Below are positions 1 through 29,173 of a DNA stretch of 29,173 nt, one piece after another. Source of the DNA: a virus; the IMG/VR virus record IMGVR_UViG_3300023184_000407, positions 1 through 29,173 of that record; one strand, given 5' to 3'. Numbering within the stretch: the first letter of the stretch is position 1; the number at the start of each line of letters is the position of its first letter. The notes beneath the pieces are model-generated. The model did no database searches. It was not told the DNA's origin and worked only from the letters and a program-made list of their open reading frames with translations. Position numbers and translations under genes: made by a program.

Positions 1-1
1 T

Positions 2-1789
2 GGCAATAACATGACAACCATGCCTCTTGGCGGGGTTGCCACAACGCTTCTTCACTGGGTAAGGGACACCAAAATGCCGCAGCAACTCTATAAAGAGGCA
101 ATGCTAGGCGCTCAGTACGCAATGCAGTATGGATGGACTGCTTATTTTGTAGGGTGGCAACAGAACATTAGTAAACGGACTCAACCAATTACAATGGAGC
201 AAGTTGCTCAATTGGCTCAAAGTTCTGGAAGTCAATTGTTGGCTCAATTGCCTCAGTTGATTATGACTGCACCAGAGGAAGCTGAGCTTATTATTCAAAA
301 CTCAATCCCTAGTATTACACAGAGCGAAGCAAAGAGGATGGTGAGGGAGCTGGGAAAAACAGGACAAACTTCATATGACGAAGAATACGTCAGCAAAAAC
401 CTCCCAGAAATCGTTGCCCTCAAGCCGTGGGATGAAATTATCTTCCCGCCAGAGACTGCTGATCTACAGCGTAGTCGCGTTATATTTAGGAGGACATGGA
501 TGTCAGAGGTGGAGCTTAGGGAGAAGATTACCACCGAGGGATGGAATCCAGACTGGGTTGATCGCGCCCTCCAGCAACTAGGTAAAAGTAGTACTTTTTA
601 CAACATCAACTTGCTCCCAACCACTACAATGTTGATTTACAACGGTGTAAACTACATGAACATGGTGGAGGTTGTATATGCTTACACAAAATCTCTTGAT
701 GGAGACGCTCCAGCAATCTACTACACTGTATTTTGCCCGCAAGCTGCCTCAAATCGTAAGGACGACACTTCTTCTTGGGCAATCCACGAGCGGCTGGACT
801 ATGCTCACGGGGAGTATCCGTTTGTTGAGTTCCGCAGAGAACAACTTCGACGGGCGATCACTGACACTCGCGGGATTCCAGAATTGGCGTCTACGGATCA
901 GGATGAAATTAAAGCCCAGCACGATTCAATTCGAGATCATACCGCGTTCTCCACGCTCCCGCCAATCAAGGTCGTAAAACGTGTTGGCGTTATTAATAAA
1001 GTCGGCCCCGGTGTACATCTGCCTGTAACTAACATTAACGATTACACGTTTATGGAGCCCCCAGCGCGGGAGCCTACGGTGGCATTTAACTTGATTGCCA
1101 GAGTAGAATCACATCATGCCTCCTATTTTGGGACACCAAATGCATTAGTTGAGCCTCCTAGAACTCAGCTTGCGCAGCAGGCCTTGGTAAACTCATGGCT
1201 ACTATCATGGCGTTCTGTGTTTAAGCAAATGTTTGCGCTTTGTTGCCAATACATGAGCGAAGAAGAGATATTTGCTATCACAAAAGCTCAACTTCCTACT
1301 AATTTGTCAGCAATTCACGATGAATTTGACATCAATATCCGATTTGATGTTATGTCTTTGGATAAAGAGTACATTGGTCAAAAGGTAGACTTTTTAACAA
1401 AAATTAAACAACTAGATTCAGGCGGAGTGCTTGATAATAATAGGCTTATTCAAATGATGATTCAGGCCATTGCCCCTGAAATGGCAAAAGAACTTATTGT
1501 TGATCAAGCTGGTGCTAGTCAGAAAATGTTTAAAGATGTTCAAACGGACATTGGTATGATGCTTCTTGGAAATGAAGCTTTGTATCAAGAAAATGATCCA
1601 ACAGCCAAAACCAAGCTTCAATACGCTCAACAGATTATTCAGGCTAACCAAAAAGCGCAGCAGGCACTTCAAGGGGATCAGAACTTTCAGCAATTGTTCC
1701 AAAACTACGTCAAGAGCTTACAAATGAGTGTATCCCAACAGGAAAATGCTCAAATTGGCCGCATTGGAGTTAGCCCAATCCAACAATAG
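2..1789 (+). CDS. Portal protein, 5'-truncated by window edge
   Basis: Probable portal protein, the dodecameric ring at the capsid vertex through which DNA is packaged and ejected. The reading frame is open from base 2; the first Met (base 11, followed by TTMPLGG) is probably internal, because podovirus portals usually have about 700 residues and only about 595 are visible. The body is a mixed alpha/beta wing (about 120-330), the Gly-containing segment AGASQ near 500, and a long Gln-rich helical C-terminus (about 530-590) expected for a portal crown or barrel. The assignment rests mainly on position: scaffold and capsid genes follow directly. No catalytic motif is expected. It ends with TAG and the next ATG lies one base later. 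Confidence 0.7.
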   Translation, partial: GNNMTTMPLGGVATTLLHWVRDTKMPQQLYKEAMLGAQYAMQYGWTAYFVGWQQNISKRTQPITMEQVAQLAQSSGSQLLAQLPQLIMTAPEEAELIIQNSIPSITQSEAKRMVRELGKTGQTSYDEEYVSKNLPEIVALKPWDEIIFPPETADLQRSRVIFRRTWMSEVELREKITTEGWNPDWVDRALQQLGKSSTFYNINLLPTTTMLIYNGVNYMNMVEVVYAYTKSLDGDAPAIYYTVFCPQAASNRKDDTSSWAIHERLDYAHGEYPFVEFRREQLRRAITDTRGIPELASTDQDEIKAQHDSIRDHTAFSTLPPIKVVKRVGVINKVGPGVHLPVTNINDYTFMEPPAREPTVAFNLIARVESHHASYFGTPNALVEPPRTQLAQQALVNSWLLSWRSVFKQMFALCCQYMSEEEIFAITKAQLPTNLSAIHDEFDINIRFDVMSLDKEYIGQKVDFLTKIKQLDSGGVLDNNRLIQMMIQAIAPEMAKELIVDQAGASQKMFKDVQTDIGMMLLGNEALYQENDPTAKTKLQYAQQIIQANQKAQQALQGDQNFQQLFQNYVKSLQMSVSQQENAQIGRIGVSPIQQ

Positions 1790-1790
1790 C

Positions 1791-2030
1791 ATGACCCAAG
1801 ATCAACTATCGGCATTTGGCTTTTACGGGGATAATATTGTTTATACTGAAGTGCTTAAGGCGCTTCAGGAATCTCAAGAATCACTATTCTTATATGCAAT
1901 TAGCTCAAGTCCAAAAGGAGAAGAACGTATTCACGCTTGCGGTCAAGCTGACGGGGTCAATATGGCCATGTCTATTCTTGTTAATCTAAGGAATGAAGCT
2001 AAACGATTAAATGGATTGACAGATGAATAA
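1791..2030 (+). CDS. Small hypothetical protein between portal and scaffold
   Basis: A 79-residue protein beginning MTQDQLSAFGFYGDN. The start is chosen because its ATG follows the portal stop by a single base; an upstream in-frame ATG at 1728 would give a 63-nt overlap with the portal gene and is less likely. There is no SD sequence, so translational coupling to the portal gene is probable. The sequence is mildly amphipathic and helical with no cysteines, signal peptide or membrane segment. I do not recognise the family. Its place between portal and scaffold suggests a head-assembly or packaging accessory role, which is inference from synteny only. Confidence 0.65.
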   Translation: MTQDQLSAFGFYGDNIVYTEVLKALQESQESLFLYAISSSPKGEERIHACGQADGVNMAMSILVNLRNEAKRLNGLTDE

Positions 2031-2060
2031 ATTTTGGCAATTAATGCTATTAACGGACTT

Positions 2061-2075
2061 CCCAGCGTTACTGGG
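2061..2075 (+). other. Short perfect hairpin before scaffold gene
   Basis: CCCAG-CGTTA-CTGGG forms a perfect 5-bp stem with a 5-nt loop inside the 76-nt gap 2031-2106. No T-run follows on either strand, so a classical intrinsic terminator is not supported. It may be an RNA-processing or translation-modulating hairpin, or chance. Confidence 0.3.
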
Positions 2076-2106
2076 ATGAAAACAATAGGACTTGCGACCT
2101 TAACGC

Positions 2107-3093
2107 ATGAATGAAAACGATACACAGCTAGACTCTCACGGGGGTTTGGAGGCAGAAAGTAAACCCGTTGCTCAAAAACTCGGTCTTCTGGATAAAGATA
2201 GTCTCTCTGAGCTATTGAAATCCAGTTTCCTTAACGAGGAGGAAGCGCCCCCGGCTCAACAGGGGCAGCAGGAAGAAGAATTGGAATCTCCCGAAGCTTC
2301 AAGTGAAGATGTTCAGGATGAATCCGACGAATCTGAATCCGATACTGCTGACGAAAGTACTCTTAACAGAGGCGTTCAAAAGCGCATCAACAAATTAGTT
2401 GCTGCTCGTAAAAGCGCCGAAGCTAAGCTGGAAGAACAAAGACTTAAGTTGGAGAAGCTGGAAAACGAGTTGGAAACAACCCGCAATTCAACTCCTTCAA
2501 AAGAAGTTAATGTATCTGATTTTGTAAACTCCCTAAATACTCAAGATGAGATTAGGAAAGCTTACAGAGATTCTGTGGAGGTTTTACTCTGGTGTGAACG
2601 TAATCCAAATGGTGGCACAATTGATTTCAAGGGAAAACAAGTTGAGCTGGATATGGATGAAGTTCTTGAGATGAAACATTCAGCCATGCGAAGGAAAGAA
2701 ATTGAGTTACCCGAAAGGGCTCAATACGTTCAAACTCATGAGCAAGCAGAAAATCAGGTTAAGTTGGATTTTGCTTGGTGGGATAAGCCTGAAACCGAAG
2801 AATACAAAGCCGCCCAAATGGTGCTTAAAGAATTTCCTGAGCTTAAAAAACGCAGGGCAGACTATAAGCACGTTGCCGGATTGGTTGTTCTTGGAATGAG
2901 GTCTTATATGGAGATGAAGTCAAAAAAGACTGCACCTGCACCCATTAAGAAAGCTCCACCACAACCCGGAGTTAGAGGCCTTCCAGCCAAAACAAGTGGA
3001 GATGACCTTCGTTCAGCAAAACAGAAGTTCGCAGCGCGGAATTCTGATCGGGATGCTGTAACCGATTACGTTAAAGCAATGGGCTTTGTTTAG
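2107..3093 (+). CDS. Capsid scaffolding protein
   Basis: A 328-residue protein with the architecture expected of a phage scaffold: a strongly acidic, low-complexity N-terminal part (about 45-85, runs of E/D/S), a predicted coiled coil of alternating K/E/L (about 88-128), a central region with WW (about 225), and a basic Pro/Lys-rich tail (about 270-328, PAPIKKAPPQPGVRG) that could contact the capsid protein. It sits immediately upstream of the major capsid gene, the usual scaffold position. Scaffolds nucleate prohead assembly and leave or are degraded before packaging. No protease motif is seen. The start ATG has no SD sequence; the next in-frame Met lies well inside. Function is inferred from composition and synteny. 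Confidence 0.75.
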   Translation: MNENDTQLDSHGGLEAESKPVAQKLGLLDKDSLSELLKSSFLNEEEAPPAQQGQQEEELESPEASSEDVQDESDESESDTADESTLNRGVQKRINKLVAARKSAEAKLEEQRLKLEKLENELETTRNSTPSKEVNVSDFVNSLNTQDEIRKAYRDSVEVLLWCERNPNGGTIDFKGKQVELDMDEVLEMKHSAMRRKEIELPERAQYVQTHEQAENQVKLDFAWWDKPETEEYKAAQMVLKEFPELKKRRADYKHVAGLVVLGMRSYMEMKSKKTAPAPIKKAPPQPGVRGLPAKTSGDDLRSAKQKFAARNSDRDAVTDYVKAMGFV

Positions 3094-3125
3094 CCCGACA
3101 GTGTAACCTCATTTAGATTATTTTT

Positions 3126-4214
3126 ATGGCACTTCTTACAGAACCTCAGCTTAGTGGTCGCGGTAAACGCGAAGATTTGATGGACATGATTGCGCTTGTT
3201 GACGCAAAGGATACTCCTTTTACGTCGATGGCTCGCAAAGGCAGCAAGCCCGGAAATATGTATTTCCGCTGGCAGGCAGACTCGCTTCCTGCTCCTCAGG
3301 CAGGTGGGACGATTGACGGTACGGACGTAACCACCTATTCCAACTATGTTGATGGGTATCGGAAAGAACTTGGCAATTACGCCCAGATCTTCCGTCGCGT
3401 TGTCCGTGTTTCCAAATTGACTCAGGATATTGCCGATGTGGCAGGTATCCGTGATGAGCTAGCTGATAACGTAGCCAAGGGCATTACTGGCCTAAAGCGC
3501 GATATGGAAACTACGTTTACATCCAACCAGCTTGGTCAGCCGGATACTGGTTCCGCTCCTTACCTTACCGCTGGCGTGCAGCGGTGGATTGGCGGCGCTA
3601 CGGTTGGAACGGGTCTTCCCACGCTTGACACCACTGACAAAACGCCTTCGTTTGTAACGCCTGCTGACTCTATTGTTGGATCGGGTCAGGCTTTGAGCGG
3701 CACTACGTTGACGGATGCAATCGTTCAGGGGCTGCTTAAGTCTGTGTTTTCACAGACTGGTCAGTACAAGTCGTTTGATTGTATTGTTGGCGTTGATTTG
3801 AAGCGTGCGTTTACCAACTTGCTTGGCACAACCGCTTTGACAACCGTTAGCAATGCAACAAATACGCTTGCTGCTGGCGCCACTAAGGTTCAGACCTTTC
3901 AGCGTGATGCTGGCGCTGACACGTTTATTCAGTCTCTTGATGTATTTCAGGGTGACTTTGGAACTGTTCGCTTGCATCCCACAGTGTTTATGAATACGGT
4001 AACGTATTCTGGCAACACTGGCACGCTTGTGAATACTCCCTACAAAGGGCTTGTGCTTGATATGAACTTGCTTGAAGTTCGTTATGGCGGCAATGTTGCT
4101 AACGTAACTGCGCTTCCTGACTTTGGTGCTGGCCCTGCTCGTTTGATTGAAGCAGTTGCTGGTCTTGTTGTTGGGAACCCTTTGGGTCTCGGCAAGTTTG
4201 ACTTCAGCTCTTAG
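3126..4214 (+). CDS. Major capsid protein (SU10-type, DUF5309-like)
   Basis: A 362-residue protein resembling the SU10 major capsid family (Pfam SU10_MCP/DUF5309, HK97 fold). Family-like features are the N-terminal stretch REDLMDMIALVDAKDTPFTS (residues about 16-35), the following YFRWQADSLPAP, the helix with RRVVRVSKLTQDIADVAG (about 96-113), and the C-terminal LHPTVFMN ... MNLLEVRYGG block. Capsid proteins of this family occur in podoviruses with elongated C3 heads, but not only there, so head shape cannot be read from this. The leader is T-rich (TTATTTTTATGG) with no SD sequence. The gene is followed by a 246-nt stretch without protein genes that contains structured elements and a tRNA. 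Confidence 0.88.
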   Translation: MALLTEPQLSGRGKREDLMDMIALVDAKDTPFTSMARKGSKPGNMYFRWQADSLPAPQAGGTIDGTDVTTYSNYVDGYRKELGNYAQIFRRVVRVSKLTQDIADVAGIRDELADNVAKGITGLKRDMETTFTSNQLGQPDTGSAPYLTAGVQRWIGGATVGTGLPTLDTTDKTPSFVTPADSIVGSGQALSGTTLTDAIVQGLLKSVFSQTGQYKSFDCIVGVDLKRAFTNLLGTTALTTVSNATNTLAAGATKVQTFQRDAGADTFIQSLDVFQGDFGTVRLHPTVFMNTVTYSGNTGTLVNTPYKGLVLDMNLLEVRYGGNVANVTALPDFGAGPARLIEAVAGLVVGNPLGLGKFDFSS

Positions 4215-4263
4215 TTTTAATTAGCGCGACACCTGCGGAGGACTGGGATTCTCAGTCGATTAA

Positions 4264-4289
4264 AGTGGTGTGACAGCCGGAGAGACGGC
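4264..4289 (+). repeat. GAGAGA-hairpin repeat, copy 1
   Basis: AGTGGTGTGACA is followed by the hairpin GCCG-GAGAGA-CGGC. The second copy starts 69 nt downstream; the leader and loop are conserved while the stem differs on both sides, so pairing is kept. Confidence 0.5.
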
Positions 4290-4332
4290 AATGTCGGCAA
4301 CTGACGTGTGAGTTGTGGTGAACGCACATCTT

Positions 4333-4361
4333 AGTGGCGTGACTAGCGTGGAGAGACACGC
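4333..4361 (+). repeat. GAGAGA-hairpin repeat, copy 2
   Basis: AGTGGCGTGACTA is followed by the hairpin GCGTG-GAGAGA-CACGC, which is one pair longer than in copy 1 and has the identical six-base loop. ACCATTTTT and then the tRNA follow directly. Confidence 0.5.
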
Positions 4362-4370
4362 ACCATTTTT

Positions 4371-4455
4371 GGGTAGTTCGCATAGCGGCTATTGCAGGAG
4401 ACTGTAAATCTTCCGCCTTCGGGCATCGGTGGTTCGAGTCCACCACTGCCCACCA
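4371..4455 (+). tRNA. tRNA-Tyr (anticodon GTA), CCA encoded
   Basis: A complete cloverleaf can be drawn. The acceptor stem is GGGTAGT/ACTGCCC with one G-U pair. The D arm is GCA ... TGC with a GG-containing loop. The anticodon stem is GGAGA/TCTTC with loop CTGTAAA, giving T33 and anticodon GTA. A long variable arm (around GCC-TTC-GGG) is as expected for bacterial type-II tRNA-Tyr. The T arm is GGTGG-TTCGAGT-CCACC, and the 3' end is A73 plus encoded CCA. Its end lies 5 nt before the next ATG, so it is probably cut from the late mRNA by host RNases. Phage tRNAs are usually explained as codon-supply or anti-host-cleavage devices. Confidence 0.95.
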
Positions 4456-4460
4456 TTTTT

Positions 4461-4694
4461 ATGACTGTACAGCCTATTCCGTATATTCCTCCAATGGTGT
4501 TCCGATATACAAACACAGAGGCTCCTGCGGGGCTTCAGGTGCTTGCAAAGCCTAATCGCGTACTTGCCCCTGCTGGACAAGATGGCAATGGACTTCCCTC
4601 AGATACAATTACTCCTTATTCTGGAATTTATGATGAAAATGGGAAGTTGCCAACAGTTCGCGGTTCTGGCATGACATTCATTGCAAAAGTTTAA
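4461..4694 (+). CDS. Small hypothetical structural-region protein
   Basis: A 77-residue Pro/Gly-rich protein beginning MTVQPIPYIPPMVFRYTN. The ATG follows the tRNA 3' end by five T residues. An in-frame ATG at 4392 lies inside the tRNA and is rejected. No SD sequence is present, and the leader CACCATTTTT resembles the T-rich leader of the capsid gene. There are no membrane segments or cysteines. The C-terminus (LPTVRGSGMTFIAKV) is beta-like. The family is not recognised; its location between capsid and neck genes suggests a minor head protein such as a decoration or completion factor, by inference only. Confidence 0.6.
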   Translation: MTVQPIPYIPPMVFRYTNTEAPAGLQVLAKPNRVLAPAGQDGNGLPSDTITPYSGIYDENGKLPTVRGSGMTFIAKV

Positions 4695-4698
4695 TCAT

Positions 4699-5049
4699 AT
4701 GCTTGATGAGATTACCGCAGAACTAGCACACGGCCTTGAAAACGAATTCCGCAAAGGCTGGCAAAAAAACCGTATCGAGGCGGAGATCCAAGCCAAAAAG
4801 TACGGTGCCATTAATAGGGAAAGGCATAAATCAATTGAAGGGCTGGGCCAGTTGGTTGCTAGAATCCCTGAGACTGCTTTTCATTTTTGGGGACAAAAAC
4901 TGGGTTATGATTGCTGGAATGATTCTGCTTTCATGAAAGAATTTCTTCGTGACAATCCAGAACTTCGAGTCAATAGTGGCGGGACTAAACAAATCCACGT
5001 TGGATGGGTTCCAGTAAATCCTCCTAAAAGTAGATCCGTCCATAAATGA
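4699..5049 (+). CDS. Hypothetical head-completion-region protein
   Basis: A 116-residue protein starting MLDEITAELAHGLENEF. The ATG at 4699 was chosen because it lies 4 nt after the previous stop; a TTG at 4681 in the same frame would overlap the preceding gene and is less likely. The N-terminal half is helical and charged (KGWQKNRIEAEIQAKKYG). The C-terminal half has aromatic residues around HFWGQKLGYDCWNDSAFMKEFL and a basic end (NPPKSRSVHK). It overlaps the next gene by ATGA, indicating translational coupling. I do not recognise a named family; similar small proteins in phages sit between capsid and neck genes, but no function is claimed. Confidence 0.65.
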   Translation: MLDEITAELAHGLENEFRKGWQKNRIEAEIQAKKYGAINRERHKSIEGLGQLVARIPETAFHFWGQKLGYDCWNDSAFMKEFLRDNPELRVNSGGTKQIHVGWVPVNPPKSRSVHK

Positions 5050-6269
5050 AGACTGTCCCATTTAGTGATATTTTATTTAGCGTTTGCCAAATTGTTGGCT
5101 TGGATAGGAATACTTTAAATGACAAGTCATTTTCAGCTATTCGTGATCTTTGCGCTAGGAGATGTAGCACTATTTGGGATAGGGAGGAGTGGCCGGATAC
5201 AGAAAGGCGATTACGGACATATCCGGGAAATCCAATCAAAAGCATTACGCTGATTGACCCAACTCTTTTAACTGAAAATTATGCTCCAATTTTAGGCGAA
5301 GCTGGATACCAACTATGGCAAGATAATCCAGAAAATACAATTACAGCCAGATTGTATCTAGATGAAGACTTTCCTCGCATCTATTTATTTGATTTTGTAG
5401 ATCAAGCTTATCAAAGAGGAACAATTGGTTCAACGACTGTATCAATTGTAAATCCATTTTGGATTGTGCAAGATGATTTAAGTAGAATAAGCTCTGCTAT
5501 AACTACTTATTCATTTTCATACGCAACATCAACTGATATAAATGGAGAATATATTACGTCAATTGATATTAATATTCCATTTGGCCTTCCAGAATATCCA
5601 TCTACATACAATGGGCCAAATGATCCATTGGCATCAAAGTTGATATTTTCTGCAAATTCTCAACTGCTTGTTCAGTTGAATAACGGAGCGCATCAAGGTC
5701 TTGAGGCATATAGTGCAGATCCAACAAGAACTACCAGAGCTACATTTCAGCCATTTACTGTAGAAGACATGAATGGCAGGGATGATCGTGTTGTTAATGG
5801 CACGATGTGGAATGAAGATTATTCTTATCTTAGATTTTACAACTCATCTGAAAAATTCATTAAATACAGGCTTACCCCATTGAGGCTACTTGGATTAAAA
5901 TATGATCCATTTTTAGAGTACTCAATTGGCGCTCAAGTTTATTTTGACACAGATCAAATTAGCGGAAGCTACTCTCCAGAATCATACGCCAAGGGAATCA
6001 GAGGTAATTTTTGGGAAGCAAAAAATAATGTTCCCCTTACTACATTTCCAAGTAATGAAAGCGATTATTGGAAGATGGTAAATATTCCCCATAGATTTAA
6101 GGATTATCTTATTAATGGAATTACTGCTGATTTTCTAAGATCAGAAGGTAGAGCAGAAGAAGGAAATGTGTTTGATGGACTTGCTGAAGCTGCAGTTCAA
6201 CAGCAGATTGACGTTCTTATTCGCCAGCAAGGTCAAGTTCAGAGAATGAATATGGTTTACACATATTAA
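5046..6269 (+). CDS. Probable neck/adaptor (head-tail connector) protein
   Basis: A 407-residue protein whose N-terminal helical segment (about 8-60: FSVCQIVGLDRNTLNDKSF, then DLCARRC and WDREEWPDTERR) resembles the helical part of podovirus adaptor proteins that bind the portal. A long beta-rich middle (about 70-340) and a helical C-terminus (about 350-407, with IDVLIRQQGQVQRMN) follow. Order in the genome (after the capsid gene, before the fibres) fits a connector linking portal to nozzle. Start ATGA overlaps the upstream stop. The stop is TAA followed by T and the next ATG (TAATATG). A tail-fibre-network protein is an alternative. Assignment is by position and secondary-structure impression. 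Confidence 0.5.
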   Translation: MKTVPFSDILFSVCQIVGLDRNTLNDKSFSAIRDLCARRCSTIWDREEWPDTERRLRTYPGNPIKSITLIDPTLLTENYAPILGEAGYQLWQDNPENTITARLYLDEDFPRIYLFDFVDQAYQRGTIGSTTVSIVNPFWIVQDDLSRISSAITTYSFSYATSTDINGEYITSIDINIPFGLPEYPSTYNGPNDPLASKLIFSANSQLLVQLNNGAHQGLEAYSADPTRTTRATFQPFTVEDMNGRDDRVVNGTMWNEDYSYLRFYNSSEKFIKYRLTPLRLLGLKYDPFLEYSIGAQVYFDTDQISGSYSPESYAKGIRGNFWEAKNNVPLTTFPSNESDYWKMVNIPHRFKDYLINGITADFLRSEGRAEEGNVFDGLAEAAVQQQIDVLIRQQGQVQRMNMVYTY

Positions 6270-6270
6270 T

Positions 6271-6477
6271 ATGATTACAAGATTCTTAAGAAAACGTAAT
6301 GTTAATACAAACCTGCCATTTTCAACAGACTTGACAAGGATTCAAGTGTCTTCTGGGTCAAATACTTTTTCATATAAAAAGCTGGCAGTATCAGCCCCTT
6401 CTGGAAATACTTTAATTTTAACTGAAGCTGGCTTGCGTTTGACGAGTGAATCTGGGGCTCAGTTAGCTATTAATTAA
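6271..6477 (+). CDS. Small basic hypothetical protein before fibre gene
   Basis: A 68-residue protein with a basic N-terminus (MITRFLRKRNVNTN) and a beta-like C-terminal half (SYKKLAVSAPSGNTLILTEA, then GLRLTSESGAQLAIN). It is flanked on both sides by the exact junction TAATATG, with no SD sequence, so its expression is probably coupled to the genes before and after. No family is recognised. Its position immediately before the large fibre suggests a fibre-attachment or assembly role; this is inference. Confidence 0.6.
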   Translation: MITRFLRKRNVNTNLPFSTDLTRIQVSSGSNTFSYKKLAVSAPSGNTLILTEAGLRLTSESGAQLAIN

Positions 6478-6478
6478 T

Positions 6479-9400
6479 ATGGATGGACGAAGGATTTCTC
6501 AGCTTGATTCAGGCACTGCGTTATCTGGTCTTGAGTTTGTTCCGATAACTCAAAATGGGACAACCGTAAAGGTTGACTCAAATAAGTTTAAAACAACAAA
6601 CGCATCTGACCTTACGTCTGGACAAGTTGATGTAAATTTAATTCAAGACGGAAACTTTTCTCAAAAGGGAGTTCTCCAGCTAGGAACAACTTCACTTAAC
6701 GCTTGTAGTGGAACAGATTCAAGGCTTTCGGATTCAAGAGTCCCAAAAGGAGACGCTGGTGGCGATTTTGTTGGAGAATACCCATCCCCGACATTACAGC
6801 AATCTGGAGTAACCTCAGGAACGTATGGAGACGCAAATAACTTTCCTATTATTTCCGTAGATGGAAAAGGAAGAATTGTTGCGGCTGGGTTGAGGAGTTT
6901 TACTTCAGGCGGAACAGTAACTTCAGTTGGAATATCAAGCTCCACATTAACTGTAACTGGATCTCCGATTACTACGTCTGGGATTATTTCGCTCAATATT
7001 ACCGCTCCAGTTTCAATTGCCATTGGCGGCACTGGAGCAACAACTCAAGTAAGTGCGCTTACAAGTTTGGGTGGAATTGCAACTACTTTACTTGGAGCAT
7101 CCAATGGAGTAGCAACTCTAGGTGTAGATGGGCTGCTCTCTTCTAGTCAAATCCCTCAACTTACCGCATCTCAAATAGCTCAAATAACTCCTGTAGTTAT
7201 TGGAGCGGTTGCCACTGATCAACTGGGCGCTTTAAATGGAGTTGCCCAGCTATCCTCTGGGGTTCTTAAAGAATCGCAGGTTCCAGCTTTATCAACGACT
7301 CAAATTGCCCAGATTACGCCTACGGTTATTGGGGCTATATCCACAGACCAACTTGGAGCACTAAACGGCGTTGCTCAGCTTGTTAGTGGAAAGCTTAAAT
7401 CTTCACAAGTTCCAGCCTTGTCTACAGAGCAGATAGCACAGGTAACGCCAGCGGCGATTGGAGCCATTGCCACTGACCAGCTAGGTGCCTTAAACGGCGT
7501 TGCACAGTTAGTTAGCGGTAAACTTAAAGCATCCCAAGTTCCAGCACTTTCTACGGATCAAATTGCTCAAGTAACTCCGGCTGCTATTGGCGCTGCTGTT
7601 GTAACTCGTTCAATCTCCGCAGGAACTGGCTTAACTGGCGGAGGGGATTTAAGCGCAGATCGCACATTAACTATATCCTACGGCTCAACCGCAGGAACAG
7701 CCGCACAGGGAAATGATAGCAGGTTAAGCGATTCCCGCACGCCAACACTACATAAAGCCACACACTATACTGGAGGAATTGACGCACTAACGCCAAGCGA
7801 CATTGGCGCTGTTCCAGAAGCTCGTCAAATTAATGCTGGCGTAGGGTTAAGTGGAGGTGGAGATTTAGGGGTAAATCGCTCCCTTTCAGTTTTGTATGGA
7901 AGCACACTCAACACTTCTGCACAAGGGAATGACGCTCGATTGAGCGACTCTCGCACACCAACAGCTCATGCGTCCACTCATGCATCCGGCGGCACTGATC
8001 AAATTGCAAGTCTTGCGCTTACATCGGGAACGATTTCAACCGCTCCATCTATTGCAAATGATTTAGTTAATAAGTCTTACGCAGATTCAATTGGAAGCGG
8101 AATTAACTTTCATGATGCCGCAAACTACGCAACATTAACAGCGTTAAGCGGAGCATACACTTATTTTAATGGAACTTCTGGGGTAGGCGCTACAATCACT
8201 GCAAATGCAACTGGAACGCTTACGATTGATGGGTATACGTTGCTTGGCTCAGATGTTGGCAAACGGCTGTTGATCAAGAATGAGTCTGGAGCATTTGTTA
8301 ATAACACAACTCCAAGTGCTGCGTTTAACGGAATTTATACCCTTACAACTGCAGGTACGGGATCTGTTCCGTTTGTTCTTACTAGAGCAACAGATTACGA
8401 CACTAGTGGTTCTGGCTCAAACGAAATTCAAGCTGGCGACTTTGTCTTGGTTTTGGATGGATCGCAGGCAAATAGTGCTTGGGTTCAGCAAACAAAACTT
8501 CCAATTACAGTCGGAACTACATCTTTGGTATTTAATCAGTTTGCTGCTGCTGTTCCCGGCGTTACTTCATTTAAAACATCGCTATCTGGACTAAGTCCAT
8601 CTTCCGCAATTAATGGAATTGTAGACCTTACTGGAACTCTTGGAATTTCTTCTGGAGGCACGGGATCTATTACCGCTAGCACCGCGTTGACCAACCTTGG
8701 CGCTTATCCGGCAGCAAATCCAAGCGGATTTACATCAAATGTTGGAACCGTAACCAGCGTAAGTGGAAGCTCAACTCCTGTTAGCGGATTAGCATTAGTT
8801 GGAACTGTTACTTCAAGCGGAAGTATAGCGTTAACTGGAACGCTTGCTGTTGTGCCTGCCAATTTTGCAAGCCAGATTCAAAAAACTGTACTCGCTGCCC
8901 CAAATGCGGCTGATGGTACTCCAGCTTTTAGAGCTTTAGTAAAATCAGATATTCCTACATTAGATCAAAATACAACAGGAACAGCAGCAAATGTTACTGG
9001 AGTTGTTGCTATTCTTAATGGTGGGACTGGATCTACTAGCGCAACGTCTGCATTAACTAATCTTGGAGCTTATCCAGCAATAAATCCCAGTGGATTTACC
9101 TCAAATACAGGCACTGTCACAAGTGTATCTGGCAGCGGAACTGTAAGCGGGCTATCTCTTAGTGGTACGGTTACCACATCTGGAAATGTGACGCTTGGAG
9201 GAACGCTTGCTGTTGTTCCTTCTGACTTTGCCTCTCAGACACAGAAAACAATCTTAGCAGCCCCAACTGCAGCAGATGGAACGCCTACATTTAGGGCTTT
9301 GGCTAGTACAGATCTTCCGGCTTCTATTACATCAAATACTACAGGAAATGCCGCAACTGCTACAACTGCCGCAGGGCTTAGCAGCACGCTTGCAGTTGGA

Positions 9401-10588
9401 TCTGGAGGAACAGGGTTAACAGCAGCGCCATTAAATGGTCAAATTGACATTGGTAATGGAACTGGATTCACAAGAGCAACACTTACCGCTGGATCAAATA
9501 TAACCATCGCAAATGCTGCTGGTGCGATCACAATTGCATCAAGTGGTGGCGGTGGATCTGGCGCTACGCTTAATCGAATTATTAATGGAAATATGTCCAT
9601 TTTCCAAAGGAATACTGGATTTACTGTAACTGTTCCAAATAGTAGTACTTACATACTTGATAGATTTTTAGTGATTAAAAGCGTAACTTTAATGGGTCTT
9701 CAGGCAAATCAATCATCAATTGCTCCTGCTGGATTTTCTTTTTCTCAATTACTTACAGTTTCATCTGGATCTGCTCCTTCTTCTCTTCAAGATCTTGGAT
9801 TTGAACAAAGAATTGAGGGATTTAATGTAGCAGATCTAAGTTTTGGATCTGCCTCTGCATCTACTGTTACGCTTTCTTTTTGGGTGCGATCAAATTTAGT
9901 TGGAACATATGCGGTTTCGTTAGCCAATCGCACTCTAAGTAGATCGTATGTTCAAACATATTCTATATCTACTGCAGATACTTGGGAGCAAAAAAGTATT
10001 ACAATTCCGGGTGATACAAGTGGAACATGGTTGGTAAACAACGATGTTGGAATTAGGGTTAACTTTGATCTTGGATCAGGAAGTTCAAGTAACACACCAG
10101 CAGCAGGCGCATGGCAGGGTTCATATTACAAAAGAACAAGCGGCACTGTTAACTGGGGAGCAACAACTGGAAACAATTTTTATATTACTGGAATTCAGCT
10201 TGAAAAAGGCTCTTCAGCTACCACATTTGAACATCGTTTTTATGGAACTGAATTAAATTTATGTTATAGATATTATTATCAGTCTTGGGGTTCGGGTGCA
10301 TTTGCTATTGCTGGAAATAGTTACATTGGTGCTGTCACTAATCCAATTACAACTAGAACATATGGATCAGTTACATTTCCTATTTCAATGAGGGATGTTC
10401 CAATTGCATCTTTTTATGATCAACTTGGCCAATATGGAAAAGTAACAGCAGTTACTTACTCAAGTAATTTGTCTGCTATTCCAGAAAAAATTACTGTTAA
10501 TGGATTTTCTGGAGCACTTCATTCTGGATCTGCGTTAGCAACCACAAATCCTATTTATGGAGCATACACAGCCTCAGCTGAACTTTAA
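6479..10588 (+). CDS. Large repetitive tail fibre with C-terminal adhesin domain
   Basis: A 1369-residue fibre. Residues 1-45 (RISQLDSG..., VPITQNGTTVKV) resemble the N-terminus of the second fibre (10682) and are the probable virion anchor. The shaft holds three exact-length 43-residue repeats (about 240-368), paired repeats with GNDSRLSDSRTPT (about 410 and 490), and two 122-residue repeats beginning TNLGAYPA (738 and 860). From about 1031, RIINGNMSIFQRNTG opens a jelly-roll-like domain found at the tips of many phage fibres, ending near QLEKGSSATTFEHRFYG and ELNLCYRYY; residues 1260-1369 form a terminal domain. It probably binds host surface sugar. No intramolecular-chaperone cleavage motif is evident. 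Confidence 0.85.
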   Translation: MDGRRISQLDSGTALSGLEFVPITQNGTTVKVDSNKFKTTNASDLTSGQVDVNLIQDGNFSQKGVLQLGTTSLNACSGTDSRLSDSRVPKGDAGGDFVGEYPSPTLQQSGVTSGTYGDANNFPIISVDGKGRIVAAGLRSFTSGGTVTSVGISSSTLTVTGSPITTSGIISLNITAPVSIAIGGTGATTQVSALTSLGGIATTLLGASNGVATLGVDGLLSSSQIPQLTASQIAQITPVVIGAVATDQLGALNGVAQLSSGVLKESQVPALSTTQIAQITPTVIGAISTDQLGALNGVAQLVSGKLKSSQVPALSTEQIAQVTPAAIGAIATDQLGALNGVAQLVSGKLKASQVPALSTDQIAQVTPAAIGAAVVTRSISAGTGLTGGGDLSADRTLTISYGSTAGTAAQGNDSRLSDSRTPTLHKATHYTGGIDALTPSDIGAVPEARQINAGVGLSGGGDLGVNRSLSVLYGSTLNTSAQGNDARLSDSRTPTAHASTHASGGTDQIASLALTSGTISTAPSIANDLVNKSYADSIGSGINFHDAANYATLTALSGAYTYFNGTSGVGATITANATGTLTIDGYTLLGSDVGKRLLIKNESGAFVNNTTPSAAFNGIYTLTTAGTGSVPFVLTRATDYDTSGSGSNEIQAGDFVLVLDGSQANSAWVQQTKLPITVGTTSLVFNQFAAAVPGVTSFKTSLSGLSPSSAINGIVDLTGTLGISSGGTGSITASTALTNLGAYPAANPSGFTSNVGTVTSVSGSSTPVSGLALVGTVTSSGSIALTGTLAVVPANFASQIQKTVLAAPNAADGTPAFRALVKSDIPTLDQNTTGTAANVTGVVAILNGGTGSTSATSALTNLGAYPAINPSGFTSNTGTVTSVSGSGTVSGLSLSGTVTTSGNVTLGGTLAVVPSDFASQTQKTILAAPTAADGTPTFRALASTDLPASITSNTTGNAATATTAAGLSSTLAVGSGGTGLTAAPLNGQIDIGNGTGFTRATLTAGSNITIANAAGAITIASSGGGGSGATLNRIINGNMSIFQRNTGFTVTVPNSSTYILDRFLVIKSVTLMGLQANQSSIAPAGFSFSQLLTVSSGSAPSSLQDLGFEQRIEGFNVADLSFGSASASTVTLSFWVRSNLVGTYAVSLANRTLSRSYVQTYSISTADTWEQKSITIPGDTSGTWLVNNDVGIRVNFDLGSGSSSNTPAAGAWQGSYYKRTSGTVNWGATTGNNFYITGIQLEKGSSATTFEHRFYGTELNLCYRYYYQSWGSGAFAIAGNSYIGAVTNPITTRTYGSVTFPISMRDVPIASFYDQLGQYGKVTAVTYSSNLSAIPEKITVNGFSGALHSGSALATTNPIYGAYTASAEL
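7196..7582 (+). repeat. Three tandem 129-bp repeats in fibre shaft
   Basis: Three units (7196-7324, 7325-7453, 7454-7582) encode near-identical 43-residue repeats with core TDQLGALNGVAQL and SQVPALST-QIAQ-TP. A degenerate copy precedes them (from about 7085). The DNA differs at many synonymous positions while the protein is conserved. Confidence 0.85.
8690..9385 (+). repeat. Two 366-bp repeats in fibre shaft
   Basis: Copies start at 8690 and 9056 (TNLGAYPA...NPSGFTSN) and share GTVTSVSGS, TLAVVP, FASQ, QKT-LAAP and ADGTP blocks. The end of the second copy is approximate. Confidence 0.75.
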
Positions 10589-10592
10589 TATT

Positions 10593-10658
10593 ATGTATCA
10601 ATTTTTAACAAAATCATTTAATGAACTTGTAGGCAACACTCCATTGTCATTAGAATAG
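10593..10658 (+). CDS. Possible 21-residue micro-ORF between fibre genes
   Basis: The only feature seen in the 93-nt gap between the two fibre genes. ATG at 10593 follows the fibre stop in the context TAATATTATG, close to the TAATATG junction used elsewhere here, and encodes MYQFLTKSFNELVGNTPLSLE before TAG. It may be a real micro-protein, a leader peptide that keeps ribosomes on the mRNA up to the second fibre, or the remains of a longer gene. Length gives no statistical support. Confidence 0.25.
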   Translation: MYQFLTKSFNELVGNTPLSLE

Positions 10659-10681
10659 TTTTAGTAATTGTTTTTTAATTT

Positions 10682-12280
10682 ATGGCCGAAATCAAAATCT
10701 CCGCTCTTCCTACAGCAACATCAGTTGCTGACGCTGATCTTGTTGTAATTAATCAAGGCGGCACCACTAAAACTGCTGTTCGTTCTCTTGTAAAAGGAGG
10801 TGGTTCTGGCACTGTCACAAGCATCACGGCTGGCACCGGATTGACAGGAGGCACAATTACTGGCACTGGCACTATTGCCTTGTCATCTCCAGTTGCGGTT
10901 GCAAATGGCGGCACAGGGGCTACATCTCTTACTGGCCTTGTTAAAAGCACAGGTACAGCCGCAATGGTAGCGGCGACAGCGGGGACGGATTATACTGCAG
11001 GAACAGCTAGTTTATCTACTGGCATCCTTAAGAGCACAACAGCAACTGGCGCTCTTACAATTGCTGCAGCGGGAACTGATTATGTTGTTCCAAGTGGCAG
11101 TATCACTGGTACTGCGGCTAACATTACTGGAACCGCAGCAGTTGCAAACGGCGGCACAGGCGCAACTACACTGACTGGCCTCGTAAAGGGCAATGGAACC
11201 GCAGCAATGACGGCTGCAGTCGCTGGCACTGACTACGTCACGCCAAGCGGCAACATCACCGGAACAGCAGGGAACATCACCGGAACTGCGGCAATTGCAA
11301 ACGGAGGCACTGGGCAAACAACCTACACTGATGGGCAGCTTCTTATCGGGAATACAACTGGCAACACGTTGACCAAGGCAACCCTGACTGGCGGCACAAA
11401 CGTCACGATCGCCAATGGTGCGGGCACAATTACAATTTCGGCTGCTGGAGGAACGCCTGCGGATGTGCAGGTGTTTACCAGCAGCGGGACGTGGACAAAA
11501 CCAGCAAACGCAAAAAGTGTTCTTGTTCAACTAATTTCTTCTGGCGGCGGGGGCGGCGGTGGAAGAAAGGATACCACTGTATTAACAGCTAGAGGCGGCG
11601 GCGGAGGCGGCGGTGGGGGAAACATATATGAAATTATTGTTCCAGCCTCTGTTTTAAGCACAACTGAATCCATTGTTATTGGAGCAGGAGGAGCTGGCGG
11701 CACTGGAACAACTGGAGCTGTCTCCAATGGAACGGCTGGCACACAAGGTGGAGCAACTTCGTTTAACAGCTTTCAAATTCCGGGAGCTTTTGGCGGAGGG
11801 GGAGGGTCAACTAGTGTCGGATCTGGAGGGAGTTCTTTGTTTAACGGAAACACTGGAGGAACAGGAGGATTAACTGGATTAGGTTCCAATGGTCTGCCTG
11901 CCGCAACTAATTCCGCTTTTGCAATCGGAGGTGGAGGAGGCGCAGGTGGTGGCCCAGTAAACTCACTTGACGGGCCTGGCGCTGGCGGAGTTGGTGGATT
12001 AGCTAGGATCTCAAATCTTGCTGGAGGAACCGCAGGAGCTAACACTGGCGGCGCTGGAGGCGCAGGCGTTGCTGTAACAAATGCATCAAGCGGAATCTTT
12101 ACTGTTGGATCTGGCGGCGGCGGCGGCGGTGGGGGATTGTCTGTATCTGGAGGATCTGGAGGAGTTGGGGGATTTCCCGGTGGTGGTGGAGGTGGAGGCG
12201 GAGCAACTCGTGATGGAACAACATCAGGCGCAGGTGGAAACGGCGCAAATGGAATTGTAATCATAACAACTTATTTCTAA
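10682..12280 (+). CDS. Second fibre/adhesin with C-terminal poly-glycine domain
   Basis: A 532-residue fibre-type protein. The N-terminus (KISALPTATSVADADLVVIN, then QGGTTKTAVRSL) parallels that of the large fibre. Residues about 70-220 contain repeats with VANGGTGATTLTGLVK, GTDYVTPSG and NITGTA. From about residue 261 (VQVFTSSGTWTKPANAKSV) it enters a glycine-rich domain with runs of 8-9 Gly, like the Gly_rich_2 family and the polyglycine-II lattices of T-even distal adhesins, where loops between Gly helices bind receptor. It ends in a hydrophobic beta strand (GIVIITTYF). It is probably a receptor-binding tip protein. The GGN-rich DNA is prone to slippage, so length variants may occur. Confidence 0.8.
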   Translation: MAEIKISALPTATSVADADLVVINQGGTTKTAVRSLVKGGGSGTVTSITAGTGLTGGTITGTGTIALSSPVAVANGGTGATSLTGLVKSTGTAAMVAATAGTDYTAGTASLSTGILKSTTATGALTIAAAGTDYVVPSGSITGTAANITGTAAVANGGTGATTLTGLVKGNGTAAMTAAVAGTDYVTPSGNITGTAGNITGTAAIANGGTGQTTYTDGQLLIGNTTGNTLTKATLTGGTNVTIANGAGTITISAAGGTPADVQVFTSSGTWTKPANAKSVLVQLISSGGGGGGGRKDTTVLTARGGGGGGGGGNIYEIIVPASVLSTTESIVIGAGGAGGTGTTGAVSNGTAGTQGGATSFNSFQIPGAFGGGGGSTSVGSGGSSLFNGNTGGTGGLTGLGSNGLPAATNSAFAIGGGGGAGGGPVNSLDGPGAGGVGGLARISNLAGGTAGANTGGAGGAGVAVTNASSGIFTVGSGGGGGGGGLSVSGGSGGVGGFPGGGGGGGGATRDGTTSGAGGNGANGIVIITTYF

Positions 12281-12281
12281 T

Positions 12282-12455
12282 ATGAATTACGCTGTAATTA
12301 GCTCTGAAACTAATATTGTAGAAAACGTCATTGTTTGGGATGGCGTATCTCCTTGGACTCCTCCTGCTGGATATTATACTGAGCCAGTTGGAGATTCTGG
12401 CGCTGGCATTGGATGGAGTTATATTGACGGTCAATTTGTTCCTCCTGTTGAATAA
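12282..12455 (+). CDS. Small fibre-associated hypothetical protein
   Basis: A 57-residue protein: MNYAVISSETNIVENVIVWD at the N-terminus and GIGWSYIDGQFVPPVE at the end. The pattern of two short beta strands (YAVI, VENVIVWDG) and a terminal GWSY-DG-F-PP motif is common in small phage proteins encoded just behind fibre genes; their function is generally unassigned, with fibre assembly or tip capping as the usual guess. Start by TAATATG junction, end by TAATG overlap with the holin gene, so it is translationally coupled on both sides. No membrane segment or cysteine. Confidence 0.7.
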   Translation: MNYAVISSETNIVENVIVWDGVSPWTPPAGYYTEPVGDSGAGIGWSYIDGQFVPPVE

Positions 12456-12937
12456 TGGACTGGATTAAATCCATACTGCCTACTATTGGAACGCTTCTTG
12501 GCGGCCCCCTTGGTGGGGCTGCTGTGAGTGCTGTGGCGTCTGCGCTTAATATTAGCGAGCCTACTCAAGAAAAGATTGAGAAAGCGTTAAAGAGCGGTCA
12601 ATTAACTGCAGAACAAATGGCAGCACTTCAAGCAGCCGATCTGCAATTAAAGACCAGAATGGCAGAACTTGGGATTGAGTCTGAGAAGCTTACTCAGGCA
12701 GACCGCACGTCTGCCAGACAAATGCAGATAGCCATTGGGTCTTCAATTCCTGCTGTTCTAACCATAATTGTAACGGTTGGATATTTTGGAATTCTATATG
12801 GGCTAATGACTGGAGATCTTAAACTCTGGGATAATAGCGTAATGCACATTTTAATTGGAGCATTGACCACTGCTTGGGGATCAATTATTGCTTATTACTT
12901 TGGTGCTAGTCACATTCAACCAGAACAAAAGAAATGA
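12455..12937 (+). CDS. Holin, 3-TM (GTA-type) family
   Basis: A 160-residue protein resembling the 3-TM holin family (GTA_holin_3TM). Visible features are an N-terminal hydrophobic/amphipathic segment with ILPTIGTLLGGPLGG (about 7-21), a helical charged linker with TQADRTSARQMQ (80-91), and two clear membrane segments (about 97-117 and 130-150). It ends with the hydrophilic tail HIQPEQKK. Holins form lesions in the inner membrane that let the endolysin reach peptidoglycan, and the endolysin gene follows 178 nt later. Start overlaps the upstream stop (TAATG); its own stop overlaps the next ATG (ATGA). High confidence for a holin-like membrane protein; timing function not testable here. Confidence 0.78.
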   Translation: MDWIKSILPTIGTLLGGPLGGAAVSAVASALNISEPTQEKIEKALKSGQLTAEQMAALQAADLQLKTRMAELGIESEKLTQADRTSARQMQIAIGSSIPAVLTIIVTVGYFGILYGLMTGDLKLWDNSVMHILIGALTTAWGSIIAYYFGASHIQPEQKK

Positions 12938-13131
12938 CTGAACATCACATTGGAGAACTTTTGAAGGTGAATTTTGTAAACGCTTTGGCTGTAGCTATAT
13001 CAATCTCTGATTTTGAGACTTCAGTTCGTATCTTTAGCTGCATTGCAGCAGGGCTTTACACTATTGCAAAACTTATTCAAACCATTCAGGAAATCAGAGG
13101 AAAGGGGAAAAAAGATGAGCGATTTGAGTAA
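12934..13131 (+). CDS. Small membrane protein, second holin or antiholin candidate
   Basis: A 65-residue protein with hydrophobic stretches at about 13-24 (FVNALAVAISIS) and 31-50 (VRIFSCIAAGLYTIAKLIQT), followed by a basic/charged tail (EIRGKGKKDERFE). This is a typical small-holin layout. It overlaps the 3-TM holin gene by ATGA and the endolysin start by 17 nt, so it lies within a tightly coupled lysis cassette. It could be a second holin, an antiholin, or a spanin-like accessory; no lipobox is visible, so an outer-membrane spanin is not supported. Confidence 0.65.
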   Translation: MTEHHIGELLKVNFVNALAVAISISDFETSVRIFSCIAAGLYTIAKLIQTIQEIRGKGKKDERFE

Positions 13132-13639
13132 AGCACTTGATTTTGTATTTAAAGCTGAAGGCGGCTACTGTAATGACAAGAATGATCATGGCGGGGCTAC
13201 TAACCTAGGCATCATCCAGCGGGAATACGATGCATGGCGTAAAGAGCGCGAGCTTCCTTTGCGTAGCGTTCGGGATATTGACAAAGATGAAGCCATTAAG
13301 ATTTACACTGATGAGTACTGGCTTGCAGGTAAATGTGACAAGATACTTTGGCCTGTCAATATGGTGCATTTAGATGCTTGTATTAACACTGGAGTGCATC
13401 AAGCTGCCAAGTTTCTTCAAAGAGCCATTGGAGTGGCTGATGATGGAATTGTGGGGCCAAACACCTTGGGTGCAGTAGAGGGGTGCTGTAAGGCTTCTAG
13501 TGCTCTTGTAATTGCAATCAGAGTTGCAGACCAGCGCATTCCGTTTTACCGCAGACTTGTAGATAAAGATCCAACTCAGGAAGATTTTATTGATGGCTGG
13601 CTAAATCGCGTAAATAACTTGAAGGAAGCAATTGTATGA
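13115..13639 (+). CDS. Endolysin, GH108 family (N-acetylmuramidase)
   Basis: A 174-residue peptidoglycan hydrolase. The N-terminal GH108 domain carries the catalytic Glu in EGGY (E15) and the hallmark GGATNLGI after a conserved His-Gly (residues about 25-33), plus ATP-independent fold motifs DEAIKIYTDEYWL and LDACINTG. The C-terminal part (about 110-170) matches the PG_binding_3 type, with DDGIVGPNTLGA. It hydrolyses the glycan backbone after holin release; no signal peptide is seen. The start at 13115 was chosen because it gives the family N-terminus MSDLSKALDFVFKAEGGY and has a purine-rich AGAGGAAAGGGG leader; an ATG at 13013 would add 34 residues from overlap with the upstream gene. Confidence 0.92.
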   Translation: MSDLSKALDFVFKAEGGYCNDKNDHGGATNLGIIQREYDAWRKERELPLRSVRDIDKDEAIKIYTDEYWLAGKCDKILWPVNMVHLDACINTGVHQAAKFLQRAIGVADDGIVGPNTLGAVEGCCKASSALVIAIRVADQRIPFYRRLVDKDPTQEDFIDGWLNRVNNLKEAIV

Positions 13640-13863
13640 GTAAACTAATGCAGGCAATGAGTTCCATGATGGGAGCGTCCAAGGGCAGAATGTGTCCAGA
13701 TTGCGGGTCTACAATGGAAGGCGGAGAATGCCCAGAATGCGGATGCGGAGAAGAATATGACATGGAAGAAAAAACAGAAGTTCAAACGCTTTTAGACTTA
13801 AAAAACCACATGCAAACTTGTGTTGGTTTAATTGATCGCTTGATTGTAAATAGTTCTGACTAA
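13636..13863 (+). CDS. Small zinc-ribbon protein
   Basis: A 75-residue protein with a four-cysteine zinc-ribbon: C20-P-D-C23 and C32-P-E-C35, with an extra C37 in GCGEEYD. A Met-rich N-terminus (KLMQAMSSMMGASKGRM) precedes it and a helical C-terminus with HMQTCVGLIDRL follows. It overlaps the endolysin stop by ATGA. Such ribbons bind Zn and often mediate protein or nucleic-acid contacts. Its place between the endolysin and the nozzle gene gives no clear role; a lysis regulator or minor virion component are both possible. Function is unassigned. Confidence 0.7.
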   Translation: MSKLMQAMSSMMGASKGRMCPDCGSTMEGGECPECGCGEEYDMEEKTEVQTLLDLKNHMQTCVGLIDRLIVNSSD

Positions 13864-13864
13864 T

Positions 13865-15829
13865 ATGCCAAAGCCTGAGGCGGCCAGTAATGTATTGGTT
13901 GAATCCGATATTAACTTTATCGGCTTCAATTCACGCCTTGATCCTAGCAACCTGCAGCCCGGATACGCTCAGGCATCTTCAAATTTAAGATTACAGAGAG
14001 GTATTGCTCAGCCCAGAAAGGGCACAAAGCGATTATTGAATGATACGCTTAATGTGTATACGATGGTAGGTTCATCTACATACATTAATGCTTTAGGGCA
14101 AGATAATGTTGTTCTGTTTTTTACAGACAAAATGTATTTTTATAATACAGAAACATCTGCATTTTCTGGGCCTTATGATTATCCAAGCGGAAGATCAATT
14201 GAATTAGGTGGTACAATTGACGCTGTTCAATGCCTTGATGATATTTATATATTCAGAGGACAAGAAACAGAAAAGAGATACGGCACTGGAGGTACATCCG
14301 CTACTGCTGCTCTTGATCTTGTTTATCCTTCAGCAGGCGCAGGTCAAACAATAACTATTACAGCAACATGGATAAATAGTTATGCGTCGGCTCATCCAAC
14401 ATATTATCCGGGAGATGAAGTAACAATTTTTAATGTAACTGATTCAATTGCAAGTGGACACGCAGCATTAAATAATTCTCACATTATTACTTCAGTAATT
14501 GGAAATTCTTTTACGTTTAGTTATGTAAGTCCAGTTAATCAAAATGCATCACAACATGTATATGCGTGTGTTGTTAAAGTTAAGCCTCCTTTTGTCTGGT
14601 CTTCATCTACATCAATAGTTTCATTTTGTCCCCAAAAATCAATAGGAGACAATATTCAAACTCAAGCTGGATACACTGTTCAAGAAGGTTCTGTGCCTCC
14701 TGCTGATTTTGCATTCTATTTTCAAAATAGACTTATTTGTAAAGTTGCAAATACACAGATTGCTGTAAGCGATATTCTTGATCCAATATTTGATTTTAGG
14801 GTAAATAATTTTATCATCAATCAAGGCGGCAATGATTCAATTGTTGGAGTATTACCTTGGATTGAAAATCAATTTTTGATATTCATGGAGCGGTCTATTT
14901 GCGTTGCGTATGTTGAACCAACAACTTATATTGTTGGCACAAACGTGGGGGCAGGAAGCGCCATTACAGTGATCACAACTCAAGTTGGATGCCTGTCTAG
15001 AAAGAGTATCGTAAGCGCAGGCCAGTACGTTTTGTTTTTGTCTGGAAAAGGAATCAATGTATTAACTCCACAACTTGATTTAAAGTTAATTGGAAATACA
15101 CTTCCATTAAGTGAGCCAATTGATAACTTTTTTGACAATGTAAATTATAACGTAATTAAAACATGCGTTTCTTCATATTACGATAATAGGTTTTTTATAG
15201 CATTTGCCACTGGAACAAATCCAAGGCCAACTTCAGTATTGGTATACAATACATTAAATGAAGCATGGGAAACAATTGATACATATCCAACAGGTATGTA
15301 TGTGGATAATATGGTAATCTGCCAATACGGGAATAAACGCAGACAGTTTATTTTAACAAACTTTCAGCCCGGAGTTGGATATGGCGGAATATTTTTAACC
15401 GAAGAATTAGAAGGCGGAGATGAGTTTAGCTCTGCTTCTGGAAGTCCAACTCTTCCATTTGTTCTTCCAGCTACGCTTGATAACACTGGGTATGCCAGAT
15501 TGGCTATTGATGCCAGAATTAGATCTAGAGAATATACCTTTGGAAATACTGACTCAAAAACATTTACAAAAGCTTCATATCAGTTTAATGATGTTAATGA
15601 AGATAATATTAAAATGTTAGCCACAACGCATGATCCAGATGCTTCTGAGTATATTTTAGAATACAAATTTACTGGATCAACAAGCGGCGACTCAACATTA
15701 AGGCCAAGGATTGCAACAAGAGGCGCATCTTTGGATATTGAAGTTCAATTTACTAAAGGGAGATGCGCTTTAAAATCAGCATCCGTTTATGCAATCGCAT
15801 CTAATCGCAGTATGATTTCAGAGGAATAA
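13865..15829 (+). CDS. Probable tail nozzle (tubular) protein
   Basis: A 654-residue beta-rich protein resembling podovirus nozzle/stabilisation proteins. The N-terminus (INFIGFNSRLDPSNLQPGYA, then NLRLQRGIAQPRKGTKRL) has the feature typical of nozzle proteins, a list-like G-v-dsr-d-s-L-pgya-a-Nlrl-rG---pRkG pattern. The body has propeller-like strands (FYFQNRLICKVANTQIAVSD, PWIENQFLIFMERS, YVLFLSGKGINVL). Residues about 155-235 (from AGQTITITATW to VSPVNQ) look like an inserted small beta domain. The nozzle seals the DNA channel under the adaptor. It starts by TAATATG and is two bases from the next gene. Confidence 0.6.
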   Translation: MPKPEAASNVLVESDINFIGFNSRLDPSNLQPGYAQASSNLRLQRGIAQPRKGTKRLLNDTLNVYTMVGSSTYINALGQDNVVLFFTDKMYFYNTETSAFSGPYDYPSGRSIELGGTIDAVQCLDDIYIFRGQETEKRYGTGGTSATAALDLVYPSAGAGQTITITATWINSYASAHPTYYPGDEVTIFNVTDSIASGHAALNNSHIITSVIGNSFTFSYVSPVNQNASQHVYACVVKVKPPFVWSSSTSIVSFCPQKSIGDNIQTQAGYTVQEGSVPPADFAFYFQNRLICKVANTQIAVSDILDPIFDFRVNNFIINQGGNDSIVGVLPWIENQFLIFMERSICVAYVEPTTYIVGTNVGAGSAITVITTQVGCLSRKSIVSAGQYVLFLSGKGINVLTPQLDLKLIGNTLPLSEPIDNFFDNVNYNVIKTCVSSYYDNRFFIAFATGTNPRPTSVLVYNTLNEAWETIDTYPTGMYVDNMVICQYGNKRRQFILTNFQPGVGYGGIFLTEELEGGDEFSSASGSPTLPFVLPATLDNTGYARLAIDARIRSREYTFGNTDSKTFTKASYQFNDVNEDNIKMLATTHDPDASEYILEYKFTGSTSGDSTLRPRIATRGASLDIEVQFTKGRCALKSASVYAIASNRSMISEE

Positions 15830-15831
15830 TT

Positions 15832-16650
15832 ATGGCGCAACAATTTTTAACGGGGCATGTTTATGCAAATGGAGATGTTGTCACTGGGGACAACTTAAAT
15901 TCTGCTGTAAATAATGCAATATTACTTCCGGGGGCTATCTCTAGCCAAACTACAGGAAGTCCAGAAACTAATGATTGGATTTTGTATTCAAACAATGCAT
16001 TTACTGCTTTTAAAAAAATTCAGGTTGAACCATTTCTTAGTTTAAGCCAAGGATTTACACCTACAACTCCAAAGGCAGCAGCATTTATTGCTCCCGGTGA
16101 AGTTCACCCATGCGCGTTTACTTTTACTAAAACAGCTTCATACACTGCGGTTATATTTACTGGGCCAACTTATTTTCCCGGAACCGTGCTTGTTGGACAC
16201 AAATATTATTTAGACTTTTCAACAACGGGGGCGGTAGATGGTGTTTATGAAGTTGTTTCTGTTGTTGGAACTACTGTTAATTTTGCGCTAGCAGCGGCCG
16301 GAACTGCAGTATCTGGAGTTGGATCTGTATATTTTTCCGCAGTTAACAGATTTGTTAATGTATCTAATGTAGTTTTAACAAGCCCGACTTCAGGGGCAGT
16401 AAGCAGCCTTATTGTTAATCTTTCATCTCCAATTCCGCTTACAAGTACATACTCTCCATTTATTTCATGCGCAGGACATCCGACTGCGTATGGAAACAGC
16501 GCGACTCAATTTAGGCTTGATTATAGCGGAACTACCCCTGTAGCAAGAACTACTGTTTCTTTTGCTGTTCAGCCATTATTGCAAACTGGCGGGGCTGCTG
16601 CTCCGGGAAATCCTACAACAATACTTATTTACGCTCCATATTCTTCGTAA
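15832..16650 (+). CDS. Beta-rich virion protein, nozzle partner
   Basis: A 272-residue protein, probably structural. The N-terminus has GHVYANGDVVTGDNLNSAVN and a Leu-Pro-Gly-Ala segment as seen in tail-attached phage proteins. A small beta domain (about 112-168: HKYYLDFSTTGAVDGVYEVV, SVVGTTVNFALAAAG) resembles the one inserted in the preceding nozzle gene. The C-terminus (about 180-272) is Ser/Thr-rich and beta. No enzyme motif is visible. Start lies 2 nt after the nozzle stop (TAATTATG); end overlaps the next gene by TAATG. It is likely a tail-tip or nozzle-cap component; this is inference from synteny. Confidence 0.55.
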   Translation: MAQQFLTGHVYANGDVVTGDNLNSAVNNAILLPGAISSQTTGSPETNDWILYSNNAFTAFKKIQVEPFLSLSQGFTPTTPKAAAFIAPGEVHPCAFTFTKTASYTAVIFTGPTYFPGTVLVGHKYYLDFSTTGAVDGVYEVVSVVGTTVNFALAAAGTAVSGVGSVYFSAVNRFVNVSNVVLTSPTSGAVSSLIVNLSSPIPLTSTYSPFISCAGHPTAYGNSATQFRLDYSGTTPVARTTVSFAVQPLLQTGGAAAPGNPTTILIYAPYSS

Positions 16651-17138
16651 TGAAACTGACGCTTAATCTTTATGAGCGTATAATTGATGCAGTCCATGAA
16701 AAGTCTAGAAACCATCTTAAGATGCTCGGGCACGTCACTCGCGAAGAGTGCGCTGAGTACATTGGATTCTATGCTTTTCATAAAGGATTGTACTGGAGTG
16801 AACAGGATGGTAAAATTGTTGGAGTATCAACCGCTCATCCCGGAAAACGAGATTTTGACTGGAAGTGGAGTAATCCAGAAGGCATTTGGATGGCTCACCT
16901 TGTGTGGGCGGATAATGTCAAAGCTCACGCAGAAGTGCTCAGAAAGTTTCTTGAGCAACAAAATAAACCCGTCCACGAATTGTGGACTTGGAGAGGCGAT
17001 AAACCAGTAGCACTTACAGCAAAAAAGTTAGAAAGGATTTTGTCTTATGGGAGGAGGATCAAAAACGGAAGTAGTCCAAGCGGCACCAGCACCACAATAC
17101 AACGAGTCGATGCGGTCGATTCTACAGGCGCAGATTGA
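16650..17138 (+). CDS. Possible GNAT-like protein of the ejection cassette
   Basis: A 162-residue protein. Residues about 30-135 have the strand-helix order of a GNAT-like fold: YAFHKGLYWSEQDGKIVGVS, then WMAHLVWADNVKAHAEVLRKFL and, near the end, ALTAKKLERILSYGRR. The expected acetyl-CoA loop (Q/R-x-x-G-x-G/A) is not evident, so enzymatic activity is doubtful; comparable small proteins occur near internal virion genes of podoviruses. The last about 30 residues (IKNGSSPSGTSTT...) are low-complexity and lie entirely inside the next gene (92-nt overlap from 17047), so they are probably a readthrough tail. Start by TAATG overlap. Confidence 0.55.
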   Translation: MKLTLNLYERIIDAVHEKSRNHLKMLGHVTREECAEYIGFYAFHKGLYWSEQDGKIVGVSTAHPGKRDFDWKWSNPEGIWMAHLVWADNVKAHAEVLRKFLEQQNKPVHELWTWRGDKPVALTAKKLERILSYGRRIKNGSSPSGTSTTIQRVDAVDSTGAD

Positions 17139-18147
17139 TGTAGCGCCTCAAGTTGTTGCAATGGAGCAACAGTATCAGCCAATTTATAATAAATTACAGG
17201 CTGAACAGCAGTCGTATCTTTCTAATGCCTCAGTACAAGATGCAGCTAGGCTATACCCGCAAATAGCGCAAATTGAAGATCAATATTCTAAAGCTAATAG
17301 AGCTTCAGAACTTCAGCAGCTTCAGACATCTCTTCCAGAGTATCAAAAGGCATTTAGCTCTCTTACTCCGGGATATGCTGAGGCTTTATCTTCTGCTGGA
17401 CAGTTAGCCAAAAACTCTATGGCTAGGTCATTGGTTGATCCAAACTTAACCGATTATTCAGGAGGAGTTGATTCTATTGACAGCCAAAATAGACTTGGTG
17501 GATACATGGATTTTCTCAGGAATTCTTCCATGCAAGATCTTAGTGCCGGAAAAAGCCTTACAGCAGAAGAACAGCGGATGGCCAACCAAAGCTCTAGGTC
17601 TGCCTTTGCGGCTAGGGGAACAGCATTAACTTCCCAGTCTGCTAATTCTGAAATCTTAAATAGGGCAGATGTTTCTAGTCAGCGGTATCAACAGCGCCTT
17701 GCAAATGCAGCCAATGCCGCAGGTCAAATTCAGTCTATTCAAGGGCAGTCATTTGGACAGTCTTTGCAAAGAGAACAAGCGCAGCAACAGCGAGCTATGG
17801 CATCTCAGCAAATTCAAGCTGGATACGCTCAACTTGGAGCTGGTGCGATGGGGCAACTTCAGCAAGCGCAGGCTCCTATTTTGCAGGCGTTCTACAAACA
17901 GCCAATTCTTCAGGGTCAGGCAAATCAAGCCCAGAACATGGGACTTCAAATGCAACAGCAAGCTGGCCCTCAGTATTTTAACCCTGAAAGCCAGACTGGG
18001 ATGGGCAGCATTTACGGCGCGTATAATCAGCAAAGCCAGCAAAATATAGCCAATGCTCAAATTCAATCAGGAGCATCTGCTGGCAAATCCCAACGAAACA
18101 CAGCAATTGCTGGCGGAGTTATTATGGGTGCAGCAATTATCTTTTAA
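17047..18147 (+). CDS. Internal virion / DNA-ejection protein, Gln/Ala-rich
   Basis: A 366-residue protein with the N-terminus MGGGSKTEVVQAAPAPQYNE, typical of phage internal or ejection proteins. Most of the sequence is helical and Gln/Ala/Ser-rich (for example RYQQRLANAANAAGQIQSIQ and the Q-run around 235-310), with a conserved-looking segment RMANQSSRSAFAARGTALTS (about 178-197). The C-terminus ends in a hydrophobic Gly-rich segment (AIAGGVIMGAAIIF, about 352-366) that could insert into membrane. Start ATG has a good SD-like GAAAGGA 9 nt upstream (17031-17037), supporting this start despite a 92-nt overlap with the upstream gene. Stop overlaps the next ATG (TAATG). Confidence 0.7.
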   Translation: MGGGSKTEVVQAAPAPQYNESMRSILQAQIDVAPQVVAMEQQYQPIYNKLQAEQQSYLSNASVQDAARLYPQIAQIEDQYSKANRASELQQLQTSLPEYQKAFSSLTPGYAEALSSAGQLAKNSMARSLVDPNLTDYSGGVDSIDSQNRLGGYMDFLRNSSMQDLSAGKSLTAEEQRMANQSSRSAFAARGTALTSQSANSEILNRADVSSQRYQQRLANAANAAGQIQSIQGQSFGQSLQREQAQQQRAMASQQIQAGYAQLGAGAMGQLQQAQAPILQAFYKQPILQGQANQAQNMGLQMQQQAGPQYFNPESQTGMGSIYGAYNQQSQQNIANAQIQSGASAGKSQRNTAIAGGVIMGAAIIF

Positions 18148-18995
18148 TGGACATATCAAAAACAATTCAAGTAATTAAGACGGCCTTAATCAGAGCCAGA
18201 AGGCCAGCCGTGCTTTGGAGTGGTGGCAAGGACAGCACAGTCTTGCTTAGTATTGCTCAGGAGATCTGTCCAGATATCGAGGTAATTCATTGGAAACTTC
18301 CCTTTCTTTCCAAGAAGTACGCACACCATCATCAGGTTCAAGAAAACTTAAATATGACAGTCCATGATTGGACTCCTGTTTCTGTCGCGCTTACTCATGG
18401 GAATGACCGTATTGATGTTTGTGAGACCTACAGTATCGGCGATGGGGCTGTAAAGGTAATGCGAGGCACTGAGCCATTTGAAGAAGGCAGGCCTTGGATT
18501 TGCGGTAAAGACTGGCTTAATCGCCCAAAGGCTCACGTTGTTACTGACTTTGATGTTTTGCTTTGCGGTCACAAAAACGGCGATGAAGATCCATTGACCG
18601 GGCCAATTCCGCTTGAACTTGATATGAAGATGCTTGGGGCAACTACAAGCATGTGGTTTCCAATCAAATCTTGGAGCGATTCTGATATTGCAGATTATAT
18701 TTTAAATAATAATGTATCATATGATACTTATAGATATGATTGTAATGTTGTCAGTAAACCGGATAAACACTTAAATTCAGATTACGTTCATTCATGCTTT
18801 CGTTGCGTGGACAAGCGTGAGGGTCAATTTGTTCACTGCCCAAAGCTTGACCTTGTTGTAGAAAACATGCATGAGCTTGTTCTGCATGAACAACCCGTGG
18901 CTAGATATTGCAACGTCCGAAATGAATTGCCAGACCTGCGGAGCGTGTTGCTCCCACAAGTGGAGTTGGCCAATCTTGAAGAGGGATCGGTCTGA
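18147..18995 (+). CDS. PAPS-reductase-family (ATP-pyrophosphatase fold) protein
   Basis: A 282-residue protein with the PP-loop nucleotide-binding motif SGGKDST (residues 25-31) at the end of a beta strand (PAVLW), as in PAPS reductases and related N-type ATP pyrophosphatases. Later family-like segments are PWICGKDWLNRP (about 117), GHKNGDEDPLTGP (about 145) and FPIKSWSDSDIADYIL (about 170). A three-cysteine cluster C217-x2-C220-x10-C231 lies near the C-terminus; it is not the single catalytic Cys tail of assimilatory PAPS reductase, so classical sulfate reduction is doubtful. It is much shorter than typical DndC. Substrate is unknown. It lies between ejection-protein genes, coupled by TAATG, and its 3' end overlaps the YkgJ-type gene. 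Confidence 0.8.
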   Translation: MDISKTIQVIKTALIRARRPAVLWSGGKDSTVLLSIAQEICPDIEVIHWKLPFLSKKYAHHHQVQENLNMTVHDWTPVSVALTHGNDRIDVCETYSIGDGAVKVMRGTEPFEEGRPWICGKDWLNRPKAHVVTDFDVLLCGHKNGDEDPLTGPIPLELDMKMLGATTSMWFPIKSWSDSDIADYILNNNVSYDTYRYDCNVVSKPDKHLNSDYVHSCFRCVDKREGQFVHCPKLDLVVENMHELVLHEQPVARYCNVRNELPDLRSVLLPQVELANLEEGSV

Positions 18996-19209
18996 CGCAG
19001 CAGGAATACCAAAAAAGCTTATACGCAATGACTACCCTTTACTCAAAACCGTTAATAGTCGCTGCGTGGCTTTGTGTGGCACTGTGGGCCAGTCTGTGTC
19101 TTGTAGTATATATGAAGTCAGGCCTTTAGCCTGTCAGCGTTTTGAAAAAGGAAGTCAACTTTGCTTAGAAGCTAGAAAAAAACTATATGAAACCAAAGGA
19201 TCTTTATAG
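18922..19209 (+). CDS. YkgJ-type cysteine-cluster (metal-binding) protein
   Basis: A 95-residue protein with the YkgJ/UPF0153 signature: C3-x2-C6-x2-C9-C10 at the N-terminus, then C48, C52, C61 in the block CSIYEVRP, C71 (ACQRFEKG) and C81. Members are predicted Zn- or Fe-S-chelating proteins of largely unknown reaction. The start at 18922 gives the usual very short N-terminus before the first cysteines; ATGs at 18871 and 18886 are in frame and would lengthen it. Any of these overlaps the PAPS-reductase-family gene by at least 74 nt, and the 3' end overlaps the next gene by 23 nt. Co-encoding with a PP-loop protein suggests a shared redox or sulfur/metal chemistry, by inference. Confidence 0.75.
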   Translation: MNCQTCGACCSHKWSWPILKRDRSDAAGIPKKLIRNDYPLLKTVNSRCVALCGTVGQSVSCSIYEVRPLACQRFEKGSQLCLEARKKLYETKGSL

Positions 19210-19840
19210 CGGGGCAGGGCCGGAAAAAGTCTTTTCTCAAATGGGTCAGGGCTTTGCAGAAGCTGGCGCTAGGATTGGGGGAATGGAGCAGCAGAAATAC
19301 GCTTCTCAGGGCCAAGCAATTGCTGGCATGATAACCGGGGTTGCCGGGGCTTATGCTCAGCATCAAGAACTTAAGGCCAGTAATGACGCAAACAAAAAGC
19401 TTCTTGATAATCCCAAAGTGCAGGAAATGTTTGGGATCTCAAAAGATCAAGCTAAGCAAATGAGCATTGATGCAGACAATCTTGGCACGCAGGGCGCAGC
19501 CAAGATGTTTGATAGCTTTATGCCAATGGCATTTAAAAGCTCAATGCAGCAAAGATCTGATCAGGCTCAATCTATGCAACCTTGGAATGCGGAGGCGGCT
19601 AGAGCTGCATACAGACAAGTTGCTCCTCCTATTTATGGAGGAAGCTCTGCAGATGCAGCAAGTACTCCGTTTTCTTCTGTATATCATCCAGACAATAATT
19701 CAGGCCTTGGATCTGTTAATCCAAAAAGCCTTCCTCTCCCAGTGGATGATACTTCTGGTGAAGATATGCCTGTCCCATATCGCTCTGGAAGAAAGCAACC
19801 TTTTCTTTTTAATGATGAAAGTCTTTTTCCAAGGAGGTAA
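19187..19840 (+). CDS. Internal virion protein candidate
   Basis: A 217-residue protein beginning MKPKDLYSGAGPEKVFSQMG. The N-terminal third has a Gly/Ala-rich, membrane-compatible stretch (QGQAIAGMITGVAGAYAQHQ, about 43-62); the middle is Gln/Met-rich and helical; the C-terminal third is Pro/Ser-rich and probably disordered, ending FNDESLFPRR. Composition resembles the neighbouring ejection-type proteins (17047, 19847) and fits a small ejection protein. The start overlaps the YkgJ-type gene by 23 nt. The stop codon is embedded in the strong SD of the next gene. Function is inferred from composition and location. Confidence 0.6.
   Translation: MKPKDLYSGAGPEKVFSQMGQGFAEAGARIGGMEQQKYASQGQAIAGMITGVAGAYAQHQELKASNDANKKLLDNPKVQEMFGISKDQAKQMSIDADNLGTQGAAKMFDSFMPMAFKSSMQQRSDQAQSMQPWNAEAARAAYRQVAPPIYGGSSADAASTPFSSVYHPDNNSGLGSVNPKSLPLPVDDTSGEDMPVPYRSGRKQPFLFNDESLFPRR
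19831..19838 (+). promoter_or_regulatory. Strong Shine-Dalgarno AAGGAGGT
   Basis: Near-perfect anti-SD complement 8 nt before the ATG at 19847, fixing that start. It is the strongest SD in the window, where most starts have none. Confidence 0.85.
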
Positions 19841-19846
19841 TTATTT

Positions 19847-21376
19847 ATGGGATACCTAAGCGAATTTCTTGATTCGATGGCTTATGGAGCCTCGAAGCAA
19901 ACTGCTGAAAATGCCCAGCGAGACCTTCAGGACTTGGATAATAAAATGGCCCAGCGTGCCATTACTCCTCAGGTATACGAGGAGGAGAAAGTAAAGATAA
20001 GGAACACGTTAAATACCGTTTTAGGAAATGCACAAAAATATGCTGATAGCCTAAATGCCTCAGAGGGCGAAAGGATTGCCAGTAATATTGAAAAAGATAA
20101 GGTTGACATTGATATTGCAAACAAAGCTTTTGAAAACAAAAGCATTACAAAATCAACGTATGATGATGTCATTGCGAGCCGTGAGTCATCTATTCAAAGC
20201 GGTGAAAAAAAGATCTCTACAACTTTAAGTAAGTTAGGATTTTCTCCAGAAACTATTGATTCATTTAGTCCAGAAGAACGCGCACAATTTGCCAGTGGCT
20301 ATCAGCCTCCAAAAGTTGAAAGAGTAACCGCCGCTAAGGTTGCTGCTGCCGCCGCTCCTTCAACTGGGCAAGCGATTGAAAACGCTCCAGACTACGTTCG
20401 TGTTTCTAATAAGGCTGTTAATAAGCCAATTAGAACATGGCAGGATTACATTGAAGCACAGCCTACTGCCGGAGATAAGTATGAGGCTGAAAGGCAATTT
20501 GCCAATCAACACAGGCAAAAATCCATGATTGAAATCCTTAATCAGGCACAACAGGTTCCGCCTGAATTAAGAAAAGATTGGATTGAACAGAGCCGAATGA
20601 TGCTTGATCTCAAGACTCCTGCAATGGCAGACATCAGAGAAAGTAAGTTCTTTAAAACCACTGAAGCTGAAGCTGGAAAAGCAGGTCATCTACAAAGTGA
20701 GCTTACGCTTTCAATGATGCACAATGAGCTTTCTACTGCAAAAGTTTTGTTAGCTGAAGTTAAAAGACTTGGTGATTCAAGTGAAGGGAAAACAAAAAGG
20801 GGACAGTTAATAAGTTTTCTTGAAGCAAATCTTCCAAAAGTTATGCAGTCTATTGCAACAGGACAATCTGATGCCGTTCAATTGTCTGAAGCAAATCGTT
20901 TACTTCCAGAAGTTACTACTTTTTTTGAAAAGAGTCCAAAGGATTGGGCTGAATTAATTAAATTAAGAGGTGGGTTTTTTAAAGCATTTTCTTTGGATGT
21001 AGAAGGCTTTATGGATAAGGCTGAACTTATTTACAAGGCTGGCGCTGGTGCTCAAAATTCCATATATGATAAGGCCCATGGCAAGCTGGGAAAGGCGATT
21101 GAAGATACTGGGTTGCGTAGATTTAATGATACCATTAATCCCGGCGTTAGGGCCAAATCTGATGTTCAAGACATTCAGAATAGATTGAAGGGATTTCAAA
21201 TAACTCCTGTGTATAACCAGAATCCATTTTCTGAATCTCAAAAACCAGTGATGAATCAAACTGGACAATCTCCTCTTCCAAGTTCTGCGCCTCCTCTTAG
21301 AAAAGGGAAGGTATTAAACTTTGGACAAACCGTTAAACAAGTTACAAACTTCCAGCCGCTTTTTGGACAAGACTAA
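19847..21376 (+). CDS. Helical internal virion / ejection protein
   Basis: A 509-residue, largely alpha-helical, charged protein. N-terminal coiled-coil-like stretches (about 15-105: DLQDLDNKMAQRAITPQVYE and similar) precede an Ala/Pro linker (KVAAAAAPSTGQAIENAP, about 164-181), a helical middle (about 190-430) with Leu/Glu/Lys periodicity, and a Pro/Gln/Ser-rich disordered end (about 455-509). No enzymatic motif was found. It sits between a small ejection-type protein and the giant 2196-residue gene and is expressed from an excellent SD, so a high-copy structural ejection component is plausible. The family is not recognised by name. Confidence 0.6.
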   Translation: MGYLSEFLDSMAYGASKQTAENAQRDLQDLDNKMAQRAITPQVYEEEKVKIRNTLNTVLGNAQKYADSLNASEGERIASNIEKDKVDIDIANKAFENKSITKSTYDDVIASRESSIQSGEKKISTTLSKLGFSPETIDSFSPEERAQFASGYQPPKVERVTAAKVAAAAAPSTGQAIENAPDYVRVSNKAVNKPIRTWQDYIEAQPTAGDKYEAERQFANQHRQKSMIEILNQAQQVPPELRKDWIEQSRMMLDLKTPAMADIRESKFFKTTEAEAGKAGHLQSELTLSMMHNELSTAKVLLAEVKRLGDSSEGKTKRGQLISFLEANLPKVMQSIATGQSDAVQLSEANRLLPEVTTFFEKSPKDWAELIKLRGGFFKAFSLDVEGFMDKAELIYKAGAGAQNSIYDKAHGKLGKAIEDTGLRRFNDTINPGVRAKSDVQDIQNRLKGFQITPVYNQNPFSESQKPVMNQTGQSPLPSSAPPLRKGKVLNFGQTVKQVTNFQPLFGQD

Positions 21377-21382
21377 TTAATT

Positions 21383-24300
21383 ATGGAACTCAGTCCAATT
21401 ACCGCAATTAGGCATAAAGATGATCCCAACGCTACTGATTATCAAATCAGTTTGCCTACTCGCGCAAATGACGACGGAGAACCATTGATCGTATCTTATG
21501 ATAAGTCTGTTCCTTATGATCAAGCTATAGCTGATATCAACGTATCGTTCCCAAGAAACTCAGCCGACACTCAAATTGACAAGATGCAGGGAGGGGCAGA
21601 TTACGTCCTTAACCGCATGACAAGGGAAGATTATCTAAGTTGGGTAAAAGACAAAGATCTTCTAGATGACGCCCATGATGTTTCCTATGTTGATATTCTT
21701 AAACACGCAGCAATTGACTTTGGAAAAGGTCTAGTTGATTTTGGCATTGAAGGACTAAAGGCAGTTGGAAGCTATGATGAAAGAAAATCTGCTAGAGCCC
21801 TTTACAACGCAACTGAAGGATTCTTGCTTGGAACCGAACGGCTAGGAATGCTTGGTCAGCTAGCTTTTCACACTGGACAGAAATGGGTGCTTCCAAGCAG
21901 TCTTGATTACCAAAAAGACGAAGACTTTGCCGCATACAAAAAGATGTATGAAATGGCAGATGTTGCCACCAAAAGAAGCAATGGAGAACTTCTAACTCAA
22001 GGCGCTCAGTCTCCAATTTTACCTACTGTCCCCGGAGCATTACAGCCCTCTCCTGACATTCAAGCATCTCCAGAGGATGTTCGTGCTGCCAATAGTATCT
22101 CAAACGCTCTTGACGCAAGCTGGCTTCTTGCTGGCAGTGGGCTATTAGCAAAGGCTGGAGCCTCGCTTGCTCTTGGATCTGTAGCTTCAAAGCTTGTTCC
22201 GTCTGCTATCATTAACCAAATGCTTCCGAAGCTTGCAATGAAGGGAGTTTCCCTAACAGGGACAGCACTTGATGCTACTTCCAAGTTTGTAATTAATTCG
22301 TTAGCTGGCGTTGTTGAAAGTGTAACGGAAAACTCGGTAAGTAAATCAGCTCAGATGGTAGCGCAAGTGGCATCTCGTCAAATGCTATACGGGGCTGATT
22401 TTATGTACGGGTCTGGAGGTGTTTTAATTGGAGCTTCTCTTGGCGGAAAGGCCTTGCGTGCAGGCGGTGAAGTTGGATCAGCGGTACTTAAAGGACTTCA
22501 AGAAGGATCTGTTCGTGAGGCTTTGCTTGGCCTTGGAGAAAACACAACCAAGGCGGCTACGGTTAGAAAGGCGGCTAGGGGAGCGCTTGCTATCGCCCCT
22601 CCAGATACGTTTACAAACGCCATGAAGTCACTGGCAGACTCTGCTGTAAACACTGGCGCATTCATGGGCGCAATCGGTGCTATGCAGGCCTATGCGCTTG
22701 ATGATGATCCTATCCACGGAATGATGGAAGGTTTTGCTGCTGGCCTTGGAGTTGGTGCAGTTGCAGGAGTGCCACACTTTGCCAGTGCCCTCATTAACTC
22801 AAAGGAGAACCGTGTAGCCGCACTGTTCAAAAAGGACTTAACTAGCAGGCCTCTAGACAAGACGCTTGAGTTTACAGATGCTAATGGAGAAGTAGCTCAA
22901 GTTAATATTGCTGACTCGCTTGGGAGGATGAACTTGTATAACAACAAGAACGTATCCCTAGATGCCAAAGAACTTATTATTTCAATGGCCACGGCCTCGG
23001 AAAAGGCTGGAAATGATTTTATCTTCCATGATGGCACTGAAGCAACAACTAAATCCCTAGATGAACTTGGGCTTCTTGGCGGAACTGCGGTTCATATTCG
23101 TAGAGGCAATGACGGACGAAGCGCCATTATCTTCAATCCAGAACACGCCACTACTGCGGATCTAGCTCAGGAAGTGTTTCATTCAATGTTCAGCGACTCT
23201 GTTGCAAAGGATGTTTTTGCTGGCATTGCCGAGCGCATGAAGTCGGAAGATCCAGCCGTTATTTCAAAAGAACTACTTGAGTTTTCCAACAAGTACACCA
23301 GAGAACTTGCAGCTATTGATCCATTGGTTGGAGCTGAAAAGCAGGCGCATTTCAATGAGCTGATTGATCAAGCCTCACAGCCAAGTATGTCTAGCGAGGA
23401 CAGGATTAGCATCCTTGGCCCAATCCTTGATGAGTATGTTGGTCACTATGCTGGCGCAAAAACTGCGGGAGCAAAGGTAAAGGATCTTCTTCCCAGCAAT
23501 ACAAGAAACTTGGTTGATAAGGCTTGGGACAAGACAGTTGGAAACATCTTGTCTGCATTTGATTTTAGTAAGCAGGACATTCATCAAGATCCAGTCTACG
23601 GGCACTTCTTTAACTCGGATGGCAAGTTGGCAATGAGTCCTATTATGGATGGCATTGTTAACAAAGTTCTTACCGCAGTATCCGAGGGCAAATCAACCAT
23701 TGAAGCCCGCAACTCATTTGATGGCGTTAGGTACTTTGATGTAACTAAAGATCGCAAGTTCTTTTCAATTGAAGATAAGAAGGACGGGAAATGGACAACT
23801 TCTGAGTCTCAGAAGAACGAGATCAAACGAGAATGGTTCTACAAAGCCCACGCCATTGCATCCGCAGACCCCGGAGTAAGTGTGCTTGCGTACACTGAGA
23901 ACTTGTCTAGAGACGGAACTGTTCACGCCAACATCTCTAGGCTAAAGGAGGGCGATCCCCTTATCTACACCCAGAGGCTGTCTGATGAAGCCTTGATAGC
24001 AATGGCACGCATTGAGGTCAATGGGCGTAGGGTTGCCACGCCAGAGCAAGAGACGGGATGGCTTGCGGTAAATAAGGCTATCCGAGAAAGACGCATCATC
24101 ACGGCTGATGCTTGGCATGACATTGGGCGCTCTCAGGGATCACGAGAGAACCAATACTACGGGAGATCAAACCGTCACATGCTTCCTGTGTCTCTACACC
24201 AAACAAAAGAGGGTGGGCTTAATGTTGGGTTTATTGACATCAGTAGGGCTTGGTCGCACGCCCAGCGCATTGCAGATGTTACCCCATCCGTTAAAGCGGA

Positions 24301-27300
24301 GATGATGAACAAGGGAATTAACTCCCTCCAAAAGTTTATTCCATTCTTGCAGTCTTACTTTGATAACTACTCTAGTCCCAATCGTATTCCTGCGGCAGCA
24401 TTGCCCGGATTTAGTGAAGGGATCAGGGATCTTATCTACCACTCCCTTAACGTAAAGCCGCGCTCTGAGAAGAGTAAGTATTATCAGATGGATAGGGACG
24501 CCATGGCCAATGTGCCTACGTTTGAAACTAATCTGTTTGGTGAAAACAAAAAAGAAACCATCGACATCGACGGCAACAAAATCCAGATGTCTCGTGGTTC
24601 AGTTGTGCTTGGACAGATGCGCCTTGATCGGGTGATGGGGGTATCTGACTTCACATTGAATGGTGCCCCTGCTGTTGTGGCTTACAACCCTACGACCGTA
24701 CCTAATGCAATCAGGGCTAACTTTGCTGCACGCAGTACTACCAGCGAAGTTATTGGAACATCCGAGTTTGTCACCGATACCATTAGCGGGAAGCGCATGG
24801 TTATTGCAAAAGATGGCAAGACCACCTTGTTTGAGAATGGCAAGAAAAGCGTTCACGCCACGCCTGATGATGCCGAGCGAGCTGCAAATAATAGCTCTAT
24901 CAAGATCGCAAATGAAGTGATGAGCTTTCAGTATAAAGACTTCCAGTTTGCTGCTAGGAAGAACGCTTATACATCCAGAAGTAAGCCAGCAGAAGGCAAG
25001 GAGGCCGAGCACGCTATTGCTAAGAAAGAGTATGAAAAAATGATGCGTGACTTTGATGCTGGTAAGCTTAAGGCTCCCGCAGGTCAGGATAAAAAGAATT
25101 GGGATAGCAATATTAAAGCTAATCTTGAAGCCGCAAAAGACAAGATGATGGGCTTGTCCAAGGAATATTTCACAACAGGAAACACAGGGGGCACTGGAAG
25201 CTTTTACGAAAACCCTTTAATTGCGGAGATGATTGGATCTGGCATGAAGATCTTAACTCCATCTGAGGCCATGAAGCGCCCGGACTGGAAGTACATAAGT
25301 GAGCATTATGATTATTTTAATAATTCTAACTATAGCATAGATGGATACATTCCTGCGTTTCATTATGGCATATTTAGTAAAAGCGGAAAGACTCCTAATG
25401 TAATCATGGAGAACCTCGCTGAGGCTTCGCATGGTTATTTTGAATATGGTAAAAGTAGTCCAGAAGATTTTTTTGAGGCAATTCAAGGCATAAGCAAATC
25501 TTCAAAATCATTTGATATTCACTCCACAAGTGAGGCAGAGCACTCCTACAACGCCGCAAGTTTTCTGATCTCAGAAGGCGGAAAACAAATGGAGACTGGC
25601 GCGCTTGAAATTGGACAAGAGTTTAAGGCTGGAAAAAACTACATAGCCAAAGTTCTTGAACATACATACATTGAAGATCCCGTTAATTATGGTAATGAAA
25701 TTCCAGCTACCAAGTTTGGGATTTACAATGCTAAAGCAACTGCTGCCGGAGGGGACGCTGGCACAGTTAGAATTGCTGAAGTAACACTAGACCATCAATC
25801 TGCCCCCACTGTTAAAATTGGAGAGGGTAAAGCAGCAAAAGCACCCAAGGCAAAGGCAACAACTCCAGTTGGTAAAGAGATTGATCTGTCTAGGTTTGCA
25901 GAGGCTCCCACTGCTGCTACCGAGAAGGCTGAGCCTCCAATGGTGAACGAGCAGGTGAATAAGGTTCCGTCTGCCAAGACCTCTAAGCCACAGCCTGAAT
26001 CTGTGACTCAGTCTGCCCTTATTACAATCGCGGAACTTAAAAAAGAAGCAGAACCGCTTGTGTTGGAAGCGCAGAAGATTTCATCTAGAACTTCTGATGA
26101 CATCATTGCCGAGGCGCAACAGCAGATAATTCAAAGAAAATCTACTGATAACCTACGCTCTGATGGCGATAAGGTAACGATGGGCATTGGCCAAAGAAAA
26201 CGCCTAAAGGAAACAGTTAAAGATGCCGAGATTCGTGATGCTCAAAGAGCTGCTAGGATTGCTGAACAACTTGATGAAATTAATGCTAACATCAACAAAC
26301 AGCAGGAAATGGTTGGAGTGTTTGAAGAGCCAGTCATGCCGGAGCTTCCATACGACCAGAAGCTGCAGCAGCACAAGGATAGCTTTAACAACTTAATTAA
26401 CTCGGGCCTAACTACATCGCGTGAAATATCCTCGAAGATTAACCAGATCTTTAAAGATGGAATTCTAACTCGAGAGCAAGCCAAGTTTGCTCAAGAAACC
26501 CTGCGCGGGGTACATGGCGCTAACTCATTTGAAGCCCAGCGCAATGCCACTAGGGACTGGGTTAACGGGGTTCTTAATGAAAATGCTCAGAAGCCTATTG
26601 CTCCGCCTGAAGTTCTTGAGCCTGCAATCAAAGTTGACATTACTCAGCTTGATGAATTCCTAAAAAGTCATGAGTTTAAAAAAGCTGATGCCAAAGCTCA
26701 AAGAGCAGAGGAAGCAGCAAGAAACAAAGCGGAGCGCGAACAGGGCAAAGAAGCCAAGGCTGAAATGAAGTCAAAATCCGCAAAGGATATGACTCCCCAA
26801 GAACTTGCTTCCCTTAGCAGTGAAGTGCTTGAAGCTAAGTTAAAGAAGCTCGGAAAAGAACAACAGGTTCAGGCTAGATTTGATAGAGACAAGTTCATCA
26901 TTGAAGATCTAGCGGCCACTCAACTAAAGAGGGGATCAACCGGGGATGTTAACTTGGATATGGCTATTAGGCCTGAGTCCATCCACGCTTTAACGAGTCT
27001 ATCCCAGTTAAAAGAAATTGGAGCAAAACTAGCTGGCGTATCTCTTGATCAATTTGAGAGCTATTTGAGTAGCGCAATTGTGCGACTTGGAGAAAAAGCA
27101 CAAAGGCTTGCATCTAAAGAAACATCTCCATCAGGTAAAGTAGCGCAGTTTCCAGAGCAACTTCAACCCGGAATGGATTACGTTGATACTCTAATTAGGC
27201 GCTCTGAAATAAAAAAAGCAGCAAGAGAGTCCTTAAAAGAAGACCAAGGTTACGGAAGTTTTCCTGTTCCTGAAGAACTACAGCAGGTTAACAAGCAAGT

Positions 27301-27973
27301 TAGCACTCGCAGCGCATTTAAAGAAGGTGAAGTTGCAGTGGAACAATCGCTAATGCCGAAAGCAAAGCCATTTGATCTTGCTGAGTTTGAAGCAAGGATG
27401 AAGCAAGTTAACCGCGCTGAAGTCCCGCAGGCCAGTGAGTCCAAGGGTAGTCCTGCTCCCTCTACTGAGTCCTTAACTCTAAACAACCCTGTTGTTGCGC
27501 CTGCCGCCGCAGTGCCACCCAAGACTGGCAAGGCCGCATCTAAGCCTGCTTCCAAGGCTCCAATGGGAGCAGAGGAGTATGTTGCCAAGAAAGAAGCCCG
27601 AGACTACTTGGCAAAAGAAGCTCGTGATGAGTTTCAAAAGGGAGTTAAAGACGTGTATGCAAGGAACAGAGGAGAAGAATCCCAGCGTAATGCAGACAGG
27701 TTCCGCAATGAACAGCACGCGATTGATATGGAGTTTCTTCTTAAAGAACGTGACGCTCGTTTCTCAAGCGAACCTCCGTCTACCAAGGAAGCCAAAAAAG
27801 AAGGCGGGCTTCGGGTTATCTCTGGAAGCATTCCCGCCACTACGGAAATTGTTTACACTCCCAGCCGAAAGTTTAAGGTGTACGCCATCTCCACGGGCAT
27901 TCTTGTGGGGATTGCGCCAGACTACGACAAAGCACTTAACGTATCAAAAAAATATGCCGCCAAAAAAAGGTAA
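21383..27973 (+). CDS. Giant multidomain virion / DNA-ejection protein
   Basis: A 2196-residue protein, the last gene of the structural operon and the likely large ejection protein (compare the large last internal protein of T7-type phages). Visible parts: N-terminal unit (1-130); hydrophobic Gly/Ala-rich segments near 246-275, 340-365, 420-440 and 448-470 that could line a membrane channel; a zinc-protease-like region with QEVFH (596-600, not HExxH) and DEYVGH (683-688); mixed domains to about 1450; an Ala/Lys/Pro linker (about 1475-1540); long charged coiled coils (about 1560-1900); and a small terminal beta domain (about 2140-2196). No lytic-transglycosylase motif was recognised. Polyvalent virion-packaged effector is an alternative. 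Confidence 0.7.
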   Translation: MELSPITAIRHKDDPNATDYQISLPTRANDDGEPLIVSYDKSVPYDQAIADINVSFPRNSADTQIDKMQGGADYVLNRMTREDYLSWVKDKDLLDDAHDVSYVDILKHAAIDFGKGLVDFGIEGLKAVGSYDERKSARALYNATEGFLLGTERLGMLGQLAFHTGQKWVLPSSLDYQKDEDFAAYKKMYEMADVATKRSNGELLTQGAQSPILPTVPGALQPSPDIQASPEDVRAANSISNALDASWLLAGSGLLAKAGASLALGSVASKLVPSAIINQMLPKLAMKGVSLTGTALDATSKFVINSLAGVVESVTENSVSKSAQMVAQVASRQMLYGADFMYGSGGVLIGASLGGKALRAGGEVGSAVLKGLQEGSVREALLGLGENTTKAATVRKAARGALAIAPPDTFTNAMKSLADSAVNTGAFMGAIGAMQAYALDDDPIHGMMEGFAAGLGVGAVAGVPHFASALINSKENRVAALFKKDLTSRPLDKTLEFTDANGEVAQVNIADSLGRMNLYNNKNVSLDAKELIISMATASEKAGNDFIFHDGTEATTKSLDELGLLGGTAVHIRRGNDGRSAIIFNPEHATTADLAQEVFHSMFSDSVAKDVFAGIAERMKSEDPAVISKELLEFSNKYTRELAAIDPLVGAEKQAHFNELIDQASQPSMSSEDRISILGPILDEYVGHYAGAKTAGAKVKDLLPSNTRNLVDKAWDKTVGNILSAFDFSKQDIHQDPVYGHFFNSDGKLAMSPIMDGIVNKVLTAVSEGKSTIEARNSFDGVRYFDVTKDRKFFSIEDKKDGKWTTSESQKNEIKREWFYKAHAIASADPGVSVLAYTENLSRDGTVHANISRLKEGDPLIYTQRLSDEALIAMARIEVNGRRVATPEQETGWLAVNKAIRERRIITADAWHDIGRSQGSRENQYYGRSNRHMLPVSLHQTKEGGLNVGFIDISRAWSHAQRIADVTPSVKAEMMNKGINSLQKFIPFLQSYFDNYSSPNRIPAAALPGFSEGIRDLIYHSLNVKPRSEKSKYYQMDRDAMANVPTFETNLFGENKKETIDIDGNKIQMSRGSVVLGQMRLDRVMGVSDFTLNGAPAVVAYNPTTVPNAIRANFAARSTTSEVIGTSEFVTDTISGKRMVIAKDGKTTLFENGKKSVHATPDDAERAANNSSIKIANEVMSFQYKDFQFAARKNAYTSRSKPAEGKEAEHAIAKKEYEKMMRDFDAGKLKAPAGQDKKNWDSNIKANLEAAKDKMMGLSKEYFTTGNTGGTGSFYENPLIAEMIGSGMKILTPSEAMKRPDWKYISEHYDYFNNSNYSIDGYIPAFHYGIFSKSGKTPNVIMENLAEASHGYFEYGKSSPEDFFEAIQGISKSSKSFDIHSTSEAEHSYNAASFLISEGGKQMETGALEIGQEFKAGKNYIAKVLEHTYIEDPVNYGNEIPATKFGIYNAKATAAGGDAGTVRIAEVTLDHQSAPTVKIGEGKAAKAPKAKATTPVGKEIDLSRFAEAPTAATEKAEPPMVNEQVNKVPSAKTSKPQPESVTQSALITIAELKKEAEPLVLEAQKISSRTSDDIIAEAQQQIIQRKSTDNLRSDGDKVTMGIGQRKRLKETVKDAEIRDAQRAARIAEQLDEINANINKQQEMVGVFEEPVMPELPYDQKLQQHKDSFNNLINSGLTTSREISSKINQIFKDGILTREQAKFAQETLRGVHGANSFEAQRNATRDWVNGVLNENAQKPIAPPEVLEPAIKVDITQLDEFLKSHEFKKADAKAQRAEEAARNKAEREQGKEAKAEMKSKSAKDMTPQELASLSSEVLEAKLKKLGKEQQVQARFDRDKFIIEDLAATQLKRGSTGDVNLDMAIRPESIHALTSLSQLKEIGAKLAGVSLDQFESYLSSAIVRLGEKAQRLASKETSPSGKVAQFPEQLQPGMDYVDTLIRRSEIKKAARESLKEDQGYGSFPVPEELQQVNKQVSTRSAFKEGEVAVEQSLMPKAKPFDLAEFEARMKQVNRAEVPQASESKGSPAPSTESLTLNNPVVAPAAAVPPKTGKAASKPASKAPMGAEEYVAKKEARDYLAKEARDEFQKGVKDVYARNRGEESQRNADRFRNEQHAIDMEFLLKERDARFSSEPPSTKEAKKEGGLRVISGSIPATTEIVYTPSRKFKVYAISTGILVGIAPDYDKALNVSKKYAAKKR

Positions 27974-28103
27974 AGCCGAACATCCGTTTGTTGCCAACAT
28001 CAAACAGGAGATCTCCAGAAGTAAGCCAATGACGGAAGGCCGAGCGGAGGCTTACAAGATCCAGAAAGACGCCGTGACAAAATCACAGCCTCCAAAGAAA
28101 TAG
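27954..28103 (+). CDS. Small basic hypothetical protein
   Basis: A 49-residue Lys-rich protein: MPPKKGKAEHPFVANIKQEI, then SRSKPMTEGRAEAYKIQKDA and a basic tail ending QPPKK. It overlaps the end of the giant gene by 20 nt, with the ATG inside the giant gene's C-terminal Lys codons. Its high Lys/Pro content suggests nucleic-acid or acidic-protein binding. A longer in-frame extension upstream lies wholly inside the giant gene and is judged a shadow. It is the last gene before the hairpin junction at 28139. No family is recognised. Confidence 0.5.
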   Translation: MPPKKGKAEHPFVANIKQEISRSKPMTEGRAEAYKIQKDAVTKSQPPKK

Positions 28104-28138
28104 TTCTAAAGTTCCTTGCCAGTGCTCCGATATAGGGG

Positions 28139-28172
28139 TAGCTATCAAACGGTAGCTGGCGCATAACGCGCC
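28139..28172 (+). other. Two adjacent hairpins at module junction
   Basis: Hairpin 1 is TAGCTATC-AAAC-GGTAGCTG (28139-28158; 7-8 bp with G-T pairs). Hairpin 2, GGCGC-ATAAC-GCGCC (28158-28172), abuts it. They lie in the only sizeable gap (94 nt) between the virion operon and the DNA-metabolism genes. An A-rich leader follows (AACAAAAAAACAACATC) before the next ATG. No U-run follows, so a standard intrinsic terminator is not shown; an RNase site or attenuator is possible. Confidence 0.45.
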
Positions 28173-28197
28173 CATACAGTAACAAAAAAACAACATC

Positions 28198-28857
28198 ATG
28201 AAAGTAGCAAAAGTATCTGATATTCAAAACCTTGCAGATGGAGCCATCATCGGAGAGATGACGGTTCAGATCAAGGCGGCGTTTGCCGCAAAGACGGGAG
28301 AAGGTAAGTACGGGCCTTGGCGGGTTCAGGCCGCTATCCTCAAGGATGACACAGGAGAAGTTCGCGCTTCCTTCTGGACGGAACGGGACATTCAGAAGCT
28401 TGTTGGTAAGACTGTCACGATCAAGTCCAAGGCTTCCGACAAGGGGCTCGTTGGGCTGAAGGCCAAGTACTCCAGCCACAGTAGCACCAATGAACTTGAT
28501 GTTAGCGACAAGGCGGAGATCAAAGGAGATGGACTTGATGCAGTGTCAAGTTATGTAGCCAAGGCAACAAGTTCAGTTGCTGCTCCCAAAGTTAATGAAG
28601 TTGCTTCGTTCGATACCGAAGTTGACGCAACTAAGGGAATCAAAAGGCGTGCAGCAATGTGGGGGCGTTGCTATGAGGTTGCAAAGTCTCTCAGTGAAGC
28701 TCACGACTTAACTCCTGAACAGTTCCAAGCTCTCGTATCTTCCCTGTTTATCAGCGCAGATAAGGCGGGCCTGTACAATTCCTTCCGTCTTGAAGATTCT
28801 ATTCCAGCAATGGTTGCTGAGATTGAAGATGAGTTTAAAGCTGAGGTTGGCTGGTAA
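28198..28857 (+). CDS. OB-fold single-stranded-DNA-binding protein candidate
   Basis: A 219-residue protein. Residues about 1-95 read as an OB-fold of the RPA/ssDNA-binding type: KVSDIQNLADGAIIGEMTVQ, then PWRVQAAILKDDTGEVRASF (aromatic plus DDTG turn) and LVGKTVTIKSKASDKGLVGL. A flexible linker (about 97-145) leads to a helical C-terminal domain (about 148-219) ending in an acidic tip (EIEDEFKAEVGW) as SSB-type proteins often have for partner recruitment. It is followed by a resolvase-like nuclease with a TAATG overlap, supporting a role in replication/recombination. Start: ATG after an A-rich leader, no SD. Confidence 0.65.
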   Translation: MKVAKVSDIQNLADGAIIGEMTVQIKAAFAAKTGEGKYGPWRVQAAILKDDTGEVRASFWTERDIQKLVGKTVTIKSKASDKGLVGLKAKYSSHSSTNELDVSDKAEIKGDGLDAVSSYVAKATSSVAAPKVNEVASFDTEVDATKGIKRRAAMWGRCYEVAKSLSEAHDLTPEQFQALVSSLFISADKAGLYNSFRLEDSIPAMVAEIEDEFKAEVGW

Positions 28858-29173
28858 TGAACCAGAGAGCTAAAGGGGCACGGGGGGAGCGTCTATGGCG
28901 CGATCAACTTCGTGAGGCTGGCTTCACCGCAAGGCGGGGCCAGCAGTTCTCTGGAGGCACTGATAGCCCAGATGTAATTTGTGAAGAACTTAAAAACCTT
29001 CACATGGAAGTTAAGTTCGTCGAGGCTCTTAATCTTCAGAAAGCCTGCGAGCAAGCAGAGCGTGATGCAGGATTAAAAGCTTGGATTGTAGCCCACAAGC
29101 GCAACCGTACCGACTGGAAAGTCACGATGGATGCAGGCTTGTTCTTCCAACTTCTTCGAGAAGGCATGGATAG
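28857..29173 (+). CDS. PD-(D/E)XK nuclease, Holliday-junction-resolvase-like, 3'-truncated
   Basis: The first 105 residues of a phage nuclease. Motifs visible are KGARGERLWRDQLREAGF (helix with the conserved Glu, residues about 6-23), RRGQQFSGGTDSPDV (Asp of the active site near residue 39) and MEVKFVEA (E-x-K near 51-53), i.e. the D...ExK core of PD-(D/E)XK enzymes. The RRGQQ...G...SPDV...EVK pattern is characteristic of phage Hjc-like resolvases. It would cut branched DNA during recombination or packaging. The ATG overlaps the previous stop (TAATG). The frame is still open at the right window edge; the final TAG seen there is out of frame. Confidence 0.8.
   Translation, partial: MNQRAKGARGERLWRDQLREAGFTARRGQQFSGGTDSPDVICEELKNLHMEVKFVEALNLQKACEQAERDAGLKAWIVAHKRNRTDWKVTMDAGLFFQLLREGMD

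Follow-up and report, generated by a model that had tools for sequence, protein, structure and literature searches.

Bcep22-like phages (Lessievirus) encode a PAPS-reductase-like protein of the PP-loop type (PF01507), including BcepIL02 gp67, JC1 gp65, and counterparts in DC1, BcepMigl, and CSP3, directly 3' of a gene for a virion protein with a hydrophobic C-terminus. A head-closure gene and a small gene, which codes for an enzyme in the Bcep22-like phages, lie 5' of this arrangement, and 3' of it are two virion protein genes and one for a giant protein. The window analyzed here, a stretch of 29,173 nucleotides of viral DNA (IMG/VR record IMGVR_UViG_3300023184_000407), shows the same order, with a PF01507 PP-loop gene between probable virion protein genes and 3' of a head-closure-like gene.

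Profile comparison of the window PP-loop protein with that of the Bcep22-like phages revealed similarity (E = 5.4e-9 over 170 columns). However, the two belong to different branches (21% identity) and differ in their cysteine pattern, which is CC ... CxxC in the Bcep22-like proteins and C ... CxxC ... C in the window family. Moreover, the Bcep22-like phages lack the YkgJ-type cysteine-cluster gene that follows the PP-loop gene in the window; the corresponding JC1 protein (gp66) is Gly/Pro-rich and contains no cysteine. The initial annotation considered the two genes a candidate undescribed system. This holds for the pairing with YkgJ, which was found neither in cultured phages nor in the literature searched on YkgJ in phages, on PAPS reductases beside internal virion proteins, and on cysteine-cluster proteins near cysH, but not for the position in the operon, since a different PP-loop 'PAPS reductase' is already known there in Bcep22-like phages.

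Layout of the late gene module

The genes of the module are all encoded on one strand (Table 1). Successive reading frames from the gene at 15832 through that at 19187 overlap by 1, 92, 1, 125, and 23 nt, with the 125 nt shared by the PP-loop and YkgJ genes, which confirms the coupling by overlaps noted in the initial annotation. Scans for promoters and terminators returned counts close to shuffled expectation and were uninformative.

Table 1. Genes of the late module and the evidence on which each is named.
Feature	Coordinates	Strand	Basis
Head-closure/tail accessory (stabilization)-like virion protein, 5' border of module	13865..15829	+	PHROG matches
Late protein between the head-closure-like protein and the 162-aa gene	15832..16650	+	No family match
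162-aa protein, initially annotated as 'GNAT-like'	16650..17138	+	No significant family match
Probable internal virion/ejection protein, directly 5' of the PP-loop gene (1-nt overlap)	17047..18147	+	Similarity and position
PP-loop ATP pyrophosphatase-fold protein, 282 aa	18147..18995	+	PF01507, alignment, AF2, fold matches
YkgJ / CxxCxxCC cysteine-cluster protein, 112 aa	18871..19209	+	PF03692, conserved cysteines
Probable internal virion/ejection protein 3' of YkgJ	19187..19840	+	Position; blastp relatives in the same place; JC1 gp67 counterpart
Probable internal virion/ejection protein	19847..21376	+	Position; JC1 gp68 counterpart
2196-aa giant late protein in the slot of the Bcep22-like DarB-like giant protein	21383..27973	+	Position only

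The pair is flanked by genes resembling those for ejection/internal virion proteins of a LUZ24/phiM5-like podophage. The protein at the 5' border matched PHROG families of head closure, internal virion, and virion structural proteins (E = 6e-8 to 3e-4), whereas the presumed ejection-gene neighbors had no significant family match and the giant protein had none in Pfam, NCBIfam, or PHROG. The label 'ejection protein' is a probable one, assigned by position because cultured phages with an equal gene order have virion-detected proteins there. The neighbor directly 5' of the PP-loop gene, the positional counterpart of JC1 gp64, starts with MGGG, ends in a Gly/Ala/Ile-rich C-terminus, and has blastp matches in most relatives. 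An upstream reading frame ending in a similar hydrophobic tail was present in 132 of 133 distinct loci.

The proposal that the 162-aa protein is GNAT-like found no support. It had no significant match in Pfam, PHROG, or NCBIfam, and comparison with the BcepIL02 acetyltransferase by hhalign gave a probability of <1%, the reference itself being without a Pfam match. This slot is variable among relatives, where it holds unassigned families or a SET domain. A SET gene was considered as a substitute for YkgJ in one genome (L161), but complete pairs, too, can have a SET gene 5' of them (L054, L065, L082), and the idea was rejected for this reason. Genes at the corresponding place in phage Venkman do not encode PP-loop proteins.

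Conservation and predicted fold of the PP-loop and YkgJ proteins

The PP-loop protein matched PF01507 (PAPS_reduct) with an E-value of 4.8e-8 (33.6 bits; cut-off 22.5). Both the SGGKDS motif (residues 25-30) and the C-terminal C-x2-C-x10-C were exactly as initially annotated. The residues SGGKD and the preceding W24 (WSGGKDS) are invariant in the reference alignment, with K and D present in 136 of 137 distinct loci and SSGKDS replacing SGGKDS in one clade. Four cysteines are likewise invariant in the alignment: C119 and the three of the C217-x2-C220-x10-C231 spacing. An AF2 model had a pLDDT of 87.4, with residues 260-282 falling below 50; these are predicted to form a disordered tail, which lies inside the YkgJ overlap. 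Fold searches with this model recovered FAD synthase (Z = 14.5), CysD (14.1), TtuA (13.2), APS reductase (12.2), LarE (about 10), and NcsA (9.9), and the best profile match in the PDB was CysD (E = 2.2e-13). The SGGxDS motif, together with fold matches at Z of 10-14 to Rossmann-like enzymes, places the protein in the PP-loop superfamily.

The YkgJ protein matched PF03692 (CxxCxxCC; E = 1.1e-8, 36 bits, cut-off 23), and the motif was present in 136 of 137 loci. Eight cysteines characterize the family, seven of them found in 137/137 distinct loci and one in 136/137. The full reading frame codes for 10 cysteines, such that the nine counted initially apply only if translation starts at Met18; this start (ATG at 18922) may be the real one because residues ahead of D19-C20 are poorly conserved. 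The predicted structure had a pLDDT of only 42, and a search of PDB sequences with the YkgJ profile gave no match. Median dN/dS values of 0.074 for the PP-loop gene and 0.099 for the YkgJ gene (overlap left out) show that both are under purifying selection.

Linkage of the gene pair across viral contigs

Both genes were identified in 194 loci in viral contigs (190 co-directional and four convergent), which correspond to 139 loci distinct by DNA and to 52 PP-loop clusters at 90% identity. The carriers, in which the genes are late, form a large group of phages that are uncultured and for the most part environmental. Searches of 50,697 phage records by tblastn yielded no match to the PP-loop proteins of the window or of three divergent loci (L024, L071, L161), and queries with YkgJ (window and L081) recovered only a bacterial-looking contig labeled as an Acinetobacter phage. 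A pattern search for the phage YkgJ in 84,980 genomes identified a single locus, on a contig that also carries the phage PP-loop gene. No member of the YkgJ subfamily occurred without the PP-loop gene in the viral contigs surveyed (139 distinct loci). The PP-loop gene was found alone in five distinct sequences; the genomes concerned (L148-L153, L157, L161) retain all four cysteines, suggesting that YkgJ is dispensable for the role of the PP-loop core there. The core domains of the two proteins nearly abut (median gap of -19 nt), and their identities correlate across the 139 distinct loci (r = 0.70). The pairing is therefore genuine, and the two families occur together, also with ejection-type genes, far more often than chance would allow, which supports the initial annotation in this respect.

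Such linkage might also arise if a compact late operon were simply passed on vertically, with the two proteins as passive passengers (morons) whose functions are separate and unrelated. Co-inheritance of this kind does account for part of the linkage: gene order is common to nearly all loci, the PP-loop gene is able to exist alone, and the adjoining slot holds varying unrelated genes, such as those with a SET domain, like a hotspot of gene exchange. However, the YkgJ gene is never without its partner, and adjacency is kept where YkgJ alone has been inverted in place in one clade (L049, L158, L159, L160), down to PP-loop identities of 19%, and where flanking genes are without detectable blastp similarity (L163/L166). 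We consider it unlikely that both genes are mere passengers; adjacency through deep divergence suggests a common chemical task of the two proteins.

A candidate two-protein modification enzyme

Less probable still is that the pair acts as an auxiliary metabolic module in which a CysH/CysD-type enzyme raises assimilatory sulfate reduction in the host and YkgJ carries the electrons. The PF01507 match and the CysD profile match are consistent with this, as is a survey of freshwater phages that reports many genes called cysH (167; PMC10914622). However, its PP-loop member scores far below the curated cut-offs for PAPS reductase (13.6 of 254.2 bits), CysD (32.5 of 195 bits), and CysH (20.2 of 154 bits), and by these standards belongs to none of them. 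CysH carries its catalytic cysteine in an ECGxH motif, and such a C-terminal cysteine is missing from the alignment, which has no invariant cysteine after C231. Moreover, CysN, CysC, and CysI were not recognized among the window proteins scanned. Current annotation would nevertheless probably mislabel the pair as sulfate metabolism. Phage PF01507 proteins are often read as cysH and tallied as sulfur-cycle genes. Because this family passes PF01507 yet fails every curated CysH/CysD test, part of such cysH counts may represent a different enzyme.

The location of the pair among ejection-type genes with overlapping reading frames would fit packaging, which the initial annotation considered next to action late in infection; packaged enzymes would be ejected with the neighboring internal virion proteins and act at the start of infection. 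Mass spectrometry of JC1 virions lists gp64, gp67, gp68, and gp69, and thus proteins encoded on either side of gp65, but neither the acetyltransferase gp63 nor the PAPS-reductase-like gp65. This argues against packaging, which we regard as very unlikely, with the JC1 evidence carried over by position because the JC1 PP-loop protein lies on another branch. The least probable reading is phosphorothioate or 7-deazaguanine-type DNA modification or counter-defense (DndC-/QueC-like): DndC is a PP-loop protein, and PADLOC gave weak matches to BrxP, QueC, and DndC (E = 0.008-0.03), but these span little beyond the PP-loop motif, DndC scored 19.7 of 290.4 bits in a relative and 11 bits in the window protein, and Dnd, Ssp, and Dpd partner families were not recognized among the window proteins scanned.

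We tentatively favor, with the odds close to balanced, a reading in which the products of the two genes together form a single modification enzyme that depends on ATP and contains metal, most likely as iron-sulfur clusters. It would be made late and act inside the infected cell, not in the virion. Its PP-loop protein would bind ATP at SGGKDS and activate its substrate by adenylation, like CysD, FAD synthase, LarE, and TtuA, and its four invariant cysteines would hold a metal cluster. YkgJ would carry a second cluster on CxxCxxCC and provide sulfur, electrons, or a second chemical step. Because it also occurs alone, the PP-loop protein is presumed to be the core, and YkgJ, which never does, the dependent partner. 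Candidate substrates, about equally likely, are a protein of phage or host, tRNA, and a small molecule or nucleotide. The joint metal/sulfur chemistry suggested initially is plausible from the invariant cysteines and the fold.

Comparison with characterized enzymes places the pair near several families. The PP-loop protein has the fold (Z of about 12 to 14.5), the PP-loop, and an 'FPLxxWTxxDV' stretch in common with CysD, CysH, and FAD synthase, but differs from them in an extra beta-strand region (residues 79-110) and in its C-terminal cysteine motif. With the [4Fe-4S] sulfur insertases TtuA, NcsA, and LarE it shares the fold and a cysteine motif that might hold a cluster, although no family score reached the level of TtuA, TtcA, or LarE. 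LarE is a PP-loop enzyme with a Cys-bound [4Fe-4S] cluster that carries out sulfur insertion, and all three enzymes use three cysteines (PMC9283937), whereas the phage protein has four invariant ones. Because LarE and TtuA combine three cysteines with an open iron site, the cluster proposed here may instead be structural or zinc. The phage YkgJ protein has CxxCxxCC and further conserved cysteines in common with the general PF03692 family and is set apart by motifs of its own (CSHKWSW and GSxLCLEAR). FliB, a larger protein and a SAM-dependent lysine methylase, has a CX4CX3CC motif that has been likened to PF03692 and binds [4Fe-4S] (PMC8598068), a likeness that extends to phage YkgJ as an analogy between cysteine motifs. 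The CxxCxxCC family is little understood, and the pairing described here gives it a specific partner and a starting point for laboratory work. It is possible, if doubtful, that the pair, drawn from a separate PP-loop branch and a separate YkgJ subfamily, constitutes an iron-sulfur enzyme of two proteins that is specific to phages and places an undescribed modification on protein, nucleotide, or tRNA late in infection, its PP-loop part occupying an enzyme slot kept in the ejection-gene operons of distantly related podophages.

Linkage of the PP-loop and YkgJ genes

The initial annotation paired a PP-loop gene with a YkgJ gene among ejection-type late genes, and this pair proved to be real and widely conserved. 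A YkgJ query alone recovered 80 viral loci, and a PP-loop gene adjoined YkgJ in all 80. Searches with a PP-loop protein and with another, divergent YkgJ as queries enlarged the locus set, and profile scoring placed PP-loop before YkgJ on the same strand at 190 loci and YkgJ convergent to the PP-loop gene at 4; a further 8 loci run off a contig end. PP-loop genes without YkgJ were present at 9 loci (5 distinct sequences), and YkgJ without PP-loop at none of these profile-scored viral loci. The set comprises 139 distinct loci, and its PP-loop proteins form 52 clusters at 90% identity; because these phages have common ancestry, such counts do not represent independent events. Linkage maintained through rearrangement is stronger evidence. 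In L049, L158, L159, and L160, YkgJ alone is inverted and the rest of the operon is co-directional. In L163 and L166 the pair is intact and blastp matches to the flanking proteins of the window are absent. PP-loop identity declines to 19% while YkgJ remains at or above 50%. Outside their overlap, both genes are under purifying selection (median dN/dS of 0.074 for PP-loop and 0.099 for YkgJ).

The inverted-YkgJ clade carries the PP-loop motif SSGKDS. Separately, L148-L153, L157, and L161 encode a PP-loop protein with all four cysteines kept, and YkgJ was not found on those contigs.

Genomic setting

The window, a 29,173-nt IMG/VR virus record, lacks end repeats and is therefore probably a fragment. 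Its content is that of podophage late genes, including scaffold-like and major capsid proteins, tail proteins, and an endolysin; capsid relatives include Sinorhizobium phiM5, whose database record mentions LUZ24-like genes. A tRNA-Tyr (GTA) gene lies just 3' of the major capsid gene, and phiM5 has tRNA-Met at the corresponding place. The gene overlaps and the SGGKDS and C-x2-C-x10-C motifs described previously are all present in the window ORFs; the GNAT identity suggested for the small late gene could not be demonstrated by profile comparisons. The giant protein has no Pfam, NCBIfam, or PHROG match.

Coordinates of late genes in the window and of features in related loci
Feature	Coordinates	Remark
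tRNA-Tyr (GTA)	4371-4455	
Head-closure-like protein	13865-15829	
Late gene 3' of head-closure-like gene	15832-16650	
Small late gene	16650-17138	
Gene directly 5' of PP-loop gene	17047-18147	ejection-type
PP-loop gene	18147-18995	
YkgJ gene	18871-19209	
Gene 3' of YkgJ	19187-19840	
Next late gene	19847-21376	
Giant late protein	21383-27973	2196 aa; position of giant DarB-like proteins in Bcep22-like phages
Inverted YkgJ, adjoining PP-loop gene	L049:5992-6312; L158:4827-5246; L159:4914-5231; L160:4788-5123	
SET-domain proteins	L054:2967-3362; L065:2620-3018; L082:2460-2858	
MTPWQRAK family	L024:3976-4320	and relatives

A hydrophobic-tailed protein is encoded immediately 5' of the PP-loop gene in 132 of 133 distinct loci. 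The slot upstream of this ejection-type gene varies in the window family, accommodating several unassigned families and SET-domain proteins. Genes for the latter, which are lysine methyltransferase-like, precede complete pairs within the late module (Pfam E down to 1.1e-13); in L161 the SET-domain gene instead sits between the ejection-type and PP-loop genes. Another occupant is a family of ~115 aa that starts MTPWQRAK and has no family match.

Identity of the two proteins

The AlphaFold2 model of the PP-loop protein is good (pLDDT 87.4, pTM 0.83). Residues 1-220 align with FAD synthase (Z 14.5), CysD (14.1), TtuA (13.2), and PAPS/APS reductases (about 12); by sequence, CysD is the top PDB match (E 2.2e-13), and among viral structure models a 'PAPS reductase' from an uncultured phage is closest (TM 0.84, 31% identity). 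Its scores against curated models fall far short of membership in CysD, CysH, or DndC, and within the PP-loop superfamily it therefore represents an unassigned branch. LarE and other SGGxDS proteins adenylate their substrates to activate them, and can insert sulfur with the help of a cysteine-bound [4Fe-4S] cluster (PMC9283937). LarE-type proteins have three cysteines, whereas the window family has four, invariant in 137/137 sequences. Given this difference, the site may hold a cluster in a three-plus-one arrangement, one that is fully ligated like that of APS reductase, or zinc. The C-terminal tail (residues 260-282; pLDDT <50) falls within the YkgJ overlap and in relatives is an out-of-frame reading of the conserved YkgJ start, so an extra cysteine near it is probably non-functional.

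YkgJ matches PF03692, with seven cysteines invariant in 137/137 sequences and an eighth in 136/137. The CX4CX3CC motif of FliB, compared with PF03692 by its authors, holds a [4Fe-4S] cluster (PMC8598068). The phage subfamily has motifs of its own, CSHKWSW and GSxLCLEAR. One pattern-based scan, covering 84,980 species of bacteria and archaea, recovered it once; the hit lies on a short MAG contig together with the PP-loop and upstream ejection-type genes, and this contig is therefore probably from a phage.

Putative function and comparison with Bcep22-like phages

The pair most likely encodes a two-part, ATP-using, metal-dependent modification enzyme working in the infected cell, in which the PP-loop protein would form the core and YkgJ would be its dependent partner. 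A PP-loop gene at this operon position is already known from Bcep22-like phages (BcepIL02, JC1, and relatives), whose order is head closure, small protein, acetyltransferase, hydrophobic-C-terminus virion protein, PAPS-reductase-like PP-loop protein, two virion proteins, and giant protein. The JC1 acetyltransferase and PAPS reductase were termed moron genes (PMC9144972). The window and Bcep22-like PP-loop proteins are distantly related (E 5.4e-9) and differ in cysteine pattern, and JC1 gp66 is not YkgJ. Judging by the papers and phage records searched, the YkgJ pairing seems to be undescribed. Virion mass spectrometry of JC1 lists gp64, gp67, gp68, and gp69 and not the acetyltransferase gp63 or the PP-loop protein gp65, which by analogy argues for a cellular site of action of such enzymes.
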